From NCBI GenBank assembly GCA_012838665.1, contig DUOX01000019.1, forward strand, positions 1-64,000: a stretch of 64,000 bases of DNA, in the 5' to 3' direction. The stretch comes from Clostridiales bacterium (GTDB lineage: Bacteria > Bacillota > Clostridia > Oscillospirales > Oscillospiraceae). Below the pieces are notes generated by a model. That model ran no database searches. It was given only the letters and a program-made list of their open reading frames with translations, and had not been told where the DNA came from. The position numbers and the translations under genes were made by a program. Shown piece after piece: positions 1-64,000 of the stretch. How positions within the stretch are numbered: position 1 is the first letter of the stretch; every line of letters starts with the position of its first letter.

Positions 1-192
1 CTGCTTCGGGATGTGCCCAGGGATTCCCATGTGGTTTTGGGCGTTCATAAAAGCCGTGTCTCCGCGATGATTGGACAAAAGAGGGCGAATGTTGAAATCT
101 TGATGGCCGAATTTTTTCTAAAATCACTAAAAGTTAAAGCCATAGACACAGAAATAGACACCGTAAAACTACTTTACGTTGCAAATGATTGA
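1..192 (+). CDS. C-terminal end of a radical-SAM (Elp3-like) protein, partial
   Basis: The open frame enters from the left edge and ends with TGA at 190-192, giving 63 residues. The tail reads LGVHKSRVSAMIGQKRAN, which I associate with the C-terminus of the bacterial radical-SAM Elongator-protein-3-like family. The position directly upstream of smc also fits, because clostridial genomes commonly carry such a gene between rnc and smc. The radical-SAM cysteine motif would lie outside the window, so the assignment rests on a short tail plus gene order. It could be another radical-SAM family. Confidence 0.55.
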   Translation: MLRDVPRDSHVVLGVHKSRVSAMIGQKRANVEILMAEFFLKSLKVKAIDTEIDTVKLLYVAND

Positions 193-207
193 AATCTGAT
201 ATATACT
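179..207 (+). promoter_or_regulatory. sigma-A promoter for smc
   Basis: TTGCAA (179-184) and TATACT (202-207) are separated by 17 bases and lie 47 bases before the smc start. The -35 box overlaps the last codons of the upstream gene. This suggests that smc-ftsY and the genes after it can be transcribed independently. Confidence 0.55.
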
Positions 208-253
208 ATATCTTGTATTTTTTTGTATTTTTATCAAATCAGAGGTACACATA

Positions 254-3200
254 ATGTATTTAAAGGCTCTTGAGATACAGGGCTTCAAATCCTTTCCGGA
301 TAAGACGCGCCTTACATTTGAGAAGAAAATAACAGCCATTGTGGGGCCCAACGGCAGCGGAAAGTCGAATATTTCCGACGCCATAATGTGGGTGTTGGGC
401 GAGCAGCGGACAAAAACCCTTCGCGGCGGGAAAATGGAGGACGTCATTTTCGGGGGCACTGAAAAGCGAAACGCCATGGGTTTTGCCGAGGTATCCCTGA
501 TTATTGACAACTCCGCGCATGTTTTGGATATTGACAGCTCGGAGGTAATGATTACCCGCCGCTATTATCGCAGCGGCGAGAGCGAATACTATCTTAACAG
601 GGAGTCCGTACGTCTCAAGGATATAACGGAACTGCTAATGGATACCGGTCTTGGGCGTGACGGCTATTCCATTATCGGACAGGGCCGCATCTCGGAGATT
701 ATTTCCGCGAAGAGCACCGACCGCCGGGAGATTTTCGAGGAAGCAGCGGGCATCTCCAAATTCCGTTACCGGAAGGAGGAGGCGGAACGAAAACTCCAGC
801 GGACGGATGAAAACCTGCTTCGTATAAATGACAAGATTGAAGAATTGGAGCTGCAGGTGGGGCCCCTGGAGGAGCAGGCGGAGACTACCAAGCGCTACCT
901 CCTGCTTCGGGACGAGCTGAGAGCCCTTGAGGTGTCCGTCTGCATGGAATCCCTGGATAAGCTCCACGCCCAGGCAGCGATTGTTAACGCAGACTATGAG
1001 GTCGCCAAAGCCAATCTCGACGCCGCCCACAAGGAGCTTGAGGAACTTTACGCCTTTTCCGAGAACATTTCTGAAAAAATGCGAGAAAAGGATATAGAGG
1101 CAGAGTCTGCCCGAACCCTTTTGAGCCAGACGGAGGCCGCTGCCGCCGAATGTGAAAGTTCCATGGCCGTGCTGCAGGCAAACATAAAGAATAATCGGGA
1201 CAGCCTCCAGCGTATGCAACAGGAGCTGACCGAACAGGAAGACCGGACAAGAAATCTTGAGGCGCAAATTGCCATACAGCAAAAGCGGATTGAGGATATA
1301 GATTCGGCAAAAGCAGAGCTTGACGGGGAGATAAACGCCGTCCTGAGCCGGGCCGAGGAAAACGCCGCCGAAACGGACGAGGCAGAGCGGGAGCTTTCCA
1401 GACTGATTTCCAGGGAGAACTCTCTGGGGGACAGCCTTACCCAGAACCGAACAATGCTGGGCATGTTGAAGGACGGCCTCCGGGAGCTTGAGGAAAAGGA
1501 AGCTGCCTTGCAGTCCGCCACAGAAGCGGAATTGGAGCGGCACAATGCTGCTCAGGCCCGTCTTGCCAACGACGTAGAAAAGGGCAGGGCGGCCGAGGAG
1601 AAGGTTCGGGAGCTGACAAACATCATTTCCGGCTACAGGCTCCGGGCTGAGGGCCGGGAGAAAAAAGTTAAGGACCTGTCGGAGCGCCATACGAAATTTA
1701 CCATAGACGGCAAATCCATGGATTCCCGCATTTTGATGCTCACCGAAATGGAAAAGGAATATGAGGGCTTTTCCAAGGCTGTAAAAACGGTTATGCGCGA
1801 GGCGAAACGCGGCGTCCTGCGGGGCGTACACGGTCCCGTGGCAAAGCTTATCAAAGCGGAGGACCGGTTTACCCTGGCCATTGAAACTGCCCTTGGGGGA
1901 GCCATGCAGAATATTGTGGTGGATACTCAGGAGGACGGGAAAGCCGCCATTGAGTTTTTAAAGCGCCAGAACGCCGGCAGAGCTACACTATTACCAATAA
2001 GCACCATAAAAGGTTATACCTTGAAAAAACTCCCGAAAGGCGAGCCGGGGTATTTGGGAACAGCCCTTGAACTTTCCAGATATGACGAAAAATACTCGGG
2101 CATATTTGCAAACCTGCTGGGACGTACCATTGTTATTGAAACCCTCGGCGACGCTGTTTGCATTTCCAAAAAGTACAATAACCAATACCGAATTGTTACC
2201 CTTGATGGGCAAATGATAAACCCGGGAGGCTCTATGACCGGCGGAAGTTCTTCCCATACTGCCGGCATTCTCTCCCGGGCCAACGAGCTGAAACGGCTTC
2301 GTGAACAGCGTGAAAAGCTTAGAATTGAAACTGAAAAATGCCAGGCCGAGCTCTCTAATGCCCAGCGGGAGCTTGATAAGACAAAATATGAACTGCAGGT
2401 AGCGGAAACGGAGCTGGCCGCTGCACAGGAAGAGGCCATGATATGCCGCTCCTCCATTGCCCAAAGCCAGCTTCTGCTTGAATCCATTGAAAAGAACCTG
2501 GAGTCACTCAAAGCCGAGAAGCAGGCCGCCTGCCAGCGCATTAAGGATGCCAATGAGCGGATTGCCTCCCTCGACAGCCAAATCCAGCGCCTGGAGGCAG
2601 AACTGTCCGGCCTTAAGAGGGAAATCGAAGAAAAATCCAGGGGGCAGGAAGAATTTGACCGCCGGCGGCAGGAGATAAGTGACAAGCTGTCGGAACTGAG
2701 GGCTGCCCGCTCCTCTCTGGAAGCCGAAAAAGAGGCCATATCCCGTTCAATCTCTCAGATGGAGCAGCTTAAGCAGGATATTTTTGGCGACAGTGATTAT
2801 AGATATCGTACCATAGAGGCCCTTGAGAAAAGCAATTCCCAACTGGAAAATGAACTGGGCGAAAAGAAAAACCGCCTTGACGAACTATACGGGGAAATAG
2901 AGAGCCTGAAATCCGGCATTTCCCAACTCACAAATGAGAGATTGGAGCTGGAGGGCCGGCGGGCTCAGGCGGATAAGACTTGTCAGGAGAAAAACCGCAA
3001 CCTTCTTGATCTTGAGCGGCTCTGCGCCAGGCTGGAACAAAAAAAGCTGGCCGCCGACATGGAGGAAAAGCAGATTTTGGACAAGCTCTGGGACAGCTAT
3101 GAGCTGAGCCGCTCCGCGGCCCAGGCCGCCCGCCAGCCCATTGAAAGCATGGCAAAGGCCAACAAGCGCATAAGCGAGCTCAAGCGGGAGATTAATTCTC

Positions 3201-3814
3201 TGGGCAACCCCAACTTGGGGGCTATCGAGGAGTACGAGCGTGTCAGCACACGATATAATTTTCTTACCGAACAGCGGGATGATGTGGAAAAGTCAAAGCG
3301 AGAGCTGCAAAAGATTATCTCCTCAATTACGACGGAGATGGAGGAAATATTTCTCCGGGAATTTAAGGCTATAGACCAGTGCTTCCGCCAGACTTTTTTG
3401 GAGCTGTTTGGCGGCGGCAAAGCTGCCATGATACTGGAAGATGAGGGCAATGTCCTGGAATGCGGCATTGAGATCAAGGTGCAGCCTCCCGGCAAGGCTT
3501 TGAGCACCATAAGCCTCCTGTCTGGCGGGGAAATGGCCTTTGTGGCCATCGCCCTGTATTTTGCAATATTGAAGGTGCGCCCCACGCCCTTCTGCGTTAT
3601 GGACGAAATAGAGGCCGCTTTGGACGAGGCCAACGTCATTCGTTTTGCCGATTATTTGCGGTCAATGTCAGATAAGACCCAGTTTATTGTAATCACACAC
3701 CGCCGGGGCACCATGGAGAACGCGGACATGCTCTACGGAGTTACCATGCAGGAAAAAGGAGTGTCCAAGATAATTTCCGTGGACCTGGAGGAAGCTGAAA
3801 AAACTTCTGCCTGA
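254..3814 (+). CDS. smc: Chromosome segregation ATPase SMC
   Basis: SMC is the core of the bacterial condensin (Smc-ScpAB) that compacts and separates sister chromosomes. The 1186 residues match the usual family length. Walker A (GPNGSGKSN) is at residues 31-39. Two long coiled-coil arms (about 165-500 and 670-1020) flank a hinge around 515-665 that contains GYLGTALELS and NPGGSMTGGS. The ABC signature LLSGGEMAFVAIAL is near residue 1088 and Walker B (FCVMDEIEAALDEAN) near 1113. The signature reads EMAFVA where many homologues have EKALTA, a mild variation. ftsY follows after 13 bases, as in Bacillus. scpA and scpB are not in this window. Confidence 0.97.
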   Translation: MYLKALEIQGFKSFPDKTRLTFEKKITAIVGPNGSGKSNISDAIMWVLGEQRTKTLRGGKMEDVIFGGTEKRNAMGFAEVSLIIDNSAHVLDIDSSEVMITRRYYRSGESEYYLNRESVRLKDITELLMDTGLGRDGYSIIGQGRISEIISAKSTDRREIFEEAAGISKFRYRKEEAERKLQRTDENLLRINDKIEELELQVGPLEEQAETTKRYLLLRDELRALEVSVCMESLDKLHAQAAIVNADYEVAKANLDAAHKELEELYAFSENISEKMREKDIEAESARTLLSQTEAAAAECESSMAVLQANIKNNRDSLQRMQQELTEQEDRTRNLEAQIAIQQKRIEDIDSAKAELDGEINAVLSRAEENAAETDEAERELSRLISRENSLGDSLTQNRTMLGMLKDGLRELEEKEAALQSATEAELERHNAAQARLANDVEKGRAAEEKVRELTNIISGYRLRAEGREKKVKDLSERHTKFTIDGKSMDSRILMLTEMEKEYEGFSKAVKTVMREAKRGVLRGVHGPVAKLIKAEDRFTLAIETALGGAMQNIVVDTQEDGKAAIEFLKRQNAGRATLLPISTIKGYTLKKLPKGEPGYLGTALELSRYDEKYSGIFANLLGRTIVIETLGDAVCISKKYNNQYRIVTLDGQMINPGGSMTGGSSSHTAGILSRANELKRLREQREKLRIETEKCQAELSNAQRELDKTKYELQVAETELAAAQEEAMICRSSIAQSQLLLESIEKNLESLKAEKQAACQRIKDANERIASLDSQIQRLEAELSGLKREIEEKSRGQEEFDRRRQEISDKLSELRAARSSLEAEKEAISRSISQMEQLKQDIFGDSDYRYRTIEALEKSNSQLENELGEKKNRLDELYGEIESLKSGISQLTNERLELEGRRAQADKTCQEKNRNLLDLERLCARLEQKKLAADMEEKQILDKLWDSYELSRSAAQAARQPIESMAKANKRISELKREINSLGNPNLGAIEEYERVSTRYNFLTEQRDDVEKSKRELQKIISSITTEMEEIFLREFKAIDQCFRQTFLELFGGGKAAMILEDEGNVLECGIEIKVQPPGKALSTISLLSGGEMAFVAIALYFAILKVRPTPFCVMDEIEAALDEANVIRFADYLRSMSDKTQFIVITHRRGTMENADMLYGVTMQEKGVSKIISVDLEEAEKTSA

Positions 3815-3827
3815 AAGGATTAGCTTT

Positions 3828-4736
3828 ATGGGATTTTTTGATAAAATCAAAGAGGGATTGTCGCGTACCAAACAGAGCATGGCCGTTTCCCTCAACAGCA
3901 TATTTGCCAGCTTTACCGGAGAAAACGAAGATTTTTTCGAGGAGCTGGAGGAGACCTTGATACTGTCCGACGCAGGTATGGACACCTCCTTAAGAGCAGT
4001 GGAGAGGCTCCGTGAAGTTACAAAGGACAGGGGCCTTCGGGGCGGGGAGGAACTGAAAGAGGCCCTCACGGAAATTCTCACCAACATGCTGGAAGTGGGA
4101 AGCCGCGAGTTAAGGCTCAACACCAGGCCCTCCGTCATATTAATGGTTGGGGTCAACGGAGTGGGTAAGACCACCACCATAGGCAAGCTGGCCGCAAAGT
4201 TCACCGGGGAGGGCAAGAAGGTCCTCCTATGTGCGGGAGATACTTTCCGGGCCGCCGCCGCCGAGCAGCTTGCTGTCTGGGCCGAGCGTTCCGGTTCTTC
4301 CATAGTCCGCCATGAAGCGGGCAGCGACCCCGCCGCCGTGGTTTTCGACGCCATTTCCGCCGCCAAGGCAAGGGGCATGGATATTGTTATCTGCGACACG
4401 GCGGGAAGGCTCCACAACAAGCAGAACCTGATGAACGAGCTGTTAAAAATCAGGCGGGTTATCGCCCGGGAACTGCCGGACGCAGACTTCGAGATACTTC
4501 TGGTCCTTGATGCCACCACGGGGCAAAACGGGCTCATCCAGGCAAAGCAGTTCAGCGATACTGCCGGAATCACCGGCATTGTATTGACAAAGCTGGACGG
4601 CACTGCCAAGGGCGGCATAATTTTTGCGATTTGTGATGAATTGAAAATTCCCGTGAAATACGTGGGAGTAGGGGAAAAGGCGGACGACCTTCTGCCTTTT
4701 AATCCCCAGGAATTTGTTGAGGCATTGTTACAATGA
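3828..4736 (+). CDS. ftsY: Signal recognition particle receptor FtsY
   Basis: FtsY is the SRP GTPase that docks ribosome-SRP complexes at the membrane for co-translational insertion by SecYEG. At 302 residues it has the short form: an NG domain with almost none of the acidic N-terminal A domain of proteobacterial FtsY. The G1 loop GVNGVGKTT is at residues 108-116, followed by the SRP-GTPase insertion DTFRAAAAEQL, G3 DTAGR and G4 TKLDGTAKGG. An amphipathic N-terminus (GFFDKIKEGLSRTKQ) probably contacts the membrane. The stop overlaps the rdgB start by 4 bases (ATGA), so the two are translationally coupled. Confidence 0.97.
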   Translation: MGFFDKIKEGLSRTKQSMAVSLNSIFASFTGENEDFFEELEETLILSDAGMDTSLRAVERLREVTKDRGLRGGEELKEALTEILTNMLEVGSRELRLNTRPSVILMVGVNGVGKTTTIGKLAAKFTGEGKKVLLCAGDTFRAAAAEQLAVWAERSGSSIVRHEAGSDPAAVVFDAISAAKARGMDIVICDTAGRLHNKQNLMNELLKIRRVIARELPDADFEILLVLDATTGQNGLIQAKQFSDTAGITGIVLTKLDGTAKGGIIFAICDELKIPVKYVGVGEKADDLLPFNPQEFVEALLQ

Positions 4737-5344
4737 TTAGATTTGTTTTGGCCAGCAATAATAAGAAGAAGCTCATTGAGCTTCGGGACTTACTCTCCGA
4801 CATGGATATAGAAGTCCTTTCCCGGGCGGAGGCGGGCTACGCCTTTGAAGTTGAGGAGACCGGGGAAAGCTTCGAGGAAAACGCCTATTTAAAAGCCAAG
4901 GCCGTAACCGATGCCACGGGACTTCCGGCTATTGCCGAGGACTCCGGCCTTATGGTGGACGCCCTGGGAGGCGCTCCCGGCGTATATTCTGCACGGCTTG
5001 GCGGTGATAGCTGCAAAACCGATGCGGACAGAAACGCATTGTTGCTGGAAAAAACAAAAAATGTGGAACTTCGCTCCGCCCGTTTCGTCTCTTGTATAGC
5101 CTGTACTTTTCCAAACGGCGACGTTTTACGTGCACGGGGCGAGTGTGAGGGGGAGATTTTGACTGCCCCCAGGGGCGAAAACGGCTTCGGTTACGACCCG
5201 GTTTTCAGGCCATCGGGATATGATAAATCCATGGCGGAAATGACCCTTTGGGAAAAAAACTCCATTTCCCATAGGGGGAAATCTCTGGCGGAATTCAAAA
5301 AACTGCTGGTAAAATACCTAAATCCGAAAAGAACCATGACATAA
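4733..5344 (+). CDS. rdgB: XTP/dITP diphosphatase (HAM1 family)
   Basis: This house-cleaning enzyme hydrolyses non-canonical purine nucleotides (XTP, dITP, ITP) to the monophosphate and pyrophosphate. That keeps deaminated bases out of nucleic acid. The 203 residues carry the family hallmarks: LASNNKKKLIEL at the N-terminus, EDSGLMVDALGGAPGVYSAR in the middle, and GENGFGYDPVF towards the C-terminus, followed by ISHRGK. The start overlaps the ftsY stop (ATGA). Confidence 0.96.
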   Translation: MIRFVLASNNKKKLIELRDLLSDMDIEVLSRAEAGYAFEVEETGESFEENAYLKAKAVTDATGLPAIAEDSGLMVDALGGAPGVYSARLGGDSCKTDADRNALLLEKTKNVELRSARFVSCIACTFPNGDVLRARGECEGEILTAPRGENGFGYDPVFRPSGYDKSMAEMTLWEKNSISHRGKSLAEFKKLLVKYLNPKRTMT

Positions 5345-5395
5345 TTCAGTATTTCATTCGAGGGGAAAAGAGGCCCTCGCAAGGAGAAGTCAGTT

Positions 5396-5704
5396 ATGAG
5401 CCTTACAAGCAAACAGCGCGCCCAGCTTCGGGGTATGGCCTCCACCCAGGAGACCATAATCCATATTGGCAAGGGCGGCATTAATGAAAACGTTATAAAG
5501 CAGGTAGAGGACGCGCTTAAGGCACGGGAACTTATCAAGGGCAGCGTTTTGGAAAACTCCCCCATCAGTGCCAGGGAAGCCTGCGATTGGCTTGCCGAAG
5601 TCTGCACGGCCGAACCTGTACAGGTCATTGGCCGGAAGTTTGTCCTCTATAAGCGGAACGACAAAGAGCCGAAGATTGTATTAGTGAAGGACAGCAAAAA
5701 ATGA
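5396..5704 (+). CDS. yhbY: CRM-domain RNA-binding protein YhbY
   Basis: A 102-residue protein formed of a single CRM domain, a small RNA-binding fold associated with 50S ribosomal precursors. Visible features are LTSKQRAQLRGMA at the N-terminus, the KGG loop (HIGKGGINENVI) and the C-terminal IGRKFVLYKRN strand. A good Shine-Dalgarno site (AAGGAG) precedes the ATG. The stop overlaps nadD by 4 bases, so this belongs to the ribosome-assembly and NAD block that runs on to rsfS. Confidence 0.93.
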   Translation: MSLTSKQRAQLRGMASTQETIIHIGKGGINENVIKQVEDALKARELIKGSVLENSPISAREACDWLAEVCTAEPVQVIGRKFVLYKRNDKEPKIVLVKDSKK

Positions 5705-6876
5705 AGATAGCCATTTTCGGCGGCAGCTTTAACCCGCCTCATAGGGGCCATGTTGAGGCGGCCCTTGACGCGATTTCCTATCTGAAACCCGACAAGCTCC
5801 TCGTTATACCCGCCGCAATCCCGCCCCACAAATCTCTGGACGAAGACAGTCCCGAGCCGGAGGAGCGGTTTAAGCTGGCACGACTGGCCTTTGCCGGCAT
5901 CCCCCAGGCTGAGGTTTCTGACATTGAGTTAAAGCGCAACGGCAAGAGCTACACGGCGGATACCATAAGCCAGCTCCGGGACATTTATCCCGGCGCCCGG
6001 CTGTATCTGCTCTTGGGTACGGATATGTTTCTCGGTTTTGAAAGATGGCACGAGTTCCGCGGTATTCTGGATAGCGTTACACTCGCCGTTTTTGCCAGAG
6101 ATCAAGGGGAAAATGACGTTATAAAAAACTGCGCGGACTATCTCGCCTCGAAATATGGGGCCCGCGTTACAATCATTCCGAGGGAAATTTTGCCCATGGC
6201 TTCTTCGGATGTCAGAGAGCTGTTTCCGAATAGGAAGGGCGCCGATTGTGTGCCACCGGCCGTTTATGCCCGAATAATCAGAAAGCGCCTATACAGAGCC
6301 AAGCCTGAGCTTGCCTGGCTCCGGGAGCGGGCGTATAAAATGCTGGACCCTAAGCGTATTCCGCATGTAAAGGGCTGCGAGCAGGAGGCCGTAAAGCTTG
6401 CGGGACGCTGGGGAGCGGACCCCGGCGAAGCAGCCGAGGCCGCCATTTTGCACGATATAACAAAAAAATTATTAATTGATGAGCAGTTGCTATTATGTGA
6501 AAGATATGGTATTATTATCGACAGCCTTGAAGCAAGAAGCCCTAAACTTCTTCACGCAAAAACCGGTGCAGCGTTGGCTGAAGATTTGTTTGGCGTTTCA
6601 GCAAAGGTCAAGAACGCCATAAGATGGCATACAACCGGACGGGCCGATATGAGCCTGTTGGAAAAAATAATATATCTTGCAGATTATATCGAGCCCACCC
6701 GTTCTTTTAAAGGGCTTAGCGCACTTAAAGCGCTGGCATATGAGGACATAGATGAGGCACTGCTTCTGGGGCTCAAAATGAGCCTTGACGAATTGAAGCA
6801 GACCGGTGCCACGCCCCACAGGAACTCAATTAACGCCATGGAATTTCTTACAACACGAAGGGAACGATTTAAATGA
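5701..6876 (+). CDS. nadD: Nicotinate-nucleotide adenylyltransferase fused to YqeK-type HD hydrolase
   Basis: Two enzymes lie in one 391-residue chain. Residues 1-195 are NadD, which converts nicotinate mononucleotide plus ATP to deamido-NAD: FGGSFNPPHRGH with the nucleotidyltransferase HxGH-type motif at 6-17, LLGTDMF at 104-110, and SSDVRELF near 168. Residues 205-391 are a YqeK-type HD domain with H222, the HD pair at 251-252, RWHTTG at 308-313 and DYIEPTR at 328-334. YqeK enzymes cleave diadenosine tetraphosphate symmetrically. In Bacillus nadD and yqeK are adjacent separate genes; here there is no stop between them. The gene overlaps both neighbours by 4 bases. Confidence 0.93.
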   Translation: MKIAIFGGSFNPPHRGHVEAALDAISYLKPDKLLVIPAAIPPHKSLDEDSPEPEERFKLARLAFAGIPQAEVSDIELKRNGKSYTADTISQLRDIYPGARLYLLLGTDMFLGFERWHEFRGILDSVTLAVFARDQGENDVIKNCADYLASKYGARVTIIPREILPMASSDVRELFPNRKGADCVPPAVYARIIRKRLYRAKPELAWLRERAYKMLDPKRIPHVKGCEQEAVKLAGRWGADPGEAAEAAILHDITKKLLIDEQLLLCERYGIIIDSLEARSPKLLHAKTGAALAEDLFGVSAKVKNAIRWHTTGRADMSLLEKIIYLADYIEPTRSFKGLSALKALAYEDIDEALLLGLKMSLDELKQTGATPHRNSINAMEFLTTRRERFK

Positions 6877-8309
6877 AGCTCTATGGGAGCACCAGCAAGA
6901 AAAAACGGTCCTCAGAAAAAGCCGGCAATAGCACCGCCACAAAGACGAGGTTGGTGGCGACCAAATCCAGAAGAAACAAGAGGACTTACGTTGAGGATAA
7001 AAATAATAAATCAATTGATGCCAATCAGGCAAAAAAGAGACGCCGCAGGATTACAACGCTTTGTGTGATACTTGTAATAGTCTTAGGTTTACTGACAGCC
7101 TATAAGCTTATTATCAAACCGCCTAATGTCGACGATCTGGGACCGGAAAGGAAGCCCAATCCAAGCTCACAGATTAATCATGAAGGCAGTGATCCTACGG
7201 ACCCGGTAACAACGGAGGCCCCAACCGGAGACCGTATCAACAACGGCGTATATACCTTCCTTATAGTTGGAAATGATAACGGCTATGGAAATACCGACAC
7301 CATAATGGTGGGCAGGCTGGACACAGTGGAAGGCACCTTAAACGTAATTAACATACCCAGAGATACCTTGGTAAATGTAGGCTGGGGCACGAAAAAGGCA
7401 AATACTCTGCTTTCCGGCACCGGCAGTATCGAGGGTCTTATCAGCGGGATAAAGGATCTTCTGGGTTTCACAATCGAATGTTGGGCAGTTGTGGACCTGG
7501 AGGCTTTTGAAAAGCTGGTGGATACCATCGGCGGGGTATATTACGATGTTCCCATGGATATGTACTGGGATGCCCCGGACCAAAATCTCCATATTGCCAT
7601 CCCAAAGGGTTATCAGCATCTTAACGGCGAGCAGGCTTTAAAGGTTGTCCGATTCCGCCAGGGAAATGACGGTTCCGGCTATCCCAACGGTGATATTGGG
7701 CGCATCAATACCCAGCAGGACTTTTTGAAGTCTGTTGCTTCCCAGCTGCTAAAAATAGGCAACGCCACAAAGGTTGACGAATTTGCCAAGATATTTAAAG
7801 AATATGTAGAGACCAATATGACTCTGGGCAATATCGTCTGGTTCGGTCTGGAATTTTTAAAACTAAGCGAGGAAGATATCAACTTTTATATATTGCCGGG
7901 CAATTATAATGGCTCTATAAACGGTGTCTCGTATGTTTTTGTTTATCTTGACGAATGGTTGGAAATGATAAATACCAAACTTAATCCTTTTAAGACACAA
8001 ATTACCATGAACAATGTGAACATACTGACAAAGGATTCCTCCGGGAACCTGTATTCCACCACCGGACAGATAGCTGGCGGTTATAATTTCACCAGTGCGC
8101 CCGGTTACGGAGGAAGCAGTACGCCTGCCTCAGGCTCAGGTACGGAATCATCAAGCGGGGATTCGCCGGATAGTACCGAGACTGGTTCCGATGATAGCGG
8201 TTCCGACGGCGGTTCAGGAGGGGATGACGCTGGAGGCGGCAATTCCGGCGGCGGTGAGACAGGTTTTGAAGGAAGCGCCGGCGGGGAGACGGGAGCGGAT
8301 GGACTCTGA
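6873..8309 (+). CDS. LytR-CpsA-Psr family cell-wall ligase
   Basis: LCP proteins transfer undecaprenyl-linked polymers (teichoic acid, capsule) onto peptidoglycan on the outer face of the membrane. This 478-residue protein has a basic cytoplasmic N-terminus, one membrane helix at about 59-81 (TTLCVILVIVLGLLTAYKLI), and an LCP catalytic domain from about 125 to 330. That domain shows NTDTIMVGRLD, NIPRDTLVNV and GDIGRINTQQDFL, the arginine/aspartate motifs that bind the lipid pyrophosphate. The last 85 residues are a low-complexity Ser/Gly/Asp tail, probably a flexible wall-spanning region. It sits between yqeK and rsfS, which are usually adjacent. Confidence 0.92.
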   Translation: MKLYGSTSKKKRSSEKAGNSTATKTRLVATKSRRNKRTYVEDKNNKSIDANQAKKRRRRITTLCVILVIVLGLLTAYKLIIKPPNVDDLGPERKPNPSSQINHEGSDPTDPVTTEAPTGDRINNGVYTFLIVGNDNGYGNTDTIMVGRLDTVEGTLNVINIPRDTLVNVGWGTKKANTLLSGTGSIEGLISGIKDLLGFTIECWAVVDLEAFEKLVDTIGGVYYDVPMDMYWDAPDQNLHIAIPKGYQHLNGEQALKVVRFRQGNDGSGYPNGDIGRINTQQDFLKSVASQLLKIGNATKVDEFAKIFKEYVETNMTLGNIVWFGLEFLKLSEEDINFYILPGNYNGSINGVSYVFVYLDEWLEMINTKLNPFKTQITMNNVNILTKDSSGNLYSTTGQIAGGYNFTSAPGYGGSSTPASGSGTESSSGDSPDSTETGSDDSGSDGGSGGDDAGGGNSGGGETGFEGSAGGETGADGL

Positions 8310-8343
8310 TTCAAAAACAGCATATCGAAAGGATGTTCATAAT

Positions 8344-8703
8344 ATGATGACACCTGCGGAAATCGCAGAGAAAATCGTTAAGGCGCTTGACGACAAGCAA
8401 GCCAAGGATATAAAAATGCTGAAAACAGAAAAGCTGACCATTCTGGCCGATTATTTTATTATTTGCACGGCAAGTTCTTCCACGCATATTAAAACCCTCA
8501 CCGGCGAAGTGGACAAGGTCATGTCCGAGGCCGGAGAGCCTCCTCAGCGTATTGAGGGATACCGCACGGGTGGCTGGGTTCTTCTGGATTTCGCGAGCGT
8601 GGTGGTCCATCTGTTTCTGGAAGAAGTCAGGGAGTTTTATGGCCTGGAGCGTCTCTGGTCAGACGTTGAGGAAATAGATGTCTCCGGCATTTTAGCGCAA
8701 TAA
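8344..8703 (+). CDS. rsfS: Ribosome silencing factor RsfS
   Basis: RsfS binds uL14 on the 50S subunit and blocks joining with 30S when nutrients fall. The 119-residue protein has the DUF143 core: DKQAKDIKMLKTEKLTILAD, YFIICTASSSTHIK, GWVLLDFASVVVHLF and REFYGLERLWSD. I chose ATG 8344, which has GAAAGGATG a few bases upstream. An in-frame extension to 8095 exists but overlaps the end of the LCP gene and encodes nothing conserved. ATG 8347 is an equally possible start. Confidence 0.94.
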   Translation: MMTPAEIAEKIVKALDDKQAKDIKMLKTEKLTILADYFIICTASSSTHIKTLTGEVDKVMSEAGEPPQRIEGYRTGGWVLLDFASVVVHLFLEEVREFYGLERLWSDVEEIDVSGILAQ

Positions 8704-8706
8704 ACA

Positions 8707-8740
8707 GTAGGGCGGGATTGTGCCTGCCCTTTATTCTATC
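8707..8740 (+). terminator. Probable terminator after rsfS
   Basis: AGGGCGGG pairs with CCTGCCCT (one G-T pair) around a 6-base loop and is followed by TTATTCTATC. The U-tract is imperfect, so it may be only partly effective, and leuS starts soon afterwards. Confidence 0.5.
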
Positions 8741-8763
8741 AACTTGTGGAAAGCGTGATTATA

Positions 8764-11175
8764 GTGAAATACGATTTTTGCCGTATTGAGAGAAAATGGC
8801 AGGAGAGATGGGAAAAAGATAAGACATTTGCAGCCATTACCGGGGATAGCCGTCCGAAGTATTATTGTCTTGTGGAATTTCCCTATCCTTCGGGGGAGGG
8901 GCTGCACGTCGGACACCCCAGGCCCTACACCGCCATGGACATAATTGCCAGGAAGCGCAGGATGGAGGGTTATAACGTACTGTTCCCCATCGGGTATGAC
9001 GCCTTTGGCCTGCCTACGGAAAACTATGCCATTAATAATCACATGCATCCCCGAAAAGTTACCGAACGCAACATTGAACGTTTCACAAGCCAGCTCAAGA
9101 TGCTGGGATACAGCTTCGACTGGGATAGATGCGTGGATACTACGGACCCCAAGTATTACAAGTGGACACAGTGGATTTTCCTGCAGCTTTATAAGCACGG
9201 TCTTGCCTATAAATCCCAAATGCCCGTCAACTGGTGCACCTCCTGCAAGTGTGTACTTGCAAACGAGGAGGTTGTAAACGGCGTCTGTGAGCGCTGCGGC
9301 AGCGAGGTTGTCAGGCGCGAAAAAAGCCAGTGGATGTTGAAGATAACCGAGTATGCTCAGCGGCTTATTGATGATTTGGATGACGTGGACTTCATTGAGC
9401 GGGTGAAAATCCAGCAGCGGAACTGGATTGGCCGCAGCATCGGCGCCGAGGTGTTGTTCTCCACAACGGCCGGCGACAATATGACTGTTTTTACAACCCG
9501 TCCGGACACCCTGTTCGGGGCAACATATATGGCAATGGCGCCGGAGCACAAGCTAATAGGAAAGTGGGCCCCTCTCCTGGAAAACCTGAATGAAGTAAGG
9601 GAATACCAGGCGGCTGCGGCTAAAAAATCGGATTTTGAACGCACCGAAATACAGAAGGAAAAAACCGGTGTAATGCTTAAGGGCGTTTCAGCAGTTAATC
9701 CCGTTACCGGCAACGAAATACCCATATTCATATCCGACTATGTCCTTGCCAGCTACGGTACCGGGGCCATCATGTCCGTGCCCGGCCATGATTCCCGGGA
9801 CTGGGAGTTTGCAAAAAAATTCGGCCTTCCCATAGTGGAAGTGGTTGCCGGCGGCGATGTGACAAAGGAAGCATACACTGACTTCGAAAAAGGCGTAATG
9901 GTCAATTCTGGCTTTCTGAATGGACTTCCCGTTCAGGAAGCAATACCCAGAATGATACGCTGGCTTGAAGATAAGGGGCTGGGGAAGGAGCAGGTAAATT
10001 ACAAGCTCCGTGACTGGGTGTTTTCCCGGCAGCGCTACTGGGGCGAACCCATTCCTCTGGTTTTCTGTGAAAAATGCGGCTGGGTCCCACTGCCAGAGGA
10101 CCAGCTGCCTCTTGAGCTGCCCGATGTGGACAGCTATGAGCCCACGGACACCGGAGAGAGCCCTCTTTCTAAAATGTCAGACTGGGTCAATACCACATGC
10201 CCTGCCTGCGGCGGGCCCGCCAAGCGCGAGACTGATACCATGCCCCAGTGGGCCGGCTCAAGCTGGTATTTCCTCCGCTATATGGATCCCCACAATGATG
10301 ATGTTCTGGTGAGTAAAGAGGCCATCGATTACTGGGAGCGCGTTGACTGGTATAACGGCGGCATGGAACATACCACCCTGCATTTGCTGTACAGCCGTTT
10401 CTGGCACAAATTTCTTTACGACATCGGCGTTGTCCCCACTCCGGAACCTTATGCCAAGCGCACCAGCCACGGCATGATTCTTGGCGAGGGCGGGGATAAG
10501 ATGTCCAAGTCCCGCGGCAATGTGGTAAATCCCAATGAAATTGTGGAGGAATTCGGGGCGGACACACTGAGGCTTTATATCATGTTTATCGGCGATTTTG
10601 AAAAGGCTGCGCCCTGGTCGTCCACCGCGGTGAAGGGCTGCAAGCGCTTCCTGGACAGGGTCTGGAATCTTGCCGAATCTCCCCTCATAGGCGATGATTA
10701 CAGCGCCGCCAACGAATCTGCGATCCACCGCGCCATCAAAAAGGTGGGCGAGGATATCGAATCCATGAAATTTAACACGGCCATTGCCGCTCTGATGAGC
10801 CTTGTCAATCATTTTTACGATAGTAAGCCCAGCCGCGGGGATATAAAAACCTTCCTTGCCCTGCTGTCTCCCTTTGCACCCCATATTGCCGAGGAACTAT
10901 GGGAAATCCAGGGCTTCGAGGGCATGGCCTGCCAGCAACCCTGGCCTGAATACGACGAGGCCAAGACTGTGGAAGCGGAAAAGGAGATAGCCGTCCAGGT
11001 CAACGGAAAGCTCAGGTCCGTTATCGTAGTGCCTGTGGATTCCGAAGATTCTGCAGTCGTTGCCGCAGCCTGCGCTGACGAAAAAATTGCCCGCATTATG
11101 GAGGGCAAGGAACTTGTCAAATCTATAGTTGTCAAAAACAAACTGGTAAATCTCATAATCAGGCCGAAGAACTAA
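8764..11175 (+). CDS. leuS: Leucyl-tRNA synthetase
   Basis: A class I aminoacyl-tRNA synthetase that charges tRNA-Leu. The HIGH motif is present as HVGH ([15 protein letters not shown]) and the KMSKS loop as [11 protein letters not shown]. Zinc-type cysteine pairs occur at [10 protein letters not shown] with CERCGSEV, and at CEKCGW. The CP1 editing domain has the threonine-rich [12 protein letters not shown]. The likely start is GTG 8764 ([12 protein letters not shown]), because homologues begin there and GGAAAG lies about 10 bases upstream. GTG 8746 would add six residues. With the later start the protein is 803 residues, normal for the bacterial enzyme. A tRNA-Leu gene lies further along at 15.5 kb. 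Confidence 0.96.
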
Positions 11176-11181
11176 AATTTC

Positions 11182-11210
11182 TTGACAAGAGACCGGTCAA
11201 CACTTATAAT
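11182..11210 (+). promoter_or_regulatory. Consensus sigma-A promoter for rpsU
   Basis: TTGACA (11182-11187) and TATAAT (11205-11210) are both perfect and are spaced by exactly 17 bases. This is one of the strongest promoters in the window, as expected for a ribosomal protein gene. Confidence 0.9.
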
Positions 11211-11279
11211 GTTAACGTCAAAGCCATGTTTGGTGGCCCTTAAAGCGCCTATGTGGCGTATTGGAGGGAGGGATATAAG

Positions 11280-11459
11280 ATGGCAGAGATCCATGTCAAA
11301 GATAATGAATCTTTGGATAGCGCCCTTAAAAGGTTTAAACGTAGCTGCGCAAAGGCTGGCGTTTTATCAGACCTGCGGAAGAGGGAATACTACCAAAGTC
11401 CCAGCGTTAAAAGACGCAAGAAGTCAGAGGCTGCCCGCAAGAAGAAGCGCTCCAGATGA
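11280..11459 (+). CDS. rpsU: 30S ribosomal protein bS21
   Basis: bS21 is a small basic protein of the 30S platform near the anti-Shine-Dalgarno region. At 59 residues it has the family length: the conserved [16 protein letters not shown], then [22 protein letters not shown]. The start ATG 11280 follows a strong GGAGGGAGG site. An in-frame upstream ATG at 11253 would add residues not found in bS21. It forms a single-gene transcript with a consensus promoter and a strong terminator. Confidence 0.96.
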
Positions 11460-11475
11460 TTTCGCAAAAAAATAG

Positions 11476-11504
11476 GAGCTGTTGCTAATGCAACAGCTCT
11501 TTTT
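11476..11504 (+). terminator. Intrinsic terminator of rpsU
   Basis: A perfect 10-bp stem (GAGCTGTTGC/GCAACAGCTC) closes a TAAT loop and is followed by TTTTT. It also separates rpsU from the convergent DUF6062 gene. Confidence 0.93.
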
Positions 11505-11513
11505 GCTTTTTGT

Positions 11514-12221
11514 TTATATGGTTTTACCCGCTAAAAATTCTATACACCTATCCAAAGAGCTCTGCTGCTCCGGAGTAAGCCCGTCGGCCGCAAACCGGTG
11601 GTCAAAGCTCTTTATAAAGCCCCGCAGGTCACCTGTCAGCTTTTCCGCGTAACTCATGTTAACCGTCATGAGGGCGGCGCGAAAACCAGCGTATTCTTTA
11701 TCCGTCAGGGCAGATTGAGCCTTTTCCAGCAGGGCTCCTGTATGCTTCAGGCAAAAGAAAGGCTGCTTTTTAAGCTGCTCTTGAAAATCCGGGTCCTTCC
11801 GCCACATGGAAAGGGAATTACTTATGTATTTTTCCTCAAATACCTCAATCCTGTAGCAGACAAAACAGCTGCTGGTCGCATTCAGAATCTCCTCCCCGAC
11901 GGAAGCCTCCTGCTTTCGGATTCCAAAGAGCTTTTTCTCCATTGACAAAGATTTTTCCAGCAGCCTGGATACTTCCCCCAGGCGACTTTCCACTAGCAGG
12001 GCCAGCCCCAGCCTGTTTTTCATCTCCATCATGCTGCCATAGTGTCGGGCGCAGAAGCCCCGCCGATTTGTCTCCATGCGTACGTCGGGCTCCATCAGAG
12101 CGGGACCCATGATGTATTCCAGGCTTGAAGCCTCAAGCTCACGGCGGAGCCGGCAGAAAGGACAGCCCTCCTGCTTTTCAAAAGCCTCATTGATGGGTAT
12201 AGTATAAATTGTCTCTGCCAT
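11514..12221 (-). CDS. DUF6062 family protein with two Cys/His clusters
   Basis: An uncharacterised 235-residue cytoplasmic protein that I match to DUF6062. It has two similar halves. Each starts with a CxxC (CPFCRLR; CFVCYRI) and is followed later by a CxxH (FCARHYG; FCLKHTG). This arrangement could bind one metal ion, probably zinc, per half. There is no signal peptide or membrane segment. The start is set at MAETIYTIPINEAFEK because an upstream in-frame start would run into the divergent glycosylase gene. It is divergent from the 8-oxoguanine glycosylase. Function is unknown, and the metal proposal is inference from residue spacing. Confidence 0.75.
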   Translation of the reverse strand: MAETIYTIPINEAFEKQEGCPFCRLRRELEASSLEYIMGPALMEPDVRMETNRRGFCARHYGSMMEMKNRLGLALLVESRLGEVSRLLEKSLSMEKKLFGIRKQEASVGEEILNATSSCFVCYRIEVFEEKYISNSLSMWRKDPDFQEQLKKQPFFCLKHTGALLEKAQSALTDKEYAGFRAALMTVNMSYAEKLTGDLRGFIKSFDHRFAADGLTPEQQSSLDRCIEFLAGKTI

Positions 12222-12236
12222 GCAGACACTCCGTTC

Positions 12237-12265
12237 TTGAATTAAATAGGGAAAAGGAGTATAAT
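12237..12265 (+). promoter_or_regulatory. sigma-A promoter for the glycosylase/thioesterase pair
   Basis: TTGAAT (12237-12242), a 17-base spacer, then TATAAT (12260-12265). It lies in the 72-base divergent gap and reads towards the gene at 12294. Confidence 0.75.
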
Positions 12266-12280
12266 TACTTATTATAAGTA
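12266..12280. promoter_or_regulatory. Short palindrome at the glycosylase transcription start
   Basis: TACTTA-TTA-TAAGTA is a perfect 6-3-6 inverted repeat immediately after the -10 box and over the predicted start site. A repressor could bind here and affect both divergent genes. It is AT-rich, so chance is possible. Confidence 0.35.
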
Positions 12281-12293
12281 TCCGGAGAGAATT

Positions 12294-13142
12294 ATGCAAC
12301 ATCGCGCTGAAAAAAAAGGAATAAAGCTTGCCCGGCTTTCCGAGTTTGACCCTGTTAAGACCTTCGAATGCGGACAGTGCTTCCGCTGGAACGCTGGCGA
12401 AAACGGCGTATATACCGGCGTGGCCATGGGCAGGGCCGCAAGGGTATGGGTCGAGAAGGACTCAGTTTATATAGACGCAGATGAGAAGGACATATCAGAA
12501 ATCTGGCATGATTATTTTGACCTTGACCGGGACTACGGCTCCATAGTTTTCAACGCGGGGGAATATTTGGATGCCTGCGTCCGATACGGCTCCGGGATAA
12601 GAATACTTCGCCAGGACAGGTGGGAAGCTTTATGCAGCTTCATAATTTCCCAATGCAACAACATCCCCCGGATAAAAAGAATTATTGAAACCCTGTGCAG
12701 TAAATTTGGAGAACCCATCAGCGCTTTCGGAGAGACGCTGTTTACCTTCCCGTCGGCGGAACGCATTGCCGCCCTCAAGGCGGAGGATTTGGCCCCCCTG
12801 CGCTGCGGTTACCGTGCCTCCTATATCATCGATGCTGCCAGGGCAGTAAGCACGGGGGCGCTCAATCTGGACGAGCTTGCCGCCTGTGATTTCGATACCG
12901 CTATCAAGGCGCTTAAAAGCCTGAAGGGGGTAGGGGATAAGGTGGCAAACTGCGTGGCCCTTTTTGGTTTGCACAACATGTCCGGTTTTCCCATAGATAT
13001 ATGGATGAAGCGCGCCCTGGAAAAGTATTTCCCCAAAAACTTTGACCCCAAGTCCCTGGGGCCCTATGCAGGATTAGCGCAGCAATACATATTTTTCTAC
13101 ACCCGTAACGGAAAAGAGGGAAAGGGAAATGAGAAGCTTTGA
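12294..13142 (+). CDS. ogg: 8-oxoguanine DNA glycosylase/AP lyase (OGG1 type)
   Basis: A bifunctional base-excision enzyme that removes 8-oxoguanine opposite cytosine and nicks the abasic site. The 282 residues have the OGG N-terminal domain with FDPVKTFECGQCFRW (residues 18-32). They also have the helix-hairpin-helix core: FIISQCNNIPRIKRII, LRCGYRASYI, then LKGVGDKVANC. The catalytic lysine is K216, and the HhH aspartate is D235 in GFPIDIWMKR, equivalent to K249 and D268 of human OGG1. Start ATG 12294 has GGAGAG upstream. The 3' end overlaps the thioesterase gene by 14 bases. Confidence 0.93.
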   Translation: MQHRAEKKGIKLARLSEFDPVKTFECGQCFRWNAGENGVYTGVAMGRAARVWVEKDSVYIDADEKDISEIWHDYFDLDRDYGSIVFNAGEYLDACVRYGSGIRILRQDRWEALCSFIISQCNNIPRIKRIIETLCSKFGEPISAFGETLFTFPSAERIAALKAEDLAPLRCGYRASYIIDAARAVSTGALNLDELAACDFDTAIKALKSLKGVGDKVANCVALFGLHNMSGFPIDIWMKRALEKYFPKNFDPKSLGPYAGLAQQYIFFYTRNGKEGKGNEKL

Positions 13143-13845
13143 ACACAGGATAAGGCCCTTTGAGACGGATATATTTGGCCTGGCCCCGCCGTCAATGCTC
13201 CTGAGACTGGCCGTGGAGGCCTATATGGGCCAGATTACGGCGGAAAACGCGGAGAGGGAGAAAAGGCGCCGGGAACTGGGGGCTGTCTGGATGCTGGCAA
13301 GACTCAGGCTGGAGCAATATAAGCCCATAGAAATTGGAGACAAACTGTTGATTGAAACATCGCCCGGCTTTGTTGAGGGGGGCACCTATGTTTGCACGGC
13401 GGATTTCAGCCGCGGAGGAGATGAGGTGGCCTCCTGTCAAATAGCCACCATGGCAGTATTGATGAGCGCAAGGCGAATTATTCGGCCCAGTGTTCTGGGC
13501 GATTTCCCAGATACGCCCGATAATAAAAAGCCGGCCTCAAGACTGAAAAAACTCCGAATCGACGACGATATGGAACCCATTGGCTCCTATAAGGTACGGT
13601 ACAGCGACTGTGATTTAAACGGGCACCTCTCTGGAGCAAACTATGCGGACATAATCTGTGACTGTGCGGGATACTGGCAGGCCGAGCCTAAGCTGATGGC
13701 CTATCTTCAAATAGACTATAACTCCGAGTGCCTGCCCGGAGAGCTTATCAGCCTTAGCCGCAGAAGGGAAGAGGAAAAAACTTATATCAGGGGCATTAAA
13801 TCGGATGGTGTCGTTTCCTTTGCTTCTGAATGTATAATAAGATAA
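13129..13845 (+). CDS. Acyl-ACP thioesterase (FatA/FatB family)
   Basis: Hydrolyses acyl-ACP to release free fatty acid. Two hot-dog folds are visible in 238 residues. The N-terminal half has AVWMLARLRLEQYKPIEIGD. The C-terminal half has YSDCDLNGHLSGANYADIIC, holding the D162-N164-H166 catalytic-type residues of plant and clostridial acyl-ACP thioesterases. It starts inside the last codons of the glycosylase gene, a translational-coupling arrangement with no obvious functional link. Substrate chain length cannot be read from the sequence. Confidence 0.9.
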   Translation: MRSFEHRIRPFETDIFGLAPPSMLLRLAVEAYMGQITAENAEREKRRRELGAVWMLARLRLEQYKPIEIGDKLLIETSPGFVEGGTYVCTADFSRGGDEVASCQIATMAVLMSARRIIRPSVLGDFPDTPDNKKPASRLKKLRIDDDMEPIGSYKVRYSDCDLNGHLSGANYADIICDCAGYWQAEPKLMAYLQIDYNSECLPGELISLSRRREEEKTYIRGIKSDGVVSFASECIIR

Positions 13846-13852
13846 TTTTTTA

Positions 13853-13880
13853 TTGACATTGATTGCAAAATAGATATAGA
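13853..13880 (+). promoter_or_regulatory. sigma-A promoter for guaB
   Basis: TTGACA (13853-13858), then TATAGA (13875-13880) after 16 bases; TAGAAT at 13877-13882 is an alternative -10 at 18 bases. The guaB start is about 40 bases downstream, after AAGGGAG. No purine riboswitch fold is visible in the short leader. Confidence 0.7.
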
Positions 13881-13898
13881 ATATCTCAAATTTATTAA

Positions 13899-15398
<1,500 letters not shown>

Positions 15399-15438
15399 TC
15401 GATAACAGGGCCCGTAAGGCCTGATTTTACGTACAAAG

Positions 15439-15470
15439 AGAGCCGAAGCGATTAATTTCGCTTCGGCTCT
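15439..15470 (+). terminator. Long hairpin after guaB
   Basis: AGAGCCGAAGCG pairs perfectly with CGCTTCGGCTCT around a short AT loop, 41 bases after the guaB stop. The following bases (GCATATGG) hold no U-run, so this may be a 3'-end stabiliser or a weak terminator. Confidence 0.55.
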
Positions 15471-15504
15471 GCATATGGCGGCGATTAGTTTATGATTATT
15501 AAGC

Positions 15505-15534
15505 AAAAGACTGCGCTGGAATTAACAGCGCAGT
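15505..15534 (-). terminator. Terminator of tRNA-Leu
   Basis: On the minus strand, ACTGCGCTG-TTAATTC-CAGCGCAGT is followed by CTTTTGCTT. It begins directly after the encoded CCA of the tRNA. Confidence 0.85.
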
Positions 15535-15536
15535 CG

Positions 15537-15621
15537 TGGTGCGGGTAACAGGACTCGAACCTGCACGTCTCTCGACATGAGAACCTAAATCTCACATGTC
15601 TACCAATTCCATCATACCCGC
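15537..15621 (-). tRNA. tRNA-Leu (anticodon UAG)
   Basis: Read on the minus strand, GCGGGTA and TACCCGC form the 7-bp acceptor stem. The anticodon stem TGAGA/TCTCA encloses TTTAGGT, giving anticodon TAG, which reads CUN leucine codons. A long variable arm (TGTCGAGAGACGTG) marks a class II tRNA and fits leucine. The T-arm contains GGTTCGAGTCC. The discriminator A is at 15540 and CCA is encoded at 15539-15537. Confidence 0.96.
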
Positions 15622-15759
15622 AGGCATTGCCGTGCGTTGTGTATAATAGCACAGAAAGCTATCAAATGTCAATGTTCTTAATTTAATGCCGATATTGACT
15701 TTATTTCTGTAAAAATGTAATATTAAATGAATTCACAATTAAATATGGGAGGTGCGGTT

Positions 15760-16587
15760 GTGGAACTCTATAATTATGATATTCTTATAGAAAAAGCCCA
15801 GAACCTTAAAAGAAAAGGCACAGTGGCCGTGGCCGCGGCAGCCGACAAGCATGTTATCGAAGCGACCCTTGAGGCTAAGAACAACGGCGTTGCAGAACCT
15901 ATATTCGTAGGAGATGACTCAAAAATTCGCAAGATTTTACGGAATATGGGACTTAATCCCTCGGACTTCAATATTGCCCCTCCCGCTAAAGGCTTGAACG
16001 AAGCTGAAACGGCTGTGGAGCTTATTAAGGACGGCAGCGCTACCTTCCTGATGAAGGGTATGCTGGAGACCACAGACCTTCTGCGCCCCGTTGTCAAGAA
16101 GGAAAACTCGGCATGACCCCTTATCCGGACCTCCAAAAGAAAAAAGAAATACTTATTAACGCTGTCGAAGCTTACCACAAGTTGGGATATGAACTGCCCA
16201 AAGTGGCCTGCCTTGCCTGCAAGGAGACTGTGGATCCGAAAATGCCGGAGACCACTGACGCCCGCGCCCTTCAGGAGATGTGCCAGCGGGGCGAGCTGGG
16301 CAAGTGCGCCGTTATCGGGCCACTTTCCTATGATATAGCCATGAGCAGGGAGATTGCGGCCATTAAGAAATATGACTTCGAATATTGCGAGGATTTCGAT
16401 ATTCTGCTCCAGCCCAATATCCATGCCGGCATATTATGGGCAAATGCTGGATAGTATCCTGCCGCGCCGTTATGGCCGGTATTGTTATGGGGTGCAGGGT
16501 GCCCATCGGCTTTCCTCCAGGGGTTCCTCCGCCTCCGAGAAATACCTTTCCCTGGCCATGGCTGCAGTAGTTGCCGCCGCGGATTGA
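15760..16587 (+). pseudogene. ptb: Decayed phosphate butyryltransferase gene
   Basis: An intact Ptb is about 300 residues and makes butyryl phosphate from butyryl-CoA. The first frame (GTG 15760, GGGAGGTG upstream) reads normal N-terminal Ptb through FLMKGMLETTDLLRPVVKKE, then stops at 16116. About 30 family residues, including the SHVAVFE-type segment, are missing. A second frame (16113-16454) continues with YPDLQKKKEILINAVEA, PKMPETTDARALQ and LLQPNIHAG. After that, three frames must be stitched to recover IMGK, VMAGIVMGCRVPI and LSSRGSSASEKYLSLAMAA, ending at 16587. One deletion and several frameshifts make a working enzyme very unlikely. No butyrate kinase gene lies alongside. Confidence 0.87.
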
Positions 16588-16609
16588 TTTCGCGTTTTCT
16601 TCAAAAGTC

Positions 16610-16634
16610 ATGGGGCGGCAGAAGGCCGCCCCAT
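16610..16634 (+). terminator. GC-rich hairpin after the ptb remnant
   Basis: ATGGGGCGGC/GCCGCCCCAT, 10 bp with a 5-base loop, is followed by AATACTATT. The U-tract is poor; it is probably the old ptb terminator. Confidence 0.5.
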
Positions 16635-16678
16635 AATACTATTAAGCCAATTGAGAACTGAAAGGAACGGTCAGACTG

Positions 16679-17392
16679 ATGATAGCATCCGTAATTAATG
16701 CAATACTGATATTTATGGGCAGCGCTTTGGGCATGGTTTTCAAGAGCAGGATAAAGGAGGAATACTCCAAAGCGATTGTCACCGGGCTCGGTCTCTGTGT
16801 ACTTATCATAGGTATCATGAGCGCCATCGGCACCGATAATATGCTCTGTGTAATTATCTGTATGGTTGTCGGCATCATTATTGGTGAAGCCCTGCGCATT
16901 GAGGACAGATTGGACAATCTGGGAGACAGATTAAAGAAAAGGATGATGAAGGACAGGGACGGCGGGCGTTTTAACGAAGGTTTTATGGGGGCCACGCTAA
17001 TCTTTTGCGTTGGTTCCATGGCCGTCATGGGCTCCATGGAGGCGGGCATTAATCAGAATTACAGCATTATTCTTTCCAAGAGCGTCATTGACTGCGTAAC
17101 CGCCATCACTCTTGCTGCCGCTCTGGGCGTTGGAGTGCTTTTCTCGGGCTTTGCCGTGCTTTTTTATCAGGGACTGTTAACCCTGCTGGCCATGTGGGTT
17201 GGACCCGTTCTGCCTGAGGCTGCGGTAACGGAAATGTCCGCAGTGGGCGGGCTATTAATTATTGCCCTGGCAGTCAACATGCTTGGGCTCGCCGGCGAAA
17301 GAAAGCTGAGGGTTGGAAATATGCTACCTGCGGTTTTCCTTCCCATTGCATACATACCCCTGGTCAACTGGATCAGCGGCCTTTTCTCATGA
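16679..17392 (+). CDS. DUF554 family membrane protein
   Basis: A 237-residue integral membrane protein of the DUF554 (YdfK-like) family. It has about six or seven hydrophobic segments (for example MIASVINAILIFMGSALGMV, and LCVIICMVVGIIIGEALRIE) and the family-typical GSMAVMGSMEAG in the middle. Its transport or other role is not established. The last 4 bases overlap the start of the EamA gene, so the two are cotranscribed. The gene may rely on transcription from upstream, since I see no clear promoter in the gap. Confidence 0.85.
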   Translation: MIASVINAILIFMGSALGMVFKSRIKEEYSKAIVTGLGLCVLIIGIMSAIGTDNMLCVIICMVVGIIIGEALRIEDRLDNLGDRLKKRMMKDRDGGRFNEGFMGATLIFCVGSMAVMGSMEAGINQNYSIILSKSVIDCVTAITLAAALGVGVLFSGFAVLFYQGLLTLLAMWVGPVLPEAAVTEMSAVGGLLIIALAVNMLGLAGERKLRVGNMLPAVFLPIAYIPLVNWISGLFS

Positions 17393-18270
17393 AGAAAAAC
17401 TCGTTGCTTGTAATTAGCGCCGGAGTCCTGTGGGGCCTGTTGGGCGTATTCTCCCGCCTCCTGGCCGCCGTGGGCTTCGACTCTGCCGGCGTGTTAATAG
17501 TGCGCTGCGGTATTGCCGCCCTTTTCTTCGGAGTGACCCTGCTGGTCCGTGACCCCGGCATGTTTAAAGTGCGGCTTCGGGATTTCTGGTGTTTCTTCGG
17601 CGCGGGCATATGCAGTCTGCTTTTGTTTACCTATTGCTATATCCAGACTATAGCCGTGACATCCCTTTCAACGGCGGCAGTTTTGCTTTATACGGCCCCA
17701 TCCATGGTTATGCTCATGTCCTTGTTTATATTTAGGGAGAGGCTGACAGTCTCAAAGGTTCTGGCTCTGCTGCTGGCCTTTGCCGGCTGCTGTCTGGTAT
17801 CCGGACTGGGTACGGATGAAAGTGCTCTCTCTGCTTTCGGGCTAATCTGCGGCCTTCTATCCGGCTTTGGCTACGCCCTGTACAGCATTTTCGCCCGCCT
17901 GGCCATGGACCGGGGTTACAGCAGCCTGACGGTTAATTTCTACAGCTGCCTGCTTGCGGCCCTGGGCGCATCTGCCATATGGGGCTCATATTCGGCGGTG
18001 AGGCTGATGTTTACCGGCTGGGAAAACTTTCTACTATGCCTGGCGACGGGAGTTATAACCTGCTATATGCCATACCTGCTGTATACTAAGGGCCTGTCCG
18101 GCATGGAGGCGGGCAGGGCTTCCATAATGGCTTCCATAGAGCCGGTTGTGGCCACCGTTGCAGGTATTGTAGTTTTCCGCGAAAAGCTGACCCTTGCAGG
18201 CGGCTGCGGAGTAGCCCTGGTGCTGGCCGCAATTGTCATATTAAATCTTAAGCATAAAGCTAAAAGCTAA
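17389..18270 (+). CDS. EamA/DMT-superfamily transporter
   Basis: A 293-residue drug/metabolite-transporter-type permease with ten predicted membrane helices arranged as two EamA repeats. The first begins LLVISAGVLWGLLGVFSRLL and the second LICGLLSGFGYALYSIFARL. The conserved repeat end FREKLT occurs in both halves (FRERLTVSKV; FREKLTLAGG). Substrate is unknown. It is translationally coupled to the DUF554 gene. The stop codon lies within three tandem AAAGCTA heptamers (18256-18276). Confidence 0.88.
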   Translation: MKKNSLLVISAGVLWGLLGVFSRLLAAVGFDSAGVLIVRCGIAALFFGVTLLVRDPGMFKVRLRDFWCFFGAGICSLLLFTYCYIQTIAVTSLSTAAVLLYTAPSMVMLMSLFIFRERLTVSKVLALLLAFAGCCLVSGLGTDESALSAFGLICGLLSGFGYALYSIFARLAMDRGYSSLTVNFYSCLLAALGASAIWGSYSAVRLMFTGWENFLLCLATGVITCYMPYLLYTKGLSGMEAGRASIMASIEPVVATVAGIVVFREKLTLAGGCGVALVLAAIVILNLKHKAKS

Positions 18271-18276
18271 AAGCTA
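18256..18276 (+). repeat. Three tandem AAAGCTA heptamers
   Basis: AAAGCTA occurs three times in direct succession across the end of the EamA gene, with the TAA stop inside the second copy. This is a possible slippage site, with no function evident. Confidence 0.7.
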
Positions 18277-18281
18277 AAAAC

Positions 18282-18315
18282 CAGGCGGGCGCCATGGCAC
18301 CCGCCTGATTTTTTG
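18282..18315. terminator. Bidirectional terminator between EamA gene and glnS
   Basis: CAGGCGGG/CCCGCCTG with an internal GCC-AT-GGC top is followed by ATTTTTTG on the plus strand and GTTTTTAGC on the minus strand. It can serve both convergent genes. Confidence 0.9.
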
Positions 18316-18324
18316 AGTTATTTT

Positions 18325-20001
18325 TTACTTGTTAACCTTAAAGCTGTCCTTTAGGGCCACCGACCGGTTAAATACAAGAGTACCGGGTTTGGAGTCACGG
18401 TTGTCAACGCAGAAATAGCCCAGACGCAGGAACTGGAAACTGGCAGGGGCTTCCGCGTTCTCAAGGGATTTTTCCACCTTGCAGCCCGTCAAAACTTCCA
18501 GGGAATTGAGATTTAGGCAGTCCATAAAGTCCTTGTCGTCCGCTTCGGGGTCCGGTTCCAGGAACAGATTGTCGTATAGCCTGACCTCCGCCGAGACGCA
18601 GCTTTCTCCGTCCACCCAGTGGATGGTGCCCCTGACTTTCCGGCCGTCGGGAGTGTTGCCGCCCCGGGTCTCGGGATCGTATTCCGCCAGGACTTCGATG
18701 ACATTGCCTTCTTCGTCCTTTACACAGCCGGTACATTTGACGATGTATGCGGATTTGAGCCGTACCTCGTTGCCGGGGTATAGGCGATTGTATTTCTTTA
18801 TCGGCACTTCCATGAAATCGTCTGCCTCAATCCACAGATTCCGGCTGAAACTGACCTTTCGTGTGCCCTCCTCCGGTCTTACCGGGTTGTTTTCCACATC
18901 AAAGTATTCGGTTTTCCCCTCAGGATAGTTGGTGATGGTCAGCTTAACGGGTCTGATAACAGCCATTACACGCATGGCATTAAGGTTCAGGTCCTCCCGG
19001 AGGCAGTGCTCCAAAAAGGCGTATTCAACGGTGCTGTCCACCTTGGCAACCCCGATCCGTTCGCAGAAATTGCGCAGGGAGGCGGGAGTGTAGCCCCGGC
19101 GGCGAAGTCCGCATATGGTAGGCATTCGGGGGTCGTCCCAGCCGGATACGACGCCCTCCTCCACAAGACGGCGGAGCTTGCGCTTGGACATGACGGTATA
19201 GCTGAGTCCCAGGCGGGCAAACTCTATCTGCCGGGGTTTTGATGGCAGGGAACAGTTTTCCACAACCCAGTTATACAATGGCCGGTGGTCTTCATATTCC
19301 AGCGAGCAGAGGGAATGGGTGATATGCTCCAAAGCGTCCTGAATTGGGTGGGCAAAGTCGTACATGGGATAAATGCACCATTTATCTCCCTGGCGGTGAT
19401 GGTGAGCGTAGCGGATACGGTAGAGCACCGGGTCCCGCATGTTAAAGTTTCCGCTGGCAAGGTCTATTTTTGCACGGAGTGTGTATTTGCCTTCGGGAAA
19501 TTCACCATTGCGCATACGGCGGAAAAGTTCAAGGTTCTCCTCAATGGGCCTTTCCCGATAGGGGCTGGTGGCGGGCACGCCTATGTCGCCCCTGTGTGCC
19601 TTAAACTCCTCGGGAGAAAGGGCGCACACGTATGCCAGGCCTTTTTTAATGAGTTCCTCGGCATACTGATAGGTCTGCTCGAAATAATCGGAACCATAAT
19701 AGAAACGGTCTCCCCAGTCAAAGCCCAACCAGTGTATATCTTCTTTAATGGCCTCCACATATTCCTCGTCCTCCTGGACGGGGTTCGTGTCATCCATGCG
19801 GAGATTGCATAAACCGCCGTATTTTTCTGCGGTGCCGAAATTTATGCAAAGAGCCTTACAATGGCCAATGTGCAGATAACCGTTGGGTTCGGGCGGAAAA
19901 CGGGTATAAACCGTCATGCCCTCGCAGCGTCCACCCGGGGCTAAATCCTCTTCAATTGCCTCATGAATAAAATTCTTTGAGACTTCTTCCATGTATTTCA
20001 A
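18325..20001 (-). CDS. glnS: Glutaminyl-tRNA synthetase
   Basis: A class I synthetase that charges tRNA-Gln directly. The 558 residues show PPEPNGYLHIGHCKA (HIGH motif), LRMDDTNP and KMSKS-like VMSKRKL. The C-terminal beta-barrel anticodon domain has GTRKVSFSRNLWIEADDF. Many Bacillota lack GlnRS and make Gln-tRNA through GatCAB, so its presence marks a lineage that acquired it. It has its own promoter, back-to-back with that of the thioredoxin reductase gene. Confidence 0.95.
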   Translation of the reverse strand: MKYMEEVSKNFIHEAIEEDLAPGGRCEGMTVYTRFPPEPNGYLHIGHCKALCINFGTAEKYGGLCNLRMDDTNPVQEDEEYVEAIKEDIHWLGFDWGDRFYYGSDYFEQTYQYAEELIKKGLAYVCALSPEEFKAHRGDIGVPATSPYRERPIEENLELFRRMRNGEFPEGKYTLRAKIDLASGNFNMRDPVLYRIRYAHHHRQGDKWCIYPMYDFAHPIQDALEHITHSLCSLEYEDHRPLYNWVVENCSLPSKPRQIEFARLGLSYTVMSKRKLRRLVEEGVVSGWDDPRMPTICGLRRRGYTPASLRNFCERIGVAKVDSTVEYAFLEHCLREDLNLNAMRVMAVIRPVKLTITNYPEGKTEYFDVENNPVRPEEGTRKVSFSRNLWIEADDFMEVPIKKYNRLYPGNEVRLKSAYIVKCTGCVKDEEGNVIEVLAEYDPETRGGNTPDGRKVRGTIHWVDGESCVSAEVRLYDNLFLEPDPEADDKDFMDCLNLNSLEVLTGCKVEKSLENAEAPASFQFLRLGYFCVDNRDSKPGTLVFNRSVALKDSFKVNK

Positions 20002-20023
20002 CTCCAGTAGTGCATTTGCAATA

Positions 20024-20052
20024 ATTATACACGATTTAATTAATGTTTACAA
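20024..20052 (-). promoter_or_regulatory. sigma-A promoter for glnS
   Basis: On the minus strand TTGTAA (20052-20047), a 17-base spacer, then TATAAT (20029-20024). The -35 box shares five bases with the -35 box of the divergent promoter. No T-box is present in the short leader. Confidence 0.75.
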
Positions 20053-20074
20053 TATGGCAACTTTATTATATAAT
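20046..20074 (+). promoter_or_regulatory. sigma-A promoter for the thioredoxin reductase gene
   Basis: TTTACA (20046-20051), a 17-base spacer and a perfect TATAAT (20069-20074). Its -35 hexamer overlaps the glnS -35 hexamer on the other strand. Confidence 0.8.
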
Positions 20075-20097
20075 CAGGCGGAAAGGCGGGTGTTTTC

Positions 20098-20910
20098 ATG
20101 CCAAATTCGGCAGATATTATCATTGTTGGAGGCGGCCCCGCGGGCCTAAGTGCCGCAATGACCGCGCGAAACCGGGCAAAAAGCGTCATTGTCATCTCAA
20201 ACCCGGCTGAAGCAAGCGGACTTTATAAAGCCGAAAGGGTGGACAATTATCCCGGTCTTCCCCAGATAAAGGGGGCGGATATCCACGGGGCTATGCTAAG
20301 CCACGCCCTTGCTCTAGGGGCGGAGTTCATTACGAAAAGGGTAATCAGCGCCATGCCTTCAGGAAACGGTTTTTTTGTATCCGCAGGGGCAGATTTTTAT
20401 GAGTGCCGCGCTCTTATTGTGGCCACCGGTATAGTTCAGAGCAGCGCTTATCCCGGCGAAAAGGAACTGCTGGGCAGAGGTGTCAGCTATTGCGCTACCT
20501 GCGATGGTATGCTGTACAGAGGCAAAAAAGTGGCGGTTATCGGGCTTTCCTCCGATGCGGAGGAGGAGGCTGATTTCCTGCGGGGCATCGGCTGCGAGGT
20601 GCTTTACTTCAACAAACCGCAAAAGTATCAGATAATCGGTGGGGATAAGGTGGAGGCCCTCTCCGCTGCTGGTACGGAGCACAAGGTGGAGGGAGTGTTT
20701 ATTCTGCGGAATACCCTTGCCGTGTCGTCCCTGCTGCCCGGCATTGAGATGGAGGACAACCACATTAAAGTGGGCCGGGACATGTCCACCTCCGTTCCCG
20801 GTCTTTTCGCGGCGGGCGACTGCACAGGCAGGCCCTATCAAATCGCAAAAGCAGTGGGCGAGGGCAATGTTGCTGCTCTGTCGGCAGTTGCCTGGCTTGA
20901 TAAAAAATAA
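20098..20910 (+). CDS. Short thioredoxin reductase-like flavoprotein, probably not NADPH-dependent
   Basis: The FAD domain is clear: IIIVGGGPAGLSAA (residues 7-20) and, near the C-terminus, PGLFAAGDCTGRPYQIAKA. The redox-active disulfide CATC is at 132-135. The pyridine-nucleotide domain is reduced: total length is 270 residues against about 305-320 for ordinary TrxR. The GxGxxA loop is GLSSDAEEEA (149-158), and the HRRxxxR signature for the NADPH 2'-phosphate is absent (FNKPQKYQ instead). That combination matches flavin thioredoxin reductases known in clostridia and Gloeobacter that take electrons from ferredoxin or have lost NADPH use. The thioredoxin gene follows at 21023, its probable partner. 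Electron donor is inferred, not shown. Confidence 0.85.
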   Translation: MPNSADIIIVGGGPAGLSAAMTARNRAKSVIVISNPAEASGLYKAERVDNYPGLPQIKGADIHGAMLSHALALGAEFITKRVISAMPSGNGFFVSAGADFYECRALIVATGIVQSSAYPGEKELLGRGVSYCATCDGMLYRGKKVAVIGLSSDAEEEADFLRGIGCEVLYFNKPQKYQIIGGDKVEALSAAGTEHKVEGVFILRNTLAVSSLLPGIEMEDNHIKVGRDMSTSVPGLFAAGDCTGRPYQIAKAVGEGNVAALSAVAWLDKK

Positions 20911-21022
20911 TTTTAACAGCCTAAATTTTGGGGCAGAATTTGCGTAGAACCTATCAATATAAAGAATATAATATGGCATTATCACTGCAATAGTAAGAAT
21001 AAAGACACAAAGGAGAATGAAA

Positions 21023-21331
21023 ATGGCAGTGTTACATCTTACAAATGAGGATTTTGACGAGACTATAGCCGAAGGTACGGTACTGGTGGATTTCTGGGCT
21101 TCATGGTGTGGCCCCTGCAGAATGTTTTCCCCTACTATAGAGAGTTTAGCCGAAAAATATGAAGGCAAAGCTAAAATATGCAAGGTAGATGTGGATGCGG
21201 AGCCGGAGCTCGCACGAAGATTTGGAGTCATGAGCATACCTACCATTATTGTCTTTAGAGATGGAACTGAAACTTCCAAACGCGTAGGGGTTCAGCCTAT
21301 GGCAGAACTGGAAAAAATGCTTGAGGGCTAA
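21023..21331 (+). CDS. trxA: Thioredoxin
   Basis: A 102-residue classical thioredoxin with the active site WCGPC (C29, C32), preceded by VLVDFWAS, and with the cis-proline loop SIPTIIVF. It reduces protein disulfides in the cytoplasm. ATG 21023 is preferred because AGGAG lies 7 bases upstream; ATG 21017 would sit almost on the ribosome-binding site. It follows the flavoprotein reductase gene by 112 bases. A weak TATAAT at 20968-20973 may allow separate transcription. Confidence 0.95.
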   Translation: MAVLHLTNEDFDETIAEGTVLVDFWASWCGPCRMFSPTIESLAEKYEGKAKICKVDVDAEPELARRFGVMSIPTIIVFRDGTETSKRVGVQPMAELEKMLEG

Positions 21332-21332
21332 C

Positions 21333-21361
21333 TTGACAATATTCCCGCATTATTTTATAAT
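21333..21361 (+). promoter_or_regulatory. Consensus sigma-A promoter for the valS T-box leader
   Basis: TTGACA (21333-21338), exactly 17 bases, then TATAAT (21356-21361). It starts right after the trxA stop and sets the beginning of the leader RNA near 21368. Confidence 0.88.
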
Positions 21362-21367
21362 TACTGA

Positions 21368-21603
21368 AAATTGCCAAAGGCGATGACGGGGAGGAGTAGG
21401 CGCAAAGCCGCTCTATAGAGAGGGAGTGCGTGGTGAAAGCTCCCGGGCGCTTGCGTTGAAAGTCGCCCCTGAGTCTTCAGTCTGAATTAATTAGGTCTGA
21501 ACGGGTACCTCCGTTATCGGGTATAGAGTGCGGCAGCTTTGCCGAACTCAGGTGGTACCGCGTGTTATTGCGCCCTGAGACTTTTCTTGGGGCGTAGTTT
21601 ATT
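21368..21603 (+). promoter_or_regulatory. T-box riboswitch controlling valS (specifier GUC, Val)
   Basis: The conserved T-box AGGTGGTACCGCG is at 21550-21562. Stem I contains AGAGAGGGAGTGCGTGGTG and the specifier region GAAAGTCGCCCCTGAG, in which GTC (21462-21464) stands in the specifier position; GTC is a valine codon. The terminator stem CGCCCTGAGA/TCTTGGGGCG (21571-21594) has a 4-base loop and is followed by TAGTTTATTTT. Uncharged tRNA-Val would pair with specifier and T-box, favour the antiterminator and let transcription run into valS. Confidence 0.95.
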
Positions 21604-21624
21604 TTGTACATGGAGGAAGCATTA

Positions 21625-24246
21625 ATGAAAGAGTTGCCAAAAGTTTATGATCCAAAACTCGTGGAGAAAAAGATATATGACATGTGGATTGAGGGCGGAT
21701 ATTTTCACGCCCACCGTGACCCGGAAAAGAAACCCTTTACCATAGTAATACCGCCCCCAAACGTTACTGGACAGCTTCATCTCGGCCACGCCTTTGACGA
21801 GACCATACAGGACGTGCTTATCCGCTACAAGCGGATGAGGGTTTTTTCCGCCCTTTGGGTGCCGGGCACCGACCATGCGGGTATTGCCACACAGATAAAG
21901 GTGGAGGAAAAGCTCCGGGAGGAGGGGCTTACCCGCTTTGACCTGGGCCGCGAAAAATTCGTTGAAAGAGTGTGGGAGTGGAAGGAGAAGTACGGCGGCC
22001 TTATCCTTGAACAGCTTAAATCCCTTGGATGCTCCTGCGACTGGGAGCGTTTGCGTTTTACCATGGATGAGATTTGCGCAAAAGCGGTTCTGGAAGTTTT
22101 CGTGCGGCTCTATGAAAAAGGTCTTATCTATAAGGGCAGCCGCATCATCAACTGGTGCCCCCAGTGCACAACCGCTCTTTCCGACGCGGAAGTGGAGCAT
22201 GAGGACAGGGACGGCAACTTCTGGCATATCCGTTATCCGGTTAAGGACAGCGATGAATACCTTGTTATTGCCACTACCCGCCCGGAAACCATGCTGGGTG
22301 ATACGGCCGTGGCGGTTCATCCCGAGGATGAGCGCTATGCCTATCTAATCGGCAAGCACTGCATACTGCCCCTTGTGAACAGGGAGATTCCCATTATTGC
22401 TGACGAGTATGTGGATAAGGAATTTGGTACCGGTTGCGTTAAGATTACTCCCTGCCACGACCCCAATGACTTTGAGGTGGGACAACGCCACAACCTGGAA
22501 CAGGTCCTGATTATGGACGAAAACGCCAGAATCATAAACGGCGGCAAGTATAACGGCATGGACAGGTACGAGGCCAGGAAGGCCATTGTCTCTGACCTTG
22601 AGCAGCAGGGGTACCTGGTGAAGACGGAGGCCCACAGCCACAGCGTGGGCGCCTGCTACCGCTGCTCCACAACAGTGGAGCCCATAACCTCCGAACAGTG
22701 GTTTGTAAGAATGAAGCCCCTTGCAAAGGAGGCTATCCGGGTTGTGGAGGACGGCACCATAAAATTTGTGCCCGAAAGGTTCACGAAGGTTTACACCAAC
22801 TGGATGGAGAATGTCCACGACTGGTGTATATCCCGCCAGCTTTGGTGGGGACACCAGATTCCGGCTTGGTACTGCGACGACTGCGGCCATATAACGGTGA
22901 GCCGGGAAATCCCCACGGAATGCGAGGCCTGCCACAGCAGCAATATCTGGCGTGACCCGGACGTGCTGGATACCTGGTTTTCCAGCGCCCTCTGGCCCTT
23001 TTCTACCCTGGGATGGCCGGAAAAGACGGAGGATTTGGAGTATTTCTACCCCACTGACGTGCTGGTCACCGGCTACGACATTATTTTCTTCTGGGTAGCG
23101 CGCATGATATTCTCAGGCATGGAACATATGAAGGAGCACCCCTTCCATACTGTGCTGATACATGGGCTTATCCGCGATTCCCAAGGCAGGAAGATGTCCA
23201 AATCACTGGGGAACGGCATCGACCCCATGGAGATGATAGAGCGCTTCGGAGCCGACGCCCTGCGCTTTAACCTCTGCACAGGCAACAGCCCCGGCAACGA
23301 CATGCGCTTTTATGTGGAGCGCTGCGAGGCCATGCGGAATTTTGCCAACAAGATTTGGAACGCCAGCCGCTTCGTTTTAATGAATCTGACCATTGATAAG
23401 AACGAGTTGCCGGAGAAGCTGGAGCTGGAGGACAAGTGGATACTCTCCAAACTCGGCAGGCTTGCGGCGGAGGTTACAGCTAACCTCGATAAATATGAAC
23501 TGGGTATTGCCGCAAACAAGATTTATGACTTTATCTGGGACAGCTACTGCGACTGGTATATAGAGCTTACCAAGCCCCGCCTCAACGGGGAAGACCAGGA
23601 GGCAAAAATCAATGCCCAGAAGGTGCTGCTCTTTGTGCTCACCGACACTCTGAAACTGCTGCATCCCTTTATGCCCTTTATTACCGAGGAAATCTGGCAG
23701 GCCCTGCCCCACGACGGCGAAGCCCTTATCATAGAGCAGTGGCCCGCATACGGCGATGAGCTTAGTTTTCCGGAGGAAGGGGCGGCTTTCGAGATGGTCA
23801 TGGACGCCATCCGTGCCATCAGGTCAACCCGCGCTGAGATGAATGTGCCGGCCGCCAAAAGGCCCCGCCTGTATATCGTAACGGACAAGGATAAAATCTT
23901 TGGAAACTGCAGGGCCTACTTCTCCAAGCTGGCATACGCCGGCGAGGTTCTCATTTCCGATGTTCCCCCCGAAAATATTGAGGGCATGGTGTCCGTTGTG
24001 ACGGACGAGGCCCGTATGTTTATGCCCATGGCGGAACTGGTGGACCTGGAAAAGGAGCGGGAGCGTATTAAAAAAGAGCTGGAGAAGGCAAAAAAGGAGC
24101 TGGATGGGCAGGTGAAAAAGCTCTCTAACCAGGCTTTCCTGGCCAAGGCGCCGGAACACGTCATAAATACTGAAAGGGAGCGGGCTGCAAAGGCCCAGGC
24201 CCTCATTGAGAACCTGCAGGAAAGCCTGAAAAAACTGAGCGGATAA
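21625..24246 (+). CDS. valS: Valyl-tRNA synthetase
   Basis: A class I synthetase charging tRNA-Val, 873 residues from ATG 21625, which has GGAGGAAG 5 bases upstream. HIGH motif: [25 protein letters not shown] loop: [14 protein letters not shown]. The editing domain has [18 protein letters not shown]. The last 65 residues form the ValRS tRNA-binding coiled coil ([20 protein letters not shown] and onwards). Expression depends on the T-box leader. Confidence 0.97.
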
Positions 24247-24321
24247 TTAAAATTGCACCCAAAATCACAGCTTTTTCTTCCCGTTGATTCGACAAACAAT
24301 GCAGACAAAATAAGATAGAAT

Positions 24322-24364
24322 GGCACCGTACAGGGCTTGTCCCTGTGCGGTGCCATTTCTGTTT
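24322..24364 (+). terminator. Terminator after valS
   Basis: GGCACCGTACAGGG/CCCTGTGCGGTGCC is a 14-bp stem with one G-T pair and a 5-base loop, followed by ATTTCTGTTT. It is 75 bases past the valS stop and 14 bases before the spoIIAA start, so it also shields the sporulation operon from read-through. Confidence 0.8.
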
Positions 24365-24377
24365 GCGAGGTATAGAT

Positions 24378-24698
24378 ATGAAAGTTTTGTCATCTTACAA
24401 GAATGGAAGGCTTACGCTCTTTTTCAAAGGTGAGCTTGACCACCACAGCGCAAAAAAAGTTATGAACACCATAGACCAGTTAATTGACGAATACCTGCCC
24501 AGAGACTGCGTAATGGAACTGTCCGGCCTGAAATTTATGGACAGCTCGGGCATTGCCGTGATTCTCAGAGTCTATAAGCGCATGAATGAGATGGGGGGCA
24601 GGGCCTGGGCAGAAAACCCGCCCCGTCAGCCCATGAGGGTCATAGACGCCTCCGGCATTGACAGAATTGTTAAGATTTCCACCACAATGAAGGAGTGA
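24378..24698 (+). CDS. spoIIAA: Anti-sigma factor antagonist SpoIIAA
   Basis: A STAS-domain protein of 106 residues. Dephosphorylated SpoIIAA binds SpoIIAB and frees sigma-F in the forespore. The phosphorylation loop is LKFMDSSGIAVILR, with S56 or S57 as the phospho-acceptor. ATG 24378 is chosen over an in-frame upstream ATG at 24345 that lies inside the preceding terminator hairpin. It is first in the spoIIAA-spoIIAB-sigF operon, 7 bases ahead of spoIIAB. I could not identify a convincing sigma-H promoter. Confidence 0.94.
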   Translation: MKVLSSYKNGRLTLFFKGELDHHSAKKVMNTIDQLIDEYLPRDCVMELSGLKFMDSSGIAVILRVYKRMNEMGGRAWAENPPRQPMRVIDASGIDRIVKISTTMKE

Positions 24699-24705
24699 AG
24701 TATTA

Positions 24706-25143
24706 ATGAAAACAAAGAACTACATAAAAATGGAATTTCCTAGCAGGTCTGTCAATGAAGGCTTTGCCCGGGCCGCCGTAGCCTGCTTTGCTGCCCAACT
24801 GGACCCCACTTTGGAGGAACTGGGTGATATTAAAACCGCAGTCAGTGAGGCTGTGACCAACTGCATAGTTCATGCCTATCCGGACAGTATAGGCAAAATT
24901 AGCCTGCGTGCCCGGATTATTGATAATAACACCCTGGAGATAGTCATAAAGGACTGGGGCAAGGGTATTGAAGATATTGAAAAGGCCAGAGAACCCATGT
25001 TTACCACAGGAGGCGAGGAGCGCAGCGGCATGGGCTTTACCATTATGGAGAGCTTTATGGATAAGCTCCGTGTTCGTTCAAGTCCTGGCCGGGGAGTTAC
25101 TGTCACCATGCGCAGGCGCATTGCCGTCAGGACGGCAGAGTGA
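24706..25143 (+). CDS. spoIIAB: Anti-sigma-F factor and kinase SpoIIAB
   Basis: A GHKL-fold serine kinase of 145 residues that holds sigma-F inactive and phosphorylates SpoIIAA. The N-box is EAVTNCIVHAYP, the G1 box KDWGKGIEDIEKAREPMF and the G2 box ERSGMGFTIMESFMD. Its stop overlaps the beginning of sigF. Confidence 0.96.
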   Translation: MKTKNYIKMEFPSRSVNEGFARAAVACFAAQLDPTLEELGDIKTAVSEAVTNCIVHAYPDSIGKISLRARIIDNNTLEIVIKDWGKGIEDIEKAREPMFTTGGEERSGMGFTIMESFMDKLRVRSSPGRGVTVTMRRRIAVRTAE

Positions 25144-25145
25144 TT

Positions 25146-25850
25146 ATGGACAAGACCCTTGAACTGCTGAGGGCGGCTCAGGGGGGGGATAAAGAAGCAG
25201 TCGAGCGGATGATTCAGGAAAACTCCGGCCTTATATGGAGCATTGCACGGCGGTATTTCGGGAGGGGAGTGGACTCCGACGACCTTTATCAGTTAGGCTG
25301 TGTAGGATTTATAAAAGCAGTGCAGGGCTATGACGAGAGCTTTGGTACCCAGTTTTCCACTTATGCCGTTCCCAAGATTTCCGGGGAAATACGCAGATTC
25401 CTGCGGGACGACGGGGCGGTCAAGGTCAGCAGAAGTATCAAGGAGAAGGCCCAGGTAATACGTTCCACCAAAAACATGCTTGAGCAGCGGCTTGGGCGCG
25501 ACCCCACCCTGTCTGAGATTTCCCGGGAAACCGGCTTTACGGTTGAAGAAATTGCAATGACCGAGACTGCCACAGGCCCTGCCGAGTCCCTTCAAAAGGA
25601 AAACAGTGAAGACGGCTTTACCCTTGAACATGTGCTAGGGGACTACGGCCAGGAGGATCGCCTGGTGGAGCGCATGGCACTCCGGGAAGCCATCAGCGCC
25701 CTGCCGGAGCGGGAACAGAAAGTTATAGCTCTGCGTTTTTATCACGGTCTGACCCAGGATGCCACCGCAAAGATACTGGGAGTGTCCCAGGTGCAGGTTT
25801 CCAGACTTGAGCGGCGCGCAATAGAGGCTTTGAGAAAAATATTGGTCTGA
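25146..25850 (+). CDS. sigF: Forespore sigma factor sigma-F
   Basis: The first forespore-specific sigma factor. Region 2 shows NSGLIWSIARRYFGRGVDSD, DLYQLGCVGFIKAVQGYDES and FSTYAVPKISGEIRRFLRDD. Region 3 has RLGRDPTLSEISRETGF. The region 4 helix-turn-helix is LTQDATAKILGVSQVQVSRL. The length, about 234 residues, is normal. ATG 25146 is used; GTG 25140 would add two residues and overlap spoIIAB by 4 bases. Confidence 0.95.
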   Translation: MDKTLELLRAAQGGDKEAVERMIQENSGLIWSIARRYFGRGVDSDDLYQLGCVGFIKAVQGYDESFGTQFSTYAVPKISGEIRRFLRDDGAVKVSRSIKEKAQVIRSTKNMLEQRLGRDPTLSEISRETGFTVEEIAMTETATGPAESLQKENSEDGFTLEHVLGDYGQEDRLVERMALREAISALPEREQKVIALRFYHGLTQDATAKILGVSQVQVSRLERRAIEALRKILV

Positions 25851-25885
25851 AGCGGACGGTTGAAATGAACCGTCCGCTTATTTAT
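25851..25885 (+). terminator. Terminator of the spoIIA operon
   Basis: AGCGGACGGTT/AACCGTCCGCT, 11 bp with a 6-base loop, starts directly after the sigF stop and is followed by TATTTATGC. Confidence 0.8.
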
Positions 25886-25893
25886 GCCCTTTT

Positions 25894-25909
25894 GTGGTTT
25901 ACATAATAT
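25894..25909 (+). repeat. 16-base motif shared with 59575-59590
   Basis: GTGGTTTACATAATAT occurs here, after the spoIIA terminator and before pcrA, and again exactly at 59575-59590 upstream of spoIIM. Both copies directly follow a terminator hairpin. Confidence 0.5.
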
Positions 25910-25996
25910 TCAGAATCAGGCCGGCGTATTTTTTGAATGGATAAAAATTGCCAAGCAGCACCGGAAAAGTGCAAAATCCTTTGTACTTTTAATCCC

Positions 25997-26025
25997 TTGT
26001 TAATTGGGAAGGCTTAGTATATAAT
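25997..26025 (+). promoter_or_regulatory. sigma-A promoter for pcrA
   Basis: TTGTTA (25997-26002), 17 bases, TATAAT (26020-26025), about 40 bases ahead of the pcrA ATG. Confidence 0.75.
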
Positions 26026-26063
26026 GCTTTGGTATGAAATATTTTCTGTGCTACAGGTGAAGA

Positions 26064-28439
26064 ATGACTGAATATGAATTTGAAAAAAGATATTTTGCAG
26101 CCCGAAGAAAGGTGATAGAGGCGGATTTTGCCCATCTTAATCCGGTGCAGCGCAAGGCGGTGCTGACCACTGAGGGACCTCTGCTACTGCTGGCGGGAGC
26201 CGGTTCGGGTAAAACTACCGTGCTGATAAACCGTATTGCCAATCTACTTAAATACGGACGGGGAAGTGACAGCTTTGAACTGCCGGAAGGGGTAGGGCAC
26301 AGGGAGCTTGAAATCCTTGAAGCCGGAGATTCCCCTGAAGCCCGGCATCTTGCCGCCCTTGAGCCGGTGGAGCCCTGGCGGATCATAGCCATTACCTTTA
26401 CAAACAAGGCCGCCGATGAGCTGAAGGACAGGCTGGCGAAAATCATCGGCTCCGAGGCCGAGGATGTCTGGGCCATGACTTTCCACTCCGCCTGTGTGCG
26501 GATACTCAGGCGTGATATTGAGCGTTTGGGGTATCAGAAAGGTTTTACCATATATGACACCTCAGATAGCCTCAGTGTCATAAAGCGGATATTAAAGGAA
26601 CTGAACCTGGATGAAAAGTCCTTTCCTCCGCAATCCATACTGAGCCAGATGGGAAAGGCAAAGGACATGCTGATTTCCCCGGAGGACTTTCTGGCCAAGG
26701 CCAGGGCTTCCGGCGATATACGCCGCATACGCATAGGCGAGGTTTATACCGCCTATGCCCGCCGTCTGCGGGAATCCAACGCCATGGATTTTGACGACCT
26801 GATTTACCATGCCGTGCGGCTTTTGACTGAACACGAGGATATTAGGGACTATTATCAAAGAAGATTCCGTTATGTGCTCATTGACGAGTATCAGGATACC
26901 AACAATCTTCAGTACCTGCTGGCGTCTATTCTGGCAGGCGGATACGAGAACATTTGTGTCGTAGGCGACGACGACCAGAGCATTTACAGGTTTCGGGGCG
27001 CCACCATAGAAAACATACTTAACTTTGAAAAACAGTATAAAAGCGCGAAGGTTATAAGGCTTGAGCAGAATTATCGCTCAACGGGGCATATTTTGGAAGC
27101 CGCCAACGCGGTAATAAGCAACAACAAGGGGCGCAAGGGAAAAAGGCTGTGGACGGATAAGGGGGAAGGGGAGAAACTGACTCTCTACACAGCGCAGAGG
27201 GAAAGCGATGAGGCCCAATACGTGGCCGCTCGAATTATGGAGAATTTTGCCCGGGGCCAGTCCTGGCGTGACCATGCGGTTTTATACCGTATGAACGCCC
27301 AGTCCAACCGGCTTGAATATGCCTTCAAGCGCAACGGCATACCCTATCGTATTGTGGGCGGTACCAGGTTCTTTGACAGGGCGGAAGTTAAGGATATGCT
27401 TGCCTATCTCTGCGTCATTCTGACACCCTCCGACGACCTGCGCCTTACACGCATAATAAATAACCCGCCCAGGGGCATAGGCCTTCGGACGGTTGAGCTG
27501 GTTCAGGAACTGGCGGCGGAGCAGGGCTTGCCCATGTTTGAGGTAGTAAAACGCGCCGAAGAATACGCCTCTCTGCAGAGGAGCGCCATCCGGCTAAGGC
27601 AGTTTGCGAATATGATTATGGAGCTGCGGGAGGCCTCGGAAATTCTGCCCCTGGACCAGCTGTATGACCAGGTACTGGAGCGCACGGGCTATATGGCGAT
27701 GCTGACCGAAAAGGACAACACTGAAAATCAGGCCCGCGCAGAAAACGTGTGCGAGCTGAAATCCAATATAATCAGCTACATGAATGATACCGGCGATGCC
27801 ACTCTGGCCGGGTTTTTGGACGAAGTGGCCCTATACACCGATATTGACCAGTATGACCGGGAAGCAGATTGTGTGGTAATGATGACAATGCACGCGGCAA
27901 AGGGCCTGGAGTTTCCCACGGTGTTTATTGTAGGGGTGGAAGAAGGCATTTTCCCCGGCATACGCAGCATAGGGGAACCGGAGGAGATGGAGGAGGAGCG
28001 CCGGCTCTGTTATGTGGCCATCACCAGGGCACGGCAGAAGCTTTATATCAGTTGCGCCCGTCAGCGCATGCTGTTTGGACGCACCACCGCCAACAGGCCC
28101 TCCCGCTTCCTGGATGAAATTCCGGAGGAACACATTGAAAGAATAATGCCCGAACCCAGAGGCTATGACTTTAGGGTGGGAGTAAACGCAGACCGGCCTT
28201 CAAAAACTCATGCGCTGCGGAGTATTTCCAGGGAGCCGGAGCGCAGGGGGGCTTCGGACTATAAAACCGGAGACAGCGTCATTCATAAGGCCTTTGGCGA
28301 GGGGGTAATAGTGAAAATGACTCCCATGGGCGGGGACGCATTGATAGAAGTGGAATTTGAGAATGTAGGGCGCAAGCGCCTGATGCTGCGGGCGGCAGCC
28401 CAGCATATGACGAAAGCAAACACGTTAAAGGGGGATTAG
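26064..28439 (+). CDS. pcrA: ATP-dependent DNA helicase PcrA (UvrD family)
   Basis: A superfamily 1A 3'-5' helicase used in repair, rolling-circle replication and removal of stalled RNA polymerase. The 791 residues show the Q-motif LNPVQRKAV, Walker A LAGAGSGKTT (about 48-57), ITFTNKAADELKDR, the DEYQDTN box, VVGDDDQSIYRFRGA, and in domain 2 MTMHAAKGLEFPTVF and LCYVAITRARQKLY. The C-terminus (GDSVIHKAFGEGVIVKM) is the Tudor-like module that contacts RNA polymerase. ligA, a frequent neighbour in Bacillota, is not present. Confidence 0.96.
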   Translation: MTEYEFEKRYFAARRKVIEADFAHLNPVQRKAVLTTEGPLLLLAGAGSGKTTVLINRIANLLKYGRGSDSFELPEGVGHRELEILEAGDSPEARHLAALEPVEPWRIIAITFTNKAADELKDRLAKIIGSEAEDVWAMTFHSACVRILRRDIERLGYQKGFTIYDTSDSLSVIKRILKELNLDEKSFPPQSILSQMGKAKDMLISPEDFLAKARASGDIRRIRIGEVYTAYARRLRESNAMDFDDLIYHAVRLLTEHEDIRDYYQRRFRYVLIDEYQDTNNLQYLLASILAGGYENICVVGDDDQSIYRFRGATIENILNFEKQYKSAKVIRLEQNYRSTGHILEAANAVISNNKGRKGKRLWTDKGEGEKLTLYTAQRESDEAQYVAARIMENFARGQSWRDHAVLYRMNAQSNRLEYAFKRNGIPYRIVGGTRFFDRAEVKDMLAYLCVILTPSDDLRLTRIINNPPRGIGLRTVELVQELAAEQGLPMFEVVKRAEEYASLQRSAIRLRQFANMIMELREASEILPLDQLYDQVLERTGYMAMLTEKDNTENQARAENVCELKSNIISYMNDTGDATLAGFLDEVALYTDIDQYDREADCVVMMTMHAAKGLEFPTVFIVGVEEGIFPGIRSIGEPEEMEEERRLCYVAITRARQKLYISCARQRMLFGRTTANRPSRFLDEIPEEHIERIMPEPRGYDFRVGVNADRPSKTHALRSISREPERRGASDYKTGDSVIHKAFGEGVIVKMTPMGGDALIEVEFENVGRKRLMLRAAAQHMTKANTLKGD

Positions 28440-28470
28440 GTTCTATTAATTAATAATAGACTGGAATAAA

Positions 28471-29385
28471 ATGACTGCAGATAGAAATGTAAGACAAAAG
28501 ATTATTGGAAGGCTGGCCCTGGTGGGGACAACCCTGATATGGGGCTCTTCCTTTGTTATTCTGAAAAATGTGCTGGACAGCGTTTCCACGCTTTATATAT
28601 TAGCGATTCGTTTTACCGGTGCCGCAATTCTCACGGCGCTGATTGGGATAAAAGAGCTTCGAAAAATGGATACGGGCTATATAAAGAGCGGGGTATTAAT
28701 GGGAGTATTTTTATTTGCCGCCTATGCCCTCCAAACTTTCGGATTAGTCCATACTACCCCGGGGAAAAATGCCTTTCTTACCGCCATACACGCCGTTATC
28801 GTGCCCTTTCTCGGATGGGCAATTTATAAGAAAAAACCGGACGTATTCAACATATCCGCAGGCTTTATGGCCATTGCCGGCATAGGGCTGGTATCCCTGA
28901 ATGATGACCTGAGGATGGGAATTGGTGAAATCCTGACCACCTTCTGCGGCCTGTTTTTTGCGATACATATTCTTCTCACATCCCGTATGGTGGAAAAGCG
29001 CAGCGTAATGCTGCTTAATATGGTTCAATTCGCAACCGTGGCGGCGCTGTCCTGGTTTTTTGCCCTGATTACGGAGCCTTTTCCAAAGGACATACCCGTT
29101 GATTCATATTTGAGTATAGCTTATCTGTGCGTAATGTGCACCACCGTCTGCTACTTTTTGCAGACCCTGGGTCAAAAATATACGCCTCCGGCCACGGTGG
29201 CAATAATCCTGACCCTGGAATCAGTGTTCGGGACCGCAATTTCCGTAATGTTCTACGGCGAAAAACTGAGCCTGCGCCTGATTATGGGTTTTCTGCTTAT
29301 ATTCCTGGCGGTGCTGATTTCTGAAACAAAGCTGAGCTTTATAAGGGAAAAAATGTCTGCCTCAAAAGATTACAGCCTGCAATAA
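28471..29385 (+). CDS. EamA/DMT-superfamily transporter
   Basis: A second EamA-type permease, 304 residues with about ten membrane helices. The N-terminal repeat starts RLALVGTTLIWGSSFVILKN, a signature of the RhaT/EamA group. Other features are HTTPGKNAFLTAIHAVIVPF and, in the second repeat, TPPATVAIILTLESVFGTA and FYGEKLSLRLIMGF. Substrate is unknown. It differs clearly from the EamA gene at 17.4 kb. It may be cotranscribed with pcrA, since only 31 bases separate them. Confidence 0.88.
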   Translation: MTADRNVRQKIIGRLALVGTTLIWGSSFVILKNVLDSVSTLYILAIRFTGAAILTALIGIKELRKMDTGYIKSGVLMGVFLFAAYALQTFGLVHTTPGKNAFLTAIHAVIVPFLGWAIYKKKPDVFNISAGFMAIAGIGLVSLNDDLRMGIGEILTTFCGLFFAIHILLTSRMVEKRSVMLLNMVQFATVAALSWFFALITEPFPKDIPVDSYLSIAYLCVMCTTVCYFLQTLGQKYTPPATVAIILTLESVFGTAISVMFYGEKLSLRLIMGFLLIFLAVLISETKLSFIREKMSASKDYSLQ

Positions 29386-29402
29386 TTGCAGGCTGTTTTC
29401 GT
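29372..29402 (+). terminator. Terminator overlapping the end of the EamA gene
   Basis: ACAGCCTGCAAT/ATTGCAGGCTGT is a perfect stem with a minimal loop, followed by TTTCGTTT. The 5' arm contains the last codons of the gene. Confidence 0.9.
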
Positions 29403-29434
29403 TTCCTGTTATTTGTATAGAAAAGCAATAAATA

Positions 29435-30064
29435 TTAATACAGGCTTTTTATAAACATTTGAGTCCAGTAGCAGGTTCCGTTGGCTTTTTTGGCCACCCC
29501 GACGCCAATCTGGTTATATGCCGGGCTCAGTATATTGCTCCTGTGCCCGGGGGAGTTCATCCACGCATTCATCACCTCGGCAGGAGTGCGTTGCCCGTAG
29601 GCAATGTTTTCTCCCGCGGCTGAAAACTTGATTCCAAAGTTATCCAGCATTACAAAGGGAGAGCCGTAGGTGGGTGATTGGTGTCCGAAATAATTCTTGT
29701 CAATCATATCCTGGGATTTATAGCGGGCTACCCGACTGACCTCCCAATTGGCGGTCAGGGCCTGCAGCCCCCGTTTTGTCCTCTCCGCATTGACCAGCCT
29801 TATCACTTCGTTTTCAAGGTTTTTAATATCGTCGATATTGGGAATATAAATAGTTTGACCGGGGTAAATCAAATTCGGGTTTTTTATTTGGGGATTAGCC
29901 GCAATGAGCTCGCTGACTCCTATCTGGTACCTTACTGCAATTTTCCACATTGTATCGCCTCTGACCACGGTGTGGGTTCCGCTTGCGGCGGAGGCGCAAA
30001 CCTGGGGAAGCATTGCAAGGACTAGTATAAGGCAAATGATTGTTTTCTTATAGATTTTTTTCAT
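29435..30064 (-). CDS. Secreted LysM-CAP (SCP) domain protein
   Basis: A 209-residue exported protein. A signal peptide of about 26 residues (KKTIICLILVLAMLPQVCASA) is followed by one LysM peptidoglycan-binding domain (about 30-76: THTVVRGDTMWKIAVRYQIG, ending PGQTIYIP). Then comes a CAP domain (about 85-209) with VNAERTKRGLQALTAN, YFGHQSPTYGSPF, AGENIAYG, WMNSPGHRSNIL and GVGVAKKANGTCYWTQMF. This architecture resembles YkwD/SafA-type wall or spore-coat proteins. The LysM points to location at the wall or spore cortex. Enzymatic activity of bacterial CAP domains is not settled. Confidence 0.9.
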   Translation of the reverse strand: MKKIYKKTIICLILVLAMLPQVCASAASGTHTVVRGDTMWKIAVRYQIGVSELIAANPQIKNPNLIYPGQTIYIPNIDDIKNLENEVIRLVNAERTKRGLQALTANWEVSRVARYKSQDMIDKNYFGHQSPTYGSPFVMLDNFGIKFSAAGENIAYGQRTPAEVMNAWMNSPGHRSNILSPAYNQIGVGVAKKANGTCYWTQMFIKSLY

Positions 30065-30124
30065 TTGAATACCCTCCTTGCCATAGTATACGTACTTTTT
30101 TAAAATTTACATATCTTGGTGTTT

Positions 30125-30163
30125 GAAAAAATTATCCGGCTGAGTTTCTTACCAGCCGGATAA
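30125..30163 (-). terminator. Terminator of the 545-residue membrane protein gene
   Basis: On the minus strand TTATCCGGCTG/CAGCCGGATAA, 11 bp with a 10-base loop, is followed by TTTTTTC. It separates this gene from the LysM-CAP gene. Confidence 0.85.
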
Positions 30164-30197
30164 AATTATTGTATTACTTTTCGGAATCTTAAAGCCG

Positions 30198-31835
30198 CTA
30201 TGCGGCCCGCTCGACACTGAAGGCCCGGCGAAGTTCGCCCTCCCCGGAGGCGCTGCTGATTATAACTTCGTCTCCCACGTTCAGGACTGCGGCAAGTTCG
30301 CTGTCGGCAAGGCTGATAACGTAGTAGAAGCTACCGCCTTCCAGCCGGATATAGTAATGGGTATTGCCCTCCAGCACCGCTGAACGGATGTCGCTGATTA
30401 CGCCGGTAATCTTGTCCGAGGTGATTTCCTCCTGGCTTACCAGATTGTTTCTGGCCAGCATTTCCTTATAATTGGCCTCGCACTCGGACACCGTTGCGCC
30501 CGTGGCAACGATTTGATACTGCTGTACATTTACCATGGCGTACATCTTAACCAGGTCTGCCGAGTCCTTAAGGGCCATAAAATAGGTTGGCTGGGAGGAA
30601 ATATTCAGCAGCAGGGGGAAGGTAGCCCTGTAGTTCAGATGCTGCACGACACCCTGGGCGCTGTCCATGGCGCTGTACTCCTCAGCGCCCGCTATAGCGT
30701 AGTATTTCGTTTCCTTTGTGCGCTGATTTGTCAAAATGAAGCCTACGTTGGATTCGTCGCTTACAACGGAGGTAATGCCGGTATACATATAGACGTCATC
30801 GCCCAATGCCAGATAGTTATAGCCGTCGGTGGTAACGGTGACTCCCCTCTGGCCGAAGATGGAGTTTAGCCATCCATTCTTATAGAGGCCGTAATAATCG
30901 TACTGTTCTATGATAAGTTCGGCCCTGTAAACCCTGTCTACCCAGGAGGGCAATTCCTCATAATAGGTACATTCGCCGGTGATGGCGTTGACCAGGACGG
31001 CGCCCTGTATGTCACTGCCACCGAAAAGTCCAATACGCTTCACAAGCCGGGGACAGACCCAATAGGGAACCCCCTCCTCGTCAATTTCAAAGGTTGCCTC
31101 CTCGAACATGAATGTGGGATAGTTAAAACGCAGATGCCGGTAAAGGTTGCGGCTGAAATGCTCATTCGTGGAGTACTTCATGCCCTCCTCCAGGCGTACT
31201 ACATCCACTTTCTGCGTAACCATATCGATAATGACATAGGCCGGCAAACCCCTGGAACGGTTATTAAACCATTTTATCAGGTCGCTGTATTCCAGAGGAG
31301 ATACGCGTACGGGCCTGCCCCTGTAATTTATTTGTGTGTAATTGTCCGACAGCTCGAACTGGCTGACCATGTCGGAAAGTTCGCCCATTTTCCGATCTCC
31401 CAGTTTTTGAGCAGAGTCCTTGTCCAGCATGGGTATCTGGGAATATGTTATCTCCTCGATTTCATCCGTAAAACTACCGGGGGCAATCTGCAGCAGATTG
31501 CTGTAAGCTCTTGCCCTTAAGATGGGGGAGGAGATAAAGCTGCCAACAATGAACAGGACTACCAGGGCCGCGCAGATTATTACCGGAGCGGCGCAGTTTT
31601 TCTTAAGACTGTCCCAGAATTCGCGGCCGCTTTCAATTCTGTGCAGTCCAAGAGAAATAATGGAAAGGCCGCAGTAGACTGCAGACAGCAGAAATACAAA
31701 GACATACATGCCCGGGTTTTTCAGATTAAGCGCAGGCAGCTTCAAATAAAAATAAATAATGCCAAATACTATGGTGATAATCAAATTGAGGATTACCTGG
31801 CTGGCTCTGCCTTTGGGCTTCGAAAATTTATTCAT
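30198..31835 (-). CDS. Conserved membrane protein of unknown function
   Basis: I do not recognise a characterised family. The 545-residue protein has three N-terminal membrane helices (about 14-32, 43-62 and 83-105; for example VILNLIITIVFGIIYFYLKL). A large region follows, probably extracytoplasmic, with no further helices. It contains tyrosine-rich stretches such as RHLRFNYPTFMFEEATFEID and GAVLVNAITGECTYYEELPS. The latter resembles the way PepSY-type domains present a strand near the membrane, but this is weak. The C-terminal 100 residues form a beta-rich domain (HYYIRLEGGSFYYVISLADS). It has its own promoter and terminator. A role in envelope function is only an inference from topology. 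Confidence 0.7.
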   Translation of the reverse strand: MNKFSKPKGRASQVILNLIITIVFGIIYFYLKLPALNLKNPGMYVFVFLLSAVYCGLSIISLGLHRIESGREFWDSLKKNCAAPVIICAALVVLFIVGSFISSPILRARAYSNLLQIAPGSFTDEIEEITYSQIPMLDKDSAQKLGDRKMGELSDMVSQFELSDNYTQINYRGRPVRVSPLEYSDLIKWFNNRSRGLPAYVIIDMVTQKVDVVRLEEGMKYSTNEHFSRNLYRHLRFNYPTFMFEEATFEIDEEGVPYWVCPRLVKRIGLFGGSDIQGAVLVNAITGECTYYEELPSWVDRVYRAELIIEQYDYYGLYKNGWLNSIFGQRGVTVTTDGYNYLALGDDVYMYTGITSVVSDESNVGFILTNQRTKETKYYAIAGAEEYSAMDSAQGVVQHLNYRATFPLLLNISSQPTYFMALKDSADLVKMYAMVNVQQYQIVATGATVSECEANYKEMLARNNLVSQEEITSDKITGVISDIRSAVLEGNTHYYIRLEGGSFYYVISLADSELAAVLNVGDEVIISSASGEGELRRAFSVERAA

Positions 31836-31883
31836 GGAAAAACCTCCTGTGGGTAATTGCTACCGGCAATTTCGCTTTAGACA

Positions 31884-31912
31884 ATTATACACAACGAACA
31901 TATGTTTTGCAA
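31884..31912 (-). promoter_or_regulatory. sigma-A promoter for the 545-residue membrane protein
   Basis: On the minus strand TTGCAA (31912-31907), 17 bases, TATAAT (31889-31884), about 50 bases before the start. Confidence 0.78.
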
Positions 31913-31985
31913 TTAAAGCCCAAATATGGGAATTGTAAACTTTCTTTAAATTTTGTCCAAATGTAAATATATGGTTGAAATTCTG

Positions 31986-32014
31986 TTGATTAAATTAATA
32001 AAAAGCATTAAAAT
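31986..32014 (+). promoter_or_regulatory. Probable promoter for the MacB-like transporter gene
   Basis: TTGATT (31986-31991), 17 bases, TAAAAT (32009-32014), 50 bases ahead of ATG 32064. The region is very AT-rich, so confidence is moderate. Confidence 0.5.
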
Positions 32015-32063
32015 AATGAAGTCTAAAATTTGTTTAGTAAATACTTTTTATGGGAGTTTTTGC

Positions 32064-34706
32064 ATGTTGGTTCTTAAAAACATAGTTAAGGATTATTCTT
32101 CTGGCGACACTAAGGTACGTGCGCTAAATGGTGTAAGTTTCGAGTTTCGTGAGAGTGAATTTGTTGCTGTTCTGGGCCCTTCCGGCTGTGGAAAGACAAC
32201 TCTTTTGAATATAATCGGGGGCCTTGACCGCTATACCAGCGGCGATTTATTTATTAACGGAAAATCCACGAAGGATTTTAAGGATAGTGATTGGGATACC
32301 TATCGCAACCACTCCATAGGTTTTGTATTTCAAAGCTACAATCTTATACCCCACCAGACTGTGCTGGCCAATGTAGAGCTGGCTCTGACCCTCTCCGGCG
32401 TCACAAGAGCAGAGCGGAGGACACGGGCGAAAAAGGTGCTGGAACAGGTTGGGCTGGGGGATCAAATTTACAAAAAGCCCAACCAGCTCTCCGGGGGACA
32501 GATGCAGAGGGTGGCCATTGCCCGGGCCCTTATAAATGACCCAGACATACTTTTGGCCGATGAACCTACGGGAGCTCTGGATACCGAGACCAGTATTCAG
32601 GTTATGGACATTCTCAAGGAGATTTCCAAGGAAAAGCTGGTAATAATGGTCACTCACAATCCCGACTTGGCAAACCGCTATGCCACTCGCATAATAAGGC
32701 TTTTGGACGGGAAAGTGATTTCTGATTCCAACACAAAAGGTCCTTCTGATAAGGGAGAGGTGGTTGAAAATGCTGATGCAGGCAAAAAGCAAAAAACCTA
32801 CATGTCATTTATCACTGCCCTTTCCCTGAGTCTCAATAACCTGATGACGAAAAAGACCCGCACCATATTAACCGCCTTTGCCGGCAGCATAGGCATAATA
32901 GGCATAGCCCTTATTTTAGCTCTTTCCAACGGTTTTCAGAGTTATATCGACAGGGTGGAGGAGAACACCTTATCTTCCTATCCGGTCATCATTGAGAAGG
33001 AAACGGTGGATATGAGCAGCATGTTCACCGCCCTTTCAGGCGTCGCGGGGAATAAGCGGGGTGATCATGACATGGATAAGATATATTCCAGCGACATGAT
33101 GGTGGGACTTCTCAATGCCATGGCGGCTGAGGTGACTTCCAATAACCTGACCGCTTTTAAGGAATTTATTGAAAGCGATGAAAGCGGTATCATGGATTTG
33201 GCGGCTGATATAAAATACAGCTACAAAATTGACATGAACATCTACAGGGCCGATACCTCAAATGGGCTAGTGAAGGTAAATCCCAGCCCGGTAATGGAGA
33301 TTTTGGGCATGAGCATGGGAATGGTTATGCCAAACTACGAGAACATGCCCATGTCTCAGGCATATTCCAACACCAACGTGTGGTCGGAGCTGCTGGACAA
33401 TGAACGGCTGCTGCGCAAGCAGTATGACCTTATTGCGGGCGAATGGCCCAAGGCGTATAACGAGGTAGTCATGATAGTTGACGAAAATAACGAGATCAGC
33501 GACTACACCCTTTATTCCCTGGGCATCAAGGACCAGAGTGAACTGCCCCAAATGATGAAAGATATAATGGGGGGCAAGGAGGTCTCCAGTGAGGAGATAA
33601 GTTTCACTTACAATGAGATTTTGGACCTTAAGTTTAAGATGGTTTTGAACACCGACTTCTTTGTCAAAGAGGGCGACGGGTGGGTGGACAAGAGCCAGGA
33701 CGAGAAATACATGAAGTCCGTCATTGACAATGCCGAGGAGATAAGGATAACTGGCATAATCAGGCCCTCTGACGACTCTGTGGCCACACCCTTAAGCGGC
33801 ATTATTGGCTATACCCCCGATTTAACCCGGCACCTTATAGACGCCGTAAATGAGAGCGAAATAGCCAGGCAGCAGCTAGCAGAGCCCGATATTGATGTCT
33901 TTACGGGACTTCCCTTCACCCGGGGGGAAACTGTTGCGGAAGAAGACGCCCAAAGTGCACCGGAATTTGACATGTCCAGCCTCACACCGGAGCAGCAGCA
34001 ATATCTGTCCACACTCTCCGAGGAAGAGCTTGCCGAGTTTATGCGGAACAATACGGGAAGTTCCGTGCAGCCGGTTCAAAGCTCCACCTATGAAGGGAAC
34101 CTGTCGATTCTGGGCGTTGTGGACCTGGACGAACCCAATATTATCAACATCTATCCCCTTAATTTTGAAGCCAAAGAGCAGATTATCGACATTATTAACG
34201 ACTATAATACCCGGCAGACTGACGATGGCAGGGACGAAAACGTTATCCAGTATACGGACTACGTGGGACTTATTATGTCCTCGGTAAGTACGGTGATAAA
34301 CACGATAAGCTATGTGCTCATGGCTTTCGTGGCCATTTCTCTTGTGGTCTCATCCATAATGATTGGAATAATCACCTACATCTCAGTGTTGGAGCGCACT
34401 AAGGAGATAGGCATACTCAGGAGTATAGGCGCTTCCAAGCGGGATATTTCCAGGGTGTTTAATGCAGAAACCCTGATTATCGGATTCGCGGCGGGTATTC
34501 TTGGCATAGGCTTGACTCTACTTCTCACAATACCCATTAATATCATAATAGACAACCTTGCCGGCATTACCAACGTTTCAAAACTGCCTGCCGCGGGAGC
34601 CGTGATTCTTGTAATAATAAGCATGGCCCTTACCTTTATCGCAGGACTTATACCTTCCCGCATTGCCGCCAACAAGAATCCTGTTGAAGCCCTTCGCACG
34701 GAATAA
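32064..34706 (+). CDS. MacB-like ABC transporter, fused ATPase and FtsX-type permease
   Basis: An 880-residue half-transporter that should work as a dimer. Residues 1-225 are the ATPase: Walker [10 protein letters not shown] (38-46), signature [15 protein letters not shown], Walker [14 protein letters not shown] membrane helix follows at about 272-292 ([20 protein letters not shown]), then a roughly 440-residue extracellular domain, then three C-terminal helices with the FtsX motif [20 protein letters not shown]. MacB-type proteins are mechanotransmitters that export peptides, toxins or lipids, or signal envelope stress. ATG 32064 (GGGAG upstream) is chosen; a TTG at 31953 would add 37 residues not seen in the family. 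No partner membrane-fusion protein is adjacent. Confidence 0.9.
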
Positions 34707-34740
34707 GTATCGTTTTACAATCAGATAACCCAATAAAGGA

Positions 34741-34768
34741 AAGGCTGCCGATATGCCTCGGCAGCCTT
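34741..34768. terminator. Bidirectional terminator between transporter and tetR
   Basis: AAGGCTGCCGA/TCGGCAGCCTT, 11 bp with a 6-base loop, is followed by AAATATTTTC on the plus strand and TCCTTTATT on the minus strand. Confidence 0.8.
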
Positions 34769-35393
34769 AAATATTTTCTGTGTTATTTTTTTTAAATTTA
34801 AACATACCATTTATCATATAGTCCAGGTGCTCCAGCATTCGCTCCTCCAGATCAAAGGAGGCGTTGTGTATGCACCATGCATAGCAAACACCGCGGAGTA
34901 TGGTAAAAATATTGTCCACCATTTGCCTGACGCTGGTGTCGTCTGAAAGAACGTCGCACTCTATGCCGTGTTTGATTATTCCGGCTAGGATTTCCTGCAT
35001 GGATAGGGGCTGGGTGAGCCATTCGTTTTCGGGATTAAAAAGAACACGCATTACATCCAGGCCGGTGTCTATGTTCAACCTTGCATAAGCAGAAAAGAAT
35101 GTCCTCAATTGCTGAAAAAAGTCTTTGTCCTCCAGCTCCTTTACTACGGCATTGCGAAAAAATTCATCTCCGGGGCGATATATTTCTTTGAGTATATCCA
35201 GCTTTGACTCAAAATAGCTGTAAAACGCCCCAGGGGAAACCGATGCCCGTTTGCAGATATCACGAATACTGGCTCCCTGATAACCCTTTTCTTTCATCAG
35301 CGCAATGGCAGCCCTGTAAATCCTCTCTCTGGTTAAGGCCGATTTTTTATATACCATTTTAGCTTTGTTGCGCTTGGTTGTTTCAGTTGACAT
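34767..35393 (-). CDS. TetR-family transcriptional regulator
   Basis: A 208-residue one-component regulator. The N-terminal helix-turn-helix is typical: RERIYRAAIALMKEKGYQGA, SIRDICKRASVSPGAFYSYF, ESKLDILKEIY. The C-terminal two-thirds is a divergent ligand-binding helical domain. It is divergent from the GPH transporter gene with a 223-base gap between them. The natural inference is that it represses the transporter and downstream catabolic genes until a substrate binds. Confidence 0.92.
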   Translation of the reverse strand: MSTETTKRNKAKMVYKKSALTRERIYRAAIALMKEKGYQGASIRDICKRASVSPGAFYSYFESKLDILKEIYRPGDEFFRNAVVKELEDKDFFQQLRTFFSAYARLNIDTGLDVMRVLFNPENEWLTQPLSMQEILAGIIKHGIECDVLSDDTSVRQMVDNIFTILRGVCYAWCIHNASFDLEERMLEHLDYMINGMFKFKKNNTENI

Positions 35394-35524
35394 TGTATCA
35401 CTCCTAGATAGCAGAGGCAGAAAAAATGCCAGTATGGACTATTCAGTAGTGCCTATTTTAATACAAATAGCCGACCTTTTCAACAATTAACAAAAATAAA
35501 TAAAATTGTTCAAAAATACAAATC

Positions 35525-35542
35525 TTTGTTGACATCGACAAA
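35525..35542. promoter_or_regulatory. Candidate TetR operator over the transporter promoter
   Basis: TTTGTTGA-CA-TCGACAAA is an 18-base near-palindrome with one mismatch. It covers the -35 box of the promoter below. Its size and position fit a TetR-type operator; the link to the divergent regulator is inference. Confidence 0.45.
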
Positions 35543-35557
35543 AGTATTTGCTATTCT
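35529..35557 (+). promoter_or_regulatory. Promoter for the GPH transporter and methyltransferase genes
   Basis: TTGACA (35529-35534), 17 bases, TATTCT (35552-35557), about 60 bases before the ATG at 35617. The leader contains AACGCGTT inside TTATCAAACGCGTTTAAATT, a possible second regulatory site. Confidence 0.65.
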
Positions 35558-35616
35558 TGTATTATAAAAATTATCAAACGCGTTTAAATTTGGTAAAAAA
35601 ATAAGGAGGAGTAATA

Positions 35617-36987
35617 ATGGCCGTGAACACAGCATCAGTCCAGCCCAAGAAGCTAAGTACTGCACTTAGGTATTTCTTCGGTGTAGGTGACTTTGGCTTC
35701 GTTCTGATGAGCAACGTTGAGACCTTCTACTTTAACAGCTTCTTGACCAGTCAATTTACCCCAGCCATTGCTGCTGCAATCAACTCCGTCTTTTCCATTG
35801 TAGACGCGTGCCTGTCATGGATTTATGGCGGCATCCTAAATGCCACGAAGGCAAAAAAATGGGGACGTTATCGCTCCTGGCTCGTCCTGACACCATGGAT
35901 TGTTCCCTTCCTTTTTGCTTTCCAATTCCTGAGAGTAGCAGAAAATGAAGTCGTTTCCGCGGTTGTTATTATCTGTGCCGCCATCGCAAGCCATATCGTC
36001 TGGAATATTGGCTACGTGGCCAATGCCACATTGGTAGACGTATATGGCAAGACACCAGAAGATAAGGCCACCCTTGCATCTTCCCGTGCTACCTGGAACC
36101 AAATCGGCGGCTTGGCATTTAGCTATCTGGGCCTCCCCTTCGCCACCCTGCTTGGCTCTTGGGTAGGTGAGAAGAATCAGTGGGCTGCCGCTGCATTTTG
36201 TCTGGGTATTCTAATGGTACTCGGATACTGGGCCCATTTCGTAATGGGTAAAGGTTATGAAGAAGTTGAGGAAGGACCCAAGAGTGATTACAAGAGAATT
36301 AACGTTAGGGAAATGTTCGTATCCCTGTTCCAGAATCCTCAGCTCATCATTCTTATTCTGGCGGACCTCACAAAGTGGTGCGTGAAGTTTGTCACCGCAG
36401 CTGCCGCCATCTATTACTTCCGTGACGCCATGGGCAATCCCGGCTTGATGGCTGTTTACATGCTCTGCATCAATATTGCTGCCATCATTGGCTCTTACGT
36501 GACCCGTTATCTCACACAAAAGCTTACCAACCGCACCACCATGATTATGGCGGAATTCGGCATGGCAGTATTCTTGATTATTGCCTACTTTGCCTATGCC
36601 TCCTATCCCACAGTAATCGCACTGATGACAGTTGCCATGTTCTTCTATGGTATTGCTTTCGCTGCGTCTCCTGCACTTTACACCGATACAATTGTTTACG
36701 CCACTTGGAAAACTGGCAAGGAATCCTCCGGCTGGATTATGGGCCTGCAGAACCTGCCCCTGAAGATTGCCATCTTCCTCAGAGGTGTCATTGTCAACGC
36801 TTGCCTGATTGCCGCCGGCTGGACTTCCGGTGTCGTCTTTGAGGGTACGGCCCGTCAGGGCATGCTCCTTGCCCTGGCTCTTATTCCCGGTATCATGTGC
36901 ATAATCGGGGGTATTCTCATGCTGATATTCCGCCTGACCAAGGAAAAAGTGCTCCAGTACAAGGCTGAAATCGACGCAAGAAGTTAA
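35617..36987 (+). CDS. GPH-type MFS transporter
   Basis: A 456-residue permease with about twelve membrane helices, matching the glycoside-pentoside-hexuronide:cation symporter group (MFS_2). Indicative segments are RYFFGVGDFGFVLMSNVETF at the start, the loop KKWGRYRSWLVLTPW, and ATLASSRATWNQIGG after helix 4. Members import sugars and conjugates, but clostridial relatives also sit in clusters for aromatic or methylated compounds. It has an excellent AAGGAGG site and is divergent from tetR. The methyltransferase gene follows 134 bases downstream. The substrate is probably that of the downstream enzymes; its identity is not visible. Confidence 0.87.
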   Translation: MAVNTASVQPKKLSTALRYFFGVGDFGFVLMSNVETFYFNSFLTSQFTPAIAAAINSVFSIVDACLSWIYGGILNATKAKKWGRYRSWLVLTPWIVPFLFAFQFLRVAENEVVSAVVIICAAIASHIVWNIGYVANATLVDVYGKTPEDKATLASSRATWNQIGGLAFSYLGLPFATLLGSWVGEKNQWAAAAFCLGILMVLGYWAHFVMGKGYEEVEEGPKSDYKRINVREMFVSLFQNPQLIILILADLTKWCVKFVTAAAAIYYFRDAMGNPGLMAVYMLCINIAAIIGSYVTRYLTQKLTNRTTMIMAEFGMAVFLIIAYFAYASYPTVIALMTVAMFFYGIAFAASPALYTDTIVYATWKTGKESSGWIMGLQNLPLKIAIFLRGVIVNACLIAAGWTSGVVFEGTARQGMLLALALIPGIMCIIGGILMLIFRLTKEKVLQYKAEIDARS

Positions 36988-37011
36988 TTATTAACTTCAC
37001 AAAATTAAGAT

Positions 37012-37044
37012 AAGATAGGGGGGATTTCATCCCCCCATTATCTT
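37012..37044 (+). other. G6/C6 hairpin between transporter and methyltransferase genes
   Basis: AAGATAGGGGGG pairs with CCCCCC-AT-TATCTT (two-base bulge) around ATTTCAT. No U-run follows on the plus strand (AAAAAACTAA), so it is more likely a processing or stabilising element, or a partial attenuator, than a full terminator. Confidence 0.55.
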
Positions 37045-37121
37045 AAAAAACTAAATAACAACTTAAGCCGGATGGTTAAACAATTAACAAGTAGTCAATA
37101 TCAATACAGGAGGACATACAT

Positions 37122-38132
37122 ATGCTTACGCCCAAACAAAACTTTTTGGAAACACTTAAAAAAGATGGCAAGCCCGACAGGTTGGTAAAACAATATGAAA
37201 ACTTGTTTTTCTTTCCCGGGGATCCGGTGGCTGGCTTTGTCCGTGGGAAGAGATACCAGGGAATGCCGCCATTGAAGGATAAATGGGGTACAACAATACT
37301 GTGGCCTGAAGACCAGTTTGCAGCTATGCCCAGTGTAGCTGATGAGCACAAAGTCGTAAGAGATGTGACTCGCTGGCGTGATTATACCTCAGCGCCGGAC
37401 ATAGTAGGCAATTGTTCCGACCCTGCATTATGGGAGCCTGCTCTTGAGGCGATTTCCAAAATTGATCGCGATGAATATCTCCTGATGACATTTATGCCCA
37501 CCGGAGTTTTTGAGCAGCTCCACTTTCTAATGGGATTTGAAGATACCCTTACTAACTTCCTGCTGGAGCCGGAGGCCATGAAAGACCTCTCTGATGCAAT
37601 AGGGGAATATCGCTTCAATTTTGCAAAGCTACTTGTTGACAACCTTAAACCTGACATAATGCTGTCCCATGACGACTGGGGAAGCAAAAATAACCTTTTT
37701 ATGAGTCCTGAAGTCTGGCGCGAATTTATCAAGCCCCAATATGTCAAGACTTATAAGTATTGCAAAGATAATGGTGTCATCGTTATGCACCATGCAGACT
37801 CCTTCCTAGAGCCCATTGTAGAGGACATGGTGGAGCTGAATATAGACATATGGCAGGGAGTTCTGCCCCAGAACGACATTCCCGCAATACAGAAGAAGCT
37901 TGACGGGCGCATGACCCTTATGGGCGGAATTGACGCCGCTATTGTAGACCGGAAGGACGCCACGGAAGAGGAGATTAGGGCCGAGGTAAGGCGTGTTTGC
38001 GAGGAATACGCTCCCGGCGGACACTTCATTCCCTGTATTACATATGGAGCAATGGGAACCATATACCCCCATGTTGATCCAATAATTAATGATGAGATTG
38101 ACAGGTATAATAGAGAGGTATATGGAATCTAA
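37122..38132 (+). CDS. UroD-family corrinoid methyltransferase (MtaA/MtvB-like)
   Basis: 336 residues with the uroporphyrinogen decarboxylase fold, in the branch that moves methyl groups to or from corrinoid proteins rather than decarboxylating porphyrins. Visible segments are LSHDDWGSKNNLFMSPEVWR (181-200), VMHHADSF (221-228), IDIWQGVLPQNDIP, MGGIDA and the C-terminal CITYGAMG. The classical MtaA zinc motif HxC is not present; H223, H224 and D226 occupy that site and could bind metal. Context supports the methyltransferase role: a corrinoid protein and a methyl-THF methyltransferase lie in the same region. The donor may be a methoxylated aromatic (as for MtvB) or a methylamine-type compound. 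The specific substrate is unknown. Confidence 0.78.
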   Translation: MLTPKQNFLETLKKDGKPDRLVKQYENLFFFPGDPVAGFVRGKRYQGMPPLKDKWGTTILWPEDQFAAMPSVADEHKVVRDVTRWRDYTSAPDIVGNCSDPALWEPALEAISKIDRDEYLLMTFMPTGVFEQLHFLMGFEDTLTNFLLEPEAMKDLSDAIGEYRFNFAKLLVDNLKPDIMLSHDDWGSKNNLFMSPEVWREFIKPQYVKTYKYCKDNGVIVMHHADSFLEPIVEDMVELNIDIWQGVLPQNDIPAIQKKLDGRMTLMGGIDAAIVDRKDATEEEIRAEVRRVCEEYAPGGHFIPCITYGAMGTIYPHVDPIINDEIDRYNREVYGI

Positions 38133-38150
38133 AAGCGTTGGTGGCTGTTT

Positions 38151-38972
38151 ATGTTTGAACATTTATACAAGCCTCTGCCAGATACGGACAAGTATCTGGC
38201 AAGGCTTGGTCTGATGCGTCCAATTCCCATAAATCTGGAGTCCCTCAATACCCTGATTTATGCGCATTTAACAACAATACCCTTTGAAAATCTGGACATA
38301 TACGACCTTGAAGCTGATATATCCCTTGGTATTGAGGATATTTACAATAAGATTGTTGAGCAGGGCAGGGGAGGTTACTGCTTTGAGCTAAATGGCCTGT
38401 TTATGGCCCTGCTCCAGTCCCTTGGCTTTGAGTGCCATCCCCTGGCCGGTCGGGTCCTGTGGCTGAGGGACTATTATCCCCCTTTGGGACATCGGGTTAC
38501 CATGGTGGAGATGGAAGGCCGCCGTTATTATTGTGACGTGGGCTTCGGCGGGCCCGCCCCGTGTTCCGCTTTATGCCTGGACGATGCGGGCGAACAGATA
38601 TCCGGCGGGAAGACTTTTCGATTCGACAGGAGCTCCGGGGACACAATACTGTCTTATAGAAACTGGGGGGGTGTGCTTGAACCTCTGCTCATGTTCAGCG
38701 AGAAACCCTGCAACCCTGTGGATTTTGTACTTATGAACGAATACTTTTCCAAAAACAACAAATCCTCTTTCAGGAGCAAGCGTATAGCAAATCTTCTAAC
38801 CAAAGATGGCAGTATTTCCATCGACGGCAATATTTTCAGGCAATATGTTGAGGGAGATTGCATCGAGATAGTCCTTGATACTAATGAACAGACGCTAAAG
38901 ACCTTATCGGAGCATTTCGGTATCCGGATTGGATACCCGTTAAAAAGGTCCGCATTTAGAGAGCCTTACTGA
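38151..38972 (+). CDS. Arylamine N-acetyltransferase
   Basis: Transfers acetyl from acetyl-CoA to aromatic amines, hydrazines or hydroxylamines. The 273-residue protein has the NAT cysteine-histidine-aspartate triad: C77 in RGGYCFELN, H114 in PLGHRV and D129 in YYCDVGFGG. Other family features are IPFENLDIY and LGFECHPLAGRVLW. It begins 18 bases after the methyltransferase gene and ends 15 bases before the flavoenzyme gene, so it is part of the same transcript. Its presence suggests an aromatic compound is handled here, though NATs can have other roles. Confidence 0.92.
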   Translation: MFEHLYKPLPDTDKYLARLGLMRPIPINLESLNTLIYAHLTTIPFENLDIYDLEADISLGIEDIYNKIVEQGRGGYCFELNGLFMALLQSLGFECHPLAGRVLWLRDYYPPLGHRVTMVEMEGRRYYCDVGFGGPAPCSALCLDDAGEQISGGKTFRFDRSSGDTILSYRNWGGVLEPLLMFSEKPCNPVDFVLMNEYFSKNNKSSFRSKRIANLLTKDGSISIDGNIFRQYVEGDCIEIVLDTNEQTLKTLSEHFGIRIGYPLKRSAFREPY

Positions 38973-38987
38973 AAGGAGCTGAATGAA

Positions 38988-40934
38988 TTGGAAAGAAAGT
39001 TCCCACATCTGTTTAGTCCTTTGCGGGTGGGCAACGTTTATTTTAAAAACCGCATCCTTTCTGCACCTATGGCTTATCCGGATATAACTCCCGAGGGTTA
39101 TCTGACCCCCGAAGCGGCTGCGTTTTTTGAGCTGCGTGCCAGGGGAGGCGCAGCAGTAGTACCCATAAGCGAGTGTATTGTTCATGCTGAGACCGGAAAA
39201 AGCCACAACATAAATATTTGTCTGGATGCGCCCAATGTGCTTCCGGGGCTTGCCATTACCGCTTCTGCCATTAAGAGGCATGGGGCCATTGCCAGCGCCG
39301 AGCTGAACCATGGAGGAAAGTATTCCGGAGCCGATAATATAGACAAGAGCAAAAACGTTAAGAATATCCGATATGGCCCCAGTGCGGACGTGCTGGACAA
39401 TGGCGCCGTAATCCAGGAGATGCCCCGAGAAATGATACATATGCTGGTTGAGCAGTATGGCAAAGGGGCTGCTTTGGTGAAAAAAGCGGGCTTCGAAATG
39501 ATACTGCTCCATGCAGGACATGGCTGGCTGCTGCAGCAGTTCTTCTCTCCTGCCCACAACCGGCGCACCGACGAATACGGCGGCAGCCTGGAAAACAGGG
39601 CCCGGTTGACACTGGAGGTATTGGACGCAATACGAGCCGCAGTGGGCCCAGATTTCCCCATTGAAATCCGCATTAGTGCAGAGGAGCATCACGAAGGTGG
39701 GTATACCTTAAGTGATGCCATTGAGCTTGCCAAGCTGGTAGATGACAAGGTGGACCTTATACAGGTTTCGACGGGCAGCCATGAGGGCAGCTTTGACAAG
39801 ACCCATCAGCCCATGTTCGTGCCCAGGGGCGGGCTTGTCCACTATGCCGCTGAAGTCAAGAAGCATGTGAAAAAGCCAGTGGCAGCCATCGGCGCCCTCA
39901 ACGATCCTTACATGATGGAGGAGATAATCGCTTCGGGCAAGGTGGATGCGGTGGTTCTCGGCAGGGCTCTCCTGGCGGACCCGTATTTGCCCCAAAAGGC
40001 CATGATGGGCAGGGAGGAGGAAATAGTCCACTGCCTGCGCTGCTTTACCTGCATGGGCGAGCGTATGGCCACCGGTCTGCGCATCTGCGCGGTGAATCCC
40101 ATTATCGGGCGCGAATATGAATCCAACTTTGCTCCGGCTCCCACAGAGCCTAAAAAGGTGCTTATTGCGGGAGGCGGCCCGGCGGGCATGCAATGCGCGA
40201 TTACCGCTGCCCGGCGGGGGCATGAAGTTATTCTTTGCGAGAAGGCCGGTGAGCTGGGGGGCGCATTAAGATGCGAACGCGCTATTCCTTTCAAGCAGGA
40301 CCTTGTACGGTACATATCCACCAAGGCCCTGGAAATGAAAAATACCGGTGTAGATGTAAGGCTGGGTACGGAAGTGACGCCGGAGCTGGTGGAAAGCATA
40401 AAGCCTGACGTGCTTGTCATTGCAGTGGGCGCAGAGCCGATAATTCCGCCCATCCCGGGAATTGACAGTCCGAATGTTGTGGTAGCCAACAACCTTTCCG
40501 ACCCCGAGACAAAGATTGGGCAGAGAGTGGTTGTCTTGGGCGGCGGTCAGGTGGGATGCGAGGCCGCGATTCATCTTGCTCAGGAGGGCAGGGATGCCAC
40601 GGTGGTTGAAATGCTGCCGGGAGTGGCCGTGGATGCAAATGGACGGCAGCGCCCCATACTGCTGGATATGCTGAAAAAACTTGTTACTGTAAAAACCGGC
40701 TTGAAGGGGACCCGCATAACGGACGAAGGACTGGTCTGTGCGGATAAGTCCGGAAATGAGGTTTTGTTACCCGCGGATACTATAATCTGCGCGGTAGGAC
40801 AGAAACCGCTGAGGTCAGTGGTGGAAGGCTTGCTGAATTCTGCCCCGAGAGTAGTAGAGGTGGGGGACTGCGTAAAACCGCAGAGAATTACGGAAGCTAC
40901 ATTCCGTGGTCATTATGCCGCGCTGGATATATAA
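38988..40934 (+). CDS. Old Yellow Enzyme-family flavin/iron-sulfur ene-reductase
   Basis: 648 residues with the architecture of 2,4-dienoyl-CoA reductase, BaiCD and daidzein reductase. An FMN TIM barrel (1-340: LFSPLRVGNVYFKNRILSAP, LNHGGKYSG, HAGHGWLLQQFFSP, RRTDEYGGSLENR) is followed by a 4Fe-4S cysteine cluster (C349, C352, C355, C367). FAD/NAD(P) domains come next (VLIAGGGPAGMQCAI; VVVLGGGQVGCEAA). The cluster spacing is C-x2-C-x2-C-x11-C, one residue shorter at the third cysteine than the C-x2-C-x3-C-x11-C of E. coli FadH. It starts at TTG 38988 with AAAGGAG upstream. The likely reaction is reduction of an activated C=C bond with NAD(P)H; the substrate is unknown. Confidence 0.88.
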   Translation: MERKFPHLFSPLRVGNVYFKNRILSAPMAYPDITPEGYLTPEAAAFFELRARGGAAVVPISECIVHAETGKSHNINICLDAPNVLPGLAITASAIKRHGAIASAELNHGGKYSGADNIDKSKNVKNIRYGPSADVLDNGAVIQEMPREMIHMLVEQYGKGAALVKKAGFEMILLHAGHGWLLQQFFSPAHNRRTDEYGGSLENRARLTLEVLDAIRAAVGPDFPIEIRISAEEHHEGGYTLSDAIELAKLVDDKVDLIQVSTGSHEGSFDKTHQPMFVPRGGLVHYAAEVKKHVKKPVAAIGALNDPYMMEEIIASGKVDAVVLGRALLADPYLPQKAMMGREEEIVHCLRCFTCMGERMATGLRICAVNPIIGREYESNFAPAPTEPKKVLIAGGGPAGMQCAITAARRGHEVILCEKAGELGGALRCERAIPFKQDLVRYISTKALEMKNTGVDVRLGTEVTPELVESIKPDVLVIAVGAEPIIPPIPGIDSPNVVVANNLSDPETKIGQRVVVLGGGQVGCEAAIHLAQEGRDATVVEMLPGVAVDANGRQRPILLDMLKKLVTVKTGLKGTRITDEGLVCADKSGNEVLLPADTIICAVGQKPLRSVVEGLLNSAPRVVEVGDCVKPQRITEATFRGHYAALDI

Positions 40935-40992
40935 ATTTTAAAGTTCACCCTTTCCGCGTTTTTACAAAGCATTGGTTACTCCAATAAATAAC

Positions 40993-41021
40993 TTTACAAT
41001 CATTAATACAGCAATTATAAT
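40993..41021 (+). promoter_or_regulatory. sigma-A promoter for the metF-fhs-folD operon
   Basis: TTTACA (40993-40998), 17 bases, TATAAT (41016-41021). It lies in the 231-base AT-rich gap after the flavoenzyme gene and leaves a leader of about 140 bases before ATG 41166. The C1 operon can therefore be expressed apart from the transporter/methyltransferase genes. Confidence 0.8.
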
Positions 41022-41165
41022 GATTTATACTCTTTACACAAAAGAACTTTTTATAAAAACTGGATTATCATATTGTGGTTTTTTGCACATATTTTTATAT
41101 AGCTGAGGCAATCCGGGCTCAGAAAATCGTTAAGACAAAGAGAAAATAAGTTTGGAGGAGCGCAA

Positions 41166-42032
41166 ATGAGAATATCCGAAATCATGAAGAAGCGTATGTC
41201 CTTTTCCTTTGAGGTTTTTCCCCCGAAGATGGAACAGCCTATTGAGCCGCTGCTGGAGACTCTGGACAAGCTGTGCGGGTTTAGGCCGGACTTTATAAGC
41301 TGCACCTATGGAGCGGGCGGAACCAACAAGGGGCGACACAGTGAAATTTTAAAATATCTGGCCGACCGCGGACAAACCATTCCCCTTGCCCATTTTACCT
41401 GTATTGGAAACACCAGGCAGGATATACTCGACCTGGTTAACGAATATGTAGGCTTTGGAGTTGACCACTTCCTTGCTCTTCGGGGAGACTATCCTCCGGG
41501 ACAGACGGGCACCGGCGGGGATTTTGCCCACGGTGACGAGCTTGTTAGATTCCTCAGGGAAAACTTCCCCGATTTGGAGATTGCAGCGGGCTGCTATCCT
41601 GAAAAGCACCTGAATTCCATTGACATGGATATGGAAATCGCAGTGCTCCGTTTAAAGCAGGATGCGGGGGCTGACTTTCTTATGACCCAGTTATGCCATG
41701 ACGTGGATAACTACTGCCGCTTCGTGGAGAAAGCCCGCGCCGCAGGCATAACCATTCCCATTGACTTTGGCCTGATGCCTGTTTTGGCGAAGGATCCCAC
41801 CATACGCATGGCCGTTTCCAACGGCTGCTCTATACCCAAAGAGCTGGCGGAGATAATTGGAAAATACGGCGACAATCCTGACGATTTCAAAAAAGCGGGC
41901 AAGGAGTTTACGGTCAAGCAGATATACAGATTTATATCTGCCGGTATCGACGGACTTCACATCTTTGCTCTTAATAAATACGATGACGTTGCGGACATTC
42001 TCGACATGTCTGGTATAAGAAGAGACAGATAG
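41166..42032 (+). CDS. metF: Methylenetetrahydrofolate reductase
   Basis: Interconverts methylene-THF and methyl-THF. The 288-residue protein has the MTHFR barrel: [57 protein letters not shown] and [20 protein letters not shown]. It has a strong GGAGGAG site. MetV, the zinc partner of MetF in several acetogens, is not encoded next to it. Placed first in the C1 operon, it could oxidise methyl-THF made by the methyltransferases or supply it, depending on direction of flux. Confidence 0.94.
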
Positions 42033-42052
42033 GCCAGGAAGGGGACAAAGCA

Positions 42053-43729
42053 ATGCAATTCAAAACAGATATCCAAATCGCACAGGAAACTGAATTGGCA
42101 CACATCCGTGAAATTGCAGAAATAGCCGGTATTGATGAAGAATACCTTGAGCAGTACGGAAATCACAAGGCAAAAGTTGACCTTAAATTGCTTAATGAAT
42201 TGTCTGACAAGCCCGATGGCAAGCTTATCCTTGTAACGGCCATTACTCCCACCGCCGCAGGAGAGGGCAAAACCACCACTACGGTAGGTTTGGGAGACGG
42301 CCTGAGAAAAATCGGTAAAAGAGCAATGGTAGCCCTCCGTGAGCCTTCCCTTGGCCCCGTTTTTGGAGTTAAGGGCGGTGCGGCCGGCGGCGGATATGCT
42401 CAGGTCGTGCCAATGGAGGATATAAATCTCCACTTTACCGGCGATTTCCATGCAATAGGCGCCGCCAACAACCTGCTGGCGGCAATGCTGGATAACCATA
42501 TTTATCAGGGCAACAGCCTGAATATTGACCCCAAGCGCATAACCTGGCGCCGCTGTGTGGACATGAACGACAGGCAGCTGCGCAACGTGGTTGACGGGCT
42601 GGGAGGACGGGTCAACGGTGTTCCCCGCGAGGACGGCTATGACATCACCGTGGCCAGCGAGGTTATGGCGGTTCTCTGCTTGAGCAATGATATCATGGAC
42701 CTTAAGGAACGTCTTTCCCGCATTATTGTGGGCTACACCTATGACGAGAAGCCCGTCACCGCCGGAGATTTGAAGGCTCACGGCGCAATGGCCGCACTTC
42801 TTAAGGACGCTCTTAAGCCTAATCTTGTGCAGACCCTTGAAAGGACGCCCGCCTTTGTCCACGGCGGCCCCTTCGCCAACATAGCCCATGGCTGCAACAG
42901 CGTCACCGCTACCCGCCTTGCTCTTAAGCTCAGCGAATACACGGTGACGGAGGCAGGCTTTGGCGCTGATCTTGGCGCCGAAAAATTCCTGGACATCAAG
43001 TGCCGTATGGCCGGACTTAAACCCAATGCAGTGGTTATCGTAGCCACGGTCAGAGCTCTTAAACTCCATGGAGGCGTTCCAAAGGCGGAACTGGGGACCG
43101 AGAATCTTGAGGCTCTTGAAAAAGGACTGCCCAACCTGCTGCGTCATGTTGAAAACGTCACTCAGGTCTTCAAATTGCCGGCAGTGGTGGCCCTCAACCG
43201 CTTCCCCACGGACGCGGAGGCGGAACTGGCCCTTGTCGAGAAAAAATGCAGGGAGTTGGGCGTCAACGTTGCCCTGTCCGAGGTCTGGGCCAAGGGCGGT
43301 GAAGGCGGAGTCGAATTGGCCAAGGAAGTTGTGCGGCTTTGCGAGCTGCCTAATGACTTCGAATATTGTTATGATATAAACACCGGCATTATGGAAAAGC
43401 TGGAGGCAATAGCAAAGCGGGTTTACCGGGCCGACGGGGTGGAACTGGTTGGAAACGCGCCAAAACAGCTGAAACAGCTTTTGGATCTGGGTTTCGACAA
43501 GCTGCCCATTTGCATGGCCAAAACCCAATACAGCATCACCGATGATCCCACGAAGCTGGGCGCCCCCGATGGTTTCAAAATCACCGTCCGCAATCTTAAG
43601 GTCTCCGCCGGAGCGGGTTTCATTGTGGCACTGACAGGCGATATTATGACTATGCCCGGACTTCCAAAAGTTCCTGCGGCCGAAAAGATAGACGTAGATG
43701 AAAACGGTTTGATAAGCGGCCTGTTCTAA
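42053..43729 (+). CDS. fhs: Formate-tetrahydrofolate ligase
   Basis: Formyl-THF synthetase joins formate to THF with ATP; the reverse gives ATP and formate when methyl groups are oxidised. The 558 residues match the usual length. The N-terminal P-loop is [20 protein letters not shown] (about 64-83). Later segments include [40 protein letters not shown] and [15 protein letters not shown]-like sequence towards the C-terminus. It is the second gene of the operon, 20 bases after metF. Confidence 0.96.
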
Positions 43730-43765
43730 GTAACGGGTACTCACTGGCTGTAAAGGAGAAAACAT

Positions 43766-44629
43766 ATGGCTGTTCTACTTAAGGGAGCTGCGGTAACCGC
43801 TGCCCTTAATGAAAAGATGAAAGCGGAGGTGGCCGAGCTGGCACAAAAGGGCGTTACTCCCACCCTGGCCATGCTCCGAGTAGGGGAGAGACCTGACGAC
43901 ATTTCGTACGAGCGCGGCGCCATGAAGCGCTGTGAGGCTATCGGTGTTGCCGTAAGAAATGTGGTACTGCCGGAGGAGGTGTCACAGGAGACCCTGATGG
44001 CTGCCGTAGAAGAGCTTAACAATGACAATAGCGTTCACGGTGTACTGATTTTCCGTCCGCTGCCCAAACACCTGGATGAGGAGGCCGTACGCCGGGCCCT
44101 GCTGCCCTCCAAGGATGTGGACGGGATAACGGACGGTTCCCTGTCAGGTGTGTTCACAGGTAGCGGAGAAGGCTTTGCGCCATGCACGGCCCAGGCCTGC
44201 ATTGAGATTTTGGATTATTACGGCTATGACTGCAAGGGGAAAAGAACCGTAGTGATTGGCCGCAGCCTGGTTGTTGGCAAGCCTGTGGCAATGATGCTGA
44301 TGGCAAAGCACGCCACAGTTACCGTCTGTCATACCCGCACTGTGGATATGCCGTCGGTAACGAGAAATGCGGAAATACTCATTGTTGCCGCAGGCAAGGC
44401 GGGGGCCGTGGATGCCAAATACCTGTCCCCCGGACAGGTGGTAATAGATGTGGGCATAAACGTGGACGATGAAGGCAAGCTCTGCGGAGACGTAAAATTC
44501 GACGAAGCGGAAAGCATTGTTGCCGCCATTACTCCGGTACCCGGGGGAGTGGGCACCGTCACCACATCCGTACTGGTAAGCCATGTAGTTGAGGCAGCAA
44601 AAAGAACACTGCAGGAGGTAAAAAAGTGA
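43766..44629 (+). CDS. folD: FolD family methylene-THF dehydrogenase, cyclohydrolase residues altered
   Basis: FolD normally oxidises methylene-THF to methenyl-THF and hydrolyses that to formyl-THF. The 287-residue protein has the NAD(P) domain (TVVIGRSLVVGKPVAMMLMA) and KDVDGITDGSLSG. The catalytic YxxxK motif reads YERGA (Y48, with A52 in place of the lysine). The usual VQLPLP segment reads IFRPLP, so the cyclohydrolase glutamine is also replaced. In human FolD (K56, Q100) these residues are needed for the cyclohydrolase step. The dehydrogenase may remain while a separate cyclohydrolase (FchA) is required; none is in this window. Its stop overlaps the next gene by 4 bases. Confidence 0.92.
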   Translation: MAVLLKGAAVTAALNEKMKAEVAELAQKGVTPTLAMLRVGERPDDISYERGAMKRCEAIGVAVRNVVLPEEVSQETLMAAVEELNNDNSVHGVLIFRPLPKHLDEEAVRRALLPSKDVDGITDGSLSGVFTGSGEGFAPCTAQACIEILDYYGYDCKGKRTVVIGRSLVVGKPVAMMLMAKHATVTVCHTRTVDMPSVTRNAEILIVAAGKAGAVDAKYLSPGQVVIDVGINVDDEGKLCGDVKFDEAESIVAAITPVPGGVGTVTTSVLVSHVVEAAKRTLQEVKK

Positions 44630-45432
44630 TTATAATAGGTGAGAAAATCAACGGCAGTATACCCTCCGTCGGAAAAGCCATTGCCAACAGAGACGCAGAT
44701 TTGATACGCAATCTGGCAAAAATTCAGGCGGAGGCTAACGCCGACTATATTGACTGCTGTGCTTCAGTTAACGTTGACGAGCTGGAAACTATCAAGTGGC
44801 TTATTGATTTGATTCAGGAAACCACCGATGTTCCCATCTGCATAGACAGTCCCGACCCTCAGGTTTGTGCCGATGCAATGCAATTCTGCAAAAAAGCCGG
44901 CATAGTCAACTCCGTATCTCTTGAGGGCAACAAGATTGATACTATTTTCCCGGCCATTGCCGGTACGGGATGGGGCTGCGTTGCCCTTCTCTGTGATGAT
45001 AGCGGCATTCCCAAGACTTCTGCGCGCCGAATCGAAATCTTTAAAGAAATTATGGCAAAAGCGGAAGAATTTGATATTGCTCCTGAGAGATTGTACATTG
45101 ACCCGTTGGTAGAGACACTCGGCACCAACGGTAAGAGTTTTCTGACCTTTGCGGAAACCACCAAAGTCATCAAGGAGCTGTATCCCAACGTCCATATCAC
45201 CAGTGGGCTGTCAAATATCTCCTTCGGTCTCCCGGTACGGAAGATGATAAATATGAGCTTTATGGTACTTGCCATGCAGGCGGGTATGGACAGCGCCATT
45301 GTGGACCCTACAAACAGGGATATGATGGGCATTATCTACGCTACGGATGCGCTGTTAGGCAATGACGATTTCTGCATGGAATACATCGGCGCCTATCGTG
45401 ACAACATTTTTGGACCGCCTCCAAAGGATTGA
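44626..45432 (+). CDS. Methyltetrahydrofolate:corrinoid methyltransferase (MtvA/AcsE-like)
   Basis: A 268-residue pterin-binding TIM barrel of the MeTr family, which moves a methyl group between methyl-THF and a cob(I)amide protein. Visible motifs are IGEKINGSIPSV at the start, CIDSPDP, NSVSLEG, YIDPLVETLGTN and HITSGLSNISFGLP. These line the folate site in AcsE and MetH. It overlaps folD by 4 bases and lies 58 bases before the corrinoid protein gene, its evident partner. No carbon monoxide dehydrogenase/acetyl-CoA synthase genes are in the window, so a Wood-Ljungdahl role cannot be claimed from here. Confidence 0.9.
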   Translation: MIIIGEKINGSIPSVGKAIANRDADLIRNLAKIQAEANADYIDCCASVNVDELETIKWLIDLIQETTDVPICIDSPDPQVCADAMQFCKKAGIVNSVSLEGNKIDTIFPAIAGTGWGCVALLCDDSGIPKTSARRIEIFKEIMAKAEEFDIAPERLYIDPLVETLGTNGKSFLTFAETTKVIKELYPNVHITSGLSNISFGLPVRKMINMSFMVLAMQAGMDSAIVDPTNRDMMGIIYATDALLGNDDFCMEYIGAYRDNIFGPPPKD

Positions 45433-45490
45433 GCAATACTTAAATTCAGTAAGCAATTATTGTCTAATATTTTTTTAGGAGGATTGTAAT

Positions 45491-46123
45491 ATGTCGAAGC
45501 TCCAAGAGGTAATGAAAGCAGTTGAGACCGGAAAGCTCAAACAAATTGAAGAGTTAGTACAGAGCGCTATTGATGAGGGCATAGAAGCAAACGAAATTCT
45601 CAATGCCATGATTGAAACCATGGGAGTAATAGGTGACAAGTTCCAGCGCAACGAAATCTTTGTCCCCGAAATGCTTGTGGCAGGCCTTACAATGAAAAAA
45701 GGCGTTGAAGTTCTCAAACCGCTGTTGGCCGGCGCAAACGTAACTTCATATGGCAAATTCATTATTGGCACTGTCCAGGGGGACCTCCACGACATCGGCA
45801 AGAATCTGGTGGCCCTGATGGTGGAATCCGCAGGATTCGAAGTTATAGACCTGGGTGTGGACGTGCCGGCACAAAAATTTGTTGAGGCTATAAAAGCCAA
45901 TCCTGACTGCAAGGTAGTAGGCGTTTCCGCACTTCTCACCACCACTATGGAGGCAATGAAGGTTACAGTTAAAGCCATAATTGATGCCGGACTTAAGTCA
46001 CAGGTTAAGATTTTGGTGGGCGGCGCTCCCATAACTCCCGAATTTGCTGAGGAAATCGGCGCCGATGCCTATACGCCCGACGCCGGCTCTGCAGCTCAGA
46101 AGGCCAAGGAGCTTGCCTCATAA
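45491..46123 (+). CDS. Corrinoid-binding methyl carrier protein (MtvC/MtbC-like)
   Basis: A 210-residue two-domain cobalamin carrier. Residues 1-85 form the helical cap domain (MIETMGVIGDKFQRNEIFVP, EMLVAGLTMKKGVEVLKPLL). Residues 88-210 form the Rossmann B12 domain with the base-off/His-on motif DLHDIG (98-103, H100 ligand), the SALLTTTM loop and VGGAPITPEFAEEIGAD. It accepts the methyl group from a substrate-specific methyltransferase, such as the one at 37122, and passes it to THF through the upstream MeTr. It has a strong AGGAGG site. A reductive activator for the cobalt (RACo/RamA type) is expected but not in the window. Confidence 0.93.
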   Translation: MSKLQEVMKAVETGKLKQIEELVQSAIDEGIEANEILNAMIETMGVIGDKFQRNEIFVPEMLVAGLTMKKGVEVLKPLLAGANVTSYGKFIIGTVQGDLHDIGKNLVALMVESAGFEVIDLGVDVPAQKFVEAIKANPDCKVVGVSALLTTTMEAMKVTVKAIIDAGLKSQVKILVGGAPITPEFAEEIGADAYTPDAGSAAQKAKELAS

Positions 46124-46153
46124 TCGTTACAACCGTTAATGAATATAGATTTT

Positions 46154-46190
46154 AGGGATACTGTTTTAAAACAGTATCCCTTGTAATTTT
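46154..46190 (+). terminator. Terminator of the C1 operon
   Basis: AGGGATACTGTTTT/AAAACAGTATCCCT is a perfect 28-base palindrome followed by TGTAATTTT. It is 30 bases past the corrinoid protein stop. Confidence 0.8.
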
Positions 46191-46210
46191 GGCATGGTAT
46201 ATGATATACT
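46181..46210 (+). promoter_or_regulatory. Probable promoter for the glycosyltransferase pair
   Basis: TTGTAA (46181-46186), 18 bases, TATACT (46205-46210), overlapping the tail of the preceding terminator. Confidence 0.55.
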
Positions 46211-46267
46211 AGCTGCTGTGCAGTTGGTTTTTCCATATAAACCTATTGATTAATATTGGAGTGCGAC

Positions 46268-47287
46268 ATGCCCCTTTTCAGTATAGTTGTGCCCGTGTAT
46301 CAGGCGGAACATTATTTAGACAAGTGCATATCTTCGGTTCTGGCGCAGACCTTGGATGACTGGGAACTGATTTTGGTTGATGACGGTTCCAGAGACAAAA
46401 GCGGCCGGATTTGTGACAATTACGCATCAAAAGATCCCCGCATAATAGTTATCCACCAGGAGAATTCCGGGGTCAGCGAAGCCAGGAATGCCGGTATCGC
46501 CAGGGCAACTGGCAGCTTCTTGGCTTTCCTGGACAGCGACGACGCTTTTGAACCCCAAATGCTGGAGAAACTGTATGCCGCCGTCAGGGACGGCGGCGCC
46601 GACAGCGGAGCCTGCGGCCACTTCAGAGAATATCCCGGGGGTGCCCGGGAAATTGAAGCCGCGGCAATGGCCACGGGAGTTTATGACGGACCGGAAATAA
46701 TGGACGGCATTGTGCGTCCCCTCCTGCGGGACAGAGTGGAGGGAGACAGGCTCCTAAACGGCTTTGTCTGGCGGTTTTGTTATGACATGCGCATTGTAAA
46801 AGAAAACGGCCTGCGCTTTTCCGGCGCATATTTGGAAGACGAGGTTTTTCTCATAGAATACTTTTGCCTCTCCAAAAGGCTGGCTGTCATAGATGACCCT
46901 TTGTATTGCTATCTGCAAAACCCCTACTCGGTAACGAAAAAATACATGCCCGACTTTTTGGAAACTTTCATGCATTCTTTAAATATGAAAAAAGGGCTTG
47001 TGGAAAAATACCAAATCCGGGGCATTGATGGATGGCAGTGGCATAGCTACTGGGCAGGCCTGCTTATTGCGGTTGCCAATGAATTTGCTCCGGGTAACCG
47101 CAGCGGCTTTCTTGAAAAACGCAGAAACCTGATTTCCATTTGCCGGGCGCCCGAATTTGCCGATGCGATTCAAAATCTTAACCCCGTCGGGGTATCCGGC
47201 AAAAAGAGCATTGTAATCAAGCTTATCAGGGCAAGGCAGTTTTCGCTTTTGGCAGCGCTGTATTCTATAAAAAACCTGAAGAGGTAG
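46268..47287 (+). CDS. Family 2 glycosyltransferase
   Basis: A 339-residue GT-A enzyme, probably adding a sugar to a surface polysaccharide. The nucleotide-sugar domain begins FSIVVPVYQAEHYLDKCISS, followed by WELILVDDGSRDKSG, ENSGVSEARNAGIARATG and the metal-binding LDSDDAFEP (DxD). The region after residue 220 is helical without membrane segments. ATG 46268 has GGAG 7 bases upstream. The next gene, a polymerase/ligase-type membrane protein, starts 3 bases after the stop, so the two act together. Confidence 0.9.
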   Translation: MPLFSIVVPVYQAEHYLDKCISSVLAQTLDDWELILVDDGSRDKSGRICDNYASKDPRIIVIHQENSGVSEARNAGIARATGSFLAFLDSDDAFEPQMLEKLYAAVRDGGADSGACGHFREYPGGAREIEAAAMATGVYDGPEIMDGIVRPLLRDRVEGDRLLNGFVWRFCYDMRIVKENGLRFSGAYLEDEVFLIEYFCLSKRLAVIDDPLYCYLQNPYSVTKKYMPDFLETFMHSLNMKKGLVEKYQIRGIDGWQWHSYWAGLLIAVANEFAPGNRSGFLEKRRNLISICRAPEFADAIQNLNPVGVSGKKSIVIKLIRARQFSLLAALYSIKNLKR

Positions 47288-47290
47288 ACT

Positions 47291-48820
47291 ATGGATTTAG
47301 TAAAAAACAGCTTATTTTGCAGCCTTGTAATCCGCGGCTGGATTATTATCTTGGCGATTTGGCGGGAAAGTTACTGCGCTTTTATCCTTGCCAGGCTTTG
47401 TTCAGCCCTTAGGAAACTGTGGATAAACAGCCTTTCAGGCAAAATCATCTCCCGGGACAGCCGTATTGACAGGCTGTGGAAGGAAAGCGGAACATACAGG
47501 CTCCTGAGTGCAGTGCTCGATTTTATCCCGAGCCTTCTGCACCGCATTTATTCCAGGTTCAGAGATATTTGTGAGGGCAGCGCGGTATTTCGTGCCGCAA
47601 ATTACTGCGGGGAGAGAAGCTTTATATTAATATCCTGGGTTCTGCTCATGCTCCTTGTCACTCCCCAGGACTACTGGAACAATATATACAGCCTTTTAGC
47701 TGTTATGTTCCTCCTGGCCCTGTTTTTGGCGGCTTCCATGGGCAGCAGGAACTATCGTTTTAATCTGGATAGCGTCGGGTTTTTCCCCGTGGCTTTCGGC
47801 GCGATGGTGTTTATAGCTTTTCTGACTTCATCCTACAGGTCTGCGAGTTTTAGGTTTTTGCTGTTTCATATAACCTGCATGCTTGCGGTCTTATTATGTG
47901 TTAACTCAATAAAAAAACTATCCCAGCTCAGGAGGGTTTTGGGATTTGCGGTTTTGGGTGTTTTGGTTTCCTCCGTTTACGGCATGATTCAGAGGGCCAT
48001 GGGCATTGAGGTTGATGAGCTCCTGGTTGACATCACTGTTAACCAAGGTATTCCGGGTCGCGTTTTTTCTTTTTTTGAGAATCCCAACAGCTTTGCCATG
48101 GTCCTTGTAATGCTGCTTCCCCTTTGTATAGCCATGGCATTGACCTCCAGAGGAAAAATAAAGTTCTTTTACGCGGGAACCCTGCTTCTGGGCGTTATCG
48201 CCCTTTTGATGACCTATTCAAGAGGCGCGTGGGCAAGCTTTGCCTTTAGTATTTTTGTCTTGTTTCTTGTGCTGTGGCCCAAGTTTATTCCCCTTTTCAT
48301 TGCTTGCTGCATACTGGCTTTGCCAGTCCTGCCTCAAAGTATTTTTAACAGGATTATGTCCTCCTTTAATTTTGCGGACTCCTCAATATCAACCCGCATG
48401 CATATTTATAAAGCTTCATGGTCTTTGTTTACGCAAAACCCGCTGTGGGGCGTTGGACTGGGAAATGATGTTGTTAAAATCCGTATTACTGAGGCGGGGG
48501 TATATAAAGCTCAGGCAATTTTTGTTCACGCCCATAGTATTTATCTCCAGGTTGCGGCGGAAATGGGCATATTTGGCATAATTGCTTTTGTGGGCAGCAT
48601 GGTATCCGGCATTAAGTCTGGGGTCAAAGTTATAACAGGAAGAAGGTCGGACCTGGAATTCCGGCTTATAATCGGGGCCCTTGTTGCCGGTTTGTCGGGT
48701 GTTTTGCTCAACGGGATAGTGGACTATCCCTGGAGCTATCCCAGAGTTATGCTTATCTTTTGGGTAGTTTTTGCCCTGCTTTTGAGCTGTGTAAAACTGA
48801 CCGGGGCGGAAGCGGAATAA
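47291..48820 (+). CDS. O-antigen ligase/polymerase-like membrane protein
   Basis: A 509-residue integral membrane protein with about ten to twelve helices, matching the Wzy_C/WaaL (O-antigen ligase) family. The central part shows GRVFSFFENPNSFAMVLVML and LMTYSRGAWASFAFSIFVLF. The extracellular loop and catalytic-type histidine are in FVHAHSIYLQVAAEMGIFGI. The first 110 residues are a less hydrophobic, arginine-rich extension not usual in the family. Such proteins polymerise or ligate lipid-linked glycans on the outer membrane face. It is paired with the glycosyltransferase gene. Confidence 0.87.
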   Translation: MDLVKNSLFCSLVIRGWIIILAIWRESYCAFILARLCSALRKLWINSLSGKIISRDSRIDRLWKESGTYRLLSAVLDFIPSLLHRIYSRFRDICEGSAVFRAANYCGERSFILISWVLLMLLVTPQDYWNNIYSLLAVMFLLALFLAASMGSRNYRFNLDSVGFFPVAFGAMVFIAFLTSSYRSASFRFLLFHITCMLAVLLCVNSIKKLSQLRRVLGFAVLGVLVSSVYGMIQRAMGIEVDELLVDITVNQGIPGRVFSFFENPNSFAMVLVMLLPLCIAMALTSRGKIKFFYAGTLLLGVIALLMTYSRGAWASFAFSIFVLFLVLWPKFIPLFIACCILALPVLPQSIFNRIMSSFNFADSSISTRMHIYKASWSLFTQNPLWGVGLGNDVVKIRITEAGVYKAQAIFVHAHSIYLQVAAEMGIFGIIAFVGSMVSGIKSGVKVITGRRSDLEFRLIIGALVAGLSGVLLNGIVDYPWSYPRVMLIFWVVFALLLSCVKLTGAEAE

Positions 48821-48829
48821 AGAAAAAAC

Positions 48830-48860
48830 AAACCGTGGAAATTACACGGTTTTTATATTT
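48830..48860 (+). terminator. Terminator after the polysaccharide genes
   Basis: AAACCGTG/CACGGTTT, 8 bp with a 7-base loop, is followed by TTATATTTTAA. Confidence 0.8.
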
Positions 48861-49034
48861 TAATTTATTAAAAAAATTAATATTTGCAAACAATAATATC
48901 GTTTTCTACAAAAGCAAAAAGAGCCAATAAACGTTTTACAAAACAAGAATAATTTACATCACATATATAATTGACTTAAGCAGAAAATATGAATGGGATT
49001 ACAATCCCTAAAACTACTCAAGGAGTTGAAAACA

Positions 49035-49235
49035 TTGGCTAGAAACAGCAATAGACTAGTTAACCCTAGTGCTCGCGAGGCAATGAACAGGTTTAAAATG
49101 GAAACAGCCAACGAGGTTGGAGTAAACCTGAAACAGGGCTATAACGGCGACATCACCGCTAGGGAAGCCGGAAGTATCGGCGGCCAGATGGTTAAGAAAA
49201 TGATCAAGGCTTACGAAGACAGCGTTTCAACCTAA
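49035..49235 (+). CDS. Small acid-soluble spore protein, alpha/beta type
   Basis: A 66-residue SASP that coats and protects forespore DNA. It contains FKMETANEVGV, the region cleaved by the germination protease, and the DNA-binding part YNGDITAREAGSIGGQMVKK. I set the start at TTG 49035 (reads ARNSNRLVNPSAREAMNRFK after the initiator) because AAGGAG is 10 bases upstream and homologues start there. An ATG at 48993 would add 14 foreign residues. It is expected to be under sigma-G, but I could not fix a convincing promoter in the AT-rich 170 bases upstream. Confidence 0.92.
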   Translation: MARNSNRLVNPSAREAMNRFKMETANEVGVNLKQGYNGDITAREAGSIGGQMVKKMIKAYEDSVST

Positions 49236-49320
49236 CAAGAGTTCGGCAAGTATAGAAGTAGGAGATAGCAACAAAAAATCTGCTTAAAAGTGGATTAAAA
49301 TGACAAAAACTGAATAACGG

Positions 49321-49357
49321 GCAGGGGGAGCTGTTTATTCAGCTTCCCCTGCTTTTT
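49321..49357 (+). terminator. Terminator between the spore protein gene and obgE
   Basis: GCAGGGGGAGCTG/CAGCTTCCCCTGC, 13 bp with one G-T pair and a 6-base loop, is followed by TTTTTA on the plus strand. The T-run reaches the obgE stop codon; on the minus strand the tail is U-poor. Confidence 0.88.
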
Positions 49358-50630
49358 ATGACTTATATTCAAATTCGGCACCATAGATATTTACCGTGTC
49401 CCCGTCCTTAATGCCCATGGCTTCCAGACGTTCAAAGACCCCGCTGTCACGGAGCATCCTGTCAAAATACATTCTGGATTCGTAATCGGTGAGGTTGATA
49501 CTGTCTATGAGCCTGCGTATCCAATCCCCCTCAACAATCCAGTCACCGTCGTAATTCTCTATGGTTAACTCATCAGGTGTGCTAAGCTCCGGCTCAGGCG
49601 GCGCGTACTCAGGCTCGTAGATGATAACGGGGGGCAGTTCCCTTAACTTCTGTGCAACAGCTCTTATAAGTTCCGCGGTGCCCTTATGGGTGACTGCGGA
49701 CATTTCAAAAAATTCGTAGCCCTTTGATTCGACATAGGCACGAAAGTCCTCAATGGGCTGGCGGTTGTCGCCCAAAAGGTCGCACTTGTTGCCGACTACA
49801 ATCTGGGGGCGTTCCGCCAGTTGGGGGTTATACTCTCGCAGCTCAACATTAATGGTCTCAAAATCATCAACGGGATCGCGGCCCTCGCTTCCCGAAACAT
49901 CCACAAGGTGAATCAGGAGTCGGCAGCGGTCAACATGCCTGAGAAAATCATGCCCCAGACCTATGCCTTCGCTGGCCCCCTCAATCAGGCCGGGAATATC
50001 AGCCATGACGAAGGATACACCTTCGGAAACATATACTACTCCCAGGTTCGGGTAAAGGGTTGTAAAATGATAATTGGCTATTTTGGGATTTGCCTTTGTT
50101 ACCACAGAGAGTAAGGTGGATTTTCCTACATTTGGGAAGCCCACAAGACCCACATCGGCCAATAGCTTAAGCTCCAGAATTATTTCCCGGCTCTCGCCCT
50201 CGGTGCCGGGTTTGGCAAAGCGGGGCACCTGCCTGGTAGGAGTGGCAAAGTGCATGTTTCCCCATCCGCCCCGTCCGCCCCTGGCCACCACAAAGGAATC
50301 GTCGGTGGACATATCTTTGATGATCATTCCTGTTTCTTTATCCCGAATAAGCGTGCCGCGGGGCACTTTAATGATAAGGTTTTCGCCGCTTTTGCCGGAG
50401 CAGCGGTTGCCCCTGCCGTCTGCGCCGTTGCCGGCCACGTATTTTCTTTTATATCGAAAGTCCATAAGGGTGGACATATGGTCGTCAACAACAACGATTA
50501 CGTCGCCGCCGCGGCCTCCATCCCCGCCGTCCGGTCCTCCTGAGGGAATGTATTTCTCCCGGTGGAAAGATACGGCGCCGTTGCCGCCTTTTCCGCCCTG
50601 TACGAATATTGTGGCCTTATCTATGAACAT
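49356..50630 (-). CDS. obgE: GTPase Obg/CgtA
   Basis: An essential GTPase for 50S assembly that also links to stress and sporulation control. The 424 residues comprise the glycine-rich Obg fold (1-158: FVQGGKGGNGAVSFHREKYI, GGDGGRGGDVIVV), the G domain (P-loop GFPNVGKST, DIPGLIEGASEGIGLG, NKCDL) and a C-terminal OCT domain (about 350-424). It lies downstream of rplU-rpmA, the usual order. A hairpin between rpmA and obgE suggests partly independent expression. Confidence 0.97.
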   Translation of the reverse strand: MFIDKATIFVQGGKGGNGAVSFHREKYIPSGGPDGGDGGRGGDVIVVVDDHMSTLMDFRYKRKYVAGNGADGRGNRCSGKSGENLIIKVPRGTLIRDKETGMIIKDMSTDDSFVVARGGRGGWGNMHFATPTRQVPRFAKPGTEGESREIILELKLLADVGLVGFPNVGKSTLLSVVTKANPKIANYHFTTLYPNLGVVYVSEGVSFVMADIPGLIEGASEGIGLGHDFLRHVDRCRLLIHLVDVSGSEGRDPVDDFETINVELREYNPQLAERPQIVVGNKCDLLGDNRQPIEDFRAYVESKGYEFFEMSAVTHKGTAELIRAVAQKLRELPPVIIYEPEYAPPEPELSTPDELTIENYDGDWIVEGDWIRRLIDSINLTDYESRMYFDRMLRDSGVFERLEAMGIKDGDTVNIYGAEFEYKS

Positions 50631-50718
50631 GGATTCACCTCCGGTGGATATGATAAAATATATCTTCAGTTATAATTTGCGGGTGCTGTAAAATAATTCA
50701 CATTACAATTATAAATTA

Positions 50719-50749
50719 AGGGGCGGACAGCGTCCGCCCCTATTTTTTT
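50719..50749. terminator. Hairpin between rpmA and obgE
   Basis: AGGGGCGGAC/GTCCGCCCCT, a perfect 10-bp stem with a 3-base loop. On the minus strand it is 7 bases after the rpmA stop and is followed by TTAATTTAT, a moderate U-tract. On the plus strand a stronger ATTTTTTT follows. Confidence 0.75.
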
Positions 50750-51008
50750 ATTGTGCTAACTCGTAGACAGAGACCATTTTTCTGTCCTTGCCAAGACGCT
50801 CGAACCTAACAATGCCGCTCTTCAGAGCGAAAAGGGTATCGTCTTTGCCACGGCCCACGTTGGTGCCGGGGTGGATCTTAGTACCGCGTTGTCTGACAAG
50901 GATGTTGCCGGCAAGTACAAACTGTCCGTCGGCTCTCTTGGGGCCAAGCCGTTTTGACTCACTGTCACGACCGTTTCTGGTAGAGCCCATTCCTTTTTTA
51001 TGTGCCAT
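50748..51008 (-). CDS. rpmA: 50S ribosomal protein bL27, without N-terminal extension
   Basis: bL27 lies at the peptidyl-transferase centre of the ribosome. The 86-residue protein starts [20 protein letters not shown], so the mature sequence begins at the initiator. Many Bacillota make a precursor with an extra segment of about nine residues ending FFASKKG that is cut by the protease Prp. Here no such extension is present, and there is no prp gene in the 34-base gap to rplU where it is normally found. Confidence 0.97.
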
Positions 51009-51042
51009 ATGTTACACCTCCATTTGTCAAATCATTGCGGAA

Positions 51043-51357
51043 CTAGACATTAATTGTGCCGATTTGTACCTGTGTATAGGGCTGCCTGTGGCCCATGGTC
51101 CTGCGGTAGCCCTTTTTGGGCTTCATCTTAAAGACACGGATTTTTTTGGCTTTGCCGTTTTTAACGACATTTGCGGTGACGGTAGCGCCCTCCACGGTGG
51201 GAGTGCCAAAAACGTAATTATTGTCGTCAATAACAGCCAGTACCTTGTCGAAGGTAACGGTTTCGCCGCTTTCGGCGTTCAGCTTCTCGATATAAATAAT
51301 ATCGCCCTCGGCCACACGGTACTGTTTGCCACCGGTCTCAATAATCGCATGCTTCAC
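51043..51357 (-). CDS. rplU: 50S ribosomal protein bL21
   Basis: A 104-residue 23S rRNA-binding protein. It shows [39 protein letters not shown] and the C-terminal [20 protein letters not shown]. It is first gene of rplU-rpmA-(obgE), with its own promoter and an 80-base leader. Confidence 0.97.
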
Positions 51358-51437
51358 TAATATTGTACCTACCTCTCTTGGAGTCTCGCTCTAGGGGTGA
51401 AAGCCAAGCTTCACTTAAACGACCCGTTCAAAGCGGC
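51358..51437 (-). promoter_or_regulatory. Possible ribosomal protein L21 leader
   Basis: The approximately 80-base 5' leader of rplU contains AGAGCGAGACTCC shortly before the ribosome-binding site. That recalls the conserved element of the L21 leader family, thought to mediate autoregulation in Bacillota. I cannot fold it reliably by eye, so this is a proposal from sequence resemblance and position. Confidence 0.4.
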
Positions 51438-51443
51438 CATGCT

Positions 51444-51472
51444 AGTTTATCATGTAATACCAGCAATGTCAA
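51444..51472 (-). promoter_or_regulatory. sigma-A promoter for rplU-rpmA
   Basis: On the minus strand TTGACA (51472-51467), 17 bases, TAAACT (51449-51444). It lies just past the dapB stop codon. Confidence 0.7.
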
Positions 51473-51509
51473 TGATTTTTGCAAAAATATGCGTCTTGAT
51501 AAAACCCGC

Positions 51510-52280
51510 CTAGCGGTTCAAGATTTCCGCAAGAGCGTCATTCATATCGTACATTCCCGGCTCCGTTATCCCGGCAAGGAATTTTGCCGCAGTGATGGCG
51601 CCGTTTGCAAACACCTCCCGCGAGTAGGCCTTATGGCTGAACTCTATCACCTCATCCGGTCCGGCGAATATAACGTCATGTTCGCCAACGATGGTCCCGC
51701 CCCGGACGGCGGAGATACCGATTTCATTTTTATTCCGTGGCCTGCGGACGCTTTGCCGCTCATAGACGTACTCGGAAGGGCGGGGGAGGGCGGAGGCAAT
51801 GGAATCGGCAAGCATAAGGGCCGTTCCGCTGGGAGCGTCCACTTTGGCCTTGTGATGGCGCTCGACGATTTCCACATCAAAATTGTCACCCAGAACGGTG
51901 GCAGCCTTTTTCAGGAGACTTGATAAAAGATTAATGCCCAGAGACATATTGGCGGACTTGAATAAGGGAATATGCCCGGACGCGTCCTTAATCATTTCAA
52001 GCTGCTCGTCGTTGTAGCCGGTAGTGCAGATAACGGCCGGGATTCTCCTTTTAATGCAATAGGGGAGCAGCCTGCTCAGGGCAGAGGGATTTGAAAAATC
52101 TATAAGCACGTCGGCTTGGCCGGCAAACTCCATGGGATCTGAGTAAACAGGATAGTCAGACATTTTGACGGTGTTGACATCGAAGCCCGCCACCACGACC
52201 ATGTCGTCCCTCTCTCTGCACATTCGGCTGACCACTTGTCCCATACGACCATTACAGCCGGATATTATTATCTTAGGCAT
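51510..52280 (-). CDS. dapB: 4-hydroxy-tetrahydrodipicolinate reductase
   Basis: Second dap step: reduces the DapA product to tetrahydrodipicolinate for lysine, meso-diaminopimelate and, in spore formers, dipicolinate. The 256 residues show the Rossmann motif ISGCNGRMGQVV, DFSNPSAL, CTTGY, and the catalytic segment VEIVERHHKAKVDAPSGTAL. It is last in the asd-dapA-dapB operon, 58 bases after dapA. No clear terminator follows before the rplU promoter. Confidence 0.96.
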   Translation of the reverse strand: MPKIIISGCNGRMGQVVSRMCRERDDMVVVAGFDVNTVKMSDYPVYSDPMEFAGQADVLIDFSNPSALSRLLPYCIKRRIPAVICTTGYNDEQLEMIKDASGHIPLFKSANMSLGINLLSSLLKKAATVLGDNFDVEIVERHHKAKVDAPSGTALMLADSIASALPRPSEYVYERQSVRRPRNKNEIGISAVRGGTIVGEHDVIFAGPDEVIEFSHKAYSREVFANGAITAAKFLAGITEPGMYDMNDALAEILNR

Positions 52281-52338
52281 AATACCAACCTTTCAAAAAT
52301 GGATAGGGGGAAATCCGCCCTTTTAAAAAGACACGGCG

Positions 52339-53229
52339 CTATTTCAGCTTCAGGCCCGCATTTACAAGGCTTTCCTTCAGCTTGGCAAGGTTATCCTCGC
52401 GCATCTCGCACAGTGGCAGGCGGAGTTTGCCCACATTCATCCCCATAAGGTTCATGGCCGTTTTTACGGGTACGGGGTTAACCTCGATAAACAGCTTTGC
52501 GAACAGGTCGGCATATTTGAAGTAGAGCTTCGTGGCGGCGGCGAAATCGCCCTCCAGGCAGAGCCCGCAAAGCTCGGCTACTTCCTTGGGAATGATATTG
52601 GAGGCCACTGAAATGACACCAACAGCGCCCATGGACATCATGGGTATCGTGTTGTCGTCGTTGCCGCTCCAGATGTAAAGCTCGTCGCCGCAGAGGGCCC
52701 TGGTCCTGGAGAACAGGCTAAAGTCCCCGGAGGCCTCTTTGACGCCGTTTATGTTGGGGTGCTTGGACAGTTCCTTGTAAGTCTCCGCGGCAATACCGAT
52801 GCCCGTGCGACTGGGGACGTTGTAAAGAATCATGGGCACGTCAACACGGTCGGCCACATAGGTAAAGTGCTTAATCAAACCATGTTGGGACGTCTTGTTA
52901 TAATAGGGGGTCACCATGAGGATTCCGTCAACACCGGAAGCTTTAGCGCTTGTGGCAAGGCGGAGGGAGGTCATGGTATCATTACTGCCTACTCCGGCCA
53001 CTACCTTCATCCGCCCGGCAGTGTACTTGACAACGAAATCTACGAGTTCCTCATGTTCGTCAACGGGCTGGGTAGCGTTTTCACCTGTGGTGCCGCAGAC
53101 TATAATGGCGGAGGTGCCGTTTTCGTACTGAAAATCCAACAGCTGGCCCATTTTCTCATAATCTATGCCGTTCTCGGTAAAAGGGGTGATTATGGCAGTT
53201 CCTGAACCGGTAAATATGGGAGTTTTCAT
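52339..53229 (-). CDS. dapA: 4-hydroxy-tetrahydrodipicolinate synthase
   Basis: Condenses pyruvate with aspartate semialdehyde. The 296-residue TIM barrel has GSGTAIITPFTENGIDYEKM, CGTTGENATQ, YYNKTSQHGL, YNVPSRTGIG and the Schiff-base lysine in GVKEASGDF. It lies 46 bases downstream of asd. Confidence 0.97.
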   Translation of the reverse strand: MKTPIFTGSGTAIITPFTENGIDYEKMGQLLDFQYENGTSAIIVCGTTGENATQPVDEHEELVDFVVKYTAGRMKVVAGVGSNDTMTSLRLATSAKASGVDGILMVTPYYNKTSQHGLIKHFTYVADRVDVPMILYNVPSRTGIGIAAETYKELSKHPNINGVKEASGDFSLFSRTRALCGDELYIWSGNDDNTIPMMSMGAVGVISVASNIIPKEVAELCGLCLEGDFAAATKLYFKYADLFAKLFIEVNPVPVKTAMNLMGMNVGKLRLPLCEMREDNLAKLKESLVNAGLKLK

Positions 53230-53275
53230 TTTATGCCCTCCTTAAAATTGAAGTTTTATTGATTATAGGTATTGG

Positions 53276-54355
53276 CTATATCCAGCCTTCGGCGCAGAGC
53301 AGCTCTGCCAAAAGGACTGCGCCGCCCGCCGCGCCCCGCAAAGTGTTGTGAGAGAGGCAGACGAATTTATAATCATACTGCGTATCAGGCCACAACCTGC
53401 CGATGGAAACTGCCATGCCGCCTTCCAGGTTGCGGTCCAGCTTTGTCTGGGGTCTGTCGTCCCCTGCGAAGTAATGGAGGAACTGTTTGGGAGCTGTGGG
53501 AAGTCCAAGCTCCTGGGGGCGGCCGGAGAAATTTAACCAGCGCTCGATAATTTCCTCTTTCGCGGGCTTTTTGTCAAAGCTTACAAAAACTGCGGCCATA
53601 TGTCCATCGCTGACCGCGACACGCAAACACTGAGCGGTAATTGAGGGGGATTCGGCTTTTTTAATCTCCCCGTTTTCCACGCTGCCCCAGATTTTCAGGG
53701 GCTCTTGCTCGGATTTTTCCTCCTCGCCGCCTATATAAGGGATTACGTTATCCACCATTTCAGGCCAGCTTTCAAAAGTCTTTCCGGCGCCGGATATGGC
53801 CTGGTAGGTGCAAACGAGTATCGATTTAATGCCGAATTCGTCCCTCAGGGGGTGCAAAGCCGGCACATAGCTCTGGATTGAGCAGTTGGACTTGACAGCT
53901 ATAAAGCCCCGTTTGGTGCCAAGACGTTTTCGCTGGCTGTCGATGATTTGAATGTGTTGCGGGTTAATTTCCGGAATTATCATAGGCACGTCGGGAGTCC
54001 AGCGATGGGCGCTGTTGTTGGAGACCACAGGGCATTCCAATTTCGCGTAAGCCTCCTCAAGGGCTTTTATTTCGTCCATTTTCATATCTACAGCCGAAAA
54101 GACAAAATCAACGGATTTGGCTATGGCTTCCATATCGTCCACGGCGTTTTTGACTATAAGACTTTTTGCCATCTCCGGTATGGGAGTATCAACTGCCCAG
54201 CGGTTGCCTACGGCTTCCTCATAAGTCTTACCTGCGCTCCTGGAGCTTGCGGCAATTTCAGTGAGCTCAAACCATGGATGGTTTTCCATAAGGGATACAA
54301 AACGCTGGCCTACCATGCCGGTGCCGCCTATAACTCCTACTTTATATTTTTTCAT
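53276..54355 (-). CDS. asd: Aspartate-semialdehyde dehydrogenase, archaeal/fungal type
   Basis: Makes aspartate semialdehyde from aspartyl phosphate, feeding DapA and the threonine/methionine branch. The 359 residues show VGVIGGTGMVGQRFVSLMEN, NNSAHRW, and the catalytic cysteine in KSNCSIQSYV. CTYQAISGAGKTFESWPEMV and RVAVSDGHMAAVFVSF follow. These features and the length match the archaeal/eukaryal class of Asd rather than the E. coli/Bacillus class. It is the first gene of the diaminopimelate operon. The 255-base upstream gap does not contain a recognisable lysine riboswitch. Confidence 0.94.
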   Translation of the reverse strand: MKKYKVGVIGGTGMVGQRFVSLMENHPWFELTEIAASSRSAGKTYEEAVGNRWAVDTPIPEMAKSLIVKNAVDDMEAIAKSVDFVFSAVDMKMDEIKALEEAYAKLECPVVSNNSAHRWTPDVPMIIPEINPQHIQIIDSQRKRLGTKRGFIAVKSNCSIQSYVPALHPLRDEFGIKSILVCTYQAISGAGKTFESWPEMVDNVIPYIGGEEEKSEQEPLKIWGSVENGEIKKAESPSITAQCLRVAVSDGHMAAVFVSFDKKPAKEEIIERWLNFSGRPQELGLPTAPKQFLHYFAGDDRPQTKLDRNLEGGMAVSIGRLWPDTQYDYKFVCLSHNTLRGAAGGAVLLAELLCAEGWI

Positions 54356-54451
54356 AGAGACTCGATCCTTTCATCGACCAATAAAACCACTCTATCTATG
54401 CTATTCCTTATGCAGGAAAATAATGTCTAATCGCATTCTATGCAAAACGGG

Positions 54452-54480
54452 TTGAAAACAGGGATATTTTTGTATATAAT
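54452..54480 (+). promoter_or_regulatory. sigma-A promoter for the SpoIID-like gene
   Basis: TTGAAA (54452-54457), 17 bases, TATAAT (54475-54480), leaving a leader of about 125 bases before ATG 54611. Confidence 0.8.
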
Positions 54481-54610
54481 GGGGTAACTAGTCGAATCTG
54501 ATAATTCAAGTACTACATATTTACTTATTAATGATTGATGATATCACAGCACAGCAGTGCAGTCAATATAACGTCTTACTACTAATGTAACAAAATAAAG
54601 GAAAAAACTG

Positions 54611-56281
54611 ATGAAGAATAACAGTAAAAACACTAATTATATTAAAATTATGACCCTCGTTATAATAGCGGCGCTCTTTATTGCCGCTTCTCCCACCGGC
54701 GACGCTGCGCAGAACATCTATGTAAACGACGGCAACAGCGTTTTGTCCGGAAGTCTTGCCGACGCCTACGCCATAGGCGAAAGCGGATCTGCGGCCAAAC
54801 TTGGCTCTTCCAAAGTATATGCACTGACAGGCAGTGGAATTGAACTGGTGGAGGGCGGGCAGTTTTCCGAGCCTCCTCATCTTTCCGTCAGCGGTACGGT
54901 GCCCATCAGCAGGTCAAAAATCAGGGTGGGGCTCTACTATTACCACAGCGCCGCCCGGGACACTTCCCTTGAGACGGCAAGCCTGCAAAACTACGTGGGC
55001 AGCGGTTACAAATTTGGCTACTATGATAGCTCTTTTGAATTTCACGAAGTGGGCTACACTTCAGAGACCAAGCTGACCATGATGAAAGATAAAAACGTAA
55101 AGGTATCAAATGGCGTCGTTGGTTGCTACCACATCCTTCTGCCGGCCACGTATTCCACCTTCGACGAAGCGAAAAATGCTGCCTCCGCCTATGCCGACGG
55201 TTTCCCGGCTTACTACAACGGAGAATACAGGGTCCTTGTTGGAAAATATAAGAGCGCTGCCGCCGCTACGGCCGACATGCAAAATCGGGGAATATCCGGC
55301 ACGGTATACAGTGCCAGCAACCGATGCGTTGTTGTCACAAGGACGGGCACCACGGATATTCTCTTTGAATTTGACTGTAGCACCCAGTACCCTCTGGTCA
55401 TAAGACCCCGGTCAGATTCGGAAAAGGCGCAGACCTGGTTTAAGAGCTATAGGTATTACGGAGACTTTCAGTACATACGCACAACCGGCGAAAATTTGAC
55501 GGTGGTAAATATATTGGATATGGAGGACTATGTAAAAGGCGTAATCCCGTATGAGATGAGCCCTTCCTGGCCTCTGGAAGCCTTGAAGGCACAGGCTTTG
55601 TGCGCGAGGACATATGCCGCCAAGCACTTCAATTACTACGAAAAACACGGTTTTGACGTCACTGCGGACACTTATTGTCAGGTATACAGGGGAACCAGCA
55701 ACGCCAACGCAACTACTGATAAGGCTGTGGATACGACGGCTGGGCAGTATGTCACATATAACGGCGAACTATGCTCAACCCTGTATTTCTCCTCTGATGG
55801 CGGCGCCACGGAAAGCAATGAAAATGTCAATGGAACCAAGGTGCCGTATCTGGTGGGGGTAACAGACCCCTATGAGCAGGCTGTGGCCGACATCAATAGC
55901 TACAGCAGTTGGACCCGCATTCTCACTCGGGACGCTGTGACAAGCAAGCTTAAGGCCTATGTTATTTCCACTATTATAGACATTGAGCCAACATTCTCAG
56001 AGACGGGCAATGTCATAGCGCTGAAATTTACCGACGCCAACGGCAAAACAGTCACCATACATAAAAGTCAAACCCGCACGCTGCTTGGCCTTCCAAGCAT
56101 GCGCTACAATGTTAGCAAATCCGGCACAAACTATGTTTTTGAAGGCTCCGGATGGGGGCATAATGTAGGTATGAGCCAATTTGGAGCAAATGCAATGGCC
56201 GCCCATTACGGCTATACCTATGACCAGATAATCGGCTTTTACTACACGGGCGTGAGCCTTTCCACCGGAGTCGTACGCTGA
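54611..56281 (+). CDS. SpoIID/LytB-domain secreted protein
   Basis: A 556-residue exported protein of the SpoIID family, lytic transglycosylases that cleave glycan strands after stem peptides are removed. An N-terminal signal/anchor ([20 protein letters not shown]) precedes about 240 residues containing a probable SPOR-like region ([34 protein letters not shown]). The SpoIID domain covers about 295-556: [44 protein letters not shown]-type [12 protein letters not shown], and [20 protein letters not shown] near the end. The glutamate in PYEMSPSWP fits the catalytic position. The promoter looks like sigma-A, so this may be a vegetative paralogue rather than SpoIID itself. It overlaps queA by one base. 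Confidence 0.9.
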
Positions 56282-57303
56282 TGAAGAAATCCGACTTTTC
56301 ATTCGAGTTGCCTGAGGAGCTGATTGCACAAACGCCAATTGGCAGGCGGGATGCCTCCCGCCTGCTTGTTTTAGACAAAAACACCGGGAAGATAAGTCAT
56401 AGTCATTTCTATAATCTTCCGGATTATCTCGTCGAGGGCGACTGTCTTGTGCTGAACGATTCCCGGGTGTTGCCGGCCCGGCTGATAGGTACCCGAAAAA
56501 CCGGCGGTGCGGTAGAGGTGGTGCTCCTCCGGGATTTGGGCGGGGGAGACTGGGAATGCCTCACAAGGCCGGGGAAAAAGACCCGTCCGGGGGCGGAGCT
56601 TGTCTTTGGAGATGGCCAGCTTCGGGCCAGAGTCTCTCAGGTGACCTCCGGCGGCAACAGGGTAATTCACTTTGAATTTGAGGGTATTTTCCTTGAAATA
56701 CTGGAGCGGCTTGGCAAGATGCCGCTGCCACCTTATATAAAAAAGGAGCTTCAGGACAGGGAGCGCTATCAGACGGTTTATTCAAAGGAGCCTGGCTCTG
56801 CAGCGGCGCCTACGGCGGGCCTGCATTTTACCCATGAATTGCTGGAGAAAGTCAGGTCAAAGGGCGTAAAAATCTGCTACGTGACTCTGCACGTGGGCCT
56901 GGGTACCTTTAGGCCGGTAAAAACGGAAATGATAGAGGAGCACGAAATGCACTCGGAGTTCTGTATTGTTCCAGAGGACACTGCCCATGCGGTAAACGAG
57001 ACGAAGCAAAAAGGCGGGAGGATAATTGCCGTTGGCACAACTTCCTGCCGTACCCTAGAGAGCTTTGCATCTCCAGAGGGCAGGCTGACACCGGGAAGCG
57101 GCTGGACGGACATTTTTATTTATCCCGGTTATACTTTTAAATGTATTGACGCGCTAATCACCAATTTTCACCTGCCTGAGAGCACCCTGATTATGCTGGT
57201 GTCTGCCCTGGTGGGAAGGGAGAATATACTTCATGCCTACGAAGTGGCGGTGACGGAGAGGTATAGATTTTTCTCCTTCGGCGATGCGATGCTTATTAAA
57301 TAA
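56281..57303 (+). CDS. queA: tRNA preQ1(34) S-adenosylmethionine ribosyltransferase-isomerase
   Basis: Second-last step of queuosine synthesis: adds the cyclopentene ring from SAM to preQ1 in tRNA. The 340 residues show [52 protein letters not shown] and [18 protein letters not shown]. Directly followed by tgt, the preceding enzyme of the pathway; the small hairpin GGTCAG/CTGACC (57306-57326) lies in the gap. Confidence 0.97.
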
Positions 57304-57350
57304 TAGGTCAGGCCTCGGATCTGACCAGGTTAACGAAAAGGTGAGCTGAT

Positions 57351-58481
57351 TTGTTCAAGCTGATTTGCAGTGAGGGCAAAGCCCGCCGCGGGGAGTTTTC
57401 CACACCCCACGGCAAGGTGCAAACCCCTGTCTATATGAATGTGGGCACTCAGGCTGCCATCAAAGGCGGGCTGTCCGCGGAGGATTTGTCTCTAATCGGG
57501 TGCCAGGTTGAGCTATCCAACACTTATCATCTCCATCTCAGGCCGGGAGACGAGCTGATACGGCGCATGGGCGGGCTCCATAAGTTTATGGCCTGGGAGG
57601 GGCCGATACTCACCGACAGCGGCGGGTTTCAGATATTCTCCCTTGCCAGCCTTCGCAAAATCAGCGAGGAAGGCGTGCATTTTAATTCTCACATAGATGG
57701 ACGGAAAATCTTCATGGGCCCTGAAGAGAGCATGCGGATACAGTCAAACCTCGGCTCCGATGTGGCCATGGCCTTTGACGAGTGTGTCAAAATTCCCTCA
57801 CCTTATAACTATGTAAAAGAATCCTGCAACCGCACGCACCGTTGGCTGGTGCGATGCAGGGCCGCCCTGGAGAAGTACAACTCAATGCCCGATGCCGTAA
57901 ACCCCGGCCAGGTGCTTTTCGGCATCAACCAGGGCGCCACATTCCCGGACCTCAGGATTGACCACATGAAGCGCATAGCGGAGTTGGAACTTCCGGGCTA
58001 TGCAATCGGGGGTCTGGCGGTGGGGGAGACGGCCGCTGAGATGTACGATACCATAGAAACAGTAGAGGAATTCATGCCCCGGGATAAGCCACGTTATCTC
58101 ATGGGTGTTGGGACCCCCGGAAATATTATCGAAGCCGTGCATAGGGGCATAGACTTTTTCGACTGCGTCATGCCCGCCCGAAACGGGCGCCACGGCCACC
58201 TGTTTACGTGGTCGGGAATTATCAACATAAATAACGAAAAATACGCTCTTGACGCGGACTCCATAGATCCGCTGTGTTCCTGTCCCGTGTGCAGGACGCA
58301 TTCAAGGGCTTATTTGCGGCATCTGTTTAAAGCCGGGGAGGTTTTAGCACTGCGCTTGGCCGTGATGCATAACCTGTATTTTTATAATGAGCTGGTCCTG
58401 CGCATTAGAAATTCATTGGAAAATGGGGAATTTGGCAGTTTTAGGGCACAATATTCCGAAATTTTGGATAAACGCGTATAA
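57351..58481 (+). CDS. tgt: tRNA-guanine(34) transglycosylase
   Basis: Exchanges guanine 34 for preQ1 in GUN tRNAs. The 376-residue barrel shows TPVYMNVGTQAAIKG, ILTDSGGFQIFSL with the catalytic aspartate, GGLAVGE and the nucleophile segment MGVGTPGNIIEAV. The zinc site is CSCPVCRTHSRAYLRHLF. The start is TTG 57351, with AAGGTGA 6 bases upstream. It is coexpressed with queA. Confidence 0.97.
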   Translation: MFKLICSEGKARRGEFSTPHGKVQTPVYMNVGTQAAIKGGLSAEDLSLIGCQVELSNTYHLHLRPGDELIRRMGGLHKFMAWEGPILTDSGGFQIFSLASLRKISEEGVHFNSHIDGRKIFMGPEESMRIQSNLGSDVAMAFDECVKIPSPYNYVKESCNRTHRWLVRCRAALEKYNSMPDAVNPGQVLFGINQGATFPDLRIDHMKRIAELELPGYAIGGLAVGETAAEMYDTIETVEEFMPRDKPRYLMGVGTPGNIIEAVHRGIDFFDCVMPARNGRHGHLFTWSGIININNEKYALDADSIDPLCSCPVCRTHSRAYLRHLFKAGEVLALRLAVMHNLYFYNELVLRIRNSLENGEFGSFRAQYSEILDKRV

Positions 58482-58486
58482 AATGC

Positions 58487-58515
58487 TTGCAATTACAGAA
58501 GTATCTATATATAAT
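58487..58515 (+). promoter_or_regulatory. sigma-A promoter for yajC
   Basis: TTGCAA (58487-58492), 17 bases, TATAAT (58510-58515), just after the tgt stop and 44 bases before the yajC ATG. Confidence 0.8.
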
Positions 58516-58558
58516 TTGCTAGACACAAGCGTTGGAAATTTACTAGGAGGTTAATTTG

Positions 58559-58945
58559 ATGAATTTAAAAAGGCTCAATAAGATAATAATTGCAGTTTTA
58601 ACGGTGGCAATTATGTGCCTGACACTTACGGGATGCGCCCCTGGAACCGCTGGTGAAGGTGGCGGAACCGCTTCCAGCCTGTCAGCTTTAATACCCCTGG
58701 TTGTGTTTTTTGCCATCTTCTATTTCTTCCTGATACGCCCCGAAAACAAAAAGAGGAAAAAGCTCCAGGAGATGAGGGACGAGCTGGCTGTTGGAGATGA
58801 GATTACGACCATTGGGGGCATAGTGGGCAAAATTGTCCATATAAAAGACGAGATGATAACCATTGAGACAGGTGAAGACAGGGTCCGTGTTCAGTTAATG
58901 AAATGGGCAATCTCAACAAAGGGCAGGGACACTGCGCAAAAATAA
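58559..58945 (+). CDS. yajC: Preprotein translocase subunit YajC with a predicted lipoprotein signal
   Basis: YajC joins SecDF in the accessory translocase complex. The 128-residue protein has the family core after a helix at about 43-62: LVVFFAIFYFFLIRPENKKR, then GDEITTIGGIVGKIVHIKDE. Unusually, the first 26 residues form a signal peptide ending in a lipobox, LTGC (C26), followed by a Gly/Thr-rich linker. If processed, YajC would be lipid-anchored outside as well as membrane-spanning. ATG 58559 follows AGGAGG; a TTG one codon earlier is possible. secD and secF are not adjacent. Confidence 0.93.
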   Translation: MNLKRLNKIIIAVLTVAIMCLTLTGCAPGTAGEGGGTASSLSALIPLVVFFAIFYFFLIRPENKKRKKLQEMRDELAVGDEITTIGGIVGKIVHIKDEMITIETGEDRVRVQLMKWAISTKGRDTAQK

Positions 58946-58962
58946 AAAAGCTGCATTAAGTT

Positions 58963-59013
58963 CCTTTCGCTGGAATAAGTATGTACAAACTTATTCCAGC
59001 GGGAGGTTTTTTT
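58963..59013 (+). terminator. Terminator after yajC whose 3' arm is the next gene's ribosome-binding site
   Basis: CCTTTCGCTGGAATAAGT (58963-58980) pairs with ACTTATTCCAGCGGGAGG (58989-59006): 13 perfect pairs, two G-T pairs, then three more pairs, with an 8-base loop. TTTTTTT (59007-59013) follows at once and then ATG 59014. The stem plus T7 is a model intrinsic terminator, yet its last bases GGGAGG are the Shine-Dalgarno site of the next gene. Confidence 0.85.
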
Positions 59014-59439
59014 ATGATAAAAACAGAGGAGGAACGGGTGTCCTATTCCGGTTTGCTAATCAGCAGCGCCATGGGCGGCGCCGTGGGAACAGTCCTGTCA
59101 ATCATCCTGCTTTTTGTGTTTGCCTTCCTCATCTCGGAGGGGAAACTCCCCGAGAGCCTGAGCGAACCGTTAGTAGTGGCAGCCGCTTTTGTGGGCGCCA
59201 CTGCCAGCGGGGTGGCATCCGCGAAAAGGCAGGGGAGGGGAGTGGTGGTTTCGGGAATCTGTGGCGGCATTGCCTACATGATTATAATCTTGCTGGTCAC
59301 GGCACTGGGAGGAAGCGGGGGCGTTTTCGGACCTATGACTCTTAAACTGGTCATATGTGCGGTTGCGGGCGGAGCCTTCGGCGGCACCCTCTGCTCAGGT
59401 GGCAAGAAGAAAAAACGGCGCCGCCGCAGAAAACGATAA
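59014..59439 (+). CDS. TIGR04086 family membrane protein
   Basis: A 141-residue membrane protein of unknown function, in the family of Bacillus YrzE. It has four hydrophobic segments (SGLLISSAMGGAVGTVLSII and LVVAAAFVGATASGVASAKR among them), several glycine-rich stretches and a strongly basic C-terminus (KKKKRRRRRKR). ATG 59014 is chosen because GGGAGG lies 7 bases upstream; an in-frame ATG at 58981 is in the loop of the hairpin. It sits after yajC as in other Clostridia. Confidence 0.82.
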   Translation: MIKTEEERVSYSGLLISSAMGGAVGTVLSIILLFVFAFLISEGKLPESLSEPLVVAAAFVGATASGVASAKRQGRGVVVSGICGGIAYMIIILLVTALGGSGGVFGPMTLKLVICAVAGGAFGGTLCSGGKKKKRRRRRKR

Positions 59440-59747
59440 TACTAAATGTAATCAGACAGCCTAGTTTACATAATTGAGTTTTGATTACCTATATGTAGTA
59501 TTTGGCGGCGGGGAAAGGCACAAAATATTGAAAATTTTTGCGGCATTTCATGCGCCGCAGCATTTTTTGTTTACGTGGTTTACATAATATAGTTAACATA
59601 ATATGTCGTCATAATTCACAAAAATGAACTTATTTTGTCAAATCACTTGATTACTGGCGGAATTTGTATTATATTGTGCTCACCCGTGTATTATGTAAAT
59701 TGTATTATTATCCCCTCATACAACATAGGCTGTATGGGGTGATAAGA
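59440..59747 (+). other. AT-rich gap with terminator, TTTACATAAT repeats and spoIIM promoter
   Basis: No gene is seen. It holds a probable terminator TGCGGC/GCCGCA followed by GCATTTTTTG (59539-59570), and TTTACATAAT at 59465 and 59579. ACATAATAT recurs at 59596, and the inverted form ATTATGTAAA lies near 59691. The promoter TTGATT (59647-59652), 17 bases, TATATT (59670-59675) reads towards spoIIM. CCCC-CATACA/TGTATG-GGG (59712-59739) just before the start partly covers the ribosome-binding site. Confidence 0.6.
59575..59590 (+). repeat. 16-base motif shared with 25894-25909
   Basis: Exact second copy of GTGGTTTACATAATAT, again just after a terminator hairpin. See the copy upstream of pcrA. 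Confidence 0.5.
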
Positions 59748-60353
59748 ATGAAAAAAATCTCTTTTTCAAGGCTGGTTAAAAGGTCCGGGAAAGGGCCAGT
59801 TATTGAGGGCGGTTATAGTGTGCTTATATTTCTCGCTGTCTGCTTTCTTGCCGGTGCCTTAGCCGGGGCGTTTTTAAGCCTCTTCATATCAGTGGATTCC
59901 ATTTCTGGACTGGTTGCGTCCTATATTGAATCTCCTGGGCAATCCGTGAGTTTTCTTCGGGTTTTTTGGGATTGTGCAAAATTCCATCTTTGCGTACTTT
60001 TTTTGGCCGGTTCTGTGTTCGGTGTAGTCATAATACCCGTCATCGTTTTTTTACGCGCCTACCTGTTGAGTTGTACTGCTGCTGCGATAATGGCAGTGTA
60101 CCCCGATGTCGGATGGGTCCTGTCTATTGTGATTCTCGGTTTGCCGGCCCTTGTTTCGATGCCCTGTCTTTTTATCTTGTCCAGAGATGCTTTTTTAGCC
60201 TCGGGCAGACTTCTCACCTTGTCCGTGGGAGAGTACAGGCCCTGGTTGGGAATTCCCATATTTAAGCATGGGCTTGTCTGCATTGTTCTTTTAATTTTGA
60301 TTTCTCTGGTGGAAAAGCTGTTAATTCCGGCCGTTGTCGGCCTGATAATATAG
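59748..60353 (+). CDS. spoIIM: Stage II sporulation protein M-like membrane protein
   Basis: SpoIIM, with SpoIID and SpoIIP, drives septal peptidoglycan thinning and engulfment of the forespore. The 201-residue protein has about five membrane helices and the DUF95 pattern: LIFLAVCFLAGALAGAFLSL, then FWDCAKFHLCVLFLAGSVFG, VFLRAYLLSCTAAA and LPALVSMPCLFILSRDAF. ATG 59748 follows GGGGTGATAAG; an in-frame ATG at 59664 is within the promoter region. It is followed 43 bases later by xerD, a pairing conserved from Bacillus. Confidence 0.85.
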   Translation: MKKISFSRLVKRSGKGPVIEGGYSVLIFLAVCFLAGALAGAFLSLFISVDSISGLVASYIESPGQSVSFLRVFWDCAKFHLCVLFLAGSVFGVVIIPVIVFLRAYLLSCTAAAIMAVYPDVGWVLSIVILGLPALVSMPCLFILSRDAFLASGRLLTLSVGEYRPWLGIPIFKHGLVCIVLLILISLVEKLLIPAVVGLII

Positions 60354-60396
60354 TCTGCTGCCTGAACTGGAAAAAAATTATGAAAGGGGTTTTGAA

Positions 60397-61287
60397 ATGC
60401 AGAATTCCGTATGTTATGAAAAATTTGAAAATTATCTAACAAACGTGAAGAAAGCTTCAAAAAACACCCTCAGCTCATATCTCAGAGACATAAGGCAGCT
60501 TGGCGGCTATCTTGAACGCTATACCGACAGCGACTATGCGGATGTGGACGAATCGGAGCTGGAAGCGTATGTTAACTGGCTCAGAAAAAATGGCAAGTCC
60601 GTGGCCACTGTTTCCCGGAGCATTGCCTCTATAAAGAGCTTTTACGGCTTTTTAGCAAGCGAGGGAATTATTGACAAGAATCCCAGTGTCAAGCTGGTGC
60701 CCGACAAGACCACCCAAAAGCTGCCACAAATCCTTACCAGCAAAGAGGTTGAGCTTTTGCTGGAACAGCCGGAATGCGTGGACATGAAGGGCTATCGTGA
60801 CCGGGCTATGCTGGAGCTGCTGTATGCAACCGGAATTAGGGTCAGCGAGCTTATATCTCTGGATGTCTCTGACGTCAACATTTCCGCCGGAATAATCCGT
60901 TGCCGCAGCAGGGGTAAGGAGCGCGCAATTCCCCTTTATCCCGCGGCTATCCGGGCCCTGTCCGAATATATTGAGTTTATCCGTCCTCAGATGATTTCCA
61001 CTCCTGAGGAGAAATCCCTTTTCGTCAACGTAAGCGGAGAGCGCATGTCGCGTCAGGGCTTCTGGAAGATTATCAAGTCATACCAGACCAAGGCGGGTAT
61101 AGAAAAAACCATAACCCCCCATACACTGCGCCATTCCTTTGCCGCCCACCTATTGGAAAACGGCGCTGACCTGCGCTCTATCCAGGAGATGCTGGGCCAT
61201 GCGGATATTTCTTCCACCCAGATATATTCCCAGCTGGTGAAAAAGCAGTTAAAGGATGTTTACAATAAAGCCCACCCCAGAGCCTGA
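60397..61287 (+). CDS. xerD: Tyrosine recombinase XerD
   Basis: Resolves chromosome dimers at dif with XerC. The 296 residues comprise an N-terminal SAM-like core-binding domain (FENYLTNVKKASKNTLSSYL) and a C-terminal catalytic domain. Catalytic residues are visible: ATGIRVSEL (Arg I), HTLRHSFAAHLL (His-x-x-Arg), LGHADISSTQIY with the second histidine and the nucleophilic tyrosine. Neighbourhood (spoIIM upstream) and length support XerD rather than an integron or phage integrase. Confidence 0.92.
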   Translation: MQNSVCYEKFENYLTNVKKASKNTLSSYLRDIRQLGGYLERYTDSDYADVDESELEAYVNWLRKNGKSVATVSRSIASIKSFYGFLASEGIIDKNPSVKLVPDKTTQKLPQILTSKEVELLLEQPECVDMKGYRDRAMLELLYATGIRVSELISLDVSDVNISAGIIRCRSRGKERAIPLYPAAIRALSEYIEFIRPQMISTPEEKSLFVNVSGERMSRQGFWKIIKSYQTKAGIEKTITPHTLRHSFAAHLLENGADLRSIQEMLGHADISSTQIYSQLVKKQLKDVYNKAHPRA

Positions 61288-61303
61288 TACTTTGAGGTAA
61301 AAA

Positions 61304-61540
61304 ATGAGTGTTTTCGCCCATACAGTTATAAGAACAAACCTGATCTTCAAAGGGATGTCTCTAAGAAAACCGGTTTTTTCATATTCTGGGAACTGTATTT
61401 CCGAAAATTCTGGCGGTATGTCTCCATTAACCTTATATATTTATAGTCACATTGCCAATATTGTTATTTTTACTTTGCTTTTAGCGGTTATATGGGAGAG
61501 ATTTTGGGCGAAAACTTTTCGGACCTTATCCCCGGCATAA
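61304..61540 (+). CDS. Unrecognised short ORF with one membrane segment
   Basis: 78 codons starting ATG 61304 with GAGGTAAA upstream. It has one hydrophobic stretch (LYIYSHIANIVIFTLLLAVI) near the end. It overlaps the next ORF by 49 bases in another frame. The two may be halves of one small membrane protein broken by a frameshift near 61500. I recognise no family, and coding status is uncertain. Confidence 0.3.
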   Translation: MSVFAHTVIRTNLIFKGMSLRKPVFSYSGNCISENSGGMSPLTLYIYSHIANIVIFTLLLAVIWERFWAKTFRTLSPA

Positions 61541-61740
61541 GGTTTTTACGCAACGCTTCCGGCCCATATACCTCAATAGCTGTAAATACCTATCCTTATT
61601 TTATCCATATTACTTTAGGCCCTATAAAGATGGGGGCAACGTACATATTCAGGAATTTCGCCCGGGAGGAGCATGCCAGACTATCGGATATTTTTTCGCG
61701 GGCCATGTCAAATCGGATTTTCGGAATTGCAAAAAGGTGA
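61492..61740 (+). CDS. Unrecognised short ORF, possibly the broken second half of the preceding one
   Basis: 82 codons, with TYPYFIHITLGPIKMGATYI and ARLSDIFSRAMSNRIFGIAK near the end. Composition looks protein-like and a terminator follows it closely, which suggests that a gene did end here. No ribosome-binding site is evident at its own ATG. No family is recognised. Confidence 0.35.
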   Translation: MGEILGENFSDLIPGIRFLRNASGPYTSIAVNTYPYFIHITLGPIKMGATYIFRNFAREEHARLSDIFSRAMSNRIFGIAKR

Positions 61741-61747
61741 GCAAAAC

Positions 61748-61790
61748 AAAGCTGACACCGCTGGAATTGCGGCGTCAGCTTTCGATTTAT
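61748..61790. terminator. Terminator after the short ORFs
   Basis: AAAGCTGACACCGC/GCGGCGTCAGCTTT, 14 positions with one mismatch and a 7-base loop. CGATTTATTC follows on the plus strand and GTTTTGC on the minus strand, so it could also end the minus-strand remnant. Confidence 0.75.
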
Positions 61791-61891
61791 TCTCCTGTAT
61801 GAGGAGACTTTTTGGTATGCGCGCCAATTCGGGGCGATTTACGTGACTTCGCCGGGCAGACATGTTGTTATGAGAACCGTATTTTTATTGC

Positions 61892-62600
61892 CTACGAATA
61901 GGCGCTGGAGTAATGGTTGTCAAGAGAAAGGCCATTAATTCTCGTTTCCCCTTGGCGCTTAAGCTCGATTCTGCGCAGCCGCTCTTCTTCGGGGGCCAGA
62001 ATTGCGCAGGCCTCCCCGAAAAGAAGCGGCTGGTTCGGTCGGAAGGTGTTGTCGCGGAATCCGACGGGGAGCTTCCTTTCAAGGATCCCTCGAACGGCTT
62101 CGGCGTATGGGGCGTCCGGCTCCAAATCTACGAATGGCGAGAGCTTGAGCAACGCTTCCACACCGATTATGCGGTAACCATAATCTTTCAACAGCGCCAG
62201 CTGTTTTGTAAGCGCGTCGCAATAGGAGTCTTCCGGCTCATGTTATAGCCGTCTTTTCTGGAATATGATTTGCCCGTTGAGCGCATCCGGGTCGGCTTCA
62301 AGCGCGGCCCGGAGACCGGCGAGCATCTTCTCGCATTCTTCACCCTGGCTGCCGGGCTGCGGCATCCAGTCCCCGCTCTTTGGCGTATTCAAAAATGAGG
62401 CCGGCGTCAGCTTCTCTGATTGTGCGGTAATCGCTTAGATATCTGCTGTGGGCTGCCGGCGGCTTTTTATCGTCTGAGCCGAAATGCAGCCCGCAAACCA
62501 AGCTGCCGGCGTCCGAGAATTCTCGAATGGCCGCGAAAGCCATTCGGTATTTTATCGATTGTTCGACGTATTTGTCGTCTTTTTCATTTAAAAATGTTTA
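61892..62600 (-). pseudogene. Remnant of an SLH-domain protein
   Basis: On the minus strand the C-terminal frame reads an S-layer-homology repeat: FVDLEPDAPYAEAVRGILER, then GFRDNTFRPNQPLLFGEACA. Upstream, EDSYCDALTKQLALLKDYGY continues in the same frame to an internal TAA at 62243-62245. Beyond it the frame resumes (ALEADPDALNGQIIFQ) until about 62380. There the protein-like frame shifts to one reading RYLSDYRTIREADAGLIFEY and ends at a stop at 62600. At least one nonsense codon and one frameshift are needed, and no start or ribosome-binding site is visible. The part before the SLH repeat recalls polysaccharide deacetylase-like secreted enzymes, but only weakly. Confidence 0.65.
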
Positions 62601-62785
62601 CGACTAAAAAGCCTGTCCTCTAATAATAACCTCAAAAAGAAATTTTTTCAAGGTCCATTTCCGCCAGTTTTTAGGTGTTTCAGGAAGGCCCGGGGGCCGG
62701 TACGATTATAAAATCTGATTGCCTATGCTGCGGTTGTGTGTTACACTGTAGAATGGTTTAAATGAATTTGCGTCAGGAGATAGAT
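62601..62785 (+). other. Non-coding stretch before ruvC
   Basis: I see no gene and no clean -35/-10 pair. A TAGAAT at 62750-62755 could be a -10 box for ruvC, and GGCCCGGGGGCC at 62687-62698 is a short GC palindrome. No LexA-type box was recognised. Confidence 0.4.
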
Positions 62786-63301
62786 ATGCGAGTGTTGGGC
62801 ATAGACCCGGGAATTGCTATGGTTGGCTTTGGGGTAATAGAGTCGGACAGACATAACCAGAGCATGATTTCCTGCGGCGTAATAACCACTCCTGCCGGAC
62901 TTAGCCTTTCAAACCGGCTTCACCTTATTTATGAAGACGTTAGGGAACTTATTTCCACCTTTAACCCCGATGCCATGGCAGTGGAAGAAATATTTTTTAA
63001 TACCAATACCACAACCGGTATTTCCGTTGCCCACGGCAGAGGAGTGATTCTTCTGGCGGGGTATAAGGCGGGCGTGCCAATTTTTGAGTATACCCCCCTT
63101 CAGGTAAAGCAGGCCGTGGTAGGCTACGGGCTGGCCGAAAAAAACCAGGTTATTGACATGGTTCGCCGCATGCTACGCCTGAAGGCTCCCCTAAAACCTG
63201 ACGACGCAGCCGACGCCCTAGCCATTGCCCTTTGTCATGCCCGAAGCTCTACCTCGCTACTTAATTTAAAAGGAGGTAACGGCGCATGTTCTACCATATA
63301 G
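62786..63301 (+). CDS. ruvC: Crossover junction endodeoxyribonuclease RuvC
   Basis: Cuts Holliday junctions held by RuvAB. The 171-residue protein has the RNase H-like catalytic acids: D in RVLGIDPGIAMVGFGVI, E in MAVEEIFFNTNTTTGISVAH, and the pair in PDDAADALAIALCHA. ATG 62786 is chosen, with AGGAGA just upstream; the in-frame ATG at 62762 lacks such a site. The gene overlaps ruvA by 16 bases. Confidence 0.95.
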   Translation: MRVLGIDPGIAMVGFGVIESDRHNQSMISCGVITTPAGLSLSNRLHLIYEDVRELISTFNPDAMAVEEIFFNTNTTTGISVAHGRGVILLAGYKAGVPIFEYTPLQVKQAVVGYGLAEKNQVIDMVRRMLRLKAPLKPDDAADALAIALCHARSSTSLLNLKGGNGACSTI

Positions 63302-63891
63302 AAGGAACAGTTACCGATCTTGAGGCCAATCTGGCGGTGATTGACTGTTCAGGTGTGGGGTATAAGATTAATACCACCACCACAACCCTGTCCCGCCTGA
63401 AGATAGGGGAGAGGGCTAAGCTTTATACATACTGTTACATTAGAGAAGACTCTTTTGACCTGTACGGCTTTTACAGCCTGAGTGAGAAACGCTTCTTTGA
63501 ATTGTTGATTAACGTATCAGGAGTCGGCCCAAAGGCCGGTTTGTCCTTGCTGTCAACGGGCACCCCGGAGTCTCTGGCGATGGCCATTGTAGAGGAGAAC
63601 GAAAAAGCTCTTACCGTAGCTCCCGGAATAGGGAAAAAGACTGCCCAGCGTGTGATTTTGGAGCTGAAGGACAAGATTTCCGAAGAGATTAGCGGAAACG
63701 TTTTTGATACTGCAGCCGCGGGCCCGGGGGCCGTATCCGGCTCCAGAGGCAAACTGGGGGATGCCGCTGCCGCATTGGCTGTACTGGGCTATGATAATTC
63801 CGAAATCGCATCTGCCCTGAAGGATATTGACATGGAAAGCCTGAGTCTGGAGGAAATTATCCGGCAGGCTCTGCGGAAAATGATTAAATAG
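63286..63891 (+). CDS. ruvA: Holliday junction branch migration protein RuvA
   Basis: Binds the four-way junction as a tetramer and loads RuvB. The 201 residues show the OB domain (MFYHIEGTVTDLEANLAVID), YGFYSLSEKRFFELLINVSG, and helix-hairpin-helix motifs VSGVGPKAGLSLLS and APGIGKKTAQRVILELKDK. A C-terminal RuvB-binding domain follows a Gly/Ala-rich linker. AAAGGAGG precedes the start inside ruvC. Confidence 0.96.
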   Translation: MFYHIEGTVTDLEANLAVIDCSGVGYKINTTTTTLSRLKIGERAKLYTYCYIREDSFDLYGFYSLSEKRFFELLINVSGVGPKAGLSLLSTGTPESLAMAIVEENEKALTVAPGIGKKTAQRVILELKDKISEEISGNVFDTAAAGPGAVSGSRGKLGDAAAALAVLGYDNSEIASALKDIDMESLSLEEIIRQALRKMIK

Positions 63892-63937
63892 CGCAGCCAG
63901 TGCAAATTACTATTGATTATTTAGAGGGGGGATACCT

Positions 63938-64000
63938 TTGAGCATTAGCTTTTCCGGCGCGCCTGAAGATAATATTACTACGTCCAGAATACTGCCGGAG
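63938..64000 (+). CDS. ruvB: Start of Holliday junction helicase RuvB, partial
   Basis: A TTG start at 63938 with GAGGGGGG upstream opens a frame that runs to the window edge. The 21 visible residues end in SRILPE. RuvB proteins have such a short variable N-terminus before the RP segment. The call rests mainly on the ruvC-ruvA-ruvB gene order. Confidence 0.75.
   Translation, partial: MSISFSGAPEDNITTSRILPE

Follow-up and report, generated by a model that had tools for sequence, protein, structure and literature searches.

The protein encoded at positions 20098 to 20910 (+) of the window, meaning the whole stretch of 64,000 nucleotides that was analyzed, is a largely ordinary, slightly trimmed member of the described family of clostridial ferredoxin-dependent flavin thioredoxin reductases (FFTRs). 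By analogy with its characterized relatives, we consider it very probable that this clostridial-type FFTR, called P0001 hereafter, takes its electrons from ferredoxin and passes them to the neighboring thioredoxin. It appears to be the only thioredoxin reductase of its host. Should this reading hold, the ferredoxin pool, and not NADPH, would supply every thioredoxin-dependent reduction in this anaerobe.

The P0001 open reading frame (ORF) encodes 270 residues and is free of internal stops. All on the + strand, it specifies a FAD-binding loop, GGGPAG, in which GxGxxG is present (residues 11 to 16, positions 20128 to 20145), a redox-active CATC site (residues 132 to 135, 20491 to 20502), and a second FAD-contact motif, AGDC (residues 239 to 242, 20812 to 20823). 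Between them, the former NADPH loop has degenerated to GLSSDAEEEA and lost GxGxxA (residues 149 to 158, 20542 to 20571), and a reading of all 270 residues revealed no HRRxxxR-like motif. The original prediction of intact FAD motifs and CATC in an unusually short protein, with an altered second loop and no HRRxxxR, was thus borne out. Across 41 aligned homologues of P0001, C132, A133, C135, and D136 are invariant, as are G240 and D241 of the AGDC motif. The TIGR01292 profile matched the P0001 ORF at 2.7e-57 and 193.9 bits, below the cut-off of 343.45, a score that by itself is no test of FFTR membership. Given this match and the invariant residues of the alignment, the motif set is not due to chance. 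A frameshift or a truncation as the source of the small size was discarded, since nothing interrupts the ORF, the gap keeps the reading frame, and the homologue L120 has the same gap. The protein ends with AWLDKK directly after its last helix and is devoid of the cyanobacterial-type tail with its stacking tryptophan. GRG is present, and LY is found where FF is expected after CxxC, as also in the PDB entries 6gna and 6gnc.

In a comparison with all PDB sequences, the best matches of P0001 were 6gnc (1.5e-59), 6gna (4.2e-59), and 6gnd (1.1e-57), followed by the first non-FFTR, 7aaw (2e-38). According to Table A1 of PMC8469568, 6gnc is CaFFTR2 and 6gnd is a reductase-thioredoxin complex. P0001 shares 41.8% identity with the 6gnc segment and 42.2% with that of 6gna, compared with 34.8 to 36.3% with three NADPH-type PDB segments. 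We built two trees, with group labels set beforehand from motifs and best matches; L067, which is 26 aa long as cut, was left out of both. In the first one (67 rows, without L120), P0001 and both solved FFTRs were found within one 14-row group (support, 100/99), apart from 37 NADPH-type (NTR) rows and 16 TRi-like rows, with P0001 alone and adjoining the solved FFTRs and their kin. The second tree had 70 rows, namely, 42 FFTR loci, 6gna, 6gnc, 13 NTR rows, and 13 TRi-like rows, the latter two sets being hand-picked and including all 7 new TRi-like loci. It yielded an FFTR clade of 44 rows that includes P0001 (100/100). Both trees agree with the labels. The position of P0001 in the clade of the Clostridium acetobutylicum FFTRs supports the proposal that it is of the FFTR or a related pyridine-nucleotide-independent type, and in neither tree did it fall inside the canonical NADPH-dependent clade.

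An AlphaFold2 model of P0001 was generated from the 41-row FFTR alignment (mean pLDDT, 92.0; pTM, 0.79). Foldseek ranked 6gnc (5.0e-34) and 6gna (3.1e-33) at the top for this model. With VIA-align, the model gave a Z score of 34.1 and 2.3 Å over 269 residues with 6gnc, 33.7 and 2.2 Å with 6gna, and 29.9 and 3.2 Å with the Gloeobacter FFTR 5j60, compared with Z scores of about 26 to 28 and whole-chain rmsd values of 9.6 to 14.5 Å for the NADPH-type enzymes listed. These large whole-chain values are taken to reflect another angle between the two domains, and P0001 is predicted to take the open, flavin-reducing domain arrangement of FFTRs. The fit of the model supports the assignment but does not prove it, since these PDB entries may have been among the data from which AlphaFold2 learned.

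Could P0001 instead be an NADPH-dependent thioredoxin reductase that has diverged, with an altered but still functional NADPH site? It does belong to the same superfamily, as indicated by its TIGR01292 match, and it retains the identity given above to NADPH-type segments. However, both GxGxxA and HRRxxxR are absent, its CxxC-to-AGD spacing is 107 compared with 139 to 142 in the 7 of 13 NTR rows whose motifs were correctly located, and both trees exclude it from the NTR clade with full support. We therefore rejected an NADPH-type identity on the basis of the lost motifs and the tree placement, and we regard it as highly improbable. Membership in the atypical group of short reductases related to the Desulfovibrio TRi would account for a small size without HRRxxxR, and such proteins are common in the same order. 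Nevertheless, they make up a clade of their own in the first (100/99) and second (100/97) trees, with P0001 outside, their active sites are mostly CAVC, their spacing is 125 to 127 (133 in 5nii), and 5nii superposes less well on the P0001 model (5.0 Å). This identity was rejected by both trees and seems next to inconceivable.

For the FFTR assignment itself, the question is which carrier delivers the electrons. An FFTR-like enzyme might be served by a low-potential carrier other than free ferredoxin, such as flavodoxin, rubredoxin, or an iron-sulfur domain of another enzyme, and iron-sulfur proteins are numerous in the host genome, with 23 PF12838 matches. Against this, the nearest characterized relatives are described as ferredoxin dependent (PMC12796991, PMC8469568, PMC9025218), and the genome encodes a small stand-alone ferredoxin; we judge such a carrier to be unlikely. 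The initial wording, "ferredoxin or another donor," can likely be narrowed to ferredoxin by analogy with these enzymes. In the cycle described for the Gloeobacter FFTR, ferredoxin reduces FAD in the open form, and then a domain swing lets the disulfide be reduced, and electrons pass to thioredoxin (PMC12796991). P0001 retains the parts needed for a cycle of this type; its donor, its partner, and the cycle itself we infer from the characterized enzymes. A P0001 homodimer in the open arrangement would thus transfer two single electrons from reduced ferredoxin to its FAD. Once the disulfide domain had swung in, CATC would be reduced from disulfide to dithiol by the reduced flavin, and from this dithiol the electrons would move on to the neighboring thioredoxin. 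Pyruvate:ferredoxin oxidoreductase (PFOR) would maintain the supply of reduced ferredoxin, which would also be connected to the Rnf and [FeFe]-hydrogenase systems.

We searched the genome of the host (1.76 Mb in 61 contigs, 97.99% complete), which is the only one representing its genus in a genus-level genome search. With the TIGR01292 profile, P0001 scored 148.6 bits and all other matches at most 68 bits, and no canonical thioredoxin reductase was found by this search, although one could lie in the missing part of the assembly. A family-library scan of the weaker matches took in L006, L007, L008, and L012 and left out L010 and L011. By their matches, L006 looks CoA-disulfide-reductase-like (448.4 bits; cut-off, 458), L007 looks like the glutamate synthase GltA (596.3 bits, above the cut-off), and L008 and L012 look like NuoF/GltD-type proteins. 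The L006 frame (L006:1024-2154, -) begins at profile position 74 of 444, the N-terminal part being absent from it. The catalytic subunit of the iron-sulfur FTR (PF02943) had no match in the genome, whereas a control search was positive in 2 of 14 genomes. The neighboring thioredoxin is the sole PF00085 match, a count that thioredoxins too divergent for this profile could escape. The ferredoxin-using enzymes found were PFOR (1394.6 bits), RnfC (526.7 bits), RnfB, and an [FeFe]-hydrogenase that scored 736.3 bits with the A6 profile (cut-off, 765) and 471.5 bits with TIGR02512, above its cut-off. The stand-alone ferredoxin is a 57-residue protein of the FdxA family (82.6 bits).

The reductase gene is followed, after 106 bases and on the same strand, by a gene for a thioredoxin of 104 aa with a WCGPC motif (21017 to 21331, +; TIGR01068, 122.8 bits; cut-off, 96.8). 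Its start is probably at 21023, as AAGGAG, read by eye, is found at 21011. Directly upstream of the reductase gene is a promoter-like TTTACA-17-TATAAT (20046 to 20074, +), identified by its consensus match only (11 of 12 positions), in a 1.75-kb region with 11 promoter-like sites compared with 2.1 expected from shuffles. A possible ribosome-binding site, AAGGCGGG, was read by eye at 20083 to 20090 (+). The site scan listed no terminator-like site between the two genes, and a common transcript for both is plausible from the sequence. At least 25 of 42 FFTR loci have a thioredoxin gene next to the reductase gene on the same strand; this lower bound comes from a text pattern applied to 1.5-kb flanks, some of them shorter, and it includes L107 and L018, in which the stop-to-stop thioredoxin frame overlaps the reductase, and leaves L014 without a match even though its close relatives L013 and L016 matched.

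Several other features were seen around this locus. A perfect sigma-70 consensus, TTGACA-17-TATAAT, is present at 21333 to 21361 (+) between the thioredoxin gene and valS, and a terminator-like hairpin precedes valS at 21567 to 21598. About 3.4 kb downstream, at 24345 to 25850 (+), lie spoIIAA-like and spoIIAB genes followed by an ORF of 236 aa, which sits in what we take to be the usual place of sigF. The SpoIIAA-like protein scored 76.9 bits with the spore_II_AA profile, under the cut-off of 114.75. This set of genes suggests that the host is a spore former. Upstream, a phosphate butyryltransferase gene is broken (15727 to 16660, +), with one frame covering profile positions 4 to 113 and the following ORF 146 to 249, some 32 unmatched positions between the two parts, and no intact C-terminal end.

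We determined how frequent such enzymes are in related genomes. CATC-type FFTR rows were found in 11 of 147 sampled genomes of the order, that of P0001 included, among 30 loci read. In the family, a match above the TIGR01292 cut-off was present in 33 of 150 sampled genomes, and 43 had matches but none at the NADPH-type level; 22 of the latter were classified, as 17 FFTR and 5 TRi-like, and the other 21 were left out. The FFTR is thus the best TIGR01292 match in 17 of 150 family genomes, including that of P0001; of these, 12 reach 90% completeness or more with contamination no higher than 5%. Of 37 further loci that were fetched, 30 joined the FFTR clade of the second tree and the remaining 7 its TRi-like clade. 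The latter group (L023-L031, L033-L037, L040, L084-L087, L089, L090, and L111) is a second, mostly CAVC set of short proteins without HRRxxxR, nearest to 5nii, common in the order and distinct as a clade. In a survey of 349 genomes, most Clostridia and Negativicutes have both NADPH-type and non-NADPH reductases, with a few exceptions in copy number (PMC10880999, section 6). Judging by the proportion of family genomes with an FFTR as the best match, some groups may rely on FFTRs more often than this survey suggests.

P0001 is short even for an FFTR. The other FFTRs first read in the order have 281 to 305 aa, save L015 and L017 with 264 to 265 aa, indicating that part of the shortness of P0001 results from a further deletion. 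Compared with most FFTRs, P0001 lacks some 14 residues near residues 171 to 174 (20608 to 20619, +), as judged by the CxxC-to-AGD spacing. In the 43 of 44 FFTR rows with correctly located motifs (L103 left out), this spacing is 121 to 129 in 39, 107 in P0001, L015, and L017, and 109 in L120. P0001 groups with L120 and L101 in the second tree (100/94), and L015 and L017 are separate and together (100/100). As the L015/L017 pair sits apart from P0001 and L120, two losses, one in each lineage, are the simplest explanation, and the segment was probably lost twice. The first of these events is complicated by L101, which retains the usual spacing (123), and the number of events also depends on the joining of L101 with L120, which is weakly supported (99/66). 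In the P0001 model, strand 167-171 runs directly into strand 177-181 with no helix between them; 6gnc carries extra residues at this site in the alignment, which we infer to form a helix.

It may be that the lineage of P0001 and L120 and, separately, that of L015 and L017 contain "mini-FFTRs," in which the disused NADPH domain has been trimmed by about 14 more residues, apparently a helix, so that the disulfide domain is smaller, and which would be functionally distinct if the domain swing or the docking is altered. We find this idea rather doubtful. To our knowledge, no enzyme with this extra deletion has been assayed. If it were true, one such enzyme would act as the single reductase of a single thioredoxin in an anaerobe that probably forms spores. 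How much of the former NADPH domain an FFTR requires is a question for which its repeated trimming provides a natural test.

FFTRs are well known from clostridia and from some cyanobacteria (PMC12796991, PMC8469568, PMC9025218, PMC10880999). The closest characterized enzymes are those of C. acetobutylicum (6gna, 6gnc, and 6gnd), which share with P0001 the clade, the CATC site, the loss of both NADPH motifs, LY in place of FF after CxxC, the absence of a long C-terminal tail, and the domain arrangement, that of P0001 being predicted. They differ by their identity of about 42% and by the roughly 14 residues that P0001 lacks after strand 167-171. The short TRi of Desulfovibrio vulgaris (5nii) and its relatives in the order resemble P0001 in lacking HRRxxxR but form a separate clade. 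The Gloeobacter violaceus FFTR (5j60; 6xtf with ferredoxin) has the same pyridine-nucleotide-independent architecture and the open arrangement predicted for P0001, at 3.2 Å. Cyanobacterial FFTRs are described as having a C-terminal tail with the stacking tryptophan (PMC12796991), whereas P0001 is tailless, and thioredoxin-binding motifs GR/KG and FF have been reported for them (PMC9025218). TrxB1 of Clostridioides difficile is likewise described as a clostridial FFTR; it shares an operon with its thioredoxin, TrxA1, and both proteins occur in spores (PMC10880999). C. difficile 630 has three TrxA and three TrxB proteins, the NADPH type among them, whereas we found one of each in the genome of P0001. 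An FFTR as the only system for thioredoxin reduction is reported for Gloeobacter and Prochlorococcus (PMC12796991).
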